Under the pieces are notes generated by a model. It was not told the origin of the DNA, searched no databases, and saw only the letters and a list, made by a program, of their open reading frames with translations. 64,000 nucleotides of DNA from Cuniculiplasma divulgatum. GTDB taxonomy: Archaea > Thermoplasmatota > Thermoplasmata > Thermoplasmatales > Thermoplasmataceae. This document shows, one piece after another, positions 1 to 64,000 of this stretch. A program made the translations under genes and the position numbers. The DNA is taken from the NCBI GenBank assembly GCA_031200235.1, contig CP133595.1, positions 868,001 through 932,000 of the forward strand, written 5' to 3'. The stretch's first letter is position 1, and each line of letters starts with the position of its first letter.

Positions 1-1
1 G

Positions 2-433
2 AGCCCAATGCTGGTGGATCGCCTGAGCAACGGGAAGGCAATGATTGCATTCATAGCTGATGCTGTGCTGTCTGCCTCCCCATCAGGATTCATATCCCAG
101 AAGATGCTCTTCGGATCGGTCCTTTCCAGATTCTACAAGCCCATGCTGTTCGTGCTGAACAAGCTCGATCTCATCACCGATGATGATCTGGAGGCGGTCA
201 TGAGATGGGAGGATTCTCCTGATCTTCTCCGGGATGCCCTCATGGACGAGAAGCAGGAGATGGTGAAGGACTACTTCTCCGCTGTGCTCAACGCATTCAA
301 GGAGAGCCAGATGGTCAGCAAGATCTTCCCCGTTTCTGCAAAGGACATGTACGGCTTCGAGGACATCTACAGCGAGATGTCGCTTTTCTTCACCGGGGGA
401 TCAGACACCGATACCATGTACAGGGACGACTGA
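2..433 (+). CDS. GPN-loop GTPase, C-terminal part (5' end lies outside the window)
   Basis: The reading frame is open from the first bases, so the gene starts before the window. What remains is the second half of a GPN-loop (XAB1/Npa3-type) GTPase. The G4 motif NKLD sits in the sequence 'FVLNKLDLI' and the G5-like motif 'PVSAKDMYGFEDI' lies near the C-terminus. Eukaryotic relatives help assemble RNA polymerase; the archaeal role is less clear. The P-loop and GPN motif would be upstream and cannot be checked. It ends with a short acidic tail. Family confident, cellular role inferred. Confidence 0.8.
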   Translation, partial: SPMLVDRLSNGKAMIAFIADAVLSASPSGFISQKMLFGSVLSRFYKPMLFVLNKLDLITDDDLEAVMRWEDSPDLLRDALMDEKQEMVKDYFSAVLNAFKESQMVSKIFPVSAKDMYGFEDIYSEMSLFFTGGSDTDTMYRDD

Positions 434-578
434 AAGCTGTTCTTCTATTATTTTATGCATTTTAAAAAAAACCGAATCACGATCCTTATTAAAGGGGGCT
501 GCCGGAATTATGCCAATCCTTTAAGCCATCCTCCTGCCCCTGCAAAAATGTTTTAATCCCATGGCAATAGTAGCCACA

Positions 579-788
579 ATGGGAGCAAAACATCACTGCC
601 TTATATGCGGAGACCTCATCTACGGCGGCATGTACTGTTCCACCTGCTCCCGTGAAATAGGGAGATCCAGAACCATGGACGATGAATCCATGGAGGAGTG
701 GATTGACCGTGTCAGGTACACAAAACCAATGTATCTTTATTCGGAACACCATAACCTGCTCCAGCTGGATGTGTTCTTCTGGCACTGA
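579..788 (+). CDS. Small putative zinc-binding protein, 69 aa
   Basis: Unrecognised small protein with two CxxC knuckles near the N-terminus ('CLIC' and 'CSTC', about 12 residues apart), which suggests a single zinc site, followed by an acidic stretch and an aromatic C-terminus. I prefer the ATG at 579 over the one at 561. A TATA-like AT-rich element at about 549-557 is then about 26 bases upstream, as for other leaderless genes here, and the zinc knuckle begins straight after the Met. Function unknown. Confidence 0.55.
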   Translation: MGAKHHCLICGDLIYGGMYCSTCSREIGRSRTMDDESMEEWIDRVRYTKPMYLYSEHHNLLQLDVFFWH

Positions 789-836
789 CCGGCCTGTTTT
801 CCTCTTAAAAACATTACTGTACAGCCGTCATTAAGG

Positions 837-847
837 TTTTATATTAA
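837..847 (+). promoter_or_regulatory. TATA box of the superoxide dismutase gene
   Basis: TTTTATATTAA lies about 30 bases before the ATG at 874. Unlike most genes here, this one also has a Shine-Dalgarno-like AGGTGA at about 862-867. Confidence 0.55.
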
Positions 848-873
848 GACTCAATGAAGAAACAGGTGAAAAA

Positions 874-1488
874 ATGGCTGAAAACTGGCAAATAAAAGAC
901 AAACTGAAGCCAAGCGGGCTGGATGGAATTTCTGACAAGCAGATAGATTACCATTTTGAAACCCACTACAAGGGCTATGTGAACAAGCTGAACGAGATCT
1001 GGGAGAAGCTCCCAAACGCAGACAGGAGCAAGGCGAACCAGAATTACAGTGAATTCAGGGAACTCAAGCTGGAGGAGACCTTCAACTTTGATGGATCACT
1101 CCTGCACGAAACCTACTTTGCAAACCTCGCAAAGGAACACGCTCCCGTGTCTGAATCCTTCAAGAAGCAGGTTGAGAAGGACTTCGGAAGTTATGAGAAG
1201 TGGGTTGAGGATTTCAAGGCAACTGGAGTTGCTTTCAGGGGCTGGAGCCTTTGCGTCTTCGACCTTAACACGGGAAAGCTGAGGAATGTCGGCGCCGATG
1301 TCCACAACACCAATGGCATATGGAATGCCATACTTGTGCTTGCCCTGGACGTCTATGAGCATGCATACTACACGGACTACGGACCAAAGAGAGCTCCATA
1401 CCTGGACGCCTTCCTGAAGAACGTGAAGTGGTCAGATGTGGAACAGAGGCTTGAAAAGGCCAAGAAAATGTATGAAATTTTCAAATAA
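874..1488 (+). CDS. sod: Superoxide dismutase, Fe/Mn family
   Basis: Converts superoxide to hydrogen peroxide and oxygen in the cytoplasm. The full 204-residue length is usual for the family. The metal ligands can be read: His27 in 'HFETHYKGYV', His78 in 'LLHETYF', and the Asp and His of 'DVYEHAYYTDYG' (DxWEHAYY in most members, with Trp replaced by Tyr). The gene stands alone with its own TATA box. A T-run at about 1494-1500 after the stop is a plausible archaeal terminator. Whether iron or manganese is used cannot be told from the sequence. Confidence 0.95.
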   Translation: MAENWQIKDKLKPSGLDGISDKQIDYHFETHYKGYVNKLNEIWEKLPNADRSKANQNYSEFRELKLEETFNFDGSLLHETYFANLAKEHAPVSESFKKQVEKDFGSYEKWVEDFKATGVAFRGWSLCVFDLNTGKLRNVGADVHNTNGIWNAILVLALDVYEHAYYTDYGPKRAPYLDAFLKNVKWSDVEQRLEKAKKMYEIFK

Positions 1489-1492
1489 TCCC

Positions 1493-1501
1493 CTTTTTTT
1501 T
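1493..1501 (+). terminator. Poly-T terminator after sod
   Basis: A run of T residues straight after the sod stop codon, before the next promoter at about 1521. Archaeal RNA polymerase stops on such U-tracts. Confidence 0.4.
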
Positions 1502-1520
1502 GTTCAGTCGCAGACAATAA

Positions 1521-1530
1521 TATTTTAACC
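1521..1530 (+). promoter_or_regulatory. TATA box for ogg (leaderless start)
   Basis: TATTTTAACC is centred about 27 bases before the ATG at 1552, so the transcript probably begins at the start codon. Confidence 0.5.
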
Positions 1531-1551
1531 GGTTCATGATACAAAGGCAGA

Positions 1552-2220
1552 ATGGAGAAAACCCCTGTCCTGCCTTTCCGTGAATCAGATTTCGGGCCCT
1601 CTGTTGAGGGCATAGCCGATCTGATGAATTCCCCGTTCTCGCTGGAAGTCCAGGCTAAGGCCGCTGAATTCAGGAGCATGGGGCAGAAGTCAGCGGAAGA
1701 TCTCTTTGGGGAACTCTGTTTCTGCATCCTTGCTGCAAACACCTCTGCCGAGATGGGCCTCCGGACCCAGCTGTATATAGGGAACCACGGGTTCATAAAC
1801 TACCCGGAGGAAAAACTCAGGGATGAACTGAAGAAGGTGAAGTACAGGTTCTACAACCTCAGGAGCTCTTTCATAGTTAAAGCCAGACCAGTAATGTACA
1901 TGCTTCCGGACATTGCAAGGAGCATGGACCCATGGGAGGCCAGGGAATTCCTGGTGGAGAACGTCAAGGGCATAGGGTACAAGGAGGCATCACATTTCCT
2001 GAGGAATGTTGGGGTTTTCCGTTTTGCCATCCTGGACAAGCATATCATCAGGATGCTATCCTCTGCCTTCCCGGATGGCGGGGGAGCAAAGATCACCTCG
2101 CCTTCAAGGTATCTGGAAATGGAGAAGTACTTCCTGGCCCTGGCGGAATCGCTGAATCTCGAGCCGGGAATCCTGGACCTCTACATGTGGAAGATTGCCA
2201 CTGGAAAGCTGATAAAGTAA
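1552..2220 (+). CDS. ogg: 8-oxoguanine DNA glycosylase/AP lyase, Ogg2 type
   Basis: Removes 8-oxoguanine from DNA and nicks the abasic strand. The protein has 222 residues and fits the archaeal Ogg2 group of the helix-hairpin-helix GPD superfamily. The hairpin 'VKGIGYKEASHFLRNVG' carries the catalytic Lys, and the conserved Asp lies in 'FAILDKHI'. It starts about 27 bases from a TATA box. The next gene (nnr) follows after about 40 bases, so the two may be co-transcribed as metabolite and DNA damage repair genes. Confidence 0.9.
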   Translation: MEKTPVLPFRESDFGPSVEGIADLMNSPFSLEVQAKAAEFRSMGQKSAEDLFGELCFCILAANTSAEMGLRTQLYIGNHGFINYPEEKLRDELKKVKYRFYNLRSSFIVKARPVMYMLPDIARSMDPWEAREFLVENVKGIGYKEASHFLRNVGVFRFAILDKHIIRMLSSAFPDGGGAKITSPSRYLEMEKYFLALAESLNLEPGILDLYMWKIATGKLIK

Positions 2221-2262
2221 AGTACCGGCAAACTGTTTGTACCAGATAGTGCATGCAATTCT

Positions 2263-3648
2263 ATGATGTCCTACGATGATGTTGCCAGGGCGGACAGGAA
2301 TTATGAATACTTTGTTGGGGACCTGTGGACCCTCATGCAGAATGCCGGAGCCAGGGTGGCGGAATATGTTTCAGCGTCCCAGGGAGACGGAAAGAAAGTT
2401 CTGGTGGTTGCCGGGAACGGCAACAATGGCGGGGACGGCATTGTGGCGGGAACGCTGCTTTCAGGGAAAAACACCGTGAGCCTCTTCCCCATCTCCGGGC
2501 CATATGGAATGAAGACCAGGGATTCCCGCCATGCCATGAGGGATTACAGGGGCAGGTTCATGGACATGCAGTCTTTCATGGAGGAAGCATCCAGCTACCA
2601 TGTGATCATCGATGCCATCTTCGGGTCCGGTTTTTCAGGCGAACCCCGGCCCCCGTATGACACCATAATCAGGAAGATCAATGAATCCGGCGTATACATT
2701 GTGTCCGTTGACGTTCCATCTGCACTTGGATCATCACTCCCTGTGAAGCCGGATGCCACAGTGACCTTTTCCGATTCCAAGACAGGAATGACACCCGAGA
2801 ACTCCGGAAAAATAGTTGTCGCCGACATAGGCATTCCAGAAAAGGTCTTCACCCATAACGGCCCCGGTGAATTTGTCTATTTCAGAAAATCAGAGAAATC
2901 CTCCCACAAGGGCATGAACGGCAGGGCCGCAATAATAGGCGGATGGACCTACCATGGTTCTGCCGTTATTGCATCCGGAGGAGCAATGGCCGTAGGTTCC
3001 GATCTGGTGAAGATCTACACCACTGGCCTCAATTATCCAATCATTTCCTCATACGATCCGGGCATCATTGTGAGGAACCTGGATCTTGAAGTACCCCATG
3101 AAGAGGTCATGAACAATGATTCCATACTGGTAGGATCCGGCCTGGGGAAGGGGCAGGATGTTCACTTCATAACAGGCCTGGTGAAGGGATTCACGGGCAC
3201 AATAGTCCTTGACGCCGAAGGGCTGGACTTCCACAGGCAGATCAGGGAAGCCGCTCCAGGCAGCCGCATCATCATGACACCGCATACCGGGGAATTCCGG
3301 CGCATCTCAGGTCTGGAGCCCACCGCTGAAAATGCAGCTGCGTTTGCCAGATCCACAGGATCCTGCGTGATCCTGAAGGGCGTTGTGGACACCGTCACCG
3401 ATGGAAAGGCCACAAGATTCACTGAGGGGGGCAACCCCAGGATGACCATGGGCGGAACCGGCGATCTGCTTGCGGGACTCGTGACTGGTCTGGCTGCCAG
3501 GACTGCCGACCCCTTCAGGGCCTCGTGCATGGCCTCATTCCTCAACAAGAGTGCTGGCGACTTCTGCCAGAGGCAGAAATCACTCTGGTACAGCGTCACT
3601 GACATGATTCACGCCATCCCGGATCTCATGATACAGTACGTGGGATAG
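2263..3648 (+). CDS. nnr: Bifunctional NAD(P)H-hydrate repair enzyme (epimerase + ADP-dependent dehydratase)
   Basis: Repairs NADHX and NADPHX, the hydrated forms of NAD(P)H. The N-terminal half is the YjeF_N epimerase domain ('GNGNNGGDG', about residues 50-58). The C-terminal half is the carbohydrate-kinase-like dehydratase, with 'GMNGRAAIIGG' and the phosphate-binding 'GGTGDLLAGLVTGL'. At 461 residues it is the usual fusion length. ATG codons at 2263 and 2266 are both possible; no clear promoter of its own is visible. Confidence 0.93.
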   Translation: MMSYDDVARADRNYEYFVGDLWTLMQNAGARVAEYVSASQGDGKKVLVVAGNGNNGGDGIVAGTLLSGKNTVSLFPISGPYGMKTRDSRHAMRDYRGRFMDMQSFMEEASSYHVIIDAIFGSGFSGEPRPPYDTIIRKINESGVYIVSVDVPSALGSSLPVKPDATVTFSDSKTGMTPENSGKIVVADIGIPEKVFTHNGPGEFVYFRKSEKSSHKGMNGRAAIIGGWTYHGSAVIASGGAMAVGSDLVKIYTTGLNYPIISSYDPGIIVRNLDLEVPHEEVMNNDSILVGSGLGKGQDVHFITGLVKGFTGTIVLDAEGLDFHRQIREAAPGSRIIMTPHTGEFRRISGLEPTAENAAAFARSTGSCVILKGVVDTVTDGKATRFTEGGNPRMTMGGTGDLLAGLVTGLAARTADPFRASCMASFLNKSAGDFCQRQKSLWYSVTDMIHAIPDLMIQYVG

Positions 3649-3676
3649 ATCCTGATGGATTCAGGCATTTCATGGT

Positions 3677-3687
3677 AAAAATTTTAA
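3677..3687 (+). promoter_or_regulatory. TATA box for prs
   Basis: AAAATTTTAAC is centred about 30 bases before the ATG at 3713; a leaderless start is likely. Confidence 0.45.
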
Positions 3688-3712
3688 CACCGTTGCAATA
3701 GCCTTTATTATC

Positions 3713-4564
3713 ATGTTAATAGTGCCATCCTCGTCGTCTCTGAAACTTGCAAAGTCCGTGGCAGAAATATCCGGATCAACCCTGTCGGATGTTGAAAGAA
3801 AGAGGTTCCCTGACGGCGAGATGTATGTCAGGATTCTTTCAGAAACCCTGAACATGGATGTTGCTGTTCTGGGGAATACACGCACGGATTCTGATATCCT
3901 GGAGATGCTCCTCCTGCTGAATGCGGCAAGGGAGGGCGGAGCAAAGCGGGTCATTGCAGTCATACCCTACTTCGGATATGCCAGGCAGCATATGCGCTAC
4001 AAGGACGGGGAGCCCGTATCATCCAGGGTCATTACCCAGGCTCTGGATAACTCCAGTGATGAGATAATATGCGTGGAGATACACGACGAGCAGACCCTGA
4101 GCTTCTCCAGCAAGCCGTTCCGGAACCTCAGCGCTGAACGGTCAATGACTGATCATTTCATGAACCATGTCCCTGATTATGTTCTTTCCCCGGATGACGG
4201 AGGATACGACAGGGCAAAGAAGCTTGCAGAAAGCATAGGTACGAGGGCAGCATATATTTTCAAGAAGCGCATAGATCCAAAGACTGTTGAGATGAAGCTC
4301 CCTGACATAGACTTTTCAGGCAGGACCATACTTCTGGTGGACGACATCATCTCAACGGGGGGAACAATTATTAAGGCCATCAAGCTATTAAGACAGGCTG
4401 GTGCCTCAAGAATCAGCGTAGCTGCTGTCCATGGTGTGTTTGCCAGGGATTCCGACAGGATCATATCCTCTGAAGTTGACGAACTTGCAGTGTGCGATAC
4501 CATCGACGGCCCCTACAGCACCATTTCAATTGCAGGCACCATTGCCGGATCGCTGGAGAGATGA
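3713..4564 (+). CDS. prs: Ribose-phosphate pyrophosphokinase
   Basis: Makes PRPP from ribose 5-phosphate and ATP, for nucleotide, histidine and tryptophan synthesis. It has 283 residues, the short archaeal form. Visible motifs are 'RFPDGEMYVRI' near the N-terminus, the ATP-binding loop 'PYFGYARQ', and the PRPP loop 'LLVDDIISTGGTI' near residue 205. kptA begins 3 bases after the stop, so the two form an operon. Confidence 0.95.
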   Translation: MLIVPSSSSLKLAKSVAEISGSTLSDVERKRFPDGEMYVRILSETLNMDVAVLGNTRTDSDILEMLLLLNAAREGGAKRVIAVIPYFGYARQHMRYKDGEPVSSRVITQALDNSSDEIICVEIHDEQTLSFSSKPFRNLSAERSMTDHFMNHVPDYVLSPDDGGYDRAKKLAESIGTRAAYIFKKRIDPKTVEMKLPDIDFSGRTILLVDDIISTGGTIIKAIKLLRQAGASRISVAAVHGVFARDSDRIISSEVDELAVCDTIDGPYSTISIAGTIAGSLER

Positions 4565-4567
4565 AAA

Positions 4568-5305
4568 ATGGGCGAGGAACTCAGGGTATGCCAGAGGGAT
4601 GGCCCCTTCAGGGGAAGCCAGTGCCCTGTCTGTGGTGCAAGGGGAAAGGTGCTGATGCATGAGAACGAGGTTGAGGGAGTGGGAAGGATACTTGCAGGAA
4701 TGCTCAGGCATTTCCCTGAGAACTACGGCATACGCCTCAATGACCACGGCTGGGTGAAGATATACACCATTATTCCAGTTATAAGGGCTCAGAAAAGGAA
4801 CTTCTGGTGGCTCACGCCTTTCCATGTGGAGGCGCTGGTGATGACCGATCCAAAGGGCAGGTACCAGATAAACGACCGCGGAGAGATCAGGGCCGCATAC
4901 GGCCACACCATCCCCATCAATGTGGACGATATGCCAACAGACGTGCCGGCAAAGCTTTATTACCAGACCACTGACGAGGAGCTTGAGTTCATAAGGGAAA
5001 CAGGAATAAGCCCCTCCGACAAGAGCTGGATACACCTGTCACTCACCGCCCGCCAGGCCTTCGTGTCCGGTCTGTTCCATATCGATTCGCCTGCAGTTGT
5101 TGATATAGATGCTGCTGCGCTGGAAGAGGCAGGGTACCCTGTCTACAGGGCAACAGAGGATGTTTTCCTGGTTGGCGAGATTCCGCCACAATTCGTTGGA
5201 GGCAAGATATCTGAAACCTTTGAGCTCACTCCGGAGGAGAAGGAGGAAATCGCCCAGGTGAGGGAACGAATGGAAAGAAGGATGAACAGGGATTCTTCCC
5301 AGTAA
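4568..5305 (+). CDS. kptA: RNA 2'-phosphotransferase, Tpt1/KptA family, with N-terminal zinc ribbon
   Basis: Moves a 2'-phosphate from RNA to NAD. The core KptA domain covers roughly residues 35-215: the helical 'GVGRILAGMLRHFPENYGI' with 'HGWVKI', then 'YGHTIPIN', 'LYYQTTDEELE', 'WIHLSLTARQAF' and 'VFLVGEIPPQFV'. The first 30 residues hold two Cys pairs, 'CQRDGPFRGSQCPVCGARG', a likely zinc ribbon that many bacterial KptA proteins lack. A charged helix closes the protein. It directly follows prs. The biological substrate in archaea is not settled. Confidence 0.88.
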   Translation: MGEELRVCQRDGPFRGSQCPVCGARGKVLMHENEVEGVGRILAGMLRHFPENYGIRLNDHGWVKIYTIIPVIRAQKRNFWWLTPFHVEALVMTDPKGRYQINDRGEIRAAYGHTIPINVDDMPTDVPAKLYYQTTDEELEFIRETGISPSDKSWIHLSLTARQAFVSGLFHIDSPAVVDIDAAALEEAGYPVYRATEDVFLVGEIPPQFVGGKISETFELTPEEKEEIAQVRERMERRMNRDSSQ

Positions 5306-5360
5306 TCTCCCTGCATTTTCACAAAGATTGGGATGGTCTGTGCTGGCTGTTTCCATCCAG

Positions 5361-6200
5361 TCATGGAATGATTTTACTGAGCAGCGTGATGAGCACCAGT
5401 GTCACCAGTATCCATGATGATGAATAGGCTCCCAGTGTTTTTATGCCGCTTTTCCGCATCAGCAGGAGCCCGGCTGTCGCGCCTGACAGTACCGTCCCCA
5501 TGATGATCACCGGCAGAGGATCAAGTATGCCTGGAACTGCAGCAATGATTATTGCGGATGCCAGAACCGGGACTTCCACAGCATACCATGTGCGGAAGAA
5601 ATCCCCCCGATGTGCCCTTGCCGACATGATGGCTGTAGCCCCTATGGCAAGGATGATGTTCAGGGCGGAGAACAGGCTGAAATATTCAACCTCAGTCAGG
5701 GTAAACCTTCCTGTGAGGGCACTGCTTATCAATGGAAACTGGGATGTGATGGCCACCATTGATGATCCCCTGTTAAGGCTGCCCCTTTCAGCCGTGAACC
5801 TTTCCGTGCATGAAAACATCGCCAGTGTAGCCGCAAATATGAGCACCGGCATGAAAGGGAGGTATCCCGCAATGATGCCGAAGGCCAGAACTGCAGCTTC
5901 AAGGGCAAGTATGCCCCACTGGGCAGGCTCCATGCGGGATTCCAGACTGGCCATGAATCCCTGCTGGGAGGACCGCGCTTCCCTGAGGGATGAAAGGATT
6001 GCATCGTAAATGCTTATGCCGGGCAGCATTGATGCCAGAAGGATCAGGCCGTACACATGGTACCGGGATGCATACAGAACTCCAAGGATTACCGTTGCAG
6101 ACCATGTTACAATGAGCCCGTGCTCTCTGGGAAGGATCTTCACATGGGCTGGAATTGTCTGCTCCTTATAACAGGCGGTTCTAACATTTAAGGCATACAC
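5361..6200 (-). CDS. Polytopic membrane protein, YwiC-like
   Basis: About eight hydrophobic helices are visible. The N-terminal signature 'PREHGLIVTW' resembles the PREHG motif of YwiC-like proteins, whose function is unknown. The given start (6200) places about 25 residues before the motif. Internal GTG or ATT starts closer to it are possible, because a TTATAAGGAG stretch lies just before them. The gene is convergent with kptA and in the same direction as the flavin oxidoreductase upstream. Confidence 0.6.
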   Translation of the reverse strand: MYALNVRTACYKEQTIPAHVKILPREHGLIVTWSATVILGVLYASRYHVYGLILLASMLPGISIYDAILSSLREARSSQQGFMASLESRMEPAQWGILALEAAVLAFGIIAGYLPFMPVLIFAATLAMFSCTERFTAERGSLNRGSSMVAITSQFPLISSALTGRFTLTEVEYFSLFSALNIILAIGATAIMSARAHRGDFFRTWYAVEVPVLASAIIIAAVPGILDPLPVIIMGTVLSGATAGLLLMRKSGIKTLGAYSSSWILVTLVLITLLSKIIP

Positions 6201-6215
6201 TGATCCGGAACAATG

Positions 6216-7877
6216 CTAGAGATAATCGCTTGACCTCCCTTCCACATATTTCCGGAATGATTCCCTGCCCCACATCATGGCCTGCAGTATGTCATACTGG
6301 TGCCTCTGCATTATTGATACATCAGGGTCCCTGTCTGCCTTTCGGACTATGCTTATTCCCGCTTTCTCTGCTATGTCCCTGTATGCTGCCTGCCTGACGC
6401 GATCCAGGCTTGACAGGCTCCTTTCAGTCATTATGACCTCATGATTGGCACTGATCCTCAGGGCGTCGTCATGGTACCGGTATATGTTTGAATCTATGAC
6501 TATCTCCTCCTGATCCGGTAAATCAGGGTAAACCGTGGCTGGCAGGCAGTAGAGGCCGTCCCCGCTGAATTTTTCCCCGGTTATTATTTCCACGCCCATC
6601 CTCTGCAGAACCGTGCTGTAATAATCCACAAGCCTTCCGGTCTCGAACTTTTTCCATCTGTCCCAGATCTGCAGAAGCTGCCCCCCGATCCTGTCACTGG
6701 CTTCATACAGCGTAACCTTCATGCCGGATTTTGCAGCAGTAAGGGCCGCCTCAAGGCCGCTGACACCGGCTCCGGCTATTGCAATATCACCTGATAGCCT
6801 GATTGCGGGCTTCCTGACAGATTCCAGGCCAGTATCGGGATTCACTGTGCACCTGACTTCGCCAAAACCCAGGTCCCTGCACGCCTGGTTGCACCTTATG
6901 CATGGCCTCAGTGTATGGGGGGCATTCAGCAGCTTCTCAGCAAAGTACGGATCAGCCAGTTCAGCTCTACCCACGGAGACAAAGTCCGCCTTCTCCAGGA
7001 CCTTCTGCGCGTCCTGCAGGCTGGTGACGGACCCAACCACCATGGTGGTCAGGTTTGCCTTCCTGGGTAACCTTTCCAGAATGTGTGTTCTGGGGCTGTA
7101 GAATGATGACGAAGATCCGGGTGGGGCAAAACGGCCCGCGGAGAAATGCACGTAGTCAATCCCTTTGAGGGATTCAGCAATTTTCAGGCCATAATCAGGC
7201 CCGTATCCGTCCGAATCATCCTCATAGAGGCTCAGCCTGATGCCAAGTGCAATATCTTCCTGCTGCCTGATGCCGTCAATTATGTCCTGGACGATCCTGA
7301 GGCGGTTCTCGAATGATCCGCCATACCGGTCTGACCTGAGGTTCAGCGCCGGCGACAGGAACTCCTGCAGCAGGTAACCATGTGCCCCGTGCAGCTCAAT
7401 TCCGTCAAAGTTAGCCCTCCTGGCAAATCCGGCAGCCCTGATGAAGGATGACACTACCGAATCTATGTCATTTACTGTCATTTCCCTTGGAGTGTATCCC
7501 ACATAATCCACTGCGGATGGAGCCATGGGGGATTCCCTGTTTGTGTCCAGAAAAGCCTTTCCGCCGGCATGGACAAGCTGCATGAACACCCTGCTTCCAT
7601 GCATGTGGATGCGCTCCGTGAGCCTCCTGAATTTAGGTATGAAGTCATAGCTGTACACACCGGCTTCATTCCTTGAACCACGGGAATTTTCGCTGTCCAC
7701 ATATGTGTATTCTGTTATTATGAGGCCTGTGCCGCCTCTGGCTCTTTCCTCAAGATACGCAATGTGGTTTTCATTGGTATTGCCGTCCGGATCTGCGAGG
7801 TTGGATATCATGGGCGCCATGACTATCCTGTTCCTTATGGGGACATTTCCAATCGAACCTGGTTCTCCTATATTCAT
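6216..7877 (-). CDS. NADH:flavin oxidoreductase, Old Yellow Enzyme/2,4-dienoyl-CoA reductase family
   Basis: The N-terminal TIM barrel (about 1-330) has the FMN-barrel start 'NRIVMAPM' and 'GIELHGAHGYLLQEFLSP'. A Cys cluster 'CIRCNQAC' with a following 'VRCTVNP' fits a 4Fe-4S site. A Rossmann motif 'IAGAGVSGLEAALTAAKSG' begins the FAD domain. The total of 553 residues is about 100 shorter than classic bacterial dienoyl-CoA reductases, so the C-terminal nucleotide domain is reduced. The surrounding acyl-CoA genes suggest it reduces unsaturated acyl-CoA or enoate compounds; the substrate is inferred. Confidence 0.85.
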   Translation of the reverse strand: MNIGEPGSIGNVPIRNRIVMAPMISNLADPDGNTNENHIAYLEERARGGTGLIITEYTYVDSENSRGSRNEAGVYSYDFIPKFRRLTERIHMHGSRVFMQLVHAGGKAFLDTNRESPMAPSAVDYVGYTPREMTVNDIDSVVSSFIRAAGFARRANFDGIELHGAHGYLLQEFLSPALNLRSDRYGGSFENRLRIVQDIIDGIRQQEDIALGIRLSLYEDDSDGYGPDYGLKIAESLKGIDYVHFSAGRFAPPGSSSSFYSPRTHILERLPRKANLTTMVVGSVTSLQDAQKVLEKADFVSVGRAELADPYFAEKLLNAPHTLRPCIRCNQACRDLGFGEVRCTVNPDTGLESVRKPAIRLSGDIAIAGAGVSGLEAALTAAKSGMKVTLYEASDRIGGQLLQIWDRWKKFETGRLVDYYSTVLQRMGVEIITGEKFSGDGLYCLPATVYPDLPDQEEIVIDSNIYRYHDDALRISANHEVIMTERSLSSLDRVRQAAYRDIAEKAGISIVRKADRDPDVSIMQRHQYDILQAMMWGRESFRKYVEGRSSDYL

Positions 7878-7936
7878 CCCGCAGAGAATAGGACTTCATT
7901 CTTAAGAGTAGCCATTTAGGGCTTGCAGGCGAAAAG

Positions 7937-7948
7937 GTTAAAAATTAT
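7937..7948 (+). promoter_or_regulatory. TATA box for the SDR at 7965
   Basis: GTTAAAAATTAT is centred about 22 bases before ATG 7965. This supports that start over the upstream in-frame TTG at 7923. Confidence 0.45.
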
Positions 7949-7964
7949 CCCGGATGGAGTGATC

Positions 7965-8663
7965 ATGCAGAACGTTGTGGTAAGCGGCATTGGGCCCGGA
8001 ATGGGGTGTGCCGTCTCAAGGGCTCTGGCCAGAGGTGGATGTGGAGTTTATGCAATTTCCAGAAGCAAAGCTGGCGAGAAAATTGCTGCAGACATTGGAA
8101 TAAGGCACTATTCTGGAGACCTCAGGGATCCTCATTCAGTTCATGAAGTGTTTTCCAGCATCCTGCATGACGCGGGCAGCATCCATCATGTGGTCCATAC
8201 CGCGGGGGGGTTTTTCAGGAAATCGGGACTGGGTGATGTTGATAATGATCTCTTTGCCTCCGCGCTGATGAACAATGCCCAGACATTTTACAACGTTGCA
8301 AGGGAAAGCCTGGCTTATCTCTCACAGTCACATGGTTCCATAACTGCAGTTACTGCAGCCAGGCACGTGTACATGAACAGCCATGCCGGCTATGCAGCGG
8401 GAAAGGGAGCTGTGACCTTCATGGTTCATGAGCTTGCAGGAGAGCTTGCCCCCAGGGGAATCAGGATTAATGCCGTGGCTCCCGGTTTCATATCCAAGGA
8501 GAACTGTGGGGGATCAGACGTAAAGAATCTGCTGGAAACAGGCCGGCACAGTGCCGATCCCATTGCATCTGCAGTAATGTGGATCATGAGCAGCGAAGAG
8601 ATTACAGGGCAGATCGTTGAGGTGGATTCCGGGTTCGGAACGCAGATTCCAGATGGCCTCTGA
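7965..8663 (+). CDS. Short-chain dehydrogenase/reductase
   Basis: NAD(P)-dependent SDR of about 232 residues. The nucleotide site is a slightly unusual 'GIGPGMG' in place of TGxxxGIG. The catalytic region has 'YAAGKGAV' (Tyr-x3-Lys), followed by 'RINAVAPGFI'. The C-terminal 'GQIVEVDSG' resembles 3-oxoacyl reductases. It lies between the flavin oxidoreductase and the thiolase, so an acyl-CoA or hydroxyacyl substrate is a reasonable guess. Confidence 0.8.
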   Translation: MQNVVVSGIGPGMGCAVSRALARGGCGVYAISRSKAGEKIAADIGIRHYSGDLRDPHSVHEVFSSILHDAGSIHHVVHTAGGFFRKSGLGDVDNDLFASALMNNAQTFYNVARESLAYLSQSHGSITAVTAARHVYMNSHAGYAAGKGAVTFMVHELAGELAPRGIRINAVAPGFISKENCGGSDVKNLLETGRHSADPIASAVMWIMSSEEITGQIVEVDSGFGTQIPDGL

Positions 8664-8672
8664 AAAGTGACA

Positions 8673-8682
8673 GTTTAATAAA
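8673..8682 (+). promoter_or_regulatory. TATA box for the thiolase operon
   Basis: GTTTAATAAA is centred about 25 bases before ATG 8702, as expected for a leaderless start. Confidence 0.45.
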
Positions 8683-8701
8683 TCAAAATGCCGTACAGAA
8701 A

Positions 8702-9847
8702 ATGATGTCAGTAATATCGGATGTGAGTTTCACACGTTTTGGCAAAAGGCCGGAAGGCCTGCTGGATCTGGTTGCGGAATCGGCCCTTCCCATTGTGAGG
8801 AGATACGGCAGGGATATTGATTTCATTGTTTTCTCAAATTCATACTCGGGGGAATTCAACGATATGTCCGGCGTCAATAACCTCATTTCAACCAGGCTTT
8901 CCATGGACGATGTGCCGTCAATGAGGGTGGACAACACCAGCGGAAGCGGCGGAAGTGCCGTCATGGTTGCTGATTCTCTCATAAGGTCTGGAAATGCCAG
9001 CAATGTGCTTGTCATAGGCGCTGAGAAAATGACCGGCTATCCAACCAAGAAATCAACCAGGATCATAGCCTCCCTTCTTCATCCAGAGGAGCGTTCTGCA
9101 GGAATATCACTTCCGTCGCTGGCTGCCTTCATGACCAGATCCTACCTGAAGGAGTTTGACGCACCACGTGAGAGCATTGCCCGTGTAGCTGTGAAGAACC
9201 ACCACAATGGGTCCCTGAATCCGTATGCGCATTTCCAGTCTGAGGTGACCCTTGAGGAAGTCATGGCTTCACGTGTCATAGCCGATCCTCTGCGAATTTT
9301 CGAGTTCTGCCCTGTGAGTGACGGCGCTGTCTCGTTACTGATGACATCAGACGAGAACCGGGATTCCTTCGGCAGCCATCATGTTGAAATCCTGGGGGTG
9401 GGTTATTCATCCGGGACATCATCGCTGTCATACAGGGATTCCCTGACCACCATAGGAAGTGTCAGGAGATCTTCAGAAATGGCATTCCGCCGGTCGAAGC
9501 TTACTCCCAATTACATGGATGTTGTTGAACTGCATGATATGGCTGCAGTACTGGAGATCATAGAGAGCGAGGACGCAGGTTTCTTCAGGAAGGGACATGG
9601 CTGGGAAGCTGTCATGAACGGGGAGACCGAAATAGGCGGCCCGAGACCCATCAATACCAGCGGCGGACTCAATTCAAAGGGCCACCCCATCGGGGCCAGC
9701 GGTGTGGCACAGGCAGGTGAAATATACCTCCAGATCACTGGAAAGGCCGAGAAGAGGCAGATAAAGGATGCCCACCTGGGCTTCTCCCTGAGCATGGCAG
9801 GTTTCGGCAACAATGCCACTGCAATAGTTTACGGAGGTGCATCATGA
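8702..9847 (+). CDS. Thiolase-superfamily protein (archaeal acetyl-CoA acetyltransferase type) with Ser at the nucleophile position
   Basis: The 381 residues align by motif with archaeal thiolases that work with a DUF35 partner. His and the C-terminal loop are present: 'ELHDMAAVLE' and 'NTSGGLNSKGHPIGASG'. The place where thiolases carry the nucleophilic Cys (xxCxSGG) reads 'NTSGSGGSA', with Ser encoded by AGC, so Cys is replaced. The C-terminal 'MAGFGNNAT' has no second Cys, as in other archaeal members. It may be a non-classical condensing enzyme or have lost thiolase activity. It overlaps the DUF35 gene by 4 bases. Confidence 0.85.
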   Translation: MMSVISDVSFTRFGKRPEGLLDLVAESALPIVRRYGRDIDFIVFSNSYSGEFNDMSGVNNLISTRLSMDDVPSMRVDNTSGSGGSAVMVADSLIRSGNASNVLVIGAEKMTGYPTKKSTRIIASLLHPEERSAGISLPSLAAFMTRSYLKEFDAPRESIARVAVKNHHNGSLNPYAHFQSEVTLEEVMASRVIADPLRIFEFCPVSDGAVSLLMTSDENRDSFGSHHVEILGVGYSSGTSSLSYRDSLTTIGSVRRSSEMAFRRSKLTPNYMDVVELHDMAAVLEIIESEDAGFFRKGHGWEAVMNGETEIGGPRPINTSGGLNSKGHPIGASGVAQAGEIYLQITGKAEKRQIKDAHLGFSLSMAGFGNNATAIVYGGAS

Positions 9848-10131
9848 ACATAAACAGATGCAGGAACTGCGGTACGAAATTTCTGGTTGCAAGGTCCGTA
9901 TGCCCCAAATGCGGGAAGGAGGACTTTGAGAAGGTTCCGGCACGGAGCGGCATAGTCCTGGAATCCGTGGAGCTCATCGCAACTCCTGACCCGTATCCGG
10001 ACGGGTACTACCTTGTGCTCCTTGATGTTGATGACGTGAAGGTATTCTGTCGCTCACAGGAAAAACTCAGGGAAGGATCCCAGGCCGACATTCAGGATGA
10101 TGAACTTGGCCCCATATGCAGGAAAGCCTGA
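9844..10131 (+). CDS. DUF35 OB-fold acyl-CoA-associated zinc protein
   Basis: A 95-residue protein with an N-terminal zinc ribbon ('CRNCG' and 'CPKCG') followed by an OB-fold-like domain. This is the DUF35 layout found next to archaeal thiolases and HMG-CoA synthases. In those complexes DUF35 bridges enzymes and helps channel acyl-CoA. Its start overlaps the thiolase stop (ATGA), which implies translational coupling and a physical complex. Confidence 0.85.
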   Translation: MNINRCRNCGTKFLVARSVCPKCGKEDFEKVPARSGIVLESVELIATPDPYPDGYYLVLLDVDDVKVFCRSQEKLREGSQADIQDDELGPICRKA

Positions 10132-10148
10132 TTCCGGAAAGGCAGACC

Positions 10149-11387
10149 TCATTCCTTTTTCCTGTCAGTGCCGGTATTTCCATTGACTATCCTTTTTTCA
10201 ACCAGGTTTGATATTTCCTCATGGCTGTATCCAATGTTTCGGAGAATCTCTGCCGTGTTTTCCCCCAGCATTGGCGGGTGCAAACGGACTGATGCCGGCG
10301 TTTCTGACATCTTGAATGGCGTGCCAAGTATCCTTATTTTCCCATAGGGTGCATCCATATCAACAAGCATATTCCTCTCCATTATCTGCGGCGCATTCAC
10401 AACCTGATCAACATTGTTTAATGGGGCCGCGGGAATCCCGGAATCCAGGAATTTCTGGAAGAGTTCCTGCGTTCTGAATGCTGAGAACGCCCTGTTTATT
10501 TCATCCGCAAGTTTTTCCCTGTTCTGAACCCTGTCAACATTGGTGAGAAACATTGGATTGCGGGTCAGATCATCCCTTTCTATTATGCTGCAGAAGGTTT
10601 TCCAGAGCTTTTCTGTTCCAACTGCAACGGCTATGTAACCATCTGCGGTGCTGAAGACCTGGTATGGGGCTATGTTGGAATGCGCGGACCCAAGATGCCT
10701 TGGATTTTTTCCAGTGGAGAAATATCCCAGTGCCTGGTGCGTCAGTATTGAGAAATTGGCGTCAAGCATTGACATGTCTATGAACTGCCCCTCTCCGGTT
10801 GCATCCCTGTGGTGCAGGGCCGCAAGCACCGCAATTACGGAGAAAAGGCCTGCTGTTATGTCTGCTATGGGCACGCCAAACTTGATTGGAGGCCTGCCCT
10901 CTTCTGCATTCAGGCTCAGAAGCCCGCTGTAGGCCAGTACTGTGAGATCGTAGCCTGGCCATTCCCTGGAAGGGCCGGTCTGGCCGTATCCCGAAAGGCT
11001 GCAGTATATGATCTTTCTGTTCAGTTTCCTTGCTTCCTCATAGGACAGTCCGAACTTCTCCATTGTGCCGGGCCTGAAGTTCTCAATGATCACATCAGAA
11101 TCCATGGCCAGTTTTCTGAGAAGTTCCTGCCCAACGGGATTCTTCAGGTCAATTGCAATGCTCTTCTTGTTCCTGTTTGCGCTGAGATAGTATGAGGACA
11201 TCCCGTCCATGTATGGCGGAGCCCAGGATCTTGTCTGATCCCCTGAAAGCGGTTCCACCTTGATGACCTCTGCCCCAAGGTCCCCCAGGGTCATTGTTGC
11301 CATGGGACCTGCCATTGCCTGTGTCAGATCCAGAACTCTCAAACCGTTTAAAGGGCCTGATCCTTCCATGGATGGAAAACCGGGCAT
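10149..11387 (-). CDS. Class III CoA-transferase, CaiB/BaiF family
   Basis: Moves CoA between carboxylic acids. It has 412 residues, the typical length. The N-terminal 'GLRVLDLTQAMAGPMATM', 'LGDLGAEVIKVEP' and 'NRNKKSIAIDLK' are family hallmarks. The expected catalytic Asp is in 'PIADITAGLFSVIAVLAAL', the position of Asp169 in formyl-CoA transferase. It is convergent with the thiolase/DUF35 pair and probably activates the acid that the neighbouring reductases and thiolase-like protein handle; substrate unknown. Confidence 0.9.
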   Translation of the reverse strand: MPGFPSMEGSGPLNGLRVLDLTQAMAGPMATMTLGDLGAEVIKVEPLSGDQTRSWAPPYMDGMSSYYLSANRNKKSIAIDLKNPVGQELLRKLAMDSDVIIENFRPGTMEKFGLSYEEARKLNRKIIYCSLSGYGQTGPSREWPGYDLTVLAYSGLLSLNAEEGRPPIKFGVPIADITAGLFSVIAVLAALHHRDATGEGQFIDMSMLDANFSILTHQALGYFSTGKNPRHLGSAHSNIAPYQVFSTADGYIAVAVGTEKLWKTFCSIIERDDLTRNPMFLTNVDRVQNREKLADEINRAFSAFRTQELFQKFLDSGIPAAPLNNVDQVVNAPQIMERNMLVDMDAPYGKIRILGTPFKMSETPASVRLHPPMLGENTAEILRNIGYSHEEISNLVEKRIVNGNTGTDRKKE

Positions 11388-11468
11388 GGTTTAAAAAGTG
11401 ATCCGGTTTACAACCTCAATATTCAAAGGTTCGCTGCTCCAGGATTTTCCAGGGAATCAAAGGCCAAC

Positions 11469-11487
11469 TATCCTGACTGATAGGATA
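11469..11487. promoter_or_regulatory. Inverted repeat upstream of the MFS gene
   Basis: TATCCT and AGGATA are separated by 7 bases, between the divergent CoA-transferase and MFS genes. A candidate operator; no binding protein can be named. Confidence 0.3.
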
Positions 11488-11520
11488 ATCTTATATTGAC
11501 CATCATAACATGATGACAAT

Positions 11521-11530
11521 AATTTTATAC
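11521..11530 (+). promoter_or_regulatory. TATA box that decides the MFS start
   Basis: AATTTTATAC is centred about 26 bases before ATG 11552. The in-frame ATG at 11510 would lie upstream of the likely transcription start. Confidence 0.45.
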
Positions 11531-11551
11531 ATTAAGCGTTTAGCTTTTAGA

Positions 11552-12844
11552 ATGGCTGAAACAATTCCAGCAAAAAGTTCATGGAAAGGAGTAAACTGGA
11601 AAATATTCTATACATCATGGGGAGGGTGGACCCTTGACGGTTTCACGGCGTTCATTTACGCATTCGTGAACGTGGTTACCACGGAGTATCTGCTCAAGGC
11701 GACGGGAATCAGCCTCTCCTACAAGGATTTTTTCCTTGAGGCGTTCTTCGCGGTCTTCCTTCTTGGATGGGGTGCATCTGTAATTTTTGGTCCGTTGTCA
11801 GATAAATACGGCAGAGTGAAGACACTGGCAATCAGCGTGATACTGTTCGCTGTTGGTTCAATATTGAGCGGCATAGCCACAAATGCCTACGAGTTCATGG
11901 TGTTCAGGTTCATAGTGGGGCTTGGAATAGGTTCAGTATGGTTCACCGGCGGGAACGCCGTGGCCGAGGCCTTTCCTGAAAACAGGAGAGTGATGGGTGC
12001 TGGTATGTTCCATACCGGATACTACTTTGGATTCTTCTTCGCTGCCATAGCATATCTTGTACTATTCCCATACATCGGATTCAGGGGGCTCCTGATGCTG
12101 GGTGCCCTTCCGGTGGTATTTGTAGCCTACCTAGGATTCAGGACCAGGGAACCTGAGAGATGGGAAAAGGTACAAAAAACAGCCGATATTTCAGCCAAAA
12201 AGTCCTTTCTGTCAGCTTTCGGCAAGGAGTACAGGAGAACAACCATAGCGGGATCCATAGTTCTCATTGCGGTAATTGTGGGTCTCTACGGAGGAACTGT
12301 GTACGTGCCTGACGTGACAACAAACATAATTTCGAGGATTCCTCATCTGGCTTATCCCACAATAGACCTTGTTGCCGCTGCAGGTGCCGAAGTATCTTTG
12401 TTCACAGTCATAGGCTGCCTCATAATGCCATTCCTTGCCGAAAAACTTGGCAGGCGCACAACGGAGATAACGTTCCTGGTGCTCATGGCCATAAGCGTTT
12501 TTCTGATCTATGATGTTGTATACTACACTGGATCGCTTCTTGAAATGTTCCTTGCTGTCCCATTGCTTGGGCTGGGTGGGGCTGATTTTGCAGTATTCAC
12601 TCTCTGGCTTCCGGAACTTTACCCAACAGAATTCAGGGGATCAGGGTTTGCATTTGTCACATCAATGGGCAGATTCTTTGCTGCAGCTGTAATATTCGGC
12701 ATTGGAGCTCTTGCCCTAGTTGTAGGATTCGGGCATGCCGTGGCATATACAGCTATTGGTTTCATAGTGGTTATACCGCTTGTATTCCTCATGAAGGAAA
12801 CCAGGGGAAAGGGTCTCAAGGAAGATATAAACATAGAAAAGTGA
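11552..12844 (+). CDS. MFS transporter, metabolite:H+ symporter type
   Basis: About 430 residues with 12 predicted membrane helices. The signature between helices 2 and 3 is 'GPLSDKYGRVKTL', and the second half has 'LAEKLGRRTTE', as in sugar/aromatic-acid porters. The start of helix 1, 'GWTLDGFTAFIYAF', resembles the DGFD motif of carboxylate carriers. It sits beside the CoA-transferase and acyl-CoA genes, so uptake of an organic acid is likely. An acidophile would drive it with its large proton gradient. Confidence 0.85.
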   Translation: MAETIPAKSSWKGVNWKIFYTSWGGWTLDGFTAFIYAFVNVVTTEYLLKATGISLSYKDFFLEAFFAVFLLGWGASVIFGPLSDKYGRVKTLAISVILFAVGSILSGIATNAYEFMVFRFIVGLGIGSVWFTGGNAVAEAFPENRRVMGAGMFHTGYYFGFFFAAIAYLVLFPYIGFRGLLMLGALPVVFVAYLGFRTREPERWEKVQKTADISAKKSFLSAFGKEYRRTTIAGSIVLIAVIVGLYGGTVYVPDVTTNIISRIPHLAYPTIDLVAAAGAEVSLFTVIGCLIMPFLAEKLGRRTTEITFLVLMAISVFLIYDVVYYTGSLLEMFLAVPLLGLGGADFAVFTLWLPELYPTEFRGSGFAFVTSMGRFFAAAVIFGIGALALVVGFGHAVAYTAIGFIVVIPLVFLMKETRGKGLKEDINIEK

Positions 12845-12992
12845 TCCGGGAACAGCCTGTGCGTGGGTTGTCCATGCCATTTTTTATAACATCCAGAGTA
12901 TGGCAGCGAACTCTATGGAATGCTGACTTTCCCGGTGATATGGTTCATTTTTTATGGCTTTAACTGAAATCCTTTGCCCTTCCGTTTTCCAG

Positions 12993-13862
12993 CTAAGACT
13001 TTTTCGATGATATTTCCCTGATTAGTTTCCACTGTTCACCAGTCAGGTCAAGAAGGTTGTTGAATTCACCTGCTCCCTTCAGCCATTCTCCGCCATCAAT
13101 TGTAACTACCTCGCCATTGATGAAACCTGCCTCATCGGAAACCAGGAATGAGGCCAGGTTCGCGATTTCCTCCATATTTCCCACTCTTCCCATGGGAACA
13201 CGCTCGGTCAGAAGTTTCTCAACTTCGGGAAGCGGAAACAGATTCTTCCTGGTGGCCTCGGTGGGGAAAGGGCCTGGAGCTATTGCAACGTGCCTTATTC
13301 CATATTTCGCCCATTCAACGGCCAGTGACCTGACTGTTGCAAGTACACCTGCCTTGGCAGCAGCTGACGGGACGACGAAGCCGGATCCGGTCCATGCATA
13401 CGATGTGACTATGTCCAGAACAACCCCGTGGCTGCCTGAACTGATCCAGCGCTTTCCAAGGTCAAGGGTCATGTAGAGTGTACCGTGCAGAACGATGCCC
13501 AGTACAGCATCAACAGCATGCGGGGAGAGGTTTTCCGTTGGGGATACAAAATTTCCTGCAGCATTGTTGACAAGGATATCTATGTGCGAGAATTTCTGCA
13601 TGAAATAGTCCACAGACTCCTTTATTTCGGCTGGGTTCCGCACGTCACATCTGTGGTATTCGGCACTTGTTCCTGATTTCCTGAGTTCCTCTACGGCCTT
13701 TTCCAGAACGTTCTCTCTGCGTCCGATGATGCATATGGATGCCCCCAGGCTTCCAAATCTTTTGGACATCTCTAAGCCTATTCCTGTTCCTCCTCCGGTG
13801 ACAAGAGCAACCTTGCCCTTCAGCAGATCCTTCTCAAACATGTTATCATCAATGCTAAACAC
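12993..13862 (-). CDS. 2,4-dienoyl-CoA reductase-like SDR
   Basis: The Rossmann motif 'VTGGGTGIGLEMSKRFGSLG' and 'NNAAGNF' identify an SDR. The active site lacks the usual Tyr-x3-Lys and instead shows 'PSAAAKAGV' after 'TGSGFV', the pattern of the DECR branch, where another Tyr is used. Expected activity is NADPH-dependent reduction of 2,4-dienoyl-CoA. The 289-residue length is normal. A second Met 7 codons in (13841) is also a possible start. With the flavin enzyme at 6.2-7.9 kb it suggests breakdown of unsaturated acyl chains. Confidence 0.85.
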   Translation of the reverse strand: MFSIDDNMFEKDLLKGKVALVTGGGTGIGLEMSKRFGSLGASICIIGRRENVLEKAVEELRKSGTSAEYHRCDVRNPAEIKESVDYFMQKFSHIDILVNNAAGNFVSPTENLSPHAVDAVLGIVLHGTLYMTLDLGKRWISSGSHGVVLDIVTSYAWTGSGFVVPSAAAKAGVLATVRSLAVEWAKYGIRHVAIAPGPFPTEATRKNLFPLPEVEKLLTERVPMGRVGNMEEIANLASFLVSDEAGFINGEVVTIDGGEWLKGAGEFNNLLDLTGEQWKLIREISSKKS

Positions 13863-13960
13863 TAATTGAATTTCTCCATTTCCCTGCTGCTGAACATAAA
13901 TTATGTGTCACAGCATAATTTCTTATTGTGAAAAGGACTACTCAACTGCGAAGTGTAATC

Positions 13961-15244
13961 ATGAGTGCGCTTGAAGATGCCTTGGAACTCAGGAAACTGG
14001 CGATGGAACATCAGAAGTTTTTCAGGGAGAGCATTCCCCTGATTGCTTCAGAGAACATAATGAGCCCGCTGGCCATGGAAATGCTCACAACAGATCTTGG
14101 TTTCAGGTACGCTGAAGGGCTGCCTCATCACAGGTACTACCAGGGAAACTTCTATGTGGATCAGATAGAGGATAAGGTTATTGACCTATCCAACAGGGTT
14201 TTCAATGTAAAGCAGAGCGACCCTCGCCCTGTATCGGGAACCAATGCCAATATGTCGGTCATTTATGGGCTTCTGAAGCCCGGCGACAAGATCGCCACCC
14301 CTGATCTTTCCGGAGGGGGGCACATAAGTGCCGCAAAATTCGGGGCCGTTGGGCTTCGCGGACTCAACACTGTCAATTATCCCTATGATCCGGAAACAAT
14401 GAGTGTTCTCCCGGACGAGGCTTCAAAGCTCATAATAAGGGAAAAACCAAAGGTTTGCCTCTTTGGCCAGTCTGTGTTCCTGTTTCCGGCTCCCCTGAGG
14501 GAGATGGCTGATGCTTTCCAGGAAGCAGGCTGCACAGTGTGGTATGATGGTGCCCATGTGCTTGGACTGATTGCTGGCAGGCGGTTCCAGGACCCCATCC
14601 GAGAGGGTGCACATGTAATTACGGGAAGCACACATAAGACCCTGCCTGGGCCTCAGCATGGGATAATTCTTGGAAACACAGAGGACGACAAGTGGAAGGG
14701 CATCCAGAGGGGTGTTTTTCCTGGAACATTGAGCAACCACCATCTCAATGCCATGGCTGCACTGGGTGTAACCCTGGCGGAAACCCTTGAGTTTGGTGAA
14801 GATTATGCCAGACAGATCATTAAGAATGCCAGGGCTATGGCCTCTGAACTCAGTGAGAACGGCATTAATGTGCTTGGGGAAGCAAGAGGTTTCACGGAAT
14901 CACACACCTTCATAATGAATGTCAGTAAATTTGGGGGAGGCAAGCTTGTGGCAGAGAACCTTGAGAAATCCGGCATAGTTGCAAACAAGAACCTGCTGCC
15001 TGAAGACAATAACAGGAATTCGCAGAATCCAAGTGGTATACGTGTCGGGGCACAGGAAATAACCAGGATTGGCTTCAGGGAATCAGATGCCAGGACGGTT
15101 GCAAGAAGCATGGCTGAGGTAATTAAAAAGGGGCAGTCGGACAGGGTGAAATCTGAGATGAAGGAACTGAAGGAAAGTTTCACTCAGGTTAAATACTGCT
15201 TCGGGAACCTGAAACCGTATGAATACATTGAACTCTACAGGTGA
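13961..15244 (+). CDS. glyA: Serine hydroxymethyltransferase
   Basis: Interconverts serine and glycine with a tetrahydro(metha)nopterin-type C1 carrier, using PLP. The PLP Lys lies in 'ITGSTHKTLPGPQHG'; 'YQGNFYVDQIE' and 'HHLNAMAALGV' are family motifs. The ATG at 13961 gives 427 residues, and an upstream GTG at 13928 is also in frame. The stop codon overlaps the pdxT start by one base (TGATG). The linked order glyA-pdxT-gcvT couples a PLP enzyme, PLP supply and glycine cleavage. Confidence 0.93.
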   Translation: MSALEDALELRKLAMEHQKFFRESIPLIASENIMSPLAMEMLTTDLGFRYAEGLPHHRYYQGNFYVDQIEDKVIDLSNRVFNVKQSDPRPVSGTNANMSVIYGLLKPGDKIATPDLSGGGHISAAKFGAVGLRGLNTVNYPYDPETMSVLPDEASKLIIREKPKVCLFGQSVFLFPAPLREMADAFQEAGCTVWYDGAHVLGLIAGRRFQDPIREGAHVITGSTHKTLPGPQHGIILGNTEDDKWKGIQRGVFPGTLSNHHLNAMAALGVTLAETLEFGEDYARQIIKNARAMASELSENGINVLGEARGFTESHTFIMNVSKFGGGKLVAENLEKSGIVANKNLLPEDNNRNSQNPSGIRVGAQEITRIGFRESDARTVARSMAEVIKKGQSDRVKSEMKELKESFTQVKYCFGNLKPYEYIELYR

Positions 15245-15858
15245 TGTTATTGCCTGAAAAAATAGGAGTGGTGGGATTCCAGGGAGATGTTTCAGAACAT
15301 ATTGACGTCCTCAACTCAATCAGGAAAAGAGGTGGAATCGATGTTGAGGCTGTTGAGGTCAGGAAACCGGAGAAGCTGGACGGTGTTTCAGGCATAATAA
15401 TACCGGGTGGAGAGAGCACTACAATATACAAGCTCACTCAGAACTACGGCATCTATGGCAGGATAAAGGCCATGGCAAATGACGGTGTGCCTGTGATGGG
15501 GACATGCGCCGGCCTCATTCTCATTTCCAGGGAAACAAATGATGAGAGAGTGCCTGGAATGGGAATCCTTGACACAGAAATAAAAAGGAATGCCTACGGC
15601 AGGCAGATAAATTCATTCATTGAGAATATCAATATTGATGAAATAGGAGAGTTTCAGGCCGTATTCATTCGCGCTCCTGTAATATCATCACCGGGAAGAA
15701 GCAGGGTAATGGCCAGGAGAGGCGATGAGATAGTGATGGTAAGGCAGGAAAATATAATCGGTATGACGTTCCACCCTGAGCTCACAAGAGATACCAGAAT
15801 ACATGAATATTTCCTTGGCCTCATGGAGAGGGAGGGGTATATTTCCTCTGGAAGGTGA
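15244..15858 (+). CDS. pdxT: PLP synthase glutaminase subunit PdxT
   Basis: Releases ammonia from glutamine for the PdxS subunit. Class I amidotransferase motifs are 'VVGFQGDVSEH', 'IIIPGGEST', the nucleophile in 'GTCAGLIL', and the His-x-Glu of 'MTFHPELTRD'. The ATG at 15244 overlaps the glyA stop by one base; a GTG at 15241 is less likely. pdxS is not in this window. Confidence 0.93.
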   Translation: MLLPEKIGVVGFQGDVSEHIDVLNSIRKRGGIDVEAVEVRKPEKLDGVSGIIIPGGESTTIYKLTQNYGIYGRIKAMANDGVPVMGTCAGLILISRETNDERVPGMGILDTEIKRNAYGRQINSFIENINIDEIGEFQAVFIRAPVISSPGRSRVMARRGDEIVMVRQENIIGMTFHPELTRDTRIHEYFLGLMEREGYISSGR

Positions 15859-15860
15859 AA

Positions 15861-16964
15861 ATGAGTATGTCAGAAAATAAGAGAACACCGCTGTATGAAG
15901 AGCATGTTAAGCTGAATGCGAAAATAATTGATTTTCATGGATGGGACATGCCGCTCCAGTACACAAAAATAATGGACGAGCACATGGCAGTGAGAAAGCA
16001 CGCTGGAATATTCGACGTGTCACACATGGGTGATGTTGTTGTTCAGGGAAAAGATGCAGAGAAATTCCTGGACCACATGTTCCCTACAAAAATATCAGAT
16101 CTTGAAAATGGCCATGCTGTTTATACAGCATTTCTCAATGAGAAGGGAAACATAATAGATGACACAATAGTCTACAGAATTTCAAATGACAAATTCTTCT
16201 TCGTGCCAAACGCTTCCATGATTGATACAATAGTATCATGGGTGAAGAAGAATTCCAGCGGCTACTCAGTCAATATATCAGACTATTCCAGTGATATTGC
16301 CTGTATAGCCCTTCAGGGTCCAGACAGTATTAAGGTTATGGCTTCACTTGGAATAAAGGATCCTGGATCATTCAGGTTTGAGGAAATGGATTCCGGGAAG
16401 CTGAAGTTTTCGGAAAATAAAATAACAGGAAGGAAATCTGCCATAATATCAGGAACTGGATACACAGGTGAACATGGCATAGAGATACTCTGCAACTCAA
16501 AAGATGCAGCTTCAGTATGGGAAACCGTCCTGAAAGAAGTGAAAGCAGTTGGAGGACTTCCTTGCGGGCTTGGAGCCAGGGATACACTGAGGATGGAAAA
16601 GGGGATGCTTCTCTCCGGAACTGATTTTCATGGAGACAGGAATCCTCATGAATGTGCCATCACATTCATTCTTACAAATGATGGTGAATTCATAGGAAAG
16701 GAGGGTTTATCAAATCCTGTCAGGGAGGTTTTCAGGGGATTCATCACGGATTCAAAGATCATCCCACGTGCAGGCAATGCAGTAATGAGTGGGGAAAACC
16801 ATGTTGGAAATATCACCAGCGGAACCCTTTCACCTGTTCTGGACAGGGCAATAGCCCTTGGATTTATTGACAGAAAATTTGCCAAACCTGGCAGCTCGGT
16901 TATTATAAAGGTCAGGGACAGGGACCTCAATGCCATGGTATCCAGGCCGAAAATGGTTCCATAG
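15861..16964 (+). CDS. gcvT: Aminomethyltransferase, glycine cleavage T protein
   Basis: Transfers the methylene group from the H-protein lipoyl arm to the pterin cofactor. Motifs are 'TPLYEEHVKLNAKIIDFHGW', 'GIFDVSHMGDV' and 'GARDTLRMEKGM'. ATG 15861 follows the pdxT stop by 2 bases and has a strong Shine-Dalgarno-like GGAAGGTG just upstream, inside pdxT. A GTG (15855) and an ATG (15867) are alternatives. Last gene of the operon. Confidence 0.92.
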   Translation: MSMSENKRTPLYEEHVKLNAKIIDFHGWDMPLQYTKIMDEHMAVRKHAGIFDVSHMGDVVVQGKDAEKFLDHMFPTKISDLENGHAVYTAFLNEKGNIIDDTIVYRISNDKFFFVPNASMIDTIVSWVKKNSSGYSVNISDYSSDIACIALQGPDSIKVMASLGIKDPGSFRFEEMDSGKLKFSENKITGRKSAIISGTGYTGEHGIEILCNSKDAASVWETVLKEVKAVGGLPCGLGARDTLRMEKGMLLSGTDFHGDRNPHECAITFILTNDGEFIGKEGLSNPVREVFRGFITDSKIIPRAGNAVMSGENHVGNITSGTLSPVLDRAIALGFIDRKFAKPGSSVIIKVRDRDLNAMVSRPKMVP

Positions 16965-16983
16965 GAAATACACCCCTCTCCCC

Positions 16984-17277
16984 CTATCTTTCCTGGAACG
17001 TGATGAATTTTCCGTCTGAATAGGTCCTGAAATAATAGCTGTACTTTCTGTCGCCATTTGTTGCAGTGCAATTCCTGCCCTTTGAGTAATTGCCTTGAAG
17101 ATTGACATAGTCAATCTTCTCCCATCCGGTGTTTTCTTTAACCTTCCTTACCATCTCCTGGAAAATATCTGCGCATATGTTGCAGCAGAACAGCATGTTT
17201 TCACCGTCTATTTCACGCCAGTACTCTCCCCATGTGGCATTGCAGAGGGCACACCCCTCACTGTTGTTTGTCTTCAA
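16984..17277 (-). CDS. Ta0938-type zinc protein, 97 aa
   Basis: Small protein with Cys pairs 'CALC' and 'CCNIC' spaced like a zinc finger, and a basic, aromatic C-terminal half. It resembles Thermoplasma acidophilum Ta0938, a family of unknown function that I recall as limited to Thermoplasmata. Its start overlaps the end of the haem-oxygenase-like gene by 20 bases, so the two are probably translated together. Family assignment from memory and moderately sure. Confidence 0.6.
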   Translation of the reverse strand: MKTNNSEGCALCNATWGEYWREIDGENMLFCCNICADIFQEMVRKVKENTGWEKIDYVNLQGNYSKGRNCTATNGDRKYSYYFRTYSDGKFITFQER

Positions 17278-18154
17278 GCATCATCCCCCTCTCAAGTCTC
17301 GCATTGAGATAGTCATCAAAGACTTCAATTGATTTAAGGAATACTGCCTGGCAGTCCTGAGTGTTCCTCATCTCCTTAGAATATTTTTCTATGAGGTCAA
17401 GAGCGGTTTCAGAATGTGAAACATCTGCATTGTAACCTTCTCCCAGAAAGTTTGCAGCCTCCTCTGTTATGCTGCCGTCCTTCAGGATCACCGGATCGAA
17501 ATATCCCATGCTTGCTCCATACTCCCTGATATTCCTGCTTGCTACAAGCTCAAGGGAATGCATGGCTGCCATCCCTTCAACGAATGTGAAATCCCTGCTC
17601 ATCATGCTCCATGCTTCAATGGCCCTTTTTGTGGCAGGAAGTGGCTCACTGCTGTATATTTCATCCCTGGAAACACCAAGAGATTCACCCATCCTGAGCA
17701 GGAGCTCGTGATGAGATGGTTTATTTTCGCCTGCACCGTACCATTCTGACACAATATTCTCAATCTCGAATGCCTGAACATCCTCCATGTCTGTATTGGA
17801 TATTATTGAAGCGCAGCTTCTCACCCACTGCTTGAGGAAGTGATGATGTTCCATGGCGTATCCCTTCAGCACATATTCCTTTGGGTGCTGCATCTCCAGA
17901 ATGAACATGTGAGGCGGATCCCCGTAAAATTTTCTCACAAAGTTAGAAATAATCCACTTTTTAAGGGAAGCTGTCCTGAAGAATTTTTCAAACTTCAGCT
18001 CCAGTTCATCCTGCCCAAACCGCTGCTTTCCAATATACCGGTTGAGCCACATTATATGGTCAGCATCGTTTTTCAGCTGGAGGGCATAGAAGTGGTCAGA
18101 AAGCCTTGCTATGGTATCGTTAAGCTGCACCATGCATACGGGGCATCGCGTCAT
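17258..18154 (-). CDS. Haem-oxygenase-like (TenA/PqqC/HDO-type) protein with N-terminal CxxC
   Basis: An all-helical protein of 298 residues. 'ENIVSEWYGAG', 'PSHHELLLRMGESLG' and 'ADVSHSETALDLIEKY' give the Glu/His/Asp/His pattern of haem-oxygenase-like diiron oxidases. An N-terminal 'CPVC' plus nearby His residues may form an extra zinc site. The substrate is unknown; relatives act on small metabolites or amino acids. It overlaps the Ta0938-like gene by 20 bases, and both carry metal-binding Cys. Long reach to a family, but the ligand pattern is clear. Confidence 0.55.
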   Translation of the reverse strand: MTRCPVCMVQLNDTIARLSDHFYALQLKNDADHIMWLNRYIGKQRFGQDELELKFEKFFRTASLKKWIISNFVRKFYGDPPHMFILEMQHPKEYVLKGYAMEHHHFLKQWVRSCASIISNTDMEDVQAFEIENIVSEWYGAGENKPSHHELLLRMGESLGVSRDEIYSSEPLPATKRAIEAWSMMSRDFTFVEGMAAMHSLELVASRNIREYGASMGYFDPVILKDGSITEEAANFLGEGYNADVSHSETALDLIEKYSKEMRNTQDCQAVFLKSIEVFDDYLNARLERGMMLEDKQQ

Positions 18155-18407
18155 TCTTTCCCAATGGTATCAGTACGGATATACTTTGCACTCAATACCC
18201 GTACCCGGAATGCTTTCTGGGATTCACTGATCCAATGGAAATGAATCCTAGCATATCCATTGCAGATGTAAAACTCACAATTGTAGGTAGCTTCCAGAAA
18301 AGAAGCACGCTGCTTTAATGATCCTTGGCCGGCAATCAATGTTTGTCCATCATTTGATTCTAATTATGCAATATATAATTCTATCTGACGTAAACTCATA
18401 GGTAAAC

Positions 18408-18423
18408 TACTTATATATAAGTA
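18408..18423. promoter_or_regulatory. 16-base perfect palindrome over the promoter of the DUF3834 gene
   Basis: TACTTATATATAAGTA reads the same on both strands and contains the TATA element, about 22 bases before ATG 18436. A repressor bound here would block TBP. Confidence 0.45.
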
Positions 18424-18435
18424 AAATACTGTATA

Positions 18436-19098
18436 ATGGAAAAAATAAATGTAATTGCAGCACCAGGTCCTGTATGCTATCCATTGATTGCAGCGCAGGA
18501 TGAGAGATTCAACATAACGTTCCAGAAGGAAGGAGATGCACCTGTGATTCTGGATTCTTCAGTATCCATGGCGAAGAGAGGCCTGACACCAAATGTTTCA
18601 CTCATAAGGGGACTCGCTGTGGCCTCACCAGGAATTGGAAAGAGGATTGGGATAATGAGGAGGGGAAGCTCCAATGAGATTCTTGTCAGAGCCATAATGC
18701 ACCTGAAACAGGAGCAGGTTGATGTTGTTACAGTAGAGGACGCGGCATCAATTGAAAGCATGATGAAGGAAGGTACCATTGATTCTGCCATTGTCCCAGC
18801 ACCTTTTGGAAAGGGCATATCCCTTGAAGCAATCCTGGAATCCCATGGAATCAGCACACCGGGAAGCTGCGTAGCAAAGGTTGACGATTCAGTCAGGAAA
18901 CCATTTGTGGAGGCTTACAGCAACGGAATAGAAAAAATGAGGAAAGATCCGGAGGGAACAGCAAAATATGTTGCGTCAGTACTTCCCAGCAAAACGGACC
19001 CGAACTTCATCAAAAAGGCCATACTTGAGACTGACACCTCTGTGAAAGATACCCAGGAACACAGGGAATTCGCTGACCTTGTGAGAAGATTCAGCTGA
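18436..19098 (+). CDS. DUF3834 protein, solute-binding-protein-like
   Basis: 220 residues, leaderless. It resembles DUF3834, described as related to solute-binding lipoproteins (periplasmic-binding fold). No signal peptide or lipobox is present here, so it is probably cytoplasmic. Motifs are weak: an N-terminal 'VIAAPGPVCYPLIAA' and a central 'GIGKRIGIMRRGSSNEILV'. The MFS gene follows 8 bases after the stop, so the pair may be a ligand sensor or scavenger and its transporter. Function unknown. Confidence 0.55.
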   Translation: MEKINVIAAPGPVCYPLIAAQDERFNITFQKEGDAPVILDSSVSMAKRGLTPNVSLIRGLAVASPGIGKRIGIMRRGSSNEILVRAIMHLKQEQVDVVTVEDAASIESMMKEGTIDSAIVPAPFGKGISLEAILESHGISTPGSCVAKVDDSVRKPFVEAYSNGIEKMRKDPEGTAKYVASVLPSKTDPNFIKKAILETDTSVKDTQEHREFADLVRRFS

Positions 19099-19105
19099 TG
19101 GTTAA

Positions 19106-20299
19106 ATGAACAGCAGGCAGTCATTCCTTTTCACCGTAATTGTGATAATATCTGCTACCTTTGCGGTGAGAGCCAGCAACAACATGTTCATGACAACGCT
19201 CCCTCTCCTTGCAAGGTATAATTTTCATTTTTCAGAGTTCCTTGTTGGCCTCATATCCACGGCAGGAGCAACGGGAACATTCATCATGAGCGCCATGATC
19301 AACGCAAGGCTGACATCAACCAGGCGCAGATGGGTGTTCATTCTTTCATCATTCGCCTACATGGTTGTATTTCCCCTGTTCTATATATCATCGGCCATTG
19401 TCATCTGGCCCCTTGTCCTCATTGCAGGGTTCGTTCTTGGAGCCATAATGCCAAACATAATCACTTCTGCCAGCCTTTTCAGTGACAGGAAGGTGCGTGA
19501 AAGGATACTTTCACTGTACACATTAACCCTGAGCATATCCCTGGTTGCTGGTCCGGCCATAGAATCTGAAATACTGAGATTCTTCACTCTTGAACAGTCC
19601 TTCCTCTTCTTCTCGATCCTTCCCGCTGTTGTGTTCGTTTCAGCATTCGGTATAAAGTTCCCGGATGAGAAAGGTAAAAGGATCACCGGTGGGGCGGAGG
19701 TCATGGAAAATCATGGATTCAGGGCGGCCATATACAACATAATGACATACAACATTCCATTCGCACTCATACTGACATTCGGTGGAATATTCGCAAAGGA
19801 ATATCTGAACGCATCCTATTCGCTGATAACACTGCTATTCAGCCTGTTCTTCCTGACCTCCTTTGCATCCAGGCTTGCGCTCACTCTCAGGCCCCCAAAT
19901 AACCTCAGGGTACTCATGACCATATCGGTCATAATCACAGGTGCCGGTCTTGTTGTTCTCAGCATGTCAAGGGACATCCTGATATTTTCCATAAGCTTCC
20001 TCATTCTGGGTTTTCCTCATGGCTTCACCTACCCACTGTCCATAATATCCATATCGAGGAGCATAAGCCCTGAGAAGAGGAACATTGCAAACAGCTACTT
20101 CTTTTCCCTCATGATGCTTGTTGGCGCAGTAATGCCGTTTGTGTCCGGCATCCTGGTTGACACCCTGGGATTGAGATACGCCTTCATGTCAATCATACCG
20201 GTTGTTGTGGTCCTGTATGTTCTGCTCAGGGTGGAGCTTGGCAGGGAAAAGGCCATTAAAAGTGCAATGGAGGACGGGAACGCCAACAGGGCCGCATAA
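19106..20299 (+). CDS. MFS transporter
   Basis: 397 residues with about 12 hydrophobic helices and few charged residues. The half-way basic loop and 'RAAIYNIMTYNIPFALIL' start the second half. The usual GRxxDRxGRR motif is degenerate ('ARLTSTRRRWV'), so the subfamily cannot be named. It is co-directional with the DUF3834 gene and separated by 7 bases. Substrate unknown. Confidence 0.75.
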   Translation: MNSRQSFLFTVIVIISATFAVRASNNMFMTTLPLLARYNFHFSEFLVGLISTAGATGTFIMSAMINARLTSTRRRWVFILSSFAYMVVFPLFYISSAIVIWPLVLIAGFVLGAIMPNIITSASLFSDRKVRERILSLYTLTLSISLVAGPAIESEILRFFTLEQSFLFFSILPAVVFVSAFGIKFPDEKGKRITGGAEVMENHGFRAAIYNIMTYNIPFALILTFGGIFAKEYLNASYSLITLLFSLFFLTSFASRLALTLRPPNNLRVLMTISVIITGAGLVVLSMSRDILIFSISFLILGFPHGFTYPLSIISISRSISPEKRNIANSYFFSLMMLVGAVMPFVSGILVDTLGLRYAFMSIIPVVVVLYVLLRVELGREKAIKSAMEDGNANRAA

Positions 20300-20374
20300 T
20301 CAGCCAATTTTTAACACTCTGTGCTGTTGACTGCCATCAGATAATGTCTAATCCAACAACAGCATACATTTGCC

Positions 20375-21382
20375 ATGAAGATCGCAGTCACAATGGGGGA
20401 CCCTGCAGGCATAGGGCCGGAAATTGTTGCAAAGGCCGTTGTGAAGCTGAAATCCAGTGCAGATGATCTCGTTATAGTTGGAAACAGGAAAGTCTTCGCG
20501 GAAACCATGGAAAAACTGGGTTTAGACACCAATGTGCTCAGGAATCTTCATACTGTTGATATCCAATCCAGGGATATTGAAATTGGCAAGCCGTCGGAGA
20601 TTTCAGGCAAGGTTGCCATTGAATCCATTGAAAAGGCCGTCGGGATGTGCCTGAATGGAACTGTACAGGGAATATGCACTGCACCCATAAGCAAGGAGGC
20701 CATAAAGATGGCCGGATCGCCCTACATAGATCATACTGAGATGCTGGGACATATGACATCAACAAAAAATGTGGTCACCATGTTTCAGACAGGAAAACTC
20801 AGGATAGTATTCGCAACCAAGCACCTTCCCCTAGCCCAGGCCATAAAGGAGATCAACAGCGATCTCATCACGAAATATATCTCACTTGCGGACATGTCGC
20901 TGAAGCTTCTTGGAATCAAGAGGCGGAAAATAGCAGTCGCAGCCCTGAATCCTCATGCCGGAGACGGCGGACTTCTTGGGATTGAAGAGATTCAGATGAT
21001 TGGTCCTGCGGTTAAGTCTGCATCAGCAGATTTTGATGTATCGGGGCCTTATGCCGCTGATTCCGTTTTTTACCGTGCTTCTCTGGGTGAATTTGATGCG
21101 GTTGTCTCACTCTATCATGATCAGGGCCACATTGCAGCAAAGATGCTGGATTTCCATGGCACTGTGAGCATGAACCCTGGATTACCCTTCCTCAGGACAT
21201 CAGTGGATCACGGCACGGCCTTCGATATTGCGGGAAGGGGAATCGCAAGGGAGGACAGCATGGTCTCCGCCATCAGGCTGGCTCTGGAAAAAGCAGAAGT
21301 CTACCGGAGAAATTATGAATATCTGTCCAGGAATGTTCAGGGTGGTAGTATTCCCGATACGGGCAGTGAACGTGTCAGGTAG
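20375..21382 (+). CDS. PdxA-family 4-phosphate dehydrogenase (PdxA/PdxA2)
   Basis: NAD-dependent, metal-binding oxidoreductase. The family start 'MGDPAGIGPEI', the substrate His in 'DHTEMLGHM', 'NPHAGDGGLLGIEE', the metal His in 'LYHDQGHIAAKM' and 'TSVDHGTAFDIAG' are all present, with normal length (335). Archaea make PLP with PdxS/PdxT (pdxT is 5 kb away), so classic 4-hydroxythreonine-phosphate oxidation is unlikely. The PdxA2 role (D-threonate or D-erythronate phosphate catabolism) is a better guess. Confidence 0.85.
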   Translation: MKIAVTMGDPAGIGPEIVAKAVVKLKSSADDLVIVGNRKVFAETMEKLGLDTNVLRNLHTVDIQSRDIEIGKPSEISGKVAIESIEKAVGMCLNGTVQGICTAPISKEAIKMAGSPYIDHTEMLGHMTSTKNVVTMFQTGKLRIVFATKHLPLAQAIKEINSDLITKYISLADMSLKLLGIKRRKIAVAALNPHAGDGGLLGIEEIQMIGPAVKSASADFDVSGPYAADSVFYRASLGEFDAVVSLYHDQGHIAAKMLDFHGTVSMNPGLPFLRTSVDHGTAFDIAGRGIAREDSMVSAIRLALEKAEVYRRNYEYLSRNVQGGSIPDTGSERVR

Positions 21383-21547
21383 AAACCTGAAAATTCTCGG
21401 TAATATTTAAATAAAATACACAGATTGAGTGTCAGTCAGATAGTATGTGGTCCAGAGGGATGGAGTTCCCCATGATTGTCTCCATGAGACTGATAACTCC
21501 TGAGGAGCAACTGATGATTGCAGAGGGTTGCGGCAGGAGTGAAGGTG

Positions 21548-23068
21548 ATGGTTTTCAACAGTATTCTGTGGACAAAGGGCCAAACAGGTCATCTTGCAGA
21601 GGAAGATCCTGATTTCTTCGTTGATCTCAATATTGATCAGATCATAAACGGGATAACGGCGGCATATGGAGATTACGACCTGCGACCATTATTTGATACA
21701 ATACCTGAAAGCATTGAAACTGTGAGATACAGGCAGGAGATTTTCAGAGACCTCCAGAACATGGAGACATTAGCAGCATTGAGAGATTATTCCACAAGAA
21801 TGAAGAGCGTCAACAGGAGACTTTCCGGAATAGAAAAGCTCGCTGAATATCAGAAGCAGGGCTGGCATCTGGACGCCGCCCTGATGTACTTTGATGCAGT
21901 GCGGGATTTTGCAGCAAGACTGGAAAGCGCAGACCTTGATTCCCAGGGCCTGAGATCACTGAGGGACTATGTAAAAGAGTATGTGGATTCCCAAAGCTTC
22001 AGGGAAACTTCAGAGGAGGCAGGGCGTGTCAAAGCAGGTTTATCCTCAATCCGTTATGAGATGGCCATAGGATCGTCAAGGGTTACGGTAAGGAAAGACA
22101 GAGGCAGGGAGAACTACAATGAAATTGTGCATGACGCCTTCAGCAAATTCAGGGAAGTCAAAGAATCAGCAGGGAACCGGCAGCACTTGAACGATCCTTC
22201 CATGAACCATGTCGAAATCTCAGTTCTGGCACTGATTGCACGTCTGTTCTCGGAAGAGTTCAGGGCGCTCATGAGCTTCTATGAAAACCACACAGGTTTC
22301 ATTGAACCTGTTATGGCACGCATATACAGGGAGTCACAATTCTACATCTCTTATCTGGAATACATAAAGCCTGTCAAAAATGCAGGACTGGAATTTTGCA
22401 TACCCGAAATTGGAAAAGACAGGGACATTTATTGCATAATGTCATTCGATCTTGCTCTTGCGCACAAACTTTCATCATCAGGCTTGCCCGTGGTGGCAAA
22501 CGATTTCAGATTATCCGAAAATGAAAACACTATTGTTGTGACCGGTCCCAACAACGGCGGAAAAACAACCTTCGCCAGATCATTTGGACAGGCGCACTTT
22601 TTGGCTGCACTTGGCCTCCCAATCCCTGGAAGGGAAGCAAGACTCTTTCTTGTGGATAATATATACACTCATTTCGAGAAATCTGAGGATCCAGAGAACC
22701 TAAGGGGAAAGCTGGAAGATGATCTTATGAGAATGCGTAGGATCCTGGAATCCGCCACTGAGAGGAGCATAATTATCATAAATGAAATGCTGAGTTCAAC
22801 AACTTCAAAGGATGCAATTCAGATAGGAAGAAAAATTATTGACCTCATCAGGAAGAAGAATTCCGTATGTGTTTATGTGACATTTCTTGATGAATTTGCC
22901 CGCTTAAATGGTGTGGTCAGCATGGTGAGCCATGTTGATCCATCTATGCCTGAATTAAGAACATTCCGAGTCTTGAGAAGTGAACCAAATGGCCTTGCCT
23001 ATGCTAGAGCCATAGCAGAGAAGTACGGGCTCACATATGAGAAGATTGTGGGGAGGATCAGAGAATGA
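21548..23068 (+). CDS. MutS-like ATPase, first of a pair
   Basis: About 506 residues with a helical lever-like region and a C-terminal MutS domain V. Walker A is 'TGPNNGGKTTFARSFG'. The Walker B position reads 'IIIINEML', with Asn before Glu instead of the Asp-Glu of true MutS. The mismatch-reading domain I is absent. ATG 21548 has a good Shine-Dalgarno-like GAAGGTG directly before it; an in-frame ATG at 21518 is less likely. It overlaps its partner by 4 bases, so a heterodimer is probable. The role (recombination or defence rather than mismatch repair) is open. Confidence 0.8.
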   Translation: MVFNSILWTKGQTGHLAEEDPDFFVDLNIDQIINGITAAYGDYDLRPLFDTIPESIETVRYRQEIFRDLQNMETLAALRDYSTRMKSVNRRLSGIEKLAEYQKQGWHLDAALMYFDAVRDFAARLESADLDSQGLRSLRDYVKEYVDSQSFRETSEEAGRVKAGLSSIRYEMAIGSSRVTVRKDRGRENYNEIVHDAFSKFREVKESAGNRQHLNDPSMNHVEISVLALIARLFSEEFRALMSFYENHTGFIEPVMARIYRESQFYISYLEYIKPVKNAGLEFCIPEIGKDRDIYCIMSFDLALAHKLSSSGLPVVANDFRLSENENTIVVTGPNNGGKTTFARSFGQAHFLAALGLPIPGREARLFLVDNIYTHFEKSEDPENLRGKLEDDLMRMRRILESATERSIIIINEMLSSTTSKDAIQIGRKIIDLIRKKNSVCVYVTFLDEFARLNGVVSMVSHVDPSMPELRTFRVLRSEPNGLAYARAIAEKYGLTYEKIVGRIRE

Positions 23069-24612
23069 GGGTGAACCTGCTTTTCAGGAATAGTGATCAT
23101 TCGAACTTAGAAAGCATTCCATGGAACAACAAGGACCTGGAAAAGGATCTGGACCTTGAAACCATATTCAACGCAATGGCCCATAATGACAGCTATGTAT
23201 TTGATGTATGCCAGAAAACAGTCCTGGGGAGCCTCAAAGATCGTGAAACCATAATGTACCGCCAGGAGGTAGCAAAGGATGCCATAGAAAACCAAGCACT
23301 GGTGAGAGATATATATGCAACAATTGTCAATGCTGTTGCTGAAGCCAGAAAACAGCATTTCTGGATAAGTCGATCAAATCCGGAATTTGTTCTCCACGAA
23401 TCCATTTCTGTGCTGAAGATTTATCTTTCTGCTTTGACAAAGATCCGGGAAATTGGAAGATCAGCGCTGCCATCGCTTCATTCAGAAGGTTTCAGGCAGC
23501 TCTTCACCATGATAATCAATGAATTCGACGAAGAATACATAGATATGGTTTCCAAACACCTGGAAAACCTTCGTTTTCCCAGGGGAATATACGTTCGTGG
23601 CGAAATTGGGATGGGAAGCTCGCTTACTGGATATACATTGGTGGTGCCGGATATCAGGCCAGACAAACTTATGGAAAAGATCGTCCACATAAGGGAACCC
23701 CATTATACCTATACCCTTCCTGACCGTGACGAAAGTGGAGCCCAGGCACTTGCCGAGATGCGCACAAGAAGCATAATGGAAACATCCCACATAGTTAGCG
23801 AATCCGCAGAAAATGTCCTGTCTTTCATTGACAGGCTGAAAGAGGAAATGGCATTCTATCTGGGATGCATCAATCTGTGGAATGAACTGAAGTTCCTGGG
23901 TGCAAAAGCCTCATTTCCCGAGCCTGAAGACGATCACAGGAAGGGAACCGTGTACCGGGGCCTATATGATGTGGCGCTGACCCTCAGGACTGATCAGGCT
24001 GCTGTGGGAAACTCGCTTATTGCAGAGAACGACAGCATAATATTCATAACCGGCGCCAATAGAGGTGGGAAATCAACACTCCTCAGGGCCATTGGGCAGG
24101 CACAACTAATGATGCAGTGCGGGATGTTTGTTACCGCAGAATCATTTAGCACATACATAGCAAGTGCCATCATTACGCATTTCAAGAGAGAGGAGGATTC
24201 CAGTATGGCTATGGGAAAATTTGACGAGGAACTCAAGAGGATGAGCAAAATAATTGACAACATACATCCCGGAAGCAGACTGCTTTTCAACGAATCATTC
24301 TCGTCTACAAACGTGAGAGAAGGTTCTGAACTTGCCATGCAGATTATAAACGCTATGCTGGACAGAGGAATGAAGATCGTATTTGTAACACATTTCAACG
24401 AACTTGCAGAAGCATACATTGGAAATGTGCACAGACCAACCTTTCTCAGAGCAGAGAGGCTCGAGGATGGAACACGCACATTCAGGGTCATTCAGGCCGA
24501 TCCAATTCCAACAAGCTTTGGGTATGACATTTTCCAGAAAATTTTCGGAGAAGGTGGTCAGATTCAAGCAGTCACGCCCTCAGAAAACCTCGTAGATGAG
24601 CATACGTCCTAG
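23065..24612 (+). CDS. MutS-like ATPase, second of a pair
   Basis: 515 residues with the same layout as its upstream neighbour. Walker A is 'TGANRGGKSTLLRAIG' and the Walker B region 'LLFNESFSSTNVREGSEL' again has Asn-Glu. The two proteins differ strongly outside the ATPase domain, so this is an old duplication rather than a recent one. ATGA overlap implies coupled translation. The convergent PLD-helicase-DUF3427 gene follows, with only about 65 bases between the stops. Confidence 0.8.
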   Translation: MRVNLLFRNSDHSNLESIPWNNKDLEKDLDLETIFNAMAHNDSYVFDVCQKTVLGSLKDRETIMYRQEVAKDAIENQALVRDIYATIVNAVAEARKQHFWISRSNPEFVLHESISVLKIYLSALTKIREIGRSALPSLHSEGFRQLFTMIINEFDEEYIDMVSKHLENLRFPRGIYVRGEIGMGSSLTGYTLVVPDIRPDKLMEKIVHIREPHYTYTLPDRDESGAQALAEMRTRSIMETSHIVSESAENVLSFIDRLKEEMAFYLGCINLWNELKFLGAKASFPEPEDDHRKGTVYRGLYDVALTLRTDQAAVGNSLIAENDSIIFITGANRGGKSTLLRAIGQAQLMMQCGMFVTAESFSTYIASAIITHFKREEDSSMAMGKFDEELKRMSKIIDNIHPGSRLLFNESFSSTNVREGSELAMQIINAMLDRGMKIVFVTHFNELAEAYIGNVHRPTFLRAERLEDGTRTFRVIQADPIPTSFGYDIFQKIFGEGGQIQAVTPSENLVDEHTS

Positions 24613-24678
24613 GGTAAGCAGCCATTAATCTTTACAGTGTTAGCTTACACAACATCTCTTGACCAGTTCTGGCCTGTG

Positions 24679-27600
24679 TCAGGCCGGCACCATGACGTTG
24701 GTGTATGCAAGAAATCTTGCTGGAATTGGTCTGTCAAGCTTCCACACAACATTCATTGGCCTGCTTCCGGTGTGGCTCAGGTAACTGGCAGTTCCAAGAA
24801 ACGTATATGGAGAGGCACCTGCCATATCTTCCCGGTTTTCCCGCACAAAGAGAACAATCTTTCCACCGTTCCTGCTGTGGTTCACATACCTCTGCCCCGT
24901 AGCTGAATCTTCTGAAGTTGTGCTCTGGCTCTGCCAGTGAAATAGCGAATCGCTTATGGAATAATCCCTGTACATGGTGGACGGAGAGTAGTGCTCTTCC
25001 GATTTGTTCAGGGTGATGAACAGCAGGTCAATTTTCTTGTCTGGAATGTATTTCACTCCTTCCCTGACATTTCCAGGCGTCAGATAATCAAAGGCCACAA
25101 GAATCTGGTCTCTGGTATAGTTGCAGTGGAGATACAGTGGCGATTCAAATCCAAGGTCGACAGGCTCATCCACAAAGTCAATGCTGTTGAGGTTGTACCG
25201 GAGGATTTCCAGTAACTCAGCAAACATGTTGCTGTTGTCCCTTATCTTAATGAGCCCGTCCATTACGTCAGTGAATCCACACATCCCGGGGCTTTTCTGC
25301 CATACTGTGAAGTGAAACATCATGAGCATCCTGTATTTCTCAGGTTCAAGCTTCTCTACGTCGAGAGAATCCAGATCATCAAGAGCGCTGATGAGAAACT
25401 CAAGCCACTTCCTTGAATTTATTGAACATATGCGCGAGAAAGCCTTGGTCATGACCTTTTCCAGTGGCTCATTAAAATCTTCAATTATGCCAGCCCTTTC
25501 CTTAAGTCTGTAGAAACTGTACCTTCCATAAATTTCACGGATATCCATGTGATAGTAACTGAGAAAATTTTCCAGCGAAAGATCCAGTGACGTGCTATCA
25601 TGGAATGATGAAATCCTTGATATCATACCGGAAAGTGTGCCGATGGATTCCTTTATATTCTTCAGTATAAATTCTGTGGCCCTTCGCTCAAGTTGAATAT
25701 AGCAGCCTGTTGGGACTCCAGGAAATCCGTTCTTTATCTCATTTACAATACCCCTGCTACTCTTGCCTAAGAGGGCCTTGAACTTGGATTCAAAATCATA
25801 CCTGTGGTTTGCCTGCCCAACAAAATCCAGAACAGTCAGGCATTCTTTGTCTTCGGTGATCCTGAGGCCACGCCCAAGCTGCTGCAAGAAAACGGTCAGA
25901 CTTTCCGTGGGCCTGAGGAAAAGAATTGTGTTTATCTCAGGAATGTCCACTCCCTCATTGTAAATGTCCACAACAAAAATAAACCTGATTTTCCCTGATG
26001 TTAGAGCCTTTCTGGCGGTGAACCTCTCATCATCAGATGAATCTGAAGTCAGTGTCATTGAGGCAATTCCTGCTTCATTGAACTGCCTGGCCATGAAGGC
26101 AGCATGAACTTTGGAGACACAGAACCCAAGACCCCTGACGGTCCTTATATCTGAGATGTATTTCATCACAGAATCAATTATGAGTGTTGCACGTGTAATC
26201 CCCCACCCATTTTCATCAGTGTAGAGTTTTTCAATCTCAGAGCTGTCATAGCCTCCCCTTGTCCAGTGCAGTTCCTGGAGGCTCACAGGATCAGTTATGA
26301 CAAAATACTGGAAAGGGCTCAGCAGCTTTCTGTCAATGGCTTCCGGCAATCTGATTTCCGCAGAGATGCGGTTCCCGAAATAGCCAAGTATATTTCTGCC
26401 ATCCATACGTTCCGGTGTTGCTGTAAGTCCCATGAGGACCTTCGGATGATAATATTCTAGAAGCTTCTGGTAGCTTGCTGAAGCCGCATGGTGAAATTCG
26501 TCTATCACTATATAATCATAATAATATGGGTCTGCCTGGCGGAACAGCTCCTGTGAATTGAATGACTGGATACTTACGAAAAGATGTTCCAGGCTGGATG
26601 GTTTGAAATTCCCCACCATCAGTTCTCCGAAATTATAATCCCTGAGAATTCCACGGAAACAATCAATGCTCTGTCTGAGAATCTCCTCACGGTGTGCCAC
26701 AAAAAGGAGCCGGTGCCTCCCATTTTTCACTTCACTGCGGAATTTTCTATAATCAAATGCGGATATGACCGTTTTTCCTGTGCCGGTTGCAGCAACCACG
26801 AGATTCCTGTAATTGTTGTGCACCAGCCTCTCAGCTTCCAGTTTCTCCAGGATCTCCATCTGATATGTGTATGGATGTATTTCAAAAAGGAATGGAGCAG
26901 CAGTTCCTGATTCTCTGCCCTTTTCCGCGTCTATTGCCCTGATGAATCTTGATCGGTCTTCAGGGCCGTACGGTTCAAAATCCTTTGAGTTCCAATAGGT
27001 TTCAAATGTCGCATTGACCTTCTGCATGGTGCTGGCCATGTCCTTCTCAGTAACCTTAACGTTCCACTCCAGCCCACTGGACACCGCGGCATTGGAAAGA
27101 TTTGATGATCCCACGTAGGCTGTTGAAAAGCCATTTTCTCTTTTAAATATATAAGTTTTGGCATGCAGCCTTGTTCTCTGGGTGTCATAGGAAATTCTAA
27201 TCTCTGTATTTGGGAGTCTGCTGATCTCTTCCACGGCCTTTATGTCTGTTGCACCCATGTATGAGGTTGTTATTACCCTCAACTTTCCTCCCCGGGTTGT
27301 GAAATCTCTGAGGTCATCAATAATAAGCCGCAGACCGCTCCACCTTATAAAGGAAACAAGCATATCCACGGAATCGCAGGACCGTATCTCCCTTTTCAGC
27401 TCTGAATAAAGGCTGGGCTCACCAAGAGATCCCGTGAAAATGGAACTCCTGGAGATGGACGATTCTGGCCTTACAATTGCATGATTCTCTGGTGTTCCGT
27501 CGGCCTCAGAGATCCTTTCTGTAACGGACAGTAATTTCTCTCCTAGCTCATGAATCAGGAACTCATCCATTTTAAGCCCATTCTTCTGGAGATTCATGGA

Positions 27601-27825
27601 TTCGAGTGATCTGTTCAGCACAGAAACAAGGTCGCTGATGCCCGCGCCTTTTTCTCTCAGGACCTCAAGATATTTTTCAATGGTTTCAGCCACATAGGAG
27701 GCCAGCATTCTCGAGGCCTCTTCTCCTTCTATTTTTGCTTTATTTATGATTTTTGCACTCTGTGATTCGATTTCATCATGTATTAGATGGTTGATTACTT
27801 GTTCATAGATTCCGGGTTTAAGCAC
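24679..27825 (-). CDS. PLD nuclease - SF2 helicase - DUF3427 protein, 1048 aa
   Basis: Three parts can be read. An N-terminal helical part leads to a phospholipase D-type nuclease domain (His-x-Lys 'LHAKTYIF' at about 221 and 'GSSNLSNAA' at about 240). An SF2 helicase core follows (Walker A 'ATGTGKT' at about 346, 'IDEFHHAAS' at about 441, 'GLTATPERMDG', 'QQLGRGLR'). A C-terminal DUF3427-like region of about 250 residues closes it. This architecture is a known bacterial and archaeal type linked to restriction-like or repair functions. Only one HxK motif is visible, so the nuclease may act as a dimer. It lies at the island edge next to the MutS-like pair. Confidence 0.85.
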   Translation of the reverse strand: MLKPGIYEQVINHLIHDEIESQSAKIINKAKIEGEEASRMLASYVAETIEKYLEVLREKGAGISDLVSVLNRSLESMNLQKNGLKMDEFLIHELGEKLLSVTERISEADGTPENHAIVRPESSISRSSIFTGSLGEPSLYSELKREIRSCDSVDMLVSFIRWSGLRLIIDDLRDFTTRGGKLRVITTSYMGATDIKAVEEISRLPNTEIRISYDTQRTRLHAKTYIFKRENGFSTAYVGSSNLSNAAVSSGLEWNVKVTEKDMASTMQKVNATFETYWNSKDFEPYGPEDRSRFIRAIDAEKGRESGTAAPFLFEIHPYTYQMEILEKLEAERLVHNNYRNLVVAATGTGKTVISAFDYRKFRSEVKNGRHRLLFVAHREEILRQSIDCFRGILRDYNFGELMVGNFKPSSLEHLFVSIQSFNSQELFRQADPYYYDYIVIDEFHHAASASYQKLLEYYHPKVLMGLTATPERMDGRNILGYFGNRISAEIRLPEAIDRKLLSPFQYFVITDPVSLQELHWTRGGYDSSEIEKLYTDENGWGITRATLIIDSVMKYISDIRTVRGLGFCVSKVHAAFMARQFNEAGIASMTLTSDSSDDERFTARKALTSGKIRFIFVVDIYNEGVDIPEINTILFLRPTESLTVFLQQLGRGLRITEDKECLTVLDFVGQANHRYDFESKFKALLGKSSRGIVNEIKNGFPGVPTGCYIQLERRATEFILKNIKESIGTLSGMISRISSFHDSTSLDLSLENFLSYYHMDIREIYGRYSFYRLKERAGIIEDFNEPLEKVMTKAFSRICSINSRKWLEFLISALDDLDSLDVEKLEPEKYRMLMMFHFTVWQKSPGMCGFTDVMDGLIKIRDNSNMFAELLEILRYNLNSIDFVDEPVDLGFESPLYLHCNYTRDQILVAFDYLTPGNVREGVKYIPDKKIDLLFITLNKSEEHYSPSTMYRDYSISDSLFHWQSQSTTSEDSATGQRYVNHSRNGGKIVLFVRENREDMAGASPYTFLGTASYLSHTGSRPMNVVWKLDRPIPARFLAYTNVMVPA

Positions 27826-28067
27826 TTCATTTCAATAGAATAACTCCATATTAATATAGTGTAAACGAGTGGGAGTAAATTGAGGACAGAGGTAGCCGTA
27901 TCACCAGTAAAAGTTGATGAACAGCTAAGAGCAAAAGCAATCTCTAAGAAGTTTATTGAAACTTCCTGTTTTAAAGGTCAGATGTATTATGTCTCTTCAC
28001 CTGTAAGTTTCTGCGCCAAAAGATGAGAAAACGTAACTGGACAGAATTCACCTGCCATTTACACAAA
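27826..28067. other. Intergenic stretch at the left edge of the island
   Basis: Holds the promoter of the DUF3427 gene (an AT-rich CTATATTAAT on the minus strand at about 27850-27860). It also has a 48-codon TTG-started frame at 27880-28026 with no recognisable product. It ends at the first tRNA-Ala-derived repeat. Confidence 0.4.
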
Positions 28068-28106
28068 TGGGCCTGTCGGGATTTGACTGAGGTTTTAAAT
28101 GAACGC
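28068..28106 (+). repeat. tRNA-Ala 3'-end repeat R1
   Basis: Leftmost copy of the island repeat. The core differs from the tRNA-Ala 3' end (TGGACCGGTCGGGATTTGA) at a few positions, and an arm ending in TTTTAAATGAAC follows. The cassette it opens holds a broken vapB remnant. Confidence 0.7.
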
Positions 28107-28185
28107 ATTGAATAGGCAGAATAACGAAGCAATCTTGCTGTTGGTTTTGTGAAAAGTTATATGATGTTTAAACAAAAACATATGT

Positions 28186-28310
28186 TTGCCAAAAACCATC
28201 ATCATCAAAAAGTCAGTGTACGATGAATTAAAAGCATTCATAAAGGATAACGAGAGTTTCCGAGCTTCTGGACAGATTGATCAAATCACAGAGCAAGAAG
28301 GGCTGTCCTT
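28186..28310 (+). pseudogene. vapB-type antitoxin remnant
   Basis: The frame starting at TTG 28186 reads LPKTIIIKKSVYDELKAF, nearly the same as the intact antitoxin at 34641. A one-base deletion after 'NESF' shifts the frame; in the next frame 'ELLDRLIKSQSKK' continues. The IS21-type element begins at 28311 and removes the rest, and no toxin gene follows. Confidence 0.75.
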
Positions 28311-28411
28311 TGTAATCGCCGGTTGATTTTTGTGCATTTTCGCCGGAATAAAAGTGATCCAGATCGCCGGTTTAATTCTGATCCATTTCCTCATTTGGAA
28401 GAGGGTCTGAA

Positions 28412-29608
28412 TTGTACCGTTTGGAGGTGTGGAGAATGATCAGGAATATGAAGGATAGGGGAATGAGCAACAGGGAGATCGCAAGGGACCTCGGCATATC
28501 AAGGAACAAAGTCAGTAAACTGCTGAGGACAACCAGACTGGCGAACCACAGGCAAAGGAAGAGGGGATCAAAGCTTGATCCGTACAGAGACAGGATACGT
28601 GCACTCATAGATGAACACAACCTTTCAGCTGTCAGGATACTTGAGGAGATCAGGAAGATGGGATACCATGGCGGATACACAATACTGAAGGAGTACTGCC
28701 ATGACCTCAGAAAGGATCGCAGGATACAGGCAGTATACCGCTATGAGACAGATCCGGGGAAACAGTCACAGGTTGATTTCGGTGAGTTCGGCCATATTGA
28801 CATGGACGGAAAGAGAAGGAAGCTGTATGCCTTCTCCAGGATACTGGGATATTCCCGTATGCGGTATGTGGAATTCACCACTGACATATCCACTGAGAAT
28901 ATCATAAGGATGCACCTGAATGCATTCTCATTCTATGGAGGATTCACAGACACGATACTGTATGACAACATGAAGCAGGTTGTCATCGACAGAAAACTGA
29001 AAGCCTCAGAATCCAGGTTCAACCCGAAATTCATGGATTTCGCAGAGTACTATGGTATTGTTGTAAGGCTCTGCTATCCATACACGCCGGAGACAAAAGG
29101 CAAGATAGAGAGCACAATAAAGTATGTGAGAAACAACTTCTGGGCAGGCAGATCATTTGAATACCTATCAGACATAAATGTTCAGTGCCGGGAATGGCTG
29201 AGGAAGGTCAATGCCCAGGTACATGGAACAACACATGAAATACCTTTAGAGAGGCTGAAGGATGAGAAGCTCAACCCCCTGTCGACAGTACCGGCATACA
29301 TGACAAGGAAGGAGGAGATCAGGAAGGTCTCAAGGGACTGCTATGTTTCATACAGGGGAAACAGGTATTCCGTTCCCTGGAAACATGCCGGAAGGGAATG
29401 CAGGATCATTGAGGAATCGGCACTTGTGAAAATAGAGATCGATTCCACCATTGTTGCTGATCATGCCATTCTCACGGGAACAGGAAGGATATCAAGGAAT
29501 AAGGAACATTTTGAAGGCCTTCTGAAAGCAGTGAAGGAGGAGAATTCTGCAATATACGGGCAGATGGTGGAAACACGCGACCTGAAGAGATACGAGGAGG
29601 TGGCTTGA
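28412..29608 (+). CDS. istA: IS21-family transposase IstA
   Basis: 398 residues. An N-terminal helix-turn-helix ('MSNREIARDLGISRNKVSKL') is followed by the DDE catalytic core: Asp in 'SQVDFGEFG', Asp in 'LYDNMKQVV' and Glu in 'KGKIESTIKYV'. A Mu-type C-terminal beta domain ('SYRGNRYSVPWK') follows. The reading frame is complete. It overlaps the start of istB by 4 bases. Confidence 0.92.
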   Translation: MYRLEVWRMIRNMKDRGMSNREIARDLGISRNKVSKLLRTTRLANHRQRKRGSKLDPYRDRIRALIDEHNLSAVRILEEIRKMGYHGGYTILKEYCHDLRKDRRIQAVYRYETDPGKQSQVDFGEFGHIDMDGKRRKLYAFSRILGYSRMRYVEFTTDISTENIIRMHLNAFSFYGGFTDTILYDNMKQVVIDRKLKASESRFNPKFMDFAEYYGIVVRLCYPYTPETKGKIESTIKYVRNNFWAGRSFEYLSDINVQCREWLRKVNAQVHGTTHEIPLERLKDEKLNPLSTVPAYMTRKEEIRKVSRDCYVSYRGNRYSVPWKHAGRECRIIEESALVKIEIDSTIVADHAILTGTGRISRNKEHFEGLLKAVKEENSAIYGQMVETRDLKRYEEVA

Positions 29609-30202
29609 TGGATTCATACCAGAGAGTGCATGAGTATCTTTCAAAGCTTGGCCTGACCACCATTGAGAACACCATTGATTCGTACCTTGAAACATCCCAT
29701 GACCATGAGGTTCATGCACAACACAGAGAATGTTGTATTCCTGGGACCACCAGGCGTGGGGAAGACACACCTATCGGTGGCACTTGGAATGCGTGCAATC
29801 ATGTCAGATATTCCGGTATATTACATATCAGCCATGAAACTGGTGCAGACACTTAAGAGAGACTATGATCTGAAGAGACTGGAATACAGGATAAAGACAT
29901 ATTCCAGGTTCAGGCTCATGATAGTGGACGAGATCGGATACCTGCCACTGACAGGGGAGGAATCCAATCTGTTCTTCCAGTTTGTTTCATCCAGGTATGA
30001 GAAGAGATCCACGATATACACAAGCAACAAATCTTTCAGCGAATGGGGCGAAATACTTGGAGATTCAGTGATGGCTTCTGCAGTCCTTGACAGGATACTG
30101 CACCACTGCACTGTCATAAACATCAAGGGTGAATCATACAGGCTGAAGGACAGGAGAAAGAATTCTTTACAGACAGAAAGAAGACGTGAAAAGAATGAGT
30201 GA
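29605..30202 (+). pseudogene. istB: istB ATPase helper, disrupted by an internal deletion and frameshift
   Basis: The N-terminus (start 29605, 'YQRVHEYLSKLGLTTIENTI') and the ATPase part lie in different frames. The latter has Walker A 'FLGPPGVGKTHLSVALG' and Walker B 'LMIVDEIGYLPL', ending at 30202. Compared with ordinary IstB, about 50 residues between them are missing. The downstream part could start on its own at 29663 as a 179-residue protein. The element may therefore be unable to move by itself. Confidence 0.65.
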
Positions 30203-30647
30203 AAAGTTATATGGGGTGGATCAATTTTATCCTGGCGATTTTGCACAAATCTTGACCGGCGTTTACACACAGTTATGGCTGGGTATGACGATCAATCTTG
30301 AGGTAAACATTCCGGTAAAATATCTTGGGGCAGTTCAGTCCCTAGCGTATTTTGAAAATCACTTTGGTTTCATACTTGCTCATATTGTCACTGGATTCGC
30401 CATTCTTGTTACTTCATTTGCAATTCTTTTCCTTTCTTATAAAACTCAGTTCTTGTCCTTGAGAATATGTGCAATCGTCATTTTTGCTGGAGTCGTAGGA
30501 GCAATAACAAATGGAATACTCTTCTTGATGTCCGGACAATTCTTCGGTTGGTCCATAGGAATGGCTATGAGTGCTGTCAGCGTTCTGATAGTTTCCGCAA
30601 TCAGTTTATATTTCATAGGATGCAATATCCAGATTGGGCGGACTTAA
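30186..30647 (+). CDS. Membrane protein, N-terminus replaced by the IS21 end
   Basis: Unrecognised. About four hydrophobic helices are visible. The first ~27 codons lie inside the IS21 right end, so the native gene begins at or after 30268, at about 'TQLWLGMTINLEV'. The conserved-looking 'AVQSLAYFENHFGFILAHI' suggests a real, once longer membrane protein. Probably a truncated gene. Confidence 0.45.
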   Translation: MKRMSEKLYGVDQFYPGDFAQILTGVYTQLWLGMTINLEVNIPVKYLGAVQSLAYFENHFGFILAHIVTGFAILVTSFAILFLSYKTQFLSLRICAIVIFAGVVGAITNGILFLMSGQFFGWSIGMAMSAVSVLIVSAISLYFIGCNIQIGRT

Positions 30648-30692
30648 GATTCAAAACAGACACATCTTATAACGTGTTGCCATGCCCAGAAT

Positions 30693-30732
30693 AGGGTCTA
30701 TGCAGATCTGATTAGGAGAATTGAACGAATAC
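30693..30732 (+). repeat. tRNA-Ala 3'-end repeat R2 (degenerate)
   Basis: Only the centre and right end match the island repeat (AGATCTGATTA and ACGAATAC). It is placed just upstream of a VapBC module, as for the other copies. Low similarity in the core. Confidence 0.4.
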
Positions 30733-30859
30733 GAAGGTGATGTGTATAGCAGTTCTAGCAGATGTAAAGGTCTCTCGCCTCTAGGAATTCCATTTTTTTT
30801 CACTTTGGATTACAAATTGCAATACATAATTTTAAAATAAGCGTAGTCTATTATATAGT

Positions 30860-31087
30860 ATGAAAACGTATACCACAGTTTCTGCAAAGATATCAGAAGA
30901 AGAGAGAGAGGAGTTAAAGAAACTTGGACTGAATCCAACAGCAATTATTAGAAAGGCAGTTCAGGAGGAAATCAGGAAAGCCAGAAGTAAAGATCTAATT
31001 GAGAAAATGAAAAGGGTAGCACCTATAATCTCTAAATTAAAGTTAGATGAAGTAGTTTCAGACCTCAGGGAAGACAGGGAAAGATGA
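30860..31087 (+). CDS. VapB-type antitoxin
   Basis: 75 residues, with a short N-terminal strand ('TYTTVSAKISEEE') and helices typical of ribbon-helix-helix antitoxins. The acidic/basic C-terminal tail would wrap the toxin. The gene overlaps the PIN toxin by 4 bases (ATGA). A CTAT-TAT-ATAG inverted repeat at about 30849-30859, just before the ATG, may be its own operator. TA pair assignment is firm; the exact antitoxin subfamily is not. Confidence 0.75.
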   Translation: MKTYTTVSAKISEEEREELKKLGLNPTAIIRKAVQEEIRKARSKDLIEKMKRVAPIISKLKLDEVVSDLREDRER

Positions 31088-31467
31088 ACCTGCTGGACGC
31101 TTCCGCAATTTTCAACCTCTTTCAAAGTGGTAAGTACAGTGCACTCACAAACGGGGCCACGAATCCTCTTGCCAAGTACGAGATAGGGAACATTCTTTGG
31201 AAGAGTCATAAAATAAGAAATAGAATTTCAAAGGAAGAAGCAATGGAATCTGGCACTGTTCTATTTGAATTGATTGATTCAATGGAGCAGATCGTGTCAC
31301 CACCAGCTTCTGTGTTGAGTTTGTCATTAGAGGAGGGTCTGACATTCTACGATTCATCATATCTCGTATCTGCTATCGAATCGGGATACGATTTTGTAAC
31401 TGACGACTTGAAACTGCATAAGATTGCAAGCTTGAAAGTTACAACGCGAAAAAGCCTGGATCTGTAA
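31084..31467 (+). CDS. VapC PIN-domain toxin
   Basis: 127-residue PIN ribonuclease. Acidic residues expected at the Mg site are present: Asp in 'NLLDASAI', Glu in 'KYEIGNIL', Asp in 'FYDSSYL' and Asp in 'FVTDDLKL'. It pairs with the overlapping antitoxin and forms the cassette between repeats R2 and R3. It looks intact. Confidence 0.88.
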   Translation: MNLLDASAIFNLFQSGKYSALTNGATNPLAKYEIGNILWKSHKIRNRISKEEAMESGTVLFELIDSMEQIVSPPASVLSLSLEEGLTFYDSSYLVSAIESGYDFVTDDLKLHKIASLKVTTRKSLDL

Positions 31468-31520
31468 CTAGTCCATTATTACTGATTTTTTAACGAGATA
31501 ATTGTGCATGATCGCAACTA

Positions 31521-31559
31521 TGGGCCAGTCATTATTTGCTTAGCGATTTAAGCGAATAC
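31521..31559 (+). repeat. tRNA-Ala 3'-end repeat R3
   Basis: The core TGGGCCAGTC..ATTTGCT is followed by an arm ending TTTAAGCGAATAC. It closes the VapBC cassette at 30860-31467 and opens the DUF1801 cassette. Confidence 0.65.
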
Positions 31560-31624
31560 CGTAATTTAAGACATAAGAACGGAATGATCTTGTATATTTG
31601 TGCAATTTATAAATAGAAGATTCT

Positions 31625-32071
31625 ATGGCAAAAAAGGACAAGGTCAACGCTGGCTTCACGGATGAAGAAAAATTGGCTATGGCAGAGAGAGCAAAGGAGC
31701 TGGCTTCAATCAGAAAGAAGGTATCTAAACCGAATCTTGAGGATTCTGAAAAAGAGGTACTATTAAAGTTTTCAGAAATGGGTGAACCCGATCGAACAAT
31801 TGCAACAAACTTGCATGCTTTAATTAAGGAGATAGATGCAAGACTTACTCCGCGAACATGGTACGGTATGCCAGCCTACGAGAAAAATGGTTCAGTTCTT
31901 TTGTTTTTTCAGGAAAGACGTAAGTTTAAAACGAGATATGCCACCGTTGGTTTTAGTGGTAAAGCGAACCTTGATAACGGGACCATATGGCCTAACGCAT
32001 TCGCGGTAGTTGAGTGGAACTATGAAGTTTGTAAGAGGTTAAAGGAGTTAATTACAATAGCAATTTCTTAG
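31625..32071 (+). CDS. DUF1801 / YdhG-like protein
   Basis: 148 residues. 'LTPRTWYGMPAYEKNGSVLLFF' followed by 'ATVGFSGKANL' and 'WPNAFAVVEWNYEV' match the DUF1801 (YdhG/YjbR-like) fold; function unknown. It is the only gene between R3 and the IS110-type element and may have lost a partner. Confidence 0.7.
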   Translation: MAKKDKVNAGFTDEEKLAMAERAKELASIRKKVSKPNLEDSEKEVLLKFSEMGEPDRTIATNLHALIKEIDARLTPRTWYGMPAYEKNGSVLLFFQERRKFKTRYATVGFSGKANLDNGTIWPNAFAVVEWNYEVCKRLKELITIAIS

Positions 32072-32121
32072 ATGTCATGAAAAAAGTTCTTTTGGCCACG
32101 CTTTCATGACGATGTTAGCGT

Positions 32122-32217
32122 GAGAGCCGGAGAGGCAGCAGAGTTTAGACTTGACCTGCGAGGTCGCAACTTAGATTTGCTGCCCTTCGCCTCGACATAA
32201 TACCCTGAAACAAGGGT
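32122..32217 (+). ncRNA. Candidate bridge (seek) RNA of the IS110 element
   Basis: A nested fold is visible in the non-coding end: GGCAGCA (32134-32140) pairs with TGCTGCC (32178-32184), with GACCT/AGGTC and a 3-base loop inside (32153-32165). A second hairpin ACCCT/AGGGT lies at 32202-32217. IS110 elements are known to encode a target- and donor-specifying RNA in this position. The guide loops themselves were not assigned. Confidence 0.5.
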
Positions 32218-32248
32218 GAATAGAAGGCTGTCGAGATTACTCCGACTC

Positions 32249-33454
32249 ATGCTCCCACACAAACCACTGGAGGTGGTCTGGATATACATAGGACTTGATA
32301 TACATAAACGTACCGTATCTGTTACGGAAATGGATAATGAGGGGAATGTGAATGAACAGTATGATATGGGCAACAGCGCATCATCATGGGAGGGGTTCAG
32401 GGCAAGATATGCTGTTGCGGATACTGAGATTGCCCTGGAGGTATCCACAACTGGGAAGTATGTTGCCCGGAAGCTCAGGGACATGGGATTCCACACACAT
32501 ATGGCAGATCCGTCCACACTGGCACTCATATTCAGGACTGCGAAGAAGAACGACAGGGAGGATTCCTACAAATTAGCAAAGCTCCTGAGGTTAGGGGAAC
32601 TCCCTGAGGTGCATCTCCCCTCCAGGTACTCTGATGATCTGAGATCACTCGTCAGGTACAGAAGGTCACTTGGAGAGGCCATAACCATGATCAAGAACAG
32701 GGTTCATGCCATCCTGGCATCTGCAGGCATAAGCATTGATGCAACTGACATATTCGGAAAGAAGGGGATGAAATGCATTCTGGGATCAGTGGATAGCATT
32801 TCCACTGCCCAGAGATTCGTCCTCGCTGATCTGCTGGATCAGATAGCATACCTGATGGGGAAAGAGACCATGGTGGAGGATGAGATATCCAGATCTGTCA
32901 TGAATGACAGGAACGTGAATCTCCTCATGACAATTCCCGGTATGGGCATATATTCATCAGCTGCAATCATGTCAGAGATAGATGACATATCCAGATTCGA
33001 TTCAAAGGAGAAGCTTGCATCATATGCCGGCCTTGTTCCAAGGCAGGACCAATCCGGGAATCGTGACATAAAGGGTCACATATCCAAGCATGGACCCTCC
33101 ATGCTCCGATTCATAATGGTGAATGCAGCACATATTGTCATCAAGTACAGCGAACGGATGAGGAAGAAGTATCTCAGCCTTGTACGGAGATTGGGGAAGA
33201 ACCGTGCAATTGTTGCAATTGCAAGGATACTGCTTGAGACCATTTACACAATGCTGAAGAAGGGAGAGCATTTCGTTGACCAGATAGATACATTGACAGA
33301 GAGGAAGATAGCATCCATGAGATCAAGGGCAGTAAAGCCCTCCCAGACCATCACCCTGGAAGATCGCATGAATGTGCTCAGGAATGTTCAGAAGGAGAGG
33401 CTGAAGAGAAATGGCAATGAAGGAAAGATAAATAAGGCCAATGCCATGACATGA
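32249..33454 (+). CDS. IS110-family transposase
   Basis: About 401 residues. The N-terminal RuvC-like DEDD domain starts with 'IGLDIHKRTVSV'. Further catalytic residues lie in 'IALEVSTTGKYV' and 'AKKNDREDSYKLAKLL'. The Tnp_20 domain has 'TIPGMGIYSSAAIMSEI' and the Ser region in 'YAGLVPRQDQSGN'. ATG 32249 is chosen; an upstream GTG at 32216 would run into the structured non-coding part. It looks intact, so the element may be active. Confidence 0.88.
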   Translation: MLPHKPLEVVWIYIGLDIHKRTVSVTEMDNEGNVNEQYDMGNSASSWEGFRARYAVADTEIALEVSTTGKYVARKLRDMGFHTHMADPSTLALIFRTAKKNDREDSYKLAKLLRLGELPEVHLPSRYSDDLRSLVRYRRSLGEAITMIKNRVHAILASAGISIDATDIFGKKGMKCILGSVDSISTAQRFVLADLLDQIAYLMGKETMVEDEISRSVMNDRNVNLLMTIPGMGIYSSAAIMSEIDDISRFDSKEKLASYAGLVPRQDQSGNRDIKGHISKHGPSMLRFIMVNAAHIVIKYSERMRKKYLSLVRRLGKNRAIVAIARILLETIYTMLKKGEHFVDQIDTLTERKIASMRSRAVKPSQTITLEDRMNVLRNVQKERLKRNGNEGKINKANAMT

Positions 33455-33502
33455 ATGTCATAGAACTTTTTTCATAGAAGTCAAAACATATCCTTCATAC
33501 TG

Positions 33503-33541
33503 TGAATCCGAAACGTACTGTTTAATGTTTTAGGTGAACAC
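33503..33541 (+). repeat. tRNA-Ala 3'-end repeat R4 (degenerate, right arm only)
   Basis: TAATGTTTTAGGTGAACAC matches the arm of R11 with two differences; the left core is no longer recognisable. It sits immediately after the IS110 element, which may have inserted next to it. Confidence 0.35.
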
Positions 33542-33687
33542 TACCTTTCATACCTCACGCCGATTTCTCGATCGATGGCGATAATGCAATTATTTGCAGA
33601 TATACGTGTAAATTGTACAAATAGTCTGATATAAGTAGGATAGGTGAAGTTAGATGATAAGAGTCATTATAGTAGAGTGGGAATCTA
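33542..33687. other. AT-rich gap between R4 and the mazF remnant
   Basis: No gene or RNA recognised. Several short direct AT-rich words only. Confidence 0.3.
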
Positions 33688-34002
33688 TTATAGCGGCTTA
33701 AGGAGGGAAAGCTTCTTGGTGAGTTCATCAAAAACCAAATTCCTTTTTTCAGTGCTCAATCGAAATACCGTTTTGATTATGGCCTCCTTTGTAATGGTAA
33801 AAGTGTAATTTAATCACACTATCCTGGGCAGCTCCTTCACTTTTCAATATACTTATGCCACTCATCCTGGTGTTGGTTGTTATCCCGGCAATGACAATGT
33901 TGCCAAGTTCCTCGAATAATATGAGGTGCAGGCCGAATTTTAAAGTCATCTGAATCAGTGAATTTTACTCTTGTTAATATGACATCTCCAGGCTCAGGCA
34001 TG
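33688..34002 (-). pseudogene. MazF/PemK-like toxin, two frameshifts
   Basis: Reading from ATG 34002 on the minus strand gives 'MPEPGDVILTRVKF', then 'DFKIRPA'. An extra C shifts the frame to 'LILFEELGNIVIAGITTNTR', and a second one-base shift leads to 'TITKEAIIKTVFRLSTEKR' and a stop at 33688. Joined, the frames give one MazF/PemK-type toxin of about 105 residues. The antitoxin upstream overlaps it by 9 bases and is intact. The toxin is probably dead. Confidence 0.7.
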
Positions 34003-34218
34003 TTCCCACCCTGAGTAGCCGCCTTCTCCCCATAGCTCTTTCATCCTCTCTTCCTGAGCCTTCTGCACAAATGTTTCAAACTCACCATTCTCTCTCACAC
34101 TTTCTATAAGATTGAGAATTATCTCACTATAGGTCTCCCGCTGATATCTTTTAAACTTTTTAAGCTCATCTACAACCGACCTATCCAGTTGAATTGTTGT
34201 TATGCCTGATCTTGACAC
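33994..34218 (-). CDS. Ribbon-helix-helix-like antitoxin of a MazEF-type pair
   Basis: 74 residues, 'GITTIQLDRSVVDELKKF' followed by 'ETYSEIILNLIESV'. This is the same N-terminal pattern (strand, then Leu-rich helix) as the other small antitoxins of the island. It is transcribed toward the frameshifted mazF-like toxin and overlaps it by 9 bases. It appears intact. Confidence 0.65.
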   Translation of the reverse strand: MSRSGITTIQLDRSVVDELKKFKRYQRETYSEIILNLIESVRENGEFETFVQKAQEERMKELWGEGGYSGWEHA

Positions 34219-34436
34219 TATGTGCTATCTATATTTTGTGTATAATGATTTATACCCTCTAATATAGTACATTAAGACTCGTCATTGAATTATATGGAAT
34301 ATAAATCGACCTCAAGTAACCTGATTTCCTTAAATCACGCTTTATAAATTCTATTTTGAATCACTAACACGTTCAAAGGAAAAGCCTGCGTTCAGTCTAT
34401 GCTTTTACCTATAAGCAAATTCAGTTATAGCCAGAG

Positions 34437-34475
34437 TGGACCTGTTCGGATTTGATTAAAATTTTAAGTTAATAC
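34437..34475 (+). repeat. tRNA-Ala 3'-end repeat R5
   Basis: TGGACCTGTTCGGATTTGA, then TTAAAATTTTAAGTTAATAC. The core differs from tRNA-Ala by two substitutions and a one-base shift. Confidence 0.7.
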
Positions 34476-34616
34476 TAAATGGTTACTAAATATCTGTATT
34501 GTGCTGGATAATCGGTAGGTATTACATCTCTTTCAGGATTGATTAATATTTCTGACAAACAAGATAAATAGGGTACAATGAAACAATCTCATCTATAATA
34601 TTGGAAAAAATAATAA

Positions 34617-34636
34617 TGTGTTTAAACATAAACACA
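34617..34636. promoter_or_regulatory. Perfect inverted repeat before vapB (34641)
   Basis: TGTGTTTA and TAAACACA are separated by 4 bases, directly at the start codon. A related but less perfect copy stands before the vapB remnant at 28166-28183. Likely the binding site for the VapB dimer. Confidence 0.5.
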
Positions 34637-34640
34637 TGCC

Positions 34641-34853
34641 ATGCCTAAAACTATAACTATCAAAAAGTCAGTGTATGATGAATTGAAAAGGTTCAAGAAA
34701 GAGAATGAAAGTTTTAGTGATCTTCTCGACCGGCTTGTTAAATCACAGAGTAAGAAAGATCTAATCAGGTCATTAAGGGGAAGCATTGAGTTTGAAGATA
34801 AGAATGATCTACTTACGGATTTAAAAAAGAAAAGGTGGGAGAAAGGAAATTGA
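34641..34853 (+). CDS. VapB-type antitoxin (DUF7557-like)
   Basis: 70 residues, 'PKTITIKKSVYDELKRF' followed by 'SFSDLLDRLVKSQSKKDL'. This is the common archaeal small antitoxin type. A perfect inverted repeat lies just upstream. The stop codon overlaps the likely TTG start of the toxin. It is closely related to the broken copy at 28186. Confidence 0.8.
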   Translation: MPKTITIKKSVYDELKRFKKENESFSDLLDRLVKSQSKKDLIRSLRGSIEFEDKNDLLTDLKKKRWEKGN

Positions 34854-35254
34854 TTCTTCTAGACACTGACGTCATCATAGAAATTCTGGATAGGGAATCA
34901 GACAAAGGCGATGAACTAATGCTTAAAATCATCGAAAGCGGGGAAGAATACTGCACGAGTTCAGTGAACATGCATGAGGTTCTTTACGGTATGGAAAAAT
35001 ACTCCAAAAATTCCAGTCCGGTTCTGCAAATACCAACTCTGGACTTCACTAAAAAAGATAGCGAACTATCAGCTGTTTTGGAGTTGAGCGCGGAAAGAAA
35101 AGGAAAAGCAGTTCCAAGAATGGATTCCATTATTGCTTCCATAGCAATTAACAACGGCTGCTCACTTTATACTCTGGATGAACATTTTGAAGTTTTTACA
35201 GCGGATGGTCTCAAGCTGTTCACAGGGGGTTCGAATGAACCGGTCAGGGTTTGA
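34850..35254 (+). CDS. VapC PIN-domain toxin whose C-terminus is encoded by a repeat
   Basis: I start it at TTG 34850, which gives the classic N-terminus 'ILLDTDVIIEIL' and overlaps the antitoxin stop; a GTG at 34835 would add five residues. PIN acidic residues: Asp in 'LDTDV', Glu in 'NMHEVLYG', Asp in 'RMDSIIAS', Asp in 'TLDEHF'. The last residues ('NEPVRV') and the TGA stop are encoded by repeat R6. About 134 residues. Confidence 0.85.
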   Translation: MILLDTDVIIEILDRESDKGDELMLKIIESGEEYCTSSVNMHEVLYGMEKYSKNSSPVLQIPTLDFTKKDSELSAVLELSAERKGKAVPRMDSIIASIAINNGCSLYTLDEHFEVFTADGLKLFTGGSNEPVRV

Positions 35255-35273
35255 TAAAGTTTTAAGGGAATAC
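35236..35273 (+). repeat. tRNA-Ala 3'-end repeat R6, overlapping vapC
   Basis: The core TGAACCGGTCAGGGTTTGA forms the last codons and stop of the upstream toxin. The arm, ending TTTTAAGGGAATAC, is outside the gene. Confidence 0.7.
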
Positions 35274-35346
35274 CTGAAATTTCTGAAGATATTGATGAAA
35301 AATCATAAATACTGTGGTGCATTATAGAGTGATATAGTGGTTCCAA

Positions 35347-35565
35347 ATGCCTACAACAATACAGGTCAGTGAGAAGTTGCAAAAAGAACTTGCCAAGCGT
35401 AAAATGTATGACAAGGAAACTTACGAAGAAGTAATCTGGGACCTCATGGAAGATGCACTGGAGCTTGATGAAGAAACTAAGAAAGAGATAGCTCAGGCTC
35501 GACAGGAGATCAAGGAAGGTAAATATCACACCATAGAAGAGGTCAAGAAGGATCTGGGACTTTGA
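35347..35565 (+). CDS. RelB-type antitoxin
   Basis: 72 residues: 'TIQVSEKLQKELAKRKMYDK' (N-terminal strand and helix), then 'ETYEEVIWDLMEDALEL', and a C-terminal 'EIKEGKYHTIEEVKKDLGL' typical of antitoxins beside RelE. Overlaps relE by 4 bases. Paralogous to the antitoxins at 36837, 43653 and 44664. Confidence 0.8.
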   Translation: MPTTIQVSEKLQKELAKRKMYDKETYEEVIWDLMEDALELDEETKKEIAQARQEIKEGKYHTIEEVKKDLGL

Positions 35566-35816
35566 CCTATGAAGTGCTTTTTTCAGATCTGGCCTTAAAG
35601 CAACTTAGAAAACTAGACCAGGAAGCCAGGCAGAGAATAATTGCAACGATCGAACGGATCAGGGTAAGACCCGACGCTTATGTCAAGAAACTCGTTGGTG
35701 ACGAGGGATACAGGCTTAGAGTGGGAAATTACAGGGTGATCTTGGACTTGGACAAAGAGAAATTGATTATTCTGGTGTTAAGGATAGGTCATAGGAGGAA
35801 CGTTTATGATTTGTAA
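35562..35816 (+). CDS. RelE/ParE-family toxin
   Basis: 84 residues, probably starting at TTG in the antitoxin stop. RelE fold signature 'ALKQLRKLDQEARQRII', 'KKLVGDEGYRLRVGNYRVIL' and C-terminal 'IIVLRIGHRRNVYD'-like ending, with basic residues expected for ribosomal mRNA cleavage. It looks intact and pairs with the antitoxin upstream. Confidence 0.85.
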   Translation: MTYEVLFSDLALKQLRKLDQEARQRIIATIERIRVRPDAYVKKLVGDEGYRLRVGNYRVILDLDKEKLIILVLRIGHRRNVYDL

Positions 35817-35891
35817 GCTAGTTCACTGTTATCTTGATTCTTTTATTCAGAGTCAGATTGTCACCACGAAAACACTTCTGAATAAACATGT

Positions 35892-35972
35892 CATGAATCA
35901 AATCAATGAAAGCGAGCTGGACATCGAGGATGGGAAGGTGAGAAATGTCAGAGATTTTCTTGAGGAACTCTG
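35892..35972 (+). pseudogene. Antitoxin C-terminal remnant
   Basis: A 26-codon frame ending 'EDGKVRNVRDFLEEL' resembles the C-terminal tail of RelB/Phd-type antitoxins. The rest is not recognisable. Weak. Confidence 0.25.
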
Positions 35973-36006
35973 ACGCAAGCACTAGTGCTAGGCCAAGGGT
36001 GTAAAG

Positions 36007-36378
36007 ATGACTCAGAAAAATGAACTTGAAGAGAAACTCACAAATTTCTTCAATGCAGAAAATGATCGGGACTGGAAACTATATGAATCGTTTCTCTCGG
36101 AAGATGTCCAGTGGATTTCATACGGTCCCCCCAAACGAAAGGTTGTGTCCGGAAAAAAGGATTATATCAAGACGATGATCAGAGCCTATCGGAACATACC
36201 AGAAAGATTCAGTGTTTTGAACATGGTTTCAGACATAGAAAGTGGAGTCGTGATTGCAGAGCTTGAACTACGCTCAAGAAGATCAGTTGATATATTTGAG
36301 TTTGAAAATGGTCTGATAAAGAGAGAACGTGAGTACTATGACGATACCCTCTGGTTGGAACCCGAGGATAAACCTTAA
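36007..36378 (+). CDS. SnoaL/NTF2-like protein
   Basis: 123 residues. 'LTNFFNAENDRDWKLYESFLSEDVQW' followed by 'VVSGKKDYIKTM' and 'IFEFENGLIKREREYYD' match the NTF2-like (SnoaL) cone fold. Such proteins may be enzymes or ligand carriers; no catalytic residues can be assigned. It shares the R6-R7 cassette with RelBE. Confidence 0.7.
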   Translation: MTQKNELEEKLTNFFNAENDRDWKLYESFLSEDVQWISYGPPKRKVVSGKKDYIKTMIRAYRNIPERFSVLNMVSDIESGVVIAELELRSRRSVDIFEFENGLIKREREYYDDTLWLEPEDKP

Positions 36379-36836
36379 AAAAATTCTGGAATCCGGGGCA
36401 AACTTGGTATAAACTAAGTTAACAGAATGGACCGGTAGGTATTTGATTATAGCTTTAAGCGAATACTGAACCTCCAGGATTTACAGGTAAAATTATTTCT
36501 TTTGTCCGCCCAATAAATAAGTGGGATACTGACTGGAATCCCCCACAAGATCATTTAAGGCAACCTCCTTAACTTACTTTTTCTTAGGTGCGGTAAGGTC
36601 TTCGAAGTGGAGTTCACTCATGCCATTGACATAAACTTATATCACACAATAAAAATGACTGGACAAATATATGCTGTGTGAGCATACCACATTTGAGAAG
36701 CTTTAGAAAGCTAAGGCGCCGTTATTCCGAGAACACATTTGTGGAAATGAGAGAATGGAGAAAACGGATTCCAATTTAGCTCTTAAAACTTTTAATCAAC
36801 TTAAAGTTTAATAACTATTGCTACCCATTGTTGCCT
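36379..36836. other. Gap with repeat R7 and no convincing gene
   Basis: Contains R7 (36428-36466) and the promoter of the next antitoxin. A short minus-strand frame (36574-36621, 15 codons, then a stop and 25 more codons in the same frame) was seen, but no protein is recognised. Confidence 0.4.
36428..36466 (+). repeat. tRNA-Ala 3'-end repeat R7
   Basis: TGGACCGGTAGGTATTTGA, followed by TTATAGCTTTAAGCGAATAC. The core differs from the tRNA at two positions. Confidence 0.75.
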
Positions 36837-37097
36837 ATGGTAACAACAGTTCAGATTGACAACGAGCTTAAAGAAAGACTTAACCGCCTGAAAATACATC
36901 CAAGAGAATCTTACAATGATTTGATTTCCAGACTGGTAGACTCTTACTCTCCCGAAGTAGCAAGTAGAGAATCACTGATCGAGACTCTCGAGATTCTTTC
37001 TGATCCGGAAATGATGAGGGGAATTGCTCAAGGGCTAGAAGATATAAAGGCAGGGAGGGTAAAGACTCTCGATCAAATCAGCAAGGAGCTATACTGA
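36837..37097 (+). CDS. RelB-type antitoxin of a broken RelBE pair
   Basis: 86 residues from ATG 36837. A TATA-like AAGTTTAATAACT about 27 bases upstream supports this start over TTG 36828. 'VTTVQIDNELKERLNRLKIH' and 'PRESYNDLISRLVDSY' give the shared antitoxin pattern, and the C-terminus 'IKAGRVKTLDQISKELY' is RelB-like. The gene is intact although its toxin is broken. Confidence 0.75.
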   Translation: MVTTVQIDNELKERLNRLKIHPRESYNDLISRLVDSYSPEVASRESLIETLEILSDPEMMRGIAQGLEDIKAGRVKTLDQISKELY

Positions 37098-37099
37098 TA

Positions 37100-37352
37100 T
37101 TGCCTTTTGAAGTCGTCCTCTCAGCACAATCAGAGGAATTTATCAGGAAAACTGACAAAGCTGCCAGAGACAGGATTATCAAATCGCTTCAAAAGCTCGA
37201 AGATGAACCTTAGAAAGGGAAACCGCTGACCTCAATTTTGACAGGCTTGTGGAGTCTTTAGGATTGGGGACTACGGGGCGATCTATCAGATCAAAAACAA
37301 CGAGTTAATAATTCTTGTAATTAAGATTGGCCACAGAAAGAATGTGTATTGA
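37100..37352 (+). pseudogene. relE toxin with in-frame stop and frameshift
   Basis: TTG 37100 opens 'PFEVVLSAQSEEFIRKTDKA', a RelE N-terminus. A TAG interrupts after 'KLEDEP'; the frame goes on to 'KGKPLTSILTGLWSL' and a second stop, and a one-base shift then gives 'RIGDYGAIYQIKNNELIILV' and 'KIGHRKNVY', the RelE end. Two lesions, so the toxin is dead while its antitoxin is intact. Confidence 0.8.
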
Positions 37353-37366
37353 TAATTTATGTCTGA

Positions 37367-37405
37367 TAGACCGACCTGGATTTGGTTAGAGTTTTAAGCG
37401 AATAC
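37367..37405 (+). repeat. tRNA-Ala 3'-end repeat R8
   Basis: TAGACCGACCTGGATTTGG, followed by TTAGAGTTTTAAGCGAATAC. It starts 14 bases after the relE remnant. Confidence 0.7.
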
Positions 37406-37453
37406 TTTCAGATATTCTCTAATAACCTTATGGCCATTCAATTTATTGTTTCA

Positions 37454-38194
37454 TCAAATAAGAGACAATAATTTTTTGACCAATGCTTTTCCTTCCCTAT
37501 GAGGAATGCGGTCAAAAGTTGAATTATCCTCTATAATCCCACACTCCAAGAAGTCCCGCAAGAAATCAAATCCGGATATGACTGAAGACAACAAATCAAA
37601 TCTGGCAAACTGAAATGCATCACTCTGAAGTAACGCAATGATATCACCACAATCCTTGGTGAATTTCTCACTTAAGTGATCCTTGTCCGGGATATTTTCA
37701 AGCGATAAGTCATAATGTCTATCCCATGCCTCCTTTAACTTTAGCAGGAGGAGCATTGAGATCTCTGGTACTATGACTTTGAACTCAGGCTCAAATGAGT
37801 ATGAAATATTCCTTGGAGCAGTCTCGTATTCTATTTCCAGAAAATTGAGCAATTTACTCGTTCCGTGGAATTGATCTTTCTTTGGCAGAAAGTCAAGATA
37901 AATCTTTCCAGAACCAAAATTCTTTAAATATAGTATGTTTCCTGCAGAATCCCTTTCTCTGCTGTAATGACGGGCAGAGTACAGATGTCTCTTTAATGTG
38001 TCTTTGAAACGACCAGTTGCAATGAAATCGATATCGAGTGAATATTTCCAGGGATTAAACGAATGGACTGCCCAACCACCTATGAGGACGACGTCGCCTT
38101 GCCTGTAATTTCTGTTAGCAATGCTCTAGTCGGAAATGTACCTGAGCTATTCGAAGGAGCCTCTGGCCAGAGTAATATCTTCGGCTCCTTCATT
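37454..38194 (-). pseudogene. AbiEii-like nucleotidyltransferase toxin, frameshifted near the N-terminus
   Basis: Joined across a frameshift at about 38120, the minus strand reads 'KEPKILLWPEAP', then 'GDVVLIGGWAVHSFNPW', 'YSLDIDFIATGRF', 'IYLDFLPKK' and a helical C-terminal half. The GG...SxDxD pattern is that of nucleotidyltransferases of the AbiEii/MenT kind (type IV TA). The ATG at about 38194 overlaps the stop of the upstream regulator. A TAG precedes the GGW part in its own frame, with no ATG in between, so the intact product is probably lost. Confidence 0.6.
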
Positions 38195-39221
38195 GCCCAA
38201 GCTTATTCACCAGATCCCTTGCGGCAATACGCCCATCTGCTCCTAATCCTGCAAGATCCAGTATGTTCTGGCACATATCAACAACCCGTATGCCATTAAA
38301 CATGGTGGTGGATTTCATGATATCTCTCTCCGGTACATACACCTTCAAGCGACATCCGCCAGCTTTCCCATCGGAAAAGGATCTAATGACCCCCCTGTCG
38401 GATGGATTTATTAGGTAGATATATGCAGTATCCTCTCTCATTATTGATGAACCATATGAAACGGCAGACGAATGGGCAGTGAAAGCATAATCAATTCCAA
38501 GCCTGTTGAGATTAAGCGCGACTTCATTTATACACTGGGTTGCTGTACTGAAATTCGTGATTATAGTCTCCACGAGCAGGCCATCAAGGGCTCTTTCCCA
38601 CGAGACCACATTGAAAAGTCTGTCCAGATCTTTTACTCTCAAACCGTAATCTACAGTTATTATTCCGGCATTTTCTAACCTATGAATTACGTAATTTGCC
38701 CACCCATATGAAACACTGGTTTTTCTAGAAATAGAAAGGATATTGGATGGCTTGTCAGCCAGTAATGAGCAGACAATTTTCCACGCCTTTTCGGAAGTAA
38801 GCCTTAACGGACCCGTTTTTACGTGTTGGGAAGAAGCGTTCAACCCAGACCCAGTTGCCATCTCTGACAAATACTGATACAATTTTGGAGGGACAAGTAA
38901 TATTTCTACACCAAGCTTGTTAGCAAGCTCTTGAATGCTGTATTTTATTGTCTTTCCGGCACAAACCAGTCTTACCTCCTTCGCACCCACCGCTTGTTTA
39001 TTTATTAAGTGTGAAAGGGCATATATTCTGTATATGGTGTCTTCATTTATTCTAGACTTAATTTCTACAAGAGTCATAGTATCTTTCGATTCAATTGCCA
39101 AATCTATAAGCAATTCCCTTTCTCCTACAGATATCGGATACGACCGGTCTACTTTTGCATAAGGTGAGATCTTGAGTTTCTCAAGTATAAACTGATAGAT
39201 TGGTTCTAGATTTTCATTCAT
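38190..39221 (-). CDS. AbiEi-like regulator with N-terminal PD-(D/E)XK-type domain
   Basis: 343 residues. Residues about 30-60 contain 'ELLIDLAIESKDTMTLVEIK', the Asp...Glu-x-Lys pattern of restriction-endonuclease-like folds. A winged helix follows at about 140-200 ('ILSISRKTSVSYGWANYVIH'). The C-terminal half ('YAFTAHSSAVSYGSSIM', 'EDTAYIYL') resembles AbiEi antitoxins of type IV systems. Inverted repeats at 39237-39308 would be its operator. It overlaps the downstream nucleotidyltransferase by 4-5 bases. The nuclease-like part is inferred from the motif only. Confidence 0.6.
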   Translation of the reverse strand: MNENLEPIYQFILEKLKISPYAKVDRSYPISVGERELLIDLAIESKDTMTLVEIKSRINEDTIYRIYALSHLINKQAVGAKEVRLVCAGKTIKYSIQELANKLGVEILLVPPKLYQYLSEMATGSGLNASSQHVKTGPLRLTSEKAWKIVCSLLADKPSNILSISRKTSVSYGWANYVIHRLENAGIITVDYGLRVKDLDRLFNVVSWERALDGLLVETIITNFSTATQCINEVALNLNRLGIDYAFTAHSSAVSYGSSIMREDTAYIYLINPSDRGVIRSFSDGKAGGCRLKVYVPERDIMKSTTMFNGIRVVDMCQNILDLAGLGADGRIAARDLVNKLGQ

Positions 39222-39236
39222 CCCTGTATCTGTATT

Positions 39237-39308
39237 CAGTGATACTTTATTAATATATCACTGATAACTATCACTTAATGGGGATATCTTAAATATCTAT
39301 CAGTGATA
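39237..39308. promoter_or_regulatory. Multiple inverted repeats upstream of the AbiE-like pair
   Basis: TATCACTGATA (39256-39266) and its exact reverse complement TATCAGTGATA (39298-39308) flank the start region. A third half-site, CAGTGATA, lies at 39237-39244. A likely operator for autoregulation by the AbiEi-like protein. Confidence 0.6.
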
Positions 39309-39331
39309 AAAATTCAATGAATAAAAACTAG

Positions 39332-39370
39332 TGGATCGGTCGGTATTTGCTTAAAGTCCTAAGCGAACAT
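39332..39370 (+). repeat. tRNA-Ala 3'-end repeat R9
   Basis: TGGATCGGTCGGTATTTGC, followed by TTAAAGTCCTAAGCGAACAT. The arm, but not the core, is identical to that of R13. Confidence 0.75.
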
Positions 39371-39483
39371 TCTGAAATATGATTTCCAGACGAAAAATAT
39401 AGTGCGCTTTTGAAGGGGAGTGTTTGAACTGTATCCATGACAGTTTACCGTTAAATGTTCATATGGTGTGATGATTAGCATTC

Positions 39484-39720
39484 ATGGTCAAAACCACCAT
39501 AAACCTGGACGAAGAGATCTACGCTGAAATCATCAAGGAATCCATAGAAAAATATGGCAGCACAAAGAATATGTCGAAGATCATTAACCAACGCCTCAGG
39601 AACAGGATGAACACTACAGGGAAACGTAAAGTGCGAATTACCTTCAAGGCAAAAGAGAATCTTTCATCTCTGGATGCGGACAAGGAGATAAGGGAGGGAT
39701 GGGAGGAAAGCAATAAATGA
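39484..39720 (+). CDS. VapB antitoxin, copy 1
   Basis: 78 residues: 'MVKTTINLDEEIYAEIIKES' (RHH strand-helix), then a basic middle 'RLRNRMNTTGKRKVRI' and an acidic tail ending 'REGWEESNK'. Overlaps vapC by ATGA. An identical copy stands at 46378. Intact. Confidence 0.82.
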   Translation: MVKTTINLDEEIYAEIIKESIEKYGSTKNMSKIINQRLRNRMNTTGKRKVRITFKAKENLSSLDADKEIREGWEESNK

Positions 39721-40124
39721 CGGTCCTAGTTGACACCAGTGTTCTGGTGTATGATACCATAGAGAATTCCCCGCATCATGATAGTGCTAGTGAGCTTATC
39801 GATGAGTCAAATGATCCCATAATAAATTCGCTGTCAATTGTTGAACTTGGTTTTGTGCTTCCAAGGTATGGAATAGATAATGAAAGTGTTCGAATGAAGA
39901 TAGAGGAATTATTGCAAAGTGATTATTTCACAGTCTCCTGGCTTTCTGGAAAGATGATGGAAAAAGTATCCTCTTTCATGGCTGAAAACAAGCTGAGTTT
40001 CAGAGATTTCAATGACTGGATAATAGCGTATGATGCAAATTCGAGAAAGGTACCTTTAGTCACTTTTGATAAAATACTGCAAAAGCAATGCAAAAAGCTT
40101 GGTATCCAAGTTATTGAGATCTAG
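39717..40124 (+). CDS. VapC PIN-domain toxin, copy 1
   Basis: 135 residues. PIN residues: Asp in 'TVLVDTSVLVYDT', Glu in 'IVELGFVL', Asp in 'FRDFNDWIIAYDA' and a late Asp in 'LVTFDKILQ'. Overlaps the antitoxin by 4 bases. An identical copy at 46611 implies recent duplication of the whole cassette. Confidence 0.88.
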   Translation: MTVLVDTSVLVYDTIENSPHHDSASELIDESNDPIINSLSIVELGFVLPRYGIDNESVRMKIEELLQSDYFTVSWLSGKMMEKVSSFMAENKLSFRDFNDWIIAYDANSRKVPLVTFDKILQKQCKKLGIQVIEI

Positions 40125-40133
40125 TTTGATGAA

Positions 40134-40180
40134 TGGGCCGGTCTGGATTTGAACCCGAGGTCTCCTGCTTTTGAAGCTGC
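40134..40180 (+). repeat. Repeat R10: tRNA-Ala core continuing into a tRNA body fragment
   Basis: The core TGGGCCGGTCTGGATTTGA is not followed by the usual arm but by ACCCGAGGTCTCCTGCTT, which is the next part of tRNA-Ala (T-loop to anticodon arm) with one mismatch. Identity then breaks down before the anticodon stem is complete. It is a truncated tRNA gene end and cannot make a tRNA. Confidence 0.75.
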
Positions 40181-40227
40181 TAATTGGAAATCCAGGTTTT
40201 ATTGGTTCTCATATGTTTCTGTAAAAA

Positions 40228-42102
40228 TCACTCCATTCGTGTCTTAAAGAACCTCTCGGTGTCTTTGTCGACAAAATAGACATAGCATCCTTCCATACCT
40301 CGCGAAAGGAGTATTCGGTATATGTTTTTCACATAGGTGATGAATCTTTCTTTTGATCGGGCCGCTGCGGGGTCCTTTGAATTCTCAGGATGGGCTTCCC
40401 ATTTTTGTCCGTCTAGGTTGTACTTCAGATCAAGACCAAAAATTACCCCTACATAATCAAACTCAAATCCTTGTGCTGTATACACACATCCAATTTGATG
40501 GATTCCATTTGGGTCGTGGGCCCATAAGGTCTCCTTCGGAATTCCCTCTCCCAATCTTCGTGAACTGACTCCTGACTTTGCATTCCATGGTCTTTTAAAG
40601 TCACCTATAGAAACATCTGGAACGAGCTGTCCATTCTCCATTGGATCAGACCATTCCCAACAGAAGCCAGCTACAATTCTGGCTTTTTTACCGCTTTCAG
40701 ATTTTTCCATAATTGCGCGTTCAAGGGATTCCGGAGACTGAAAAATCCTAAAGTCAAAACTGTCATTACCAGACCAGATAACGTCTGCGGTTTTTTCAAT
40801 TCCAAGTGTATTGTTAATCCAGCTTACAAATGCATCCGACCCCTGGCATCTGAATTGTGCCTGCAGCTTGAATTTGAGGACATTAGACCCCATTTGGTTG
40901 GCATGTTCCTCAATATACTGAACGGTCCCCACCTCATTGGGGCGTATGATCTGAAGATTATCTACAAAAAATACAGGTACCTTTGCGGCATTTATTATCT
41001 GATCGACGATCGGAGTGTCAACTCTGTCCTCTTTTCTTGTAAATCTATCGAGATTTTTAGGCCACATTCTATGGGCTTCATCAGCTATCACAACATCAAC
41101 TGCATCTCTTTCAGTTTTTCCATATTTATTGAAATGCATTAACTGCAAGGAACTTTTGTTTCCCAAGATTTTATTCAAAGTACCAGTAAATGCACGTGAA
41201 CCGGTTACATAATGTGTATTATAGTGTCGTCCAGATAGTTTGCCCATCAGATTCATAGCTATAACTGATTTTCCAGTTCCCGGTCCACCCTCAATTATAA
41301 TGGTTGTTTTCTTTCCATTCTTAAAACTCTTTTCCACAGCGTTAATTACCATGTCAAAGGCAACTAGTTGTTCATCCAGCAATGTATATTCATCTGAACC
41401 ATTTATAATCGCTGCAATGTGGTCAAGCAACTTTTTGCTGGGCCTAATTTTCCCTCCTTCAACGCGGCTGAGCACTCTCATTCCATCACCGCCTGACAGT
41501 TTCTCAACCAGGTAATCACCAAGCTCCTTGACCTCATCCTTCGTGAAGATAGGAAAGTTGGAAATGAAAGGTTCAAATTTTACCGAGTAAATCTCATCTT
41601 CTGGGTTGTATGGATAATTATGCAGATATGAGCATGCATTGAGCAATATGGGCGATCTCCCTTCGTAGAAGGCAGTGTGGTAGTTCTGTAGATATTCTTT
41701 GTATTGTCCTACCTGCACAGATGGGTGAAGCACGTCCCTAAACCCACCATTTAAGATAGTCTTTAACTCACGCTCCCCATCTGATGGTTTGGTTGTCTGC
41801 CATTGTTTTAATTCCATTATTACTGCCTGATCCTTGTTTTGACCGTCTTTACCACACACAAGGCAATCCAAACGTTTGGAAGTTTGAGGGAGCCTATATT
41901 CTAGAATAACTCCATGGTCGTTCAATTTAGCTCGATCAAATATCATGGAAACAGATCTCAGTGAGTTCTGCCAGGAATTTACCTCAGACTGGCTTGGATT
42001 ATAATGAAACTGTTCGAAGAAACTGATTTTTAGTTTGTCAGCAATTTTGTTATTGTAAACATCGTCAATAAATTGTTCACTGGATCCGGAATATAGTCGC
42101 AT
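40228..42102 (-). CDS. DUF2075-type ATPase/helicase with N-terminal nuclease-like domain
   Basis: 624 residues. A PD-(D/E)XK-like motif lies in the N-terminus (Asp79 in 'RLDCLVCG', Glu97-x-Lys in 'IMELKQW'). P-loop: Walker A 'GGPGTGKS' at 272-279, DEAH-like box 'IADEAHRMW' at 341, and conserved 'YTAQGFEFDYVGVIFG' near the C-terminus, as in DUF2075 (Schlafen-like) helicases. Such proteins often occur in defence islands. It is the main gene of the R10-R11 interval. No TA partner is seen. Confidence 0.75.
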   Translation of the reverse strand: MRLYSGSSEQFIDDVYNNKIADKLKISFFEQFHYNPSQSEVNSWQNSLRSVSMIFDRAKLNDHGVILEYRLPQTSKRLDCLVCGKDGQNKDQAVIMELKQWQTTKPSDGERELKTILNGGFRDVLHPSVQVGQYKEYLQNYHTAFYEGRSPILLNACSYLHNYPYNPEDEIYSVKFEPFISNFPIFTKDEVKELGDYLVEKLSGGDGMRVLSRVEGGKIRPSKKLLDHIAAIINGSDEYTLLDEQLVAFDMVINAVEKSFKNGKKTTIIIEGGPGTGKSVIAMNLMGKLSGRHYNTHYVTGSRAFTGTLNKILGNKSSLQLMHFNKYGKTERDAVDVVIADEAHRMWPKNLDRFTRKEDRVDTPIVDQIINAAKVPVFFVDNLQIIRPNEVGTVQYIEEHANQMGSNVLKFKLQAQFRCQGSDAFVSWINNTLGIEKTADVIWSGNDSFDFRIFQSPESLERAIMEKSESGKKARIVAGFCWEWSDPMENGQLVPDVSIGDFKRPWNAKSGVSSRRLGEGIPKETLWAHDPNGIHQIGCVYTAQGFEFDYVGVIFGLDLKYNLDGQKWEAHPENSKDPAAARSKERFITYVKNIYRILLSRGMEGCYVYFVDKDTERFFKTRME

Positions 42103-42227
42103 GTTAAGACACTTACACTATACCCTACTTTAATTTTTTTATAGCTGAATTATTTTGGACTGCAAATTCATTCGGTAACACAGTATATCTTGATAGCTAC
42201 CCATCTGAGAGGTGGAGGAGAATTAGT

Positions 42228-42237
42228 CAATATTATG
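42228..42237 (+). repeat. Target-site duplication, left
   Basis: CAATATTATG flanks the IS on the left; the same ten bases follow the right end at 43238-43247. Confidence 0.8.
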
Positions 42238-43237
42238 TAGAGTGTCTCGTATTTCATGAAGAGTCAGACAGATGTCGAACATTATTAACAGAATGAGAAT
42301 ATTGGGATATGCCCACACAGCATATCCCGTTGATTATGAAACTGATAGACAATATAGTTTCGCCCGATCAAAGGAGAAGAAAATATACAGATCGGCAGAT
42401 TCTGAAGATTCTTGTGCTGCTGCAGATATTCGGAATATCGTATCGATCTGCCGGGGTATTCCTCATCAATCATGAGGAATATCTGACCATGATGGGGCCT
42501 TAAGGAAATACCAAGCTTCCAGACCCTGTCAAGGAGGGCGAGGAAATTTGATCTCCATGCAATAAACAGGGAGATCACATTCCTCTATTCCATGAAGGAA
42601 TGCGCAGCAGTGGATTCCTTCATGATCCACACATGCAAGTATTCCACTGCAATGAGGAGGAAACACTGGGGAAATTACAAAGATCCTGAATCAGGATGGT
42701 CCAAGACCACCAAGGGATGGTCTTATGGCAGGAAGTGCCATATGTCACTGAATATAGATTCCCTCCTGATCATGGACTGGCTTGTTACTAAAGGAAACAT
42801 GCATGATTCACGTGTATCCCATGACATGGTGGATTCTGTCAGAAACTTCTCCTATATTCTTGCAGACTCAGCATATGATACATCTGACATATACGATTAT
42901 GTGTTTGAGAATACACATTCCATTCCTGTGATTGACACAAACAGAAGGAGAGGAATTATTCCTGAACGATTGTCCATGAACAGGGAAATAGGCATTGATC
43001 TCAGGAGGGAATACTCTTCTCTGTATTCCCTCAGGTGGGAGATTGAGCGAACACTCTCCATCCTTGAAGAGATAATGGAAACAGAGGATATCTGGTATGT
43101 CAGGAACAGATCATTCGATACTGCAATTGGTCTTAAGACAATTGCATACAATCTCATGATTGTATCAAACATCAAAATGGGAAATAGGCCAAGGGAGATA
43201 ATGAAAATCGTCAGTTGTTAAATTGCGAGACACCCTA
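42238..43237 (+). mobile_element. IS4/IS5-type insertion sequence, 1000 bp, frameshifted transposase
   Basis: Ends TAGAGTGTCTCG (left) and TAGGGTGTCTCG (right, reverse complement) form imperfect terminal inverted repeats, with a 10-base target duplication CAATATTATG outside them. One DDE transposase gene is broken by a single-base frameshift. Ten-base target duplications are more usual for IS4 than for IS5; I cannot decide the family by eye. Confidence 0.85.
42309..43221 (+). pseudogene. DDE transposase with one frameshift
   Basis: The N-terminal part starts 'MPTQHIPLIMKLIDNIV' and ends at TAA after 'LTMMGP'. Skipping one base after CCT restores 'KEIPSFQTLSRRARKF' and the catalytic part: Asp in 'AAVDSFMIHT', Asp in 'ILADSAYDTSDI', Glu in 'SLRWEIERTLSILEEI'. 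The slip site CCT-TAA-G could allow programmed +1 frameshifting; a plain mutation is simpler. Confidence 0.8.
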
Positions 43238-43247
43238 CAATATTATG
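43238..43247 (+). repeat. Target-site duplication, right
   Basis: CAATATTATG, identical to 42228-42237. Confidence 0.8.
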
Positions 43248-43350
43248 AAAAAATATCCATACCAACAGTGGAAACGTAAGGAGGGTGATAATATAGAGGA
43301 GAATCTTTATGCAAATTCCTTAATATTCAACGGTCCGTATTAGTCAAAAA

Positions 43351-43389
43351 TGGACCGGTCGGGATTTGGCTAATGTTTTAAGGGAACAC
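43351..43389 (+). repeat. tRNA-Ala 3'-end repeat R11
   Basis: The first 18 bases match the tRNA-Ala 3' end (TGGACCGGTCGGGATTTG); then GC, TAATGTTTTAAGGGAACAC. One of the best-preserved cores. Confidence 0.85.
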
Positions 43390-43398
43390 TATACAAAC

Positions 43399-43653
43399 CT
43401 ATCGTTCGTATATTCTGCTCCTGTGTCCCACCTTTAAGATCAGTATTCTAACAGATTCGTGCTTGATGTCAAGAATCACGCCATAATCTCCAACCCTAAG
43501 CCTGTAATATGGATATCTGACTAGTTTCTCGACAAACCTTTCAGGGTTTTGATAAAGCTGACCCACTTTCTCGTGAATTCTTTTGGCAATGGATCGGTCT
43601 AAACTTCTCATCTGATCTGCAGCCTTGATTGACCATATGATTTCGTATTCCAT
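43399..43653 (-). CDS. RelE/ParE-family toxin
   Basis: 84 residues: 'WSIKAADQMRSLDRSIAKRI', 'KLVRYPYYRLRVGDYGVILD' and 'ILILKVGHRSRIYER', the same fold signature as the toxin at 35562. It overlaps the antitoxin stop by one base on the minus strand. Its stop lies 10 bases from R11. Intact; this module is inverted relative to most others. Confidence 0.85.
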   Translation of the reverse strand: MEYEIIWSIKAADQMRSLDRSIAKRIHEKVGQLYQNPERFVEKLVRYPYYRLRVGDYGVILDIKHESVRILILKVGHRSRIYER

Positions 43654-43874
43654 CAGAGGCCAAGATCCTTTTTCAGTTTCTCATGTGTGACGAACTTGCC
43701 AGATTCAATTTCCTTTCTAGCTTCCTCTATATCTGCTATTGTCTCTTCACTAAGTTCACGAAGATCCTCCAGCATCCTTTCGATCACTTCTTCATAAGTT
43801 TCTCTTGGATGCAGCTTCATTGACTGTAATGTCTTCTTGGTCTCTTCCTTTATCTGGATCGTTGAAATAGTCAC
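43653..43874 (-). CDS. RelB-type antitoxin
   Basis: 73 residues: 'TISTIQIKEETKKTLQSMKL', 'ETYEEVIERMLEDLRELSEE' and C-terminal 'SGKFVTHEKLKKDLGL', closely like the antitoxin at 35347 in layout. Divergent from the small genes at 44.1 kb. Intact. Confidence 0.8.
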   Translation of the reverse strand: MTISTIQIKEETKKTLQSMKLHPRETYEEVIERMLEDLRELSEETIADIEEARKEIESGKFVTHEKLKKDLGL

Positions 43875-44110
43875 AGTTGTCTATAGTGTTCGATAGTATA
43901 AAGTTTTGTCGTATAGAGTTCTGTTGTTCAACCCTGACCTCTGGGATACTTAAAACCTCAAACTACCTTATATTCATTCGTCCTTGTGGATCCATAGAAG
44001 TTCTAAACGAGCTCATACACAATAAAACATGGCATTATCTTCAACTTGTAAAGCGAATTGCGTATTTCTGCATATATATTCGTAAAAAATAATCAATATG
44101 GTAGAGCAGC

Positions 44111-44260
44111 ATGGCTCAAGAGTATAATTTGAAATGCCATAAACGTGGTAACGATTTCGACCTTAACTATGATCAACTAAATAGCTTCTCAGATACTAAT
44201 GCAGGAATAACGTGGAAAGATGGCACCCACCGCTTTTCGTTCCCATTACCACATGTCTGA
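44111..44260 (+). CDS. Unrecognised 49-aa protein
   Basis: ATG 44111 gives 'MAQEYNLKCHKRGNDFDLNY', ending 'THRFSFPLPHV'. It is rich in polar and aromatic residues, with no signal or membrane segment. It overlaps the following small membrane frame by 8 bases. Too short for the usual gene finders; the reality of the gene is a judgement from codon composition and overlap. Confidence 0.35.
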   Translation: MAQEYNLKCHKRGNDFDLNYDQLNSFSDTNAGITWKDGTHRFSFPLPHV

Positions 44261-44453
44261 TGATGGAAAACAACTCCCTACGTGGTAAGCTGGTAATACG
44301 GCATTTCATTTATGGGTGATTGGCATCTTTGTACCTTCGATAACTGCGCTTGTACTCGTCTATCTGTGGACCAAGGAGATACACAATTCCGATAAAAATG
44401 CCAGACGGAATAGAACTTACGAGGAGAATGAACAATCTAAGCCTCTAAGTTGA
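44253..44453 (+). pseudogene. Small single-span membrane protein with an in-frame stop
   Basis: ATG 44253 gives 'MSDDGKQLPTW', then TAA, then in the same frame 'AGNTAFHLWVIGIFVPSI', a further hydrophobic stretch 'TALVLVYLW', and a polar tail to 44453. If the TAA was once AAA, this is a 66-residue membrane protein. The tail-anchored layout is clear; family unknown. Confidence 0.4.
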
Positions 44454-44491
44454 CTCTATAAATCACAAGGTTTCTAAACATTAATGTGGAA

Positions 44492-44530
44492 CGGACCGGT
44501 CGGGATTCGCTCAAAACATTAAGCGAATAA
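44492..44530 (+). repeat. tRNA-Ala 3'-end repeat R12
   Basis: CGGACCGGTCGGGATTCGC, then TCAAAACATTAAGCGAATAA. The core differs from the tRNA in 3 of 19 bases. Confidence 0.75.
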
Positions 44531-44663
44531 TTTTGCAGTACTTGAAAAATAGGAAACACTTCATTATCTCACAATGAGTAAATATTACTCGACACCCATG
44601 TCTAAATGGGCTGAAAGAAAACTATTATATTGTGGTTATACATTAATTATATGATGGATATAC

Positions 44664-44906
44664 ATGGATTACACAACCATACAGATTAGCCGATCTACAA
44701 GAGAGAAATTGAATGGACTAAGAGCGCACAAAAGAATGACGTACGATGAGTTGCTGAATGCACTCATGTCACTGATTCCTGAGGGCGATGAGGAGGGATT
44801 TTACACTGAGGATTTCAGGGCTTCTCTACTTAGAGGGCTCCTGGATGTGAAAGAGAAGAAGATCCACACCACGGAAGAAGTCAAGAAACAGTTGGGAATC
44901 CAGTGA
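44664..44906 (+). CDS. RelB-type antitoxin
   Basis: 80 residues, 'YTTIQISRSTREKLNGLRAH' with 'TYDELLNALMSLI' and the RelB-like tail 'KEKKIHTTEEVKKQLGI'. Overlaps the toxin by 4 bases. An AT-rich, partly symmetrical stretch upstream may be the operator. Confidence 0.8.
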   Translation: MDYTTIQISRSTREKLNGLRAHKRMTYDELLNALMSLIPEGDEEGFYTEDFRASLLRGLLDVKEKKIHTTEEVKKQLGIQ

Positions 44907-45157
44907 CAGACTTTGAGGTTGAATATTCGGAGGAATCCCTTTTCCAGCTTCGGGGTCTGGAAGTTCCTGTAGCCAAACGGATTATCCGGAAAATTGAAAG
45001 CACAAGAAGCGATCCACACAGGTTCTTTGTGAGGTTAGTCGGAAGAACAGAATACAAGTTGCGAGTTGGTGACTATAGAGTGATTGCGGATATTGAAGAA
45101 AATAGAAGAGTGATAGTTGTCAGATCACTGGGTCATAGAAAGAACGTCTACAAGTGA
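44903..45157 (+). CDS. RelE/ParE-family toxin
   Basis: 84 residues from a GTG in the antitoxin stop: 'FQLRGLEVPVAKRIIRKI', 'VRLVGRTEYKLRVGDYRVIA', 'IVVRSLGHRKNVYK'. Intact, and the same family as 35562 and 43399, although each differs enough to be a separate lineage. Confidence 0.85.
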   Translation: MTDFEVEYSEESLFQLRGLEVPVAKRIIRKIESTRSDPHRFFVRLVGRTEYKLRVGDYRVIADIEENRRVIVVRSLGHRKNVYK

Positions 45158-45248
45158 CCAGCCTCGTTTTTAATATGTGTGTTATTGTAATCATGAGAGT
45201 CAATTACTAAATGAATATAAACCGCGTACCTACAATATGCTTCACATG

Positions 45249-45602
45249 AGTAAGTCGCAAGTTAAATGCAAAAAGGCTGTTGCAATCGCCACAGCTCAAA
45301 TGCTGTTTTACATAGATCCAAACGTGGATCCAACACAAGAGATAAGGGAGTTTATCAGCATTCTGAATGGGAACACGGATTCGATTGCAACTCCTTATGG
45401 CTGGACCTCAGGAGACGATGTTGCGAAGTTGATTTTAAAGGAGGGACTGGACACTGAAGAAGTAAAACGTAGGATTTTGCTATACAAAATCAGAAAGCGT
45501 TTAACTGACAGCAAAAATGAGAACGATCTTAAAAGCGCTCTTTCTGATTATCTATCCGATTATAGCTACACGTCAAAAACATATGACGGATTGGTCGACT
45601 AG
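45249..45602 (+). CDS. Unrecognised protein, about 117 aa
   Basis: The longest frame begins at 45177; ATG 45240 or 45249 ('MSKSQVKCKKAVAIATAQML') is more likely. Helical, with a basic N-terminus and 'SIATPYGWTSGDDVAKLIL' in the middle. No motif recognised. It is followed after about 80 bases by another unrecognised gene in the same direction. Confidence 0.45.
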   Translation, partial: SKSQVKCKKAVAIATAQMLFYIDPNVDPTQEIREFISILNGNTDSIATPYGWTSGDDVAKLILKEGLDTEEVKRRILLYKIRKRLTDSKNENDLKSALSDYLSDYSYTSKTYDGLVD

Positions 45603-45680
45603 ATTCAGTTTTTTCCAAAGATTGCGCACAAGGATCTGGGTTCGGGACTTACCATAGACAATGAGAATATAGTGAATACC

Positions 45681-46136
45681 ATGAAAACATTCACGGAAAA
45701 AGAAAGTCTTCTTCAAAATGTTAATGCGAGAATCTCCAAGAAGGACGCCTACTACAAATTAGGGGAGGAACTCGAAAAATATCTTAGCGATGCTGGACTG
45801 GAATACGGGATTGACTACACTGTCGCTGATTTTGAGTGCATAAATAAGAATTTTTTTTGGTTCAAGGTTTACATTGGAGACCGTAGAATCCTCGACTCGT
45901 TTGAAGGCACTCTTGAAGAATTAAAAGAAACCTTGCTGAAAGAACTGGAATTAGAGGCAAGGAATAAAGTGACCTGCCCATTCTGTGGAAGGAAGATAGT
46001 AAGGTATGTCGCCATGAATAAACTAAAAAACTGTGAATGTGGTGCAAGGATTGAGATTACCAACTATACCGAGGCCAGAGGAAGCACCATTCACATGAAG
46101 AGAAAAGCATCCTTTAGGAAATCGGATGGAATCTGA
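45681..46136 (+). CDS. Unrecognised protein with C-terminal zinc ribbon, 151 aa
   Basis: ATG 45681 preferred (GTG 45672 in frame). The N-terminal half is helical and charged. Near residue 100 'CPFCGRKI' and 'NCECGARIEI' give four Cys that could bind zinc. No family recognised; a nucleic acid- or protein-binding accessory role is possible. It shares the R12-R13 cassette with a RelBE pair. Confidence 0.45.
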   Translation: MKTFTEKESLLQNVNARISKKDAYYKLGEELEKYLSDAGLEYGIDYTVADFECINKNFFWFKVYIGDRRILDSFEGTLEELKETLLKELELEARNKVTCPFCGRKIVRYVAMNKLKNCECGARIEITNYTEARGSTIHMKRKASFRKSDGI

Positions 46137-46225
46137 TTGCTATCAATACGTTCTTTGAATAGGTAATAGCATACCAGGCAGGAGGAAAAGTTATACACAG
46201 AATATGAGAGAATTGGAATTTACAA

Positions 46226-46264
46226 CGGATCGGATGGGAGTTGATTAAAGTCCTAAGCGAACAT
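46226..46264 (+). repeat. tRNA-Ala 3'-end repeat R13
   Basis: CGGATCGGATGGGAGTTGA, then TTAAAGTCCTAAGCGAACAT. Its arm is identical to the arm of R9; its core is not. Confidence 0.75.
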
Positions 46265-46377
46265 TCTGAAATATGATTTCCAGACGAAAAATATAGTGCG
46301 CTTTTGAAGGGGAGTGTTTGAACTGTATCCATGACAGTTTACCGTTAAATGTTCATATGGTGTGATGATTAGCATTC

Positions 46378-46614
46378 ATGGTCAAAACCACCATAAACCT
46401 GGACGAAGAGATCTACGCTGAAATCATCAAGGAATCCATAGAAAAATATGGCAGCACAAAGAATATGTCGAAGATCATTAACCAACGCCTCAGGAACAGG
46501 ATGAACACTACAGGGAAACGTAAAGTGCGAATTACCTTCAAGGCAAAAGAGAATCTTTCATCTCTGGATGCGGACAAGGAGATAAGGGAGGGATGGGAGG
46601 AAAGCAATAAATGA
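46378..46614 (+). CDS. VapB antitoxin, copy 2
   Basis: Identical in protein sequence to the antitoxin at 39484. Part of the duplicated cassette. Confidence 0.82.
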   Translation: MVKTTINLDEEIYAEIIKESIEKYGSTKNMSKIINQRLRNRMNTTGKRKVRITFKAKENLSSLDADKEIREGWEESNK

Positions 46615-47018
46615 CGGTCCTAGTTGACACCAGTGTTCTGGTGTATGATACCATAGAGAATTCCCCGCATCATGATAGTGCTAGTGAGCTTATCGATGAG
46701 TCAAATGATCCCATAATAAATTCGCTGTCAATTGTTGAACTTGGTTTTGTGCTTCCAAGGTATGGAATAGATAATGAAAGTGTTCGAATGAAGATAGAGG
46801 AATTATTGCAAAGTGATTATTTCACAGTCTCCTGGCTTTCTGGAAAGATGATGGAAAAAGTATCCTCTTTCATGGCTGAAAACAAGCTGAGTTTCAGAGA
46901 TTTCAATGACTGGATAATAGCGTATGATGCAAATTCGAGAAAGGTACCTTTAGTCACTTTTGATAAAATACTGCAAAAGCAATGCAAAAAGCTTGGTATC
47001 CAAGTTATTGAGATCTAG
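46611..47018 (+). CDS. VapC PIN-domain toxin, copy 2
   Basis: Identical in protein sequence to the toxin at 39717, with the same PIN acidic residues and 4-base overlap with the antitoxin. Having two identical pairs means either antitoxin can neutralise either toxin. Confidence 0.88.
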   Translation: MTVLVDTSVLVYDTIENSPHHDSASELIDESNDPIINSLSIVELGFVLPRYGIDNESVRMKIEELLQSDYFTVSWLSGKMMEKVSSFMAENKLSFRDFNDWIIAYDANSRKVPLVTFDKILQKQCKKLGIQVIEI

Positions 47019-47027
47019 TTTGATGAA

Positions 47028-47066
47028 TGGGCCGGTCTGGATTTGATTAAAGTTTTAAGGGAACAC
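47028..47066 (+). repeat. tRNA-Ala 3'-end repeat R14
   Basis: TGGGCCGGTCTGGATTTGA (core identical to R10), then TTAAAGTTTTAAGGGAACAC. Left border of the copper/cupredoxin cassette. Confidence 0.85.
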
Positions 47067-47253
47067 CATAAATTCTTTTAAACCCAATGTGAATCTATTT
47101 TGTAGTGAAAACAAAGCATTTGTTGCTTTCTGTATGGTGGCATACGGCGTACTACACCTTCTAAGATATCACTGTATTAAGTTCTTTTGCTGGTGAAATT
47201 GGAAATACTTTATACCCACCTACAGTACCAGAAAAGAGTTAAGAACTCACATA

Positions 47254-47269
47254 GTCTAACATAATAGAC
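47254..47269. promoter_or_regulatory. Inverted repeat before the DUF4396 gene
   Basis: GTCTA and TAGAC separated by 6 bases. A candidate operator, weak. Confidence 0.25.
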
Positions 47270-47296
47270 CATAAGACCCAGAAGAAGTTGTGTGAA

Positions 47297-48115
47297 ATGT
47301 ATACCTCAGTTCTTGAAGGGGTGATATTGCTTTGGTTTGCGCTTGCATTTCCCTTTCTTATATTCGTAATCCTGGACATACGTTCCACCCCGGAGAACCC
47401 AATCCTTAAACTGGGATTTGTCTTGGTAACAGCTTATACAGGAGTTATAGGGGCTTTCCTTTATGTGGTAGGGTGCAGAGAGCCTCTACCTGGTCTTCAT
47501 GAACGCTACGTTTCTGCAAGATGGAGACAGGTACTCGGGTCGACAATCCACTGCGTCGCAGGAGACGGCATAGGAATATTAGTGGGTGCGGTAATTAGTT
47601 CTGTAATACACGTTTCTCCATTTTTTGATGTGCCCATTGAATATTTTCTTGGTTTTCTTTTTGGATGGGCGATATTCCAGTCACTGTTCATGCGTGATAT
47701 GGCAGGTGGTTCTTACAGGCGTTCTTTAGCTTCGACTTTTATACCGGAACTGCTCTCCATGAATCTGCTGATGACTGCAATGATTCCCATTTCCACTATC
47801 TCCTTGGCAAACCTTCCTGAAGGTCATAACCCGTTAGGAGTGGTGTTCTGGTTTATATTCTCCATGGCTCTCCTGGGAGGCTTAGGAATGGCTTACCCAA
47901 TGAACTGGTGGCTGGTGTCAAGGCACCTTAAGCACGGCATGATGACTGTCAGGCCTAAAACACACGATTCAGAAAATATGACAAGCCAGCATATAGATAT
48001 GCACCACATGAAAGAATCTCTTCCTGGTAGGAGGATCATATTGATAATGGCATCCATATCAATTCTGGCGCTAACCGCAGGAATAACGATTGCATGGCTT
48101 TTTGGCGGTCTGTAA
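47297..48115 (+). CDS. DUF4396 membrane protein
   Basis: About 272 residues with about seven hydrophobic helices. 'IHCVAGDGIGILVGAVI' and the C-terminal 'AYPMNWWLVSRHLKHGMM' match the DUF4396 family, found beside copper and heavy-metal genes in many bacteria and archaea. A Met/His-rich segment ('HIDMHHM') before the last helix could bind copper. ATG 47297 preferred to TTG 47288. Convergent with the copper ATPase. Function not established. Confidence 0.7.
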   Translation: MYTSVLEGVILLWFALAFPFLIFVILDIRSTPENPILKLGFVLVTAYTGVIGAFLYVVGCREPLPGLHERYVSARWRQVLGSTIHCVAGDGIGILVGAVISSVIHVSPFFDVPIEYFLGFLFGWAIFQSLFMRDMAGGSYRRSLASTFIPELLSMNLLMTAMIPISTISLANLPEGHNPLGVVFWFIFSMALLGGLGMAYPMNWWLVSRHLKHGMMTVRPKTHDSENMTSQHIDMHHMKESLPGRRIILIMASISILALTAGITIAWLFGGL

Positions 48116-48169
48116 ATGTGTGTCGAAGTAAAATAAAAAGTGTGATATCTGCTTTATTAAGCCTGTATT

Positions 48170-50278
48170 TCAATCCGAAGGATGGGGCTGAGCCGTTTTT
48201 GAGTAAAGGCGAAGGTCCCTTCTTTTCCATTCCTTGCTCATCTTCTTTCTGAGCATCAGAGAGTTTATCACCACAGATGATGAACTCATGCCCATTGCAA
48301 ACGCAGCGAGGATCGGAAGCACAGAGAAGACGGACAATCCGAGAAAGGGAACCAGCACCCCGCCAGCAATTGGCATCAGCAGCGTGTTGTAGCCCACAGC
48401 CCACCCGATGTTCTGCTTTATCTTTGTGATGGTTTTGGTTCCTATGATCCTGGTCAGTATGAGCTGTCTCAGGTCGTTGTTAATGAGTATAATGTCACCA
48501 CTTTCCCTAGCGATATCCGTGCCGGAGCCCATTGCAATACCAACGTCTGCTGTTTCAAGTGCCACGGTATCATTGATACCATCTCCTGTAAACATGACGA
48601 AGTCTCCTTTCGCCTGGTATTCCTTGATAATTTCTGATTTGTTTTCCGGAAGAACCTCCGCGTGGATATCATTGATTCCAAGAATGTTGGCAACCCTTTC
48701 GGCCTCAGATTTCGAATCCCCCGTTACCATGGCAGTTCTTATGCCGAGCTTCCTGAGTTCTGTTATTGTGGCAACTGCACTCTCCCGAACGGTGTATGCA
48801 AGCGTTATATCTCCTATACTCAAACCGTCCACGTAAACGGATACCACAGATCCTCCCGCACGACTGGCCCTAGTTATTTTTACCTCCCTGCCATCAACAG
48901 TGCCCGATATTCCCATACCAGGCATCTCTTTGACCCCCTGCGCCTCATCGATCGAAATGGAGGCTTTTCCAGCCTCCTTTATTATGGCCCTGGCTATGGG
49001 ATGGTTGGAAGATCTCTCAACGGAAGCTGCCATACGCAGCATATCATCTCTTGACCATCCGCTTTCAGGGAGAATGTGAGTAACAGCCGGATCCGGCTCC
49101 GTAAGTGTGCCAGTCTTGTCGAATACAGCCATATTGACCTTTGACAGCCTGTCCAGAGCGCTGGTATTCTTTATTATTATACCGTTCTCGGAGGCGTAAT
49201 TCGAGGATATGAGTAATGTGATTGGCCCGGCAAGTCCGATGGCACACGGGCAGGCTATGACTACAACCGAGACAAATGCCAGGACTGCAATTTCCAGGGG
49301 AAGGGCAAAACCTGTACTATTGAGGTAGAAATACCAGAATAGTCCCGAAGCCAGGGCCGCGGCAATTACCACTGGAACAAATATTGCTGAGAACACGTCT
49401 GCAATTCTCTGTACTTTTGCCCTTCCTGAAATTGCCCTCTGGATCAGTTCATATATCTGGCTAACGGTACTGTTCTTTCCAGTCCTTGTAACACTGATCT
49501 TAAGGACGCCATTGAGGTTGGAAGTGCCGGATGAAACTGTGTCGCCTTTCTTTTTCAATACCGGTTCCTGTTCTCCGGTGAGCATGGATTCATCCACTTC
49601 AGCCGAACCGTCGTAGATTTTCCCGTCTGCAGGGATGGATTCGCCAGGCCTTATAAGTATAATGTTGCCTTCCCTGAGTTCGTCTGTTGGTGTGTCAACT
49701 TCCTTTCCATTTTCTGTGATCACGTGCGAAACATTTGGGATAAGCTCCAGAAGCTTACTGGCAGCCCTGTTGGCACGAACCTTTGTCAGGTTCTCAATGA
49801 AGTTTCCCGTGAGTATGAGTGTAATGATGAATGCAGACGCGTCAAAGTAGACGTCTGCAGCCGGTATCTTACCTGGGAAAAAGGTAACATAGCTGGAGAA
49901 TATGAATGCAGTAAGTGTTCCCATTGAGATCAGGAGGTCCATGTTTCCGGATCTGCTCCTGATAGCATGATATGCTCCTTCGTAGAATCCATATCCAGAG
50001 TAAAACTGAACCGGAAGAGTCAGCATAAAGAGGGCAATATCCTTGTATGCCTGTCCAAGAAAAAGGCTTCCTGGAACCAGGTAGTTTATGATTATGATCG
50101 GTATCGCGAGGCCCCACCCAAGAACAAGTCGCCTTTTTAGGCGAGTCGCTTCTTTTTCCGGTGAACTATACTTCTGCTGGCAGGTTTTAGAACAAAAATA
50201 GTACGTTTGCCCGTCGACTACCGACGTCAGATCGGTATCCTCAGGTACAAACATTCCACATACGGGATCAGTTGGCAT
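48170..50278 (-). CDS. copA: Copper-exporting P1B-type ATPase with N-terminal YHS domain
   Basis: 702 residues. An N-terminal YHS domain has 'DPVCGMFVPE' and 'YYFCSKTC' (Cys7, 29, 33) in place of a classical CxxC heavy-metal domain. Actuator 'LTGEQEP', CPC at 343-345 in 'VIACPCAIG', phosphorylation site 'DKTGTLTE' at 387, HP locus 'SNHPIARA' and hinge 'GDGINDTVALE'. The last helix 'MGMSSSSVVINSL' fits Cu+ export. The ends converge with the DUF4396 gene. Copper-responsive control through the TRASH regulator at 50506 is likely. Confidence 0.93.
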   Translation of the reverse strand: MPTDPVCGMFVPEDTDLTSVVDGQTYYFCSKTCQQKYSSPEKEATRLKRRLVLGWGLAIPIIIINYLVPGSLFLGQAYKDIALFMLTLPVQFYSGYGFYEGAYHAIRSRSGNMDLLISMGTLTAFIFSSYVTFFPGKIPAADVYFDASAFIITLILTGNFIENLTKVRANRAASKLLELIPNVSHVITENGKEVDTPTDELREGNIILIRPGESIPADGKIYDGSAEVDESMLTGEQEPVLKKKGDTVSSGTSNLNGVLKISVTRTGKNSTVSQIYELIQRAISGRAKVQRIADVFSAIFVPVVIAAALASGLFWYFYLNSTGFALPLEIAVLAFVSVVVIACPCAIGLAGPITLLISSNYASENGIIIKNTSALDRLSKVNMAVFDKTGTLTEPDPAVTHILPESGWSRDDMLRMAASVERSSNHPIARAIIKEAGKASISIDEAQGVKEMPGMGISGTVDGREVKITRASRAGGSVVSVYVDGLSIGDITLAYTVRESAVATITELRKLGIRTAMVTGDSKSEAERVANILGINDIHAEVLPENKSEIIKEYQAKGDFVMFTGDGINDTVALETADVGIAMGSGTDIARESGDIILINNDLRQLILTRIIGTKTITKIKQNIGWAVGYNTLLMPIAGGVLVPFLGLSVFSVLPILAAFAMGMSSSSVVINSLMLRKKMSKEWKRRDLRLYSKTAQPHPSD

Positions 50279-50289
50279 TTATGTTCTCC

Positions 50290-50430
50290 TTACCTACTGT
50301 ATTTCAGGGGGTTCTTGTCGAATTCTGACTTGCAGTGGCTACTGCAGAAGTAGAACGTTTTTCCCTGGAACTCGCTCTTCAGGTCAGTGCTCTCCTTCAC
50401 TTTCATTCCGCATATTACATCTGTGGCCAT
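50290..50430 (-). CDS. Small YHS-domain metal chaperone-like protein, 46 aa
   Basis: From ATG 50430 it reads 'MATDVICGMKVKEST' and ends 'YFCSSHCKSEFDKNPLKYS', a stand-alone YHS domain (Cys pattern like that at the start of the ATPase). A longer frame to 50499 is unlikely. It sits between the copper ATPase and the divergent regulator, the place of the TRASH-type chaperone CopM in Sulfolobus. Likely hands Cu+ to the exporter. Confidence 0.75.
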   Translation of the reverse strand: MATDVICGMKVKESTDLKSEFQGKTFYFCSSHCKSEFDKNPLKYSR

Positions 50431-50505
50431 AGTTATGAATTGTGTTGATATACATATATTATATCTATCCATAATGTTAAAGTAGATGAGTAAAATCATT
50501 ACATT
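50431..50505. promoter_or_regulatory. Divergent promoter region of the copper genes
   Basis: About 75 bases with AT-rich boxes for both directions (TAATATAT for the minus strand, AATGTTAAAG about 27 bases before ATG 50506). The regulator probably binds here; no clear palindrome was picked. Confidence 0.4.
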
Positions 50506-51042
50506 ATGAGAAGAAATCTTTCTGAACTGGAACAGAGGCTCATATTATTGCTCAAGAGAAATTCCAGGATGAGCATAGTGGACATGGCAAGTGAGCTGGG
50601 CATCAGCAGGCTTACGGCCAAGAAAGCCCTGGACTCCATAATATCAAGCGGAAGGATCAAGAAATTCACCATCTCCATTGCAGATGAAGAAAAGGATATG
50701 GTCCTCGTATACACTGACAATTTAGAGAACATACCGGAAAATATTATCCTGGAGCGCTTCTCTCTCATAGACGGATCCTATATGGTGATCCTCTACTATG
50801 AGGACCTCATAAAGTTAAAGAAGGCTAGCATAAAAAGAGTTGAAATAGCAACCTCAAGAGAATCGTATGAAAACATGAACAGGGTAGAAAATATCCACTG
50901 CGATTACTGCGGAAAAGAGATCAAGGACAGTCCGATCTCAGTAGGAATAAGGGGGAAGACATATTACGTGTGCTGTCCGAACTGTGAGAGAGACCTCAAG
51001 AAAAGAGGGGAGATGATTCCTGAAGAAGATTCCAGACACTAG
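50506..51042 (+). CDS. copT: Copper-responsive HTH regulator with C-terminal TRASH domain (CopT/CopR-like)
   Basis: 178 residues. An N-terminal Lrp/AsnC-like helix-turn-helix ('SIVDMASELGISRLTAKKAL', about 23-42) is followed by an effector-like middle and a C-terminal TRASH zinc-knuckle with Cys132, 135, 156, 157 and 160 ('CDYCGKEI', 'YYVCCPNC'). Sulfolobales CopT/CopR have the same order and control copA. Divergent from the ATPase/YHS pair. Confidence 0.85.
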   Translation: MRRNLSELEQRLILLLKRNSRMSIVDMASELGISRLTAKKALDSIISSGRIKKFTISIADEEKDMVLVYTDNLENIPENIILERFSLIDGSYMVILYYEDLIKLKKASIKRVEIATSRESYENMNRVENIHCDYCGKEIKDSPISVGIRGKTYYVCCPNCERDLKKRGEMIPEEDSRH

Positions 51043-51179
51043 CATGTACGGATAGATGCTGTTGATAAAAGGGATGCTACAGTTCTAATCAAACATTCTC
51101 ATAACGTCTAATATATTGGAGCTGCCTGGACAGTTTGGTCAGAGATATTATAAATAACTGAGATGAATTATAATCTACC

Positions 51180-51593
51180 ATGAGTTCAGTGAGAGATTTA
51201 ACTAACGGAGTGGACTCATCATCTGGCGTGGCTGAAAATAAACTGGCGGACAAGAATTCAAACATTCCAGATTCAATTGCTGTTGGGAAAGGGAAAGTTG
51301 AATCGGGAAAGGGAGTAATAAAGGCTGTTAAAGGGAAATTTTTAGTCTTGGAACTGGTTGAAGAAAAAGGGCCTTGCCCCGATAATATGTGCCAATTGGA
51401 AGCTAAAATCACTGCAAGGATTCTTTATGACATCAACGATCCATCCCTATATGAAATGATTAAAACAGACAGGTTCACAATAGCCATCAGCAAAGCTGTC
51501 TGGCGCGCCATAGATAGGGGCAGGCAGAACATCTCTATCAGGAAAGGACGATTTGGCAGTCTGATCGTGAAGGGTTTCTCACTAACCTACTGA
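51180..51593 (+). CDS. Unrecognised protein, 137 aa
   Basis: A disordered, Ser/Asn-rich first 40 residues leads to a beta-rich domain ('VIKAVKGKFLVLELVEEKG', 'GPCPDNMCQLEAKIT'). Two Cys ('CPDNMC') could bind a metal. 'RIILYD'-like and 'RFTIAISKAVWRAIDRGRQN' follow. No family is recognised. Position within the copper cassette is the only clue. Confidence 0.5.
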   Translation: MSSVRDLTNGVDSSSGVAENKLADKNSNIPDSIAVGKGKVESGKGVIKAVKGKFLVLELVEEKGPCPDNMCQLEAKITARILYDINDPSLYEMIKTDRFTIAISKAVWRAIDRGRQNISIRKGRFGSLIVKGFSLTY

Positions 51594-51732
51594 TACGCCC
51601 ATGCTCTTTTACACCATCTTATGGGGTGTGATCTCACCTCAGGGTGATTCTTATCGTTATGTACGTTTCTGGTGATCATATTTTACAGATTGAATAAAGT
51701 ATGGTTTTATACATTAACAAGATTTCATAACT

Positions 51733-51924
51733 ATGTCTTGTGGATGTATGAAGAATTCGGGAAACCACATGGGAAAGCATCAAATGCACAGCCATGGCGA
51801 TGAGGAAAACTCCTCAGCGGATGACACTAAAACTGCACTGGAAATACTGAATGAGAGGTATGCAAGAGGAGAAATCGGAAAAGAAGAGTATTTAAGCATG
51901 AAGAATGAAATTCTGTCCAGGTGA
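51733..51924 (+). CDS. SHOCT-domain protein with Cys/His/Met-rich N-terminus, 63 aa
   Basis: The N-terminus 'MSCGCMKNSGNHMGKHQMHS' has Cys, His and Met suited to copper binding. The C-terminal 'ALEILNERYARGEIGKEEYL' is a SHOCT motif. ATG 51733 has an AT-rich box about 25 bases upstream. The next gene starts 5 bases after its stop. Probably a small metal buffer or oligomerising adaptor. Confidence 0.7.
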   Translation: MSCGCMKNSGNHMGKHQMHSHGDEENSSADDTKTALEILNERYARGEIGKEEYLSMKNEILSR

Positions 51925-51928
51925 AGAA

Positions 51929-52321
51929 ATGGCAACTGAATACAGAGTCAAAACAGAGCGTTCTTTTGATGAAGCGTGTGACAAGGTTAGAGAGATTGTA
52001 CCTCTAAACGGTTTCTCTATACTATCTGAGATCAGGATAGGCGAGATCCTGAGGTCAAAGGGGTTTAAATATCCTAATTTCACAACCTTTGATATCTGCA
52101 ATCCTGAATATGCACATGAAGCCCTTTCCTTCGACCACAAGGTAGAGACGCTCATTCCATGCCATCTGATAGTAAAATCAGTGGAAGACGGTGCTGAGAT
52201 ATCTGCTCAAATGCCTGCAGAAATTTTCCATACCATTCAGACAGATAAGATGGAACAGAAGACGGCCTTTCTAAATGAGGTTGAAACAAAGCTCAAAATC
52301 GTTGTTGACTCACTCATATAA
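51929..52321 (+). CDS. DUF302-family protein
   Basis: About 130 residues. 'FDEACDKVREIVPLNGFSIL', 'EYAHEALSFDHKVETLIPCH' and 'VKSVEDGAEISAQMP' fit DUF302, common next to copper and SHOCT genes. The single Cys lies in 'LIPCHLIV', a place where the family often shows a CN motif. Start ATG 51929 is 5 bases after the SHOCT gene. Function unknown. Confidence 0.75.
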   Translation: MATEYRVKTERSFDEACDKVREIVPLNGFSILSEIRIGEILRSKGFKYPNFTTFDICNPEYAHEALSFDHKVETLIPCHLIVKSVEDGAEISAQMPAEIFHTIQTDKMEQKTAFLNEVETKLKIVVDSLI

Positions 52322-52634
52322 TCGTTAAATGGGCCCAGGTACAGGCGGGAAACCTGCCTGGCGCACCAATATTTTGCTGCAGAGATTGTTTCCTTATGGT
52401 ATAAAATGCATGAATGGATATTTGCCTGTGCGAATTCATTCGACGAGAGGCAGCGACCCATCAGGGTTGGTTTTATCGTTAACTATTGTTTTTCATCCTT
52501 TTAGTTGGTCCTGTCATTTGGCTCAAAATACTCGCTTATTTCGCAGGCACATCAAAAATCCGCCGCAAAGCAATGATGTTTACTTCAAACTAATTGAAAA
52601 AGTTAGATAGGCAGCATTGCTGCTGCCCGTATAA
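52322..52634. other. Gap with a possible membrane-protein remnant
   Basis: No convincing gene. At 52495-52593 a 32-codon frame ('ILLVGPVIWLKILAYFAGTS') looks like the last helix of a lost membrane protein; its N-terminal side is out of frame. Otherwise unexplained. Confidence 0.3.
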
Positions 52635-53237
52635 TTATTGTTCTACAACTATCCTCCCATACATCCCGTTTTCAGCATGACCGGGATAGGTACACAGGTA
52701 CCAGTACGTTCCGGATTGCGAAAAACTGTAACTCATATTGTAGTAATAGAAATAACCCGAATTTGTTGGTGGAAGAAAGCTCATGGATGTCATCGAACTG
52801 TATCCCCCCGATCCCATGGAACCCATTCCGCTCATGTAGGGATATGGTGGACCCTGATTGCTAAGTACAAAATTATGTTCAGAATCGGTATCGATATTTA
52901 CCACTGTGAAATGAACAGTCACTCCCTCTTTGATCACTATCGTTGGGTTGTACATGCCTAGTATCTCAAAACTGTACATGCTCGGTCCGTTCATGGGTCC
53001 AGTCATCACAAGCAAGCTGCTGGAACTGTTTATGTAAATAGTCGAGTTAGTCTGTGAAGCATAAACTCCCGGCTCTGTTACATTCAAACCTTCAAGCTGT
53101 GACTGCGTCAGGTGCTGGGAACTGCTGGGTGTGTTGTATCCACCGTAGTAGTAGAAAGCCGAAAATACAAGCACGACAGTAAGGAAAGCAACTCCCACAA
53201 TTCCTATAGCTTTATATTTGTTCATAGAAAATTTCAC
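52635..53237 (-). CDS. Blue copper protein, rusticyanin/sulfocyanin-like
   Basis: 200 residues: one N-terminal membrane anchor ('AIGIVGVAFLTVVLVFSAFY') and an exported cupredoxin domain. The four type-1 copper ligands are readable: His121 ('SEHNFVL'), Cys182, His187 and Met192 ('YLCTYPGHAENGMYG'). A Gly/Ser/Met-rich insert ('MSGMGSMGSGGYSSM') precedes the last strands. Rusticyanin-type proteins carry electrons at low pH, for example in iron oxidation or toward terminal oxidases. Start at 53237 or Met 53225. It overlaps the upstream SHOCT gene by 4 bases. Confidence 0.85.
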   Translation of the reverse strand: MKFSMNKYKAIGIVGVAFLTVVLVFSAFYYYGGYNTPSSSQHLTQSQLEGLNVTEPGVYASQTNSTIYINSSSSLLVMTGPMNGPSMYSFEILGMYNPTIVIKEGVTVHFTVVNIDTDSEHNFVLSNQGPPYPYMSGMGSMGSGGYSSMTSMSFLPPTNSGYFYYYNMSYSFSQSGTYWYLCTYPGHAENGMYGRIVVEQ

Positions 53238-53602
53238 CTTCTTATGGTTTCAATCATCTGACGGTATTCTGACTCAGATATTTCTCCCCTTGCGAATCTT
53301 TCTTTCGCAATCTCCTCTGCCCTTGCCATCCGATCAACAGGTCGATGCGGTTCAGGGGTTCGAACGTCTTCAAATATGAAATAAATGAACACCAACACCA
53401 AGATTACCGATATCACACCTATGATCGGCATTATTATTCCCATACCATAGAAGCCACCCATCATCCCATATGGGCCATAGGTTCCATTGTAATAGTTGCC
53501 TCCAAACAGAATGGAGACAATTATTGTAACTGCCGCAACTACAGAGACAAGCGCCACAATGAACCACATCAAGTTTTCAAAATGTTTACCCATGGTACTC
53601 AT
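53234..53602 (-). CDS. SHOCT membrane protein
   Basis: 122 residues: two hydrophobic spans with a Gly/Tyr/Met-rich loop between them ('YGPYGMMGGFYGMGI'), then 'RAEEIAKERFARGEISESEY', a SHOCT motif. It overlaps the cupredoxin gene by 4 bases, so co-expression is certain. Likely a small assembly or scaffold protein for the copper protein; function inferred. Confidence 0.75.
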   Translation of the reverse strand: MSTMGKHFENLMWFIVALVSVVAAVTIIVSILFGGNYYNGTYGPYGMMGGFYGMGIIMPIIGVISVILVLVFIYFIFEDVRTPEPHRPVDRMARAEEIAKERFARGEISESEYRQMIETIRR

Positions 53603-53650
53603 ATATGGTGGAAAGACACTTAATTCTTGGTTGAAACATGTTTCATGAAA

Positions 53651-54211
53651 CTAATTTGAATAGGTTTCAGTAAGGATTATTTCATTTGTTACGCCTTTTC
53701 TCATCTTCACAACCACCCCTTTATTCTCCAATGCTGTCAGGGTCCTGGATATGGAGGCTTTTGAGGCATTAATTGTTGTCACTATATCACTTTGAAGCAT
53801 TTTATTTCCATTTTTGTTTATGAGATCTATGATTTCAAGCTCTAAATCTGTAAAGTGTTCCGGGTTAATTCTGATCGGTGAGGCAGTATTACCAGATGGG
53901 TACGACCCATCCAGTTTCGATAAGACAATGGTTTTGTACTCTGTATGTTCAGGTTGAATCAGTGGATATAGCGTCATTAGCCCTTTTACAGAGAGTGCCG
54001 AAATAACAAGATTAACAATTACTATCCCCGTAAAAAGATAGAAAAAGTCATCAGTAACTCTCCCCTCAAGATAAACAACGACCACAAAAAATGTAACGGA
54101 TATGACTACGATAAGGAGAGAGAGCAAGAGGGATATGCCATAGAATATGACCCGTCTTGTAACCTGTGGTCTCCCAGATTCTGCGAGGGTAATGGCTTTG
54201 GTGTTTCTCAT
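53651..54211 (-). CDS. Membrane-anchored winged-helix regulator
   Basis: 186 residues: two N-terminal membrane spans, then a cytoplasmic winged helix ('LELEIIDLINKNGNKML', 'INASKASISRTLTALENKGV') typical of archaeal DUF7343/MarR-like membrane regulators. It sits between the two cupredoxin genes and probably controls them in response to a membrane or redox signal. A real target site could not be picked. Confidence 0.75.
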   Translation of the reverse strand: MRNTKAITLAESGRPQVTRRVIFYGISLLLSLLIVVISVTFFVVVVYLEGRVTDDFFYLFTGIVIVNLVISALSVKGLMTLYPLIQPEHTEYKTIVLSKLDGSYPSGNTASPIRINPEHFTDLELEIIDLINKNGNKMLQSDIVTTINASKASISRTLTALENKGVVVKMRKGVTNEIILTETYSN

Positions 54212-54231
54212 AAATCATTATGTCCTATAAT

Positions 54232-54879
54232 TTATTGGGCATAAATAGTTCCTGTCATCCAGCCAGGAGTGGACATTGCGCCTCCCCATCCTGTTGGTCC
54301 TGAACCACAAGCAGCCTCACATTGCCAGACATAGCTTCCGCTGCTGTTTAAGTAAAAAGAAGCAACCTCAGTATATCCCGCTATTACAGGAATGTTAACA
54401 ACGGTGCTCGAACCTTGTAAGATAGTGAAAGTATGCAATACTTTTGATGCTGGGAATGATGTTATGTTGGTAGACCATGACTTTGAAGTATTGCTTCCCA
54501 TAGCCGTAGTGCCGTTTATGACATAGACCTGATCATTTAGAACCCCACTGGCAGTCAAATACTGCGCAGGTACCGATGTGTTACCCATATCGTACGAAGT
54601 GATGGTGATGGTTATTTTTATGTGTGTAGGCAGGGTTATATTCGACGTGGATTGAAGTGTGCCATTCATAACCTCATAGTACCTGGGTTGAGCTCCAATC
54701 GAACTGTTGTAGTTTGCGTCCATGACTTCTATCAAGTCAAGATGATATCCACCATTACTTTGCTGATTACTGCTCTGGCTACTGCTGACGGCGACCTGAT
54801 GGTCATAAGCAACACCAATTCCCACTCCCCCTATAATCACTATCGCGGAAACAATGGCGTAAAAGACTTTTTCCTGCAT
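54232..54879 (-). CDS. Membrane-anchored CuA-like cupredoxin (oxidase subunit II-type)
   Basis: About 215 residues from ATG 54879; a longer frame to 54942 is less likely. An N-terminal anchor ('IVSAIVIIGGVGIGV') is followed by an external beta domain. The C-terminal loop 'WQCEAACGSGPTGWGGAM' resembles the CuA loop (C-x3-C-G-x-G-H...M) of cytochrome oxidase subunit II, but the His after the second Cys region reads Pro here. Either copper binding is altered or another His serves. A terminal-oxidase partner is not in the window. Confidence 0.6.
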   Translation of the reverse strand: MQEKVFYAIVSAIVIIGGVGIGVAYDHQVAVSSSQSSNQQSNGGYHLDLIEVMDANYNSSIGAQPRYYEVMNGTLQSTSNITLPTHIKITITITSYDMGNTSVPAQYLTASGVLNDQVYVINGTTAMGSNTSKSWSTNITSFPASKVLHTFTILQGSSTVVNIPVIAGYTEVASFYLNSSGSYVWQCEAACGSGPTGWGGAMSTPGWMTGTIYAQ

Positions 54880-55065
54880 AATGAAATAATGGTTGAGAAA
54901 ATTTAAAGGATCTGTTATCATAATGTAAAGGAAATGAATCATGATTATTCATAACGTATGGTAAGTGGAAGTCAGAAAAAAGATCATGATCGTGAGATTA
55001 ATCGTGTTGTAACTCCCATCATCGGCTGAGTTAGAGGCAGTTGACAGAATTAGGAAAACTCGGAA

Positions 55066-55104
55066 TGGACCGATCGGGATTTGATTAAAGTTTTAAGGGA
55101 ATAC
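55066..55104 (+). repeat. tRNA-Ala 3'-end repeat R15
   Basis: TGGACCGATCGGGATTTGA (one difference from the tRNA gene), then TTAAAGTTTTAAGGGAATAC. The closest match to the consensus; right border of the copper cassette. Confidence 0.9.
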
Positions 55105-55219
55105 CGTTGAAGGTTCTTGGGACAAGAAGGGAGTTGCTGTTCTCGCATTATACCTGGGATTGATACTTATGCCTGATTAGCAGCTTCGCAAATAGAGAAG
55201 AAAAAGCATATTACGGTAC

Positions 55220-55660
55220 TCACAGGGCCGTTTCTATACCAAGCTTCCTGGCTGCTGCATTAAGTCCCCTGTCAGCCGAGCAGAACACAGTCGTCCCGGC
55301 TTCAATACAGGTTTCTAGCTGAATTGCATCTACAATATATATGTGTTGTTCAAGAACTGTCTCGACAGCTTTCCTGATTATCTGGCTACTAACAGGATAT
55401 ATTTCAACCGAGGAGGATCTTTCAAGTAAGCCCAACTCACTTAGCATTGCTTGGAGACGGTTTCTCGCGTCAATACCCGTTTTCCTTGAGTATTTGTCAA
55501 AAACAACAGCCGCCTCGCCAAGGTTGATCTCAGACAGGCAAATAACTGTCTCCCCTCGCTGGGCTTGATGAAAGTAGCTGTCAGCCAGGGTGCTGTTTTC
55601 CTCCTTAACGTACCTTTTGATCAGTATACTGGTATCAAGATAGACGTGAGATACGTTCAT
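55220..55660 (-). CDS. VapC PIN-domain toxin
   Basis: 146 residues. PIN acidic residues: Asp in 'VYLDTSILIKRYVKEE', Glu in 'LSEINLGEA', Asp in 'YIVDAIQLET', Asp in 'FCSADRGLNAAA'. The start overlaps the end of the antitoxin by 26 bases. Last TA module before the tRNA gene; inverted relative to most others. It looks intact. Confidence 0.88.
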   Translation of the reverse strand: MNVSHVYLDTSILIKRYVKEENSTLADSYFHQAQRGETVICLSEINLGEAAVVFDKYSRKTGIDARNRLQAMLSELGLLERSSSVEIYPVSSQIIRKAVETVLEQHIYIVDAIQLETCIEAGTTVFCSADRGLNAAARKLGIETAL

Positions 55661-55919
55661 TTCGCATTTCCCTGACTTCTTTTTCTGAGTACACTCTACC
55701 AGTGAGATCAGGCCTGTTCCTCTCTACATCTTCCCCGCTTATGTATCCGCAGTCGAGATTAAGCTCCTTGCACAGATCACTTAGGATCTCCGCTGTGGAA
55801 AGGGAACGAAGTGATTTTTCGATGTAGTCGCTTAGGGTCCTTCCTTTTTTCAATAGGGCCAGCTTTGCGTTGTCCACAACTGGTTTTTCTACTGATACGG
55901 TTATCTTGGTTTTAACCAT
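55635..55919 (-). CDS. VapB-type antitoxin
   Basis: 94 residues: 'VKTKITVSVEKPVVDNAKLA' and 'GRTLSDYIEKSLRSLS' (RHH), then an extended tail ('RPDLTGRVYSEKEVREMRNE') that would wrap the PIN toxin. Overlaps vapC by 26 bases, an unusually long overlap in this island. Confidence 0.8.
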   Translation of the reverse strand: MVKTKITVSVEKPVVDNAKLALLKKGRTLSDYIEKSLRSLSTAEILSDLCKELNLDCGYISGEDVERNRPDLTGRVYSEKEVREMRNERISRLS

Positions 55920-56005
55920 CTAGCCGTATATATGGTAAACCGTATTAAGTCTTTCTACCAATTTGGTTCTTAACCGAGAACAGATTCGACAGCTATAAAC
56001 AGGTC

Positions 56006-56175
56006 TGACATACTCCCACAGCTGAAGATTGTGAGGTTCTCAGCTTTGCTTCGGTTTCGTCTTCATCCCTCACGGTCCAGTTGGTTTTGCGAGACCAATT
56101 ACCAGGTCTTGAGGCCGCTCCAGTCGTGAACATTGCCTCTTTAGGGATATTAGTGCTCCCTGTGCACACATTCAG
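56006..56175 (-). mobile_element. Remnant of an IS200/IS605 element (tnpB 3' end)
   Basis: On the minus strand the frame ends 'NWTVRDEDETEAKLRTSQSS' followed by 'AVGVC', like the variable C-terminal tail of archaeal TnpB. The plus strand TACTCCCACAGCTGAAG resembles the right-end hairpin of such elements. The rest of the element is gone. Confidence 0.45.
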
Positions 56176-56181
56176 AACAAA

Positions 56182-57096
56182 TCACACGTGCATCACGCCG
56201 AGGTACCTCAATCCTTCAGAAATAATTTTGACTACATAAATAGCATATCTTCCATCCGGGTCGGGATCCGGATTAAAGATAGTGACATCAGCACCAATAG
56301 TGCCCGGTGCCAAGAAGTTCATCAACTCAGCAAGATGCTCACCTTCAAAGCCTCCTTCATCAGGGCTATCAACAGCAGGCATCACGCTGGGATCAAGAAC
56401 ATCAAGATCAACATGAAGCCAATAGGGCTGTGCTCCAGATTCTTTTAGCGCACTCACGATGCGTTTGCCACTTTCTATCACTCCATCTGCAATGACGTTG
56501 CTCGCCGGAATCACTAGTCGAAGTTTCTCTGATACTTCTAAAAGGTGCTCGTCATTATCTCTGCAACGACAGTGTACAACCTTTCTCGGCTCAAAATATG
56601 GACCTGTGCCATCTATATTGGATATTTCGGGATAGTGGAGTCCTACTACGGCGGCTAAATCTTCGCCAGCTAAGCTCGCACATTTGCTAGAATTACCCGG
56701 GTGGCGAAAATAAGTATGGCCATCGATGTGGACAAGCCCATAGCTACCTCGCCTCTTGAGTGCTAGCCCGATCCCGAGAAGAAGGCTACAGTCAATACCA
56801 ATTACGTGAGGAGTATTTCCACTCCCTAATATTCCTGTGATTCATTCTTGAATTTTCTTGGAATATTTTAGTATTTCGTCCTCATTTCGTATTCTTCCAG
56901 CTGAAATTTTATCAGAGTATTGGCCAGGGATTGTCGCTCCACCATCTATTCCTGCCATTTCAATGAAGAATCGGTAGTGCCCAGCTTCCCTCAGCGCTTC
57001 AGGAGCCTTCGAGCATCCGGGTACACTAGAAACTTCCGGTAGACGCAACCCTAAGTTGGCCGGTGTAGACAACAAAACTATCTTCCCCATGGCCAA
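56182..57096 (-). pseudogene. Arginase-family gene interrupted by a single in-frame TGA
   Basis: One open frame of 304 codons is broken only at codon 85 (TGA at 56842-56844, after 'KYSKKIQE'). It then continues 'ITGILGSGNTPHVIGIDCS', 'YGLVHIDGHTYF' and 'WLHVDLDVLDPSVMPAVDSP'. The last two metal Asp are present, but the usual DxHxD reads DGHTY (Asp to Tyr) and GGDxS reads GIDCS. A GTG at 56514 could restart only the C-terminal third. Probably decaying; the parent used a ureohydrolase-type Mn site. Confidence 0.75.
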
Positions 57097-57170
57097 AGAA
57101 CCTCTTTATCCGATTTGGTATGTATCTGCTGCCACTTGATATATTTAATCATCTGGACCAAATTTAAATA

Positions 57171-57242
57171 TGGACCGGTCGGGATTTGAACCCGAGGCCT
57201 CCTGCTTGCAAAGCAGGCGATCTACCGCTGATCTACCGGCCC
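57171..57242 (-). tRNA. tRNA-Ala (anticodon TGC)
   Basis: The minus strand reads GGGCCGG (acceptor 5' side), D-arm, an anticodon stem CCTGC/GCAGG with loop TTTGCAA, a T-arm with GGTTCAAATCC, and CCGGTCC plus discriminator A. The acceptor contains the G3:U70 pair that marks tRNA-Ala. CCA is not encoded. Its 3' end (T-arm to A73) is the source of the core in all island repeats; the island lies directly beyond its 3' end. Confidence 0.95.
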
Positions 57243-57359
57243 TTGGTTTACCCAGGGTATGAAGCAGCCTGAGAGTATTAAAACGCTAAAAATACTTTTG
57301 CTGTTTCCACTCTTTTCAACTGTATTTGATACAGGAAAATGATTTGCATTGTAGACGCA

Positions 57360-58010
57360 CTATTTGGAAAGCACAATTTTGGCATCTGCGGCAAAAGCAT
57401 CACTTTCCGTTAGTATGAGGGGATTGATGTCCAGTGATCTGATATTTCCGCCTTCGTCTTGTATCAGCTGCGAAAGTGAAATCGCGGTATCCACAATGCT
57501 TTTCTCGTTTATTCTTATGCCTCTGAATCCCCTTACAAATCTTCCAAGGGATGTTTCCATTATCATTTCACTGACATCAGAAGTGGATATATTTACAGTC
57601 CTGAATGAGACATCATCAAAAATTTCTGCCAGGATGCCACCTGTTCCAAGCATAATGACGTGTCCGAATGTGGGATTTTTGTTCACGCCAAGTATTGTCT
57701 CCACCTTCCCCTGAACCATCTCTTCAAGAAGGAAATTGTGTTCTGGGAATTTGGTCAAAAGGTGTCTGAAGGCCGAATCAAGCTGATCTCTATCATTAAT
57801 TCTCAGGATTACAGCACCGGAATCAGACTTATGCAATAAATCGTGCCCTACGGCTTTGAGAACCACAGGATAATGAAGCGATATATCATCCGGCAGGGCA
57901 TTGCCCTCAATAAGCATACCCAGTGGCGTTCTTATTTTGTATTTCCTTAGAAGGGCCTTCGCCTGAAATTCGTCCATGACCCCTCCGGGATAATCCTCAT
58001 ACAGCAGCAT
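57360..58010 (-). CDS. ADP-forming acyl-CoA synthetase, beta subunit
   Basis: 216 residues, an ATP-grasp domain ('YPVVLKAVGHDLLHKSDSGA', 'EEMVQGKVETILGVNKNP', 'SLDINPLILTE'). With the alpha subunit it makes ATP from acyl-CoA, ADP and phosphate, releasing the acid. Its start overlaps the alpha gene by 14 bases. Substrate (acetate, aryl or branched acid) not known. Confidence 0.9.
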   Translation of the reverse strand: MLLYEDYPGGVMDEFQAKALLRKYKIRTPLGMLIEGNALPDDISLHYPVVLKAVGHDLLHKSDSGAVILRINDRDQLDSAFRHLLTKFPEHNFLLEEMVQGKVETILGVNKNPTFGHVIMLGTGGILAEIFDDVSFRTVNISTSDVSEMIMETSLGRFVRGFRGIRINEKSIVDTAISLSQLIQDEGGNIRSLDINPLILTESDAFAADAKIVLSK

Positions 58011-59391
58011 CTTTCATCCTCCTCATGTAAAAAGAATACTTGGCAAGCGCCTCAGCCGATCGTACCGTTCTTGATATACTTGGAAATGATGGAACGTGCT
58101 GCTGCTCAAGGGAAAGCAGCATTCCTTTGGCTTCCTTGAATCCCAGAACTCCAACCAGCAGAGGCTTGCCTGACCTCTGCCATTTAACTGCCACATCAAC
58201 CAGATCCATGGTCATTTTAGGTGTCTGTGGAAGTGCATAAAGTATAATCAGGTCCACTTCATCTGCTTCATTCAGTATTGCCAGGATATCGTTAACCTGG
58301 CTAACACTGCCATCAGCCGTTATGTCCACAGGATTCTGCACAGATCCAAAGGCCACAATCAGTTTTCTGATCTCATCCTTTGTACGTTCAGAGAATTCAG
58401 CCATTTTCAGATCAGGATGGGCAGGAAGCGACAGCAGGTCCGTGGTCACAACGCCAACTCCACCAGCACTGGTCACGACAGCTACCCTGTTACCATGGGC
58501 ATTTCTGGAGTAGGATAATGTTCTTGTAAAGTCCATGAGTTCGGTCTCGTTCTGGGCTCTGACAATGCCCAGCTGCCTGAATATGCCTTCTGTAACCCTA
58601 TCATCAGTGGCCATGGAGGCGGTATGCAGCAATGCCGCCTTTGCCGCTGTTTCAGTTCTGCCGGATTTGAGTATCACGATGGGCTTGGATTGCACCGCAG
58701 TCTTCATGATCCTGAAGAAGTCATTCCCCCGAGGTATGCTCTCAAGATACAGGGCTATGCCTTTCACCTCACTTCTTGAGGCAAGGTATTTCAAAATGTC
58801 CAGTTCATCCAGGTCAGATCGGTTACCGACATTTATGAATGAATGTATGCCTGTTTCGAATTCAGATATTGTATCCATGGTGAGAAGTCCCAGTGCACCG
58901 CTCTGTGATATGAATGCTATATTTCCCGCAGGCGGAAACTGGACTCTGTCGGTTGGAGTCAGGGTTGTGTTGAGCCCGCTGCCGGGTACATATATCCCAA
59001 CAGTGTTGGGGCCCACTATCCTTGTCTCTGTGCCCTCAATAAGGGAACTTATTCTGTCTTGCAGTGCTTTGCCATCCTTGCCGGTTTCTGCGAAACCTCC
59101 CGGTATCATCACAATGAATGGCACATTCAAGGAAACACAGTCCTGCACCACTGCAACAGATGATCTGGCAGGAATGGCAATTACGCATAAATCAATACTA
59201 TGGCCTATGGACTTTAGGTCAGGATAGCATTTCAGCCCCATTATCTCATCCTGTGAGGGGTTAACCGGGAAAATACTGCCTCTATACCCTGATGAAATCA
59301 GGTTCTTCAGGATCACATTTCCAATTTTTCCCGGATCATTAGAGGCTCCAACGATGGCCACAGATTCAGGATGAAATAACTTATGAAGCAC
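57997..59391 (-). CDS. ADP-forming acyl-CoA synthetase, alpha subunit
   Basis: 464 residues: CoA-binding Rossmann fold ('VAIVGASNDPGKIGN', 'NPSQDEIMGLKCYPDL') and two succinyl-CoA ligase-like domains ('FISQSGALGLLTMD'). The expected phospho-His is in 'LLHTASMATDDRV', where most members have SHTGS. Overlaps the beta gene. Together they would conserve energy from acyl-CoA made by the acyl-CoA genes at 6-14 kb. Confidence 0.9.
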   Translation of the reverse strand: MLHKLFHPESVAIVGASNDPGKIGNVILKNLISSGYRGSIFPVNPSQDEIMGLKCYPDLKSIGHSIDLCVIAIPARSSVAVVQDCVSLNVPFIVMIPGGFAETGKDGKALQDRISSLIEGTETRIVGPNTVGIYVPGSGLNTTLTPTDRVQFPPAGNIAFISQSGALGLLTMDTISEFETGIHSFINVGNRSDLDELDILKYLASRSEVKGIALYLESIPRGNDFFRIMKTAVQSKPIVILKSGRTETAAKAALLHTASMATDDRVTEGIFRQLGIVRAQNETELMDFTRTLSYSRNAHGNRVAVVTSAGGVGVVTTDLLSLPAHPDLKMAEFSERTKDEIRKLIVAFGSVQNPVDITADGSVSQVNDILAILNEADEVDLIILYALPQTPKMTMDLVDVAVKWQRSGKPLLVGVLGFKEAKGMLLSLEQQHVPSFPSISRTVRSAEALAKYSFYMRRMKDAAV

Positions 59392-59588
59392 ACAATGTGA
59401 TTCACAGCGAGAATAATAATTATATTATTACCAGTAAATTTTAACATTTATTAAAAATTTCTGCACATTAATGTAACTTCATATTTTTTCGACTTTCCAC
59501 AGCGAAAAATGAGTCCATGAACTTTCCAATGGTGTAAAATACGCAACAGGTTCAGTGGCAGGCAGAATCCCGTATTCTAATGTGATAA
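59392..59588. other. Divergent intergenic region
   Basis: AT-rich stretches such as ATTATATTATTACC near the acyl-CoA synthetase start probably contain its promoter; the kinase promoter lies further right at 59632. Confidence 0.35.
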
Positions 59589-59631
59589 GTGAATGGTGTC
59601 TCCATGAGGAAGAGAGTCTTGGTTGAGGGTC

Positions 59632-59643
59632 TTATATTTTATA
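59632..59643 (+). promoter_or_regulatory. TATA box that decides the isopentenyl phosphate kinase start
   Basis: TTATATTTTATA is centred 26 bases before ATG 59664. The longer frame from 59589 would begin upstream of the TATA box. Confidence 0.55.
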
Positions 59644-59663
59644 TCCATGTAACAATTCGCCCA

Positions 59664-60398
59664 ATGATGCAGCTGGTAAAACTCGGAGGGAGCGTCATAA
59701 CCGTCAAATCAAGATATCGTTATTTTCTCCAGCAGACAACAAGAAAAATTGTGCACGAACTTAAAAAAATTGATGACGAAATAATTCTTGTTCACGGGGG
59801 CGGATCATTCGGTCACATAAAGGCCAGCGAATACCAGTTGAGCGGAAGCCCGGCATCCTCATCACGTAGTGGAATTTCAATAGTGCACAGGGATATGATG
59901 GAACTTGATCAGAGGATTATTGGTGTGATGCTATCCGAAAGCATGCCAGGCATTGGAATGGCCCCCTCATCTTTTCCGGACCCTTTCATTCCCCCCTTCG
60001 AGCTGATTGAATCCTACATGAAGGCAGGGCTGTTTCCGGTGACCTTTGGTGATGTATATATCCGGAATGGGAATTCAGGTATTGTATCCGGTGACGACCT
60101 GATGCTCGCCCTTGCGCTTCATTTCAAGCCAACAAGAGTGATGTTCCTGAGCGATGTTGACGGAATATTCGACAGAAATCCAAAGACTCACCCAGATGCC
60201 GAACTCAGGAAAGAGGTGAAGGGAAATGAGGCGTTTGAGCTGAACAGAGAGGACGTGACAGGCGGAATGGGTAAAAAATTGGGAATAATGAAGAAGATAG
60301 CAGAAACTGGAACAACTGTATACCTCCTCAACGGGAGGCATCCGGAGAGGATCTGGAATATGGGGACGCGGGATTTCATCGGTACGGTGATACATTGA
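59664..60398 (+). CDS. Isopentenyl phosphate kinase
   Basis: Phosphorylates isopentenyl phosphate to IPP, the last step of the archaeal and Thermoplasma-type mevalonate routes. Amino acid kinase fold: 'LVKLGGSVITVKSRYR', the His in 'VHGGGSFGHIKA', 'FGDVYI', 'MFLSDVDGIFDRNP' and 'DVTGGMGKKL'. About 244 residues from ATG 59664 (59667 equally possible). Overlaps the IPP isomerase start, so lipid precursor supply is one operon. Confidence 0.93.
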   Translation: MMQLVKLGGSVITVKSRYRYFLQQTTRKIVHELKKIDDEIILVHGGGSFGHIKASEYQLSGSPASSSRSGISIVHRDMMELDQRIIGVMLSESMPGIGMAPSSFPDPFIPPFELIESYMKAGLFPVTFGDVYIRNGNSGIVSGDDLMLALALHFKPTRVMFLSDVDGIFDRNPKTHPDAELRKEVKGNEAFELNREDVTGGMGKKLGIMKKIAETGTTVYLLNGRHPERIWNMGTRDFIGTVIH

Positions 60399-61447
60399 TA
60401 GAGAACCGCAAGGAGGAACATATACGCATAGCGGAGACTGAGAACGTAACCACCGACCATAATTACTGGGATGACGTTGAGATCATTCATCAAGCTGTTC
60501 CGGAAGTGGACTTTGATGCAATCGATACCAGCGTGAAATTCCTGGATCACAAAATTGCCCATCCAATGATCATTTCATCAATGACAGGGGGAACGGATCT
60601 GGCAAAGAAGATAAACTTCAACCTGTCAACCGTTGCCGAAAAGTTCAGCATACCCATGGGGGTTGGAAGCATGAGGGCAGCGGTTGAGAAGAAGGAACTT
60701 GCCGATACATTCTCCGTAATCCTGCAGAGCAAGGTTCCGGTGAGGATAGCAAATATTGGCGCTCCTCAGCTTGTAAAACAGGGAAAACCCGCATTTACAG
60801 ACAGAGATATAGAATATGTAATGGGTCTGATAGAAGCCGACTATCTCATAGTACATTTCAACTTCCTTCAGGAAATGGTACAGCCGGAAGGCGACAGGAA
60901 TGCGGTGGGCATCCTCCGGAGATTGAAGGAAATCGCCGGCAGCTATCCTGTTATTGCCAAGGAGACAGGCAACGGAATATCACATGAGGCGGCACTTGCC
61001 CTGAAGGATGCTGGCGTAAGGGCCATAGATGTGGGCGGACTGGGCGGCACATCATTTGCTGCAATAGAATATTACAGGGCACGTAAGTCCGGAGATCTGG
61101 AAAAGATGACTTCCGGAAAATCATTCTGGAACTGGGGAATACCATCGCCTGCGTCCATAAAATACTCTCATGTTGGAATCCCTGTAATTGGGAGTGGCGG
61201 TCTGAGAAACGGCCTGGACCTTGCAAAGGCAATCATCATGGGGGCAGATGCTGGGGGTTTCGCCAGGATGCTTCTGAAGAGCGCCGATTCCTCTGCCCAG
61301 GACATTGAGGCAACGGTTCTTCAGATAATCAGGGACCTGAAGATTGCAATGTTCCTTACAGGGTCCTCATCAATTGCAAAGTTAAAGAAAGCCAGGCACT
61401 TCATAAGGGAGCCATTACGATCATGGGTTGATGCTTATGGCAGATGA
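60395..61447 (+). CDS. fni: Type 2 isopentenyl-diphosphate delta-isomerase
   Basis: FMN- and NAD(P)H-dependent isomerase that converts IPP to DMAPP. Starts at TTG in the kinase stop. Motifs: 'RKEEHIRIAETENVTT', 'PMIISSMTGGTDLAKKIN', 'MGVGSMRAAV', 'AIDVGGLGGTSFA' and 'PVIGSGGLRNGLDLAKA'. 350 residues, the normal length. The downstream ZPR1-like gene overlaps it by 11 bases. Confidence 0.95.
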   Translation: MIENRKEEHIRIAETENVTTDHNYWDDVEIIHQAVPEVDFDAIDTSVKFLDHKIAHPMIISSMTGGTDLAKKINFNLSTVAEKFSIPMGVGSMRAAVEKKELADTFSVILQSKVPVRIANIGAPQLVKQGKPAFTDRDIEYVMGLIEADYLIVHFNFLQEMVQPEGDRNAVGILRRLKEIAGSYPVIAKETGNGISHEAALALKDAGVRAIDVGGLGGTSFAAIEYYRARKSGDLEKMTSGKSFWNWGIPSPASIKYSHVGIPVIGSGGLRNGLDLAKAIIMGADAGGFARMLLKSADSSAQDIEATVLQIIRDLKIAMFLTGSSSIAKLKKARHFIREPLRSWVDAYGR

Positions 61448-61982
61448 ACAGTATGATGATGACATTCCAAAGGAATTCGTGACCGAAACTCCATGCCCCT
61501 CCTGCGGGGAACCTCTTTTCTTCATATTCTACAGGACAAAGATAACGTACGAGGAGGCCGTGGAGATAGAGACCTTCTTCTGCAAGAAATGCCTGTATGA
61601 GAGTACACAGATAAGGCAGATAGATCGTCAGGAACCAAAAACTCTTGTATTCCAGGTCAGGAACCGTGACGATCTGCGAACGGTTCTATACAGGTCTCCA
61701 GAAGCAAGAATCAGCATACCGGAACTGGAAGCTGACATAGAGCCCGGTGAAATATCCACCGGAGAGATAACAACAGTTGAGGGTATACTGAGCCAGATTC
61801 TGGACAAGCTGCAGCTCCTTGACGAAGAGGATGCCTCTCCCGAAGATCTCAGGGTAATCAGGGAAAGGATTGAAGGAATCATCCAGGGAAGTGGGGAGCT
61901 ATTCACCTTCGTTATTGATGATCCCATGGGAAAAAGCCGCATAAACAGTGGGAGAGTCATAACACTCAAGCATGAAGGATGA
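61437..61982 (+). CDS. ZPR1-type zinc finger protein
   Basis: About 181 residues. The zinc finger 'CPSCGEPLFFIFYRTKIT' with 'FFCKKCLYES' (C-x2-C...C-x2-C) and a following beta domain ('RQEPKTLVFQVRNRDDL', 'RISIPELEADIEPG') match archaeal ZPR1 proteins, related to a eukaryotic translation-elongation-factor chaperone. ATG 61437 overlaps the isomerase gene. Co-directional with the ATP synthase genes. Confidence 0.85.
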   Translation: MADEQYDDDIPKEFVTETPCPSCGEPLFFIFYRTKITYEEAVEIETFFCKKCLYESTQIRQIDRQEPKTLVFQVRNRDDLRTVLYRSPEARISIPELEADIEPGEISTGEITTVEGILSQILDKLQLLDEEDASPEDLRVIRERIEGIIQGSGELFTFVIDDPMGKSRINSGRVITLKHEG

Positions 61983-62052
61983 GCCATCAAGGCGAATGCG
62001 TAACGTGTCAGATTTATATATACTCCAACAATGATCCTGCGGTGCATAGCGC

Positions 62053-62283
62053 ATGACAATTGACTATACATCAGCATTGTTAGCCATTGCGGCATCCATA
62101 TCAATAGCTGGCGGACTTATAGGCACAGGTATGGCACAGCAGGGTATCGGAGCTGCCGGGATGGGGATTATTGCTGAAAAGCCGGAAAAGTTTGGGCAGG
62201 TACTGATATTTTTCGTTATCCCGGAGACACTGTGGATAATCGGGTTTGTCCTTGGAATAATTCTGCTGCTTCATATCCTGTGA
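62053..62283 (+). CDS. atpK: A-type ATP synthase subunit K (proteolipid c-ring)
   Basis: 76 residues, two helices. The ion-carrying Glu is in the second helix, 'VIPETLWIIGFVLG'; the Gly-rich first helix reads 'AAGMGIIAEKPEK'-like at its end. A ring of these carries H+ through the membrane. The preceding neighbour is ZPR1, not subunit I or H, so the membrane stator genes are elsewhere. Confidence 0.93.
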   Translation: MTIDYTSALLAIAASISIAGGLIGTGMAQQGIGAAGMGIIAEKPEKFGQVLIFFVIPETLWIIGFVLGIILLLHIL

Positions 62284-62292
62284 TGGTAAGAT

Positions 62293-62859
62293 ATGACGCT
62301 GGAAGATATCCTGAAAGACATAGAATCCCGGGGAGATGGCGAATTAAAAACGCTTAGTGACTACTATGAACAGAAGATATCAGAAATCAGGAAGAAGCAG
62401 GATATTGCTCTAAGGAATCTTCAGGAGAAGTATGAAAAACTCACCGAGGAAGAAGTGCGATCCGTTGAGAGAACAACAATAAGCTCGGGTGAAATGGAAG
62501 CCCTGAAGATTGTTAGATCCCGGGAAAGCAGCCTGATTGAGGAGGCCATGGGGAAAGCTACCATATATCTGAAGGAACTGAGGAACTCAAAAGATTATAA
62601 GGAAATAATGGCGAAAATGGTAGATGCAGCCCGCCGCAGCCTGGGAAAGAAATTTACCATACGGGTATCAGCCAGGGATTCCAGTCTTATACCGCAATCC
62701 AAGGATCTGGTTATCAGGGAGGAGGAAGTTGATCCGTATGGAGGAATAATTGCCGAATCCAGCGATGGCTCCATGCAGATTGACCTGACACTCACATCCA
62801 TAATGCAGGACATAAAGGAGAAACTGATTTCCAGAATTTCAGAACACCTGGGGGAATGA
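62293..62859 (+). CDS. atpE: A-type ATP synthase subunit E (peripheral stalk)
   Basis: 188 residues: a long N-terminal coiled coil ('DYYEQKISEIRKKQDIALRN') and a globular C-terminal part ('VDPYGGIIAESSDGSMQIDL'), the family's layout. Follows subunit K by 10 bases. Confidence 0.9.
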   Translation: MTLEDILKDIESRGDGELKTLSDYYEQKISEIRKKQDIALRNLQEKYEKLTEEEVRSVERTTISSGEMEALKIVRSRESSLIEEAMGKATIYLKELRNSKDYKEIMAKMVDAARRSLGKKFTIRVSARDSSLIPQSKDLVIREEEVDPYGGIIAESSDGSMQIDLTLTSIMQDIKEKLISRISEHLGE

Positions 62860-62863
62860 TCAT

Positions 62864-63922
62864 ATGGACCCCACCTACACCGGTGCCTTTGGAAGAGTTC
62901 GGGTCTACGGCAACGATTTTCTGCCGGAGGATTTCATCAGAAGGCTAATGGCCACGAAGACCATTGATGAAATGGTCTCTGAGCTCTTCGGCACGTTCTA
63001 CAGGCAGGATATGGAGCTGTTTACGGCAGTCTACAAGGGAATTGACCTCATCAGCATCTCGTTGAACCACAGGCTGATACTGAGGAACAAGATAGCACTT
63101 TTTGCAGCTCCGGTACCCGGCAGGGATGTAATAAGGGCATACCTTTCCAAGTGGGATATTTCAAACATAAAATCCGTTCTATCATCCAAGTACCTGGGTT
63201 ATGGCATAAAGGAAACAGAAAGCTTCCTTGTTAGTTTCAGGGATGTTCCCATCGGTATATTCGGCGGGAACCTCACAAGAGATGACTATAATGCCATGAT
63301 GTCACAGAGTTCCGTGGATTCAGTAGTGAATTATCTTTCCAACTTCGGATACGGACAGCAGATACTGCTCAACATGGACCGGTTCAGGAAATCAGGCGAT
63401 ATCAGCCTCCTCCTCTCAGCTCTTGATACTTACTATTACTCGCAGCTTGTTGAATCAGTAAAATTCTACAATGGAGATGAGGGCCCGTTGAGAGCCTTCA
63501 TTTCAGAGGAGATCGATCTGCGCAACCTCATGATAGTTCTCAAGAGTCTTGATCTGGGAATAGAATTTGAAAGGATCAGGGAAGGCCTGATACCGGCCGG
63601 CACAATGGATATGGGACGGCTTCAGGAGATATTCTCGGCGGGCTCAGTCACGCAGGCCATAGATAAGCTGGGTTCATACGGAAACATGAAACAGGCTGCG
63701 CAGGCTTATGAGCAGACAAGGCGGCTTGAATCCCTGGAGAGCTCAATAAGGTCTGATATCCTGAAAAGATACATTGATATTTTCAATTCGCAGGCTCTTT
63801 CTGTGGGGTCTGTATTCGCATTCATACTGAGGTCTGAGCTTGAGCGTGAGAGAATCAGGTCAGTTTCTCTTGGCAAGTATTATTCTGTCAGCGAGGACCG
63901 GATAAAGTCTCTGATATTTTAG
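62864..63922 (+). CDS. atpC: A-type ATP synthase subunit C (d-like, rotor collar)
   Basis: 352 residues, all helical; three similar repeats typical of V/A-ATPase subunit d/C ('RDVIRAYLSKWDISNIKSV', 'FISEEIDLRNLMIVLKSLDL', 'LKRYIDIFNSQALSVGSVFA'). Sits 5 bases after subunit E and 9 before subunit F. Confidence 0.9.
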   Translation: MDPTYTGAFGRVRVYGNDFLPEDFIRRLMATKTIDEMVSELFGTFYRQDMELFTAVYKGIDLISISLNHRLILRNKIALFAAPVPGRDVIRAYLSKWDISNIKSVLSSKYLGYGIKETESFLVSFRDVPIGIFGGNLTRDDYNAMMSQSSVDSVVNYLSNFGYGQQILLNMDRFRKSGDISLLLSALDTYYYSQLVESVKFYNGDEGPLRAFISEEIDLRNLMIVLKSLDLGIEFERIREGLIPAGTMDMGRLQEIFSAGSVTQAIDKLGSYGNMKQAAQAYEQTRRLESLESSIRSDILKRYIDIFNSQALSVGSVFAFILRSELERERIRSVSLGKYYSVSEDRIKSLIF

Positions 63923-63931
63923 GGTGGTTTC

Positions 63932-64000
63932 ATGATAAAGGGAGAAAAAGTAGGAAATATTGCAGTTATCGGCGAGAGGGAACTGGTTCTGGGTTTCCGC
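63932..64000 (+). CDS. atpF: A-type ATP synthase subunit F, first 23 residues (cut by the window end)
   Basis: ATG 63932 opens 'MIKGEKVGNIAVIGERELVL', the usual start of subunit F, in the expected K-E-C-F gene order. The rest is beyond the window. Confidence 0.8.
   Translation, partial: MIKGEKVGNIAVIGERELVLGFR

Follow-up and report, generated by a model that had tools for sequence, protein, structure and literature searches.

We analyzed a window of 64,000 nucleotides (positions 868001 to 932000 of the 2,006,340-base single-contig genome of Cuniculiplasma divulgatum), which contains a single tRNA gene, tRNA-Ala(TGC). On the 3' side of this gene, towards lower coordinates, lies an array of 41-nt sites, all in one orientation, which run from 28067 to 55065 and consist of 20 nt complementary to the 3' end of tRNA-Ala followed by a TTAAAGTTTTAAGSGAAYAC-type arm (Table 1). 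Direct-repeat sites that share an orientation and lie 3' of a single tRNA, which stands intact at the end, are the arrangement of tandem tRNA-anchored integration, and the array supports the original prediction that the repeats derive from tRNA-Ala. Genes for toxin-antitoxin (TA) systems are common both in the window and in those arrays of relatives that we examined, and the median spacing of sites was 1.4 kb over nine array stretches. The unit at 47068 to 55064, which carries a metal-type P-type ATPase, covers 8 kb and is far bigger than the other cassettes. PF00589 had no match in the window, and the strong match to Xer/IntI profiles among the proteins scanned was XerA.

Table 1. Features of the array, in positions of the window
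Feature	Positions	Strand	Remarks
Repeat site, most distant from the tRNA	28067..28107	+	
Repeat site	31520..31560	+	
Repeat site	34436..34476	+	
Repeat site	35235..35274	+	1-nt indel
Repeat site	36427..36467	+	
Repeat site	37366..37406	+	
R9 core	39331..39350	+	GTGGATCGGTCGGTATTTGC; left half of R10's target
VapBC cassette, 802 bp, between R9 and R10	39351..40152	+	TTAAAG to GGATTTGA; 100% identical to 46245-47046
Putative antitoxin gene, 78 aa	39484..39720	+	Named by its position before the PIN gene; no Pfam match
PIN-domain (VapC-like) toxin gene	39717..40124	+	PF01850, E=6.4e-13
R10 core	40133..40152	+	Complementary to the 3' end of tRNA-Ala; came with the VapBC cassette as its right end
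R10 extension	40153..40177	+	ACCCGAGGTCTCCTGCTTTTGAAGC; covers tRNA-Ala from the T-stem to the anticodon loop; target's right half
Repeat site	43350..43390	+	
Repeat site	44491..44531	+	
Repeat site	46225..46265	+	Target core plus arm of the second VapBC copy
Second VapBC cassette copy	46245..47046	+	In an ordinary core+arm site; by sequence identity
Repeat site	47027..47067	+	Core identical to the R10 core
Repeat site of the tRNA-proximal cassette	55065..55105	+	
Intact tRNA-Ala(TGC)	57171..57242	-	Array anchor

The stretch from 40133 to 40177, which contains the repeat R10, reads ATGGGCCGGTCTGGATTTGA (core) followed by ACCCGAGGTCTCCTGCTTTTGAAGC (extension). Among the internal repeats, R10 alone continues its 20-nt tRNA-Ala core as tRNA (ACCCGAGGTCTCCTGCTT, 17/18 identical to tRNA-Ala) and not as a TTAAAG... 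arm, which confirms the original prediction that it runs on into tRNA-Ala where the other copies have the arm. Indeed, the core is followed by ACCCGAGG only at R10 and in the intact tRNA-Ala(TGC), the other repeats in the array continuing into the arm. A search of the 64-kb window for the 18-nt tRNA segment, at a threshold of at least 14/18, picked out just R10, at 17/18, and the tRNA, at 18/18, so the extension is not a chance match. The similarity reaches position 44 of the tRNA complement and ends there, in the anticodon loop and not within the 5' half. We then compared R10 with the 45 tRNAs of the genome and found Ala-CGC to be the best donor (39/44), followed by Ala-TGC (38/44), a choice that is insecure because the margin is one base; Ala-GGC reached 30/44. 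A non-Ala donor was rejected, as every other tRNA matched at 30/44 or less, and no unrelated tRNA thus explains the extension better. Just right of R10, at 40228 to 42102, lies a Schlafen group 3 helicase gene (PF09848), of which 8 other genomes of the family have homologues. A helicase cassette owning the left end at R10 was discarded, since the homologues in relatives have no core in front.

To the left of R10, the putative antitoxin and PIN-domain genes form a VapBC cassette that is present twice in the window. The two copies are identical across 802 bp, both starting with TTAAAGTCC and ending with GGATTTGA, and their flanks diverge from the first base outside: on the left, one copy is preceded by GGTATTTGC and the other by GGGAGTTGA, and on the right, one runs into ACCCGAGG and the other into TTAAAGTTTT. 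The variant core of R10 is also found at site 47027. Since an identical cassette meets different flanks at the very next base, and since 47027 carries R10's variant core, we assign the core of R10 to the cassette and the extension to its target. Comparison with the identical copy at 46245-47046 also mapped the breakpoint exactly between TTTGA and ACCC. Read from these alignments, R10 is a cassette/target junction and not a longer version of the repeat: the tRNA extension that had been described as a better-preserved repeat is real, but core and extension differ in origin. Full-length copies of the cassette were found in two genomes of one other genus, G033 (90%) and G032 (86%), with both ends alike and the arm that belongs to the cassette present in each copy, and a partial copy (78%) in G050.

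Removal of the cassette joins the R9 core to the R10 extension and yields TGGATCGGTCGGTATTTGC followed by ACCCGAGGTCTCCTGCTTTTGAAGC, one decayed 44-nt piece of the tRNA-Ala 3' end. The joined piece matches the complement of Ala-CGC at 38/44 positions and that of Ala-TGC at 37/44. Compared with intact long cores, it has 6 or 7 mismatches in 44 positions, and two or three of these fall in the anticodon loop, so that its exact end is uncertain by 1 to 2 nt. The long cores of relatives measure 44 to 45 nt and run directly into an ORF, of which they form the first 15 codons (MDRSGFEPEASCLQS...) and whose product belongs to the PF16795 archaeal phage integrases (E about 1e-50). PF16795 members in other genomes have the 3' half of a tRNA at their start too, there of tRNA-Thr or tRNA-Leu, and decayed long cores occur at L092:6453, without an integrase, and in G042, with a broken one.

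The 3' half of tRNA genes is where SSV-type (PF16795) archaeal integrases have their att cores (review, PMC8371274). The joined target resembles these cores in its extent, a tRNA 3' half of about 44 nt (44 to 45 nt, anticodon loop to 3' end) that in relatives lies within the integrase reading frame; unlike them, the R10 core has lost its integrase and is split by a later cassette, and the cassettes here exchange at the T-loop with just 20 nt of tRNA. No integrase gene overlaps the core at R10. Because no integrase remnant was seen right of R10 and PF16795 is absent from this genome, we call the target a remnant and not a living member of the SSV type. It is most likely, judging from sequence, a dead, displaced and decayed integrase-type attachment site whose integrase is gone and which was later hit by the cassette at the T-loop; a truncated tRNA gene, which would look much alike, is possible. 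The PF16795 integrase itself was rejected as the general mover of cassettes, since only 11 to 12 of the 77 genomes have it. When viral contigs were queried with a relative's PF16795 integrase, no relatives were found.

We propose, with a probability of roughly 0.7, that R10 is the right junction of a mobile VapBC cassette inserted site-specifically into a decayed integrase-type tRNA-Ala core of a tRNA-anchored array. The cassette would have recombined site-specifically, at the position of the T-loop, into a displaced 44-nt tRNA-Ala attachment site, most likely the remnant core of a PF16795, SSV-like element whose integrase gene is gone, an order of events that we infer. Each array unit would have TTAAAGTTTTAAGSGAATAC at its start and a copy of the tRNA 3' end, ATGGACCGGTCGGGATTTGA, at its finish. 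We further infer a circular unit, for which tRNA-Ala or another site would serve as the partner in recombination at TTTGA^, every insertion thus rebuilding the tRNA 3' end. The missing integrase trace to the right of R10 and the mismatches of the joined target to intact long cores count against this explanation, and so does one junction: in G033 (L204:2403), the left end of the VapBC cassette joins ATCACAAG, which is not a core, at the exact cassette boundary.

The original prediction had taken R10 for a former array end that was later buried or copied. In that case a tRNA-Ala gene once stood at R10, next to which the array ended, and its 5' half was deleted after the cassette had inserted. 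The match of the extension to tRNA-Ala agrees with this, and so does a junction at a living tRNA: in G062, a cassette directly abuts the intact tRNA-Ala(TGC), which bears out the claim that a core followed by ACCCGAGG looks like a tRNA-proximal end. The junction type therefore stands, but what the cassette entered is a free 44-nt piece with the same end as the PF16795 cores. The similarity stops at position 44, as in the independent integrase-type cores, neither a D-arm nor an acceptor 5' strand follows the extension, and tRNA-Ala(TGC) and tRNA-Ala(CGC) are both still present elsewhere. As the free piece ends where the PF16795 integrase cores end, we favor an attachment-site remnant and regard a buried tRNA gene as unlikely.

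The cassette of G062 also occurs, at 91%, within an array in G041, and the two copies part at TTTGA|, one continuing into the tRNA and the other into the arm. This is, at the level of sequence, the same exchange point as at R10, and it bears on a possible role of XerA, which is present and could move the cassettes, in the manner of pdif modules, at a dif-like palindrome (GGATTTGMTTA-6-TAAGSGAATAC). The best inverted repeat of the sites is indeed 11-6-11, an imperfect one with a mean of 7.3/11 pairs compared to a median of 2.2 (49 distinct sites). However, the R10 and G062 junctions put the exchange at TTTGA|, to the left of the 6-bp centre and not within it, and tRNA-Ala has no matching centre, so exchange by XerA at a dif-like site does not fit and is very improbable. 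About as improbable is that the two VapBC copies, which are direct, on the same strand, 6.9 kb apart and 100% identical, arose by homologous recombination or gene conversion, with ends at the core/arm junction as a by-product of the shared core, but both ends fall on the same two bases, as they do in the full-length copies of G033 and G032, and the flanks were not co-duplicated.

We then searched the family with a sequence model of the window's sites, and found sites in 57 of 77 genomes, covering 17 of the 19 genera of the host's family, as well as in a few genomes of the order outside this family. Over 58 sites, the consensus reads ATGGACCGGTCGGGATTTGMTTAAWGTTTTAAGSGAATACT. In a hand-transcribed list of the best-scoring sites, 56 of the 58 that share a contig with tRNA-Ala(TGC/CGC) were located on its 3' side, on the expected strand and within 60 kb. 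Of 565 ends of homologous stretches, 88 lay no more than 22 nt from a site (0.8% expected), and the peaks at -20, 0 and +20/21 correspond to the core start, the exchange point and the arm end; this signal is diluted, because the set includes some non-cassette and CRISPR matches. Six genomes (G020, G021, G027, G028, G029 and G009) have a tRNA-Ala with GGATTTGG in place of GGATTTGA at the exchange base. In this small sample, no listed site lay beside a GGATTTGG-type tRNA-Ala, and the site of G029 adjoins its GGATTTGA copy.

The best candidate for the recombinase that moves the cassettes is, by position, a 429-aa protein. Its gene adjoins tRNA-Ala in many relatives and tRNA-Ala(CGC) here (genome 1073205-1074494), and across genera the protein keeps 86 to 97% identity with the reference copy. 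The plasmid-like element that opens with this gene also encodes ParA, a serine resolvase and AAA ATPases, of which we read one as Orc1/Cdc6-like. The protein had no match above the cut-off in Pfam, and was similar to XerA (NF040815, E=1.4e-9, far below that profile's cut-off), to a PF00589 protein (hhalign, 96.5%) and to a PHROG integrase (E=5e-5). By these profile similarities, it is a distant relative of the Xer/integrase tyrosine recombinases. A single-sequence structure model (pLDDT 38) was too poor for use, a PDB profile search gave one weak and implausible match, and no relatives were found when plasmids were queried with the protein. In several genomes the first site lies 15 to 21 kb from tRNA-Ala, as if it marked the far end of the plasmid-like element, and the flank of tRNA-Ala at this element, TTTAATCTATTAATCGAATAC, resembles the inverted arm of the sites.

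Arrays of this type share features with several known systems. Like integrative elements that accrete in tandem at one tRNA gene, they stack on one side through successive insertions that each bring a new tRNA 3' end; unlike there, their units are mostly 1 to 2 kb long, none in the window has an integrase and many hold a single TA pair, and same-site arrays recur throughout a family. With integrons and CALINs, including archaeal integrons (PMC9668308, in which Thermoplasmat* is not mentioned), they have in common small promiscuous cassettes, which each carry a site and are arrayed beside an anchor site, and frequent TA cassettes. However, the anchor here is a tRNA gene, no IntI was identified among the proteins scanned, and the sites are tRNA-derived (tRNA 3' end plus inverted-repeat arm) and not attC-like by layout. 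As in pdif modules, in which XerCD sites surround TA and resistance genes, TA pairs lie between short sites that have an 11-6-11 inverted repeat, but the exchange point maps outside the 6-bp centre and the sites are chromosomal and tRNA-anchored. We found no description of such arrays in the open papers on genomic islands and archaeal integrons.

R10 supports a tRNA-anchored, integron-like cassette system in Thermoplasmatales. In a tentative model, to which we give slightly less than even odds, tRNA-Ala would serve as the capture site, the tRNA 3' end of the TA-rich cassettes as the recombination site, and the 429-aa Xer-like protein would mobilize the cassettes in trans. One odd repeat provides a base-exact map of cassette entry into the arrays and turns a list of repeats into a recombination system that is testable, since the relatives include cultured species. 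If the model is true, acidophilic archaea use the neighborhood of a tRNA gene to gather and swap toxin-antitoxin and other genes, along a route that is integron-like in its working but built from tRNA-targeting integration.

Other features were seen outside the array. In L208 (G067:C117), a stretch homologous to L069 of this genome is broken at GGGAT by TTGAACCCGAGGTCTCC..., which shares R10's GGTCTCC variant, a possible insertion at a secondary site. This genome has, in close vicinity, an integrase pseudogene fragment, a lone repeat site and a tRNA-Met with an intron (181152, 183095 and 183348), and a tyrosine recombinase gene and an integrase fragment were found beside tRNA-Asp (133451) and tRNA-Pro (830129), respectively. 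Finally, about 3.6 kb with a 65-bp period (L070:14831-18440, genome 1023830-1027440) looks like a CRISPR array.
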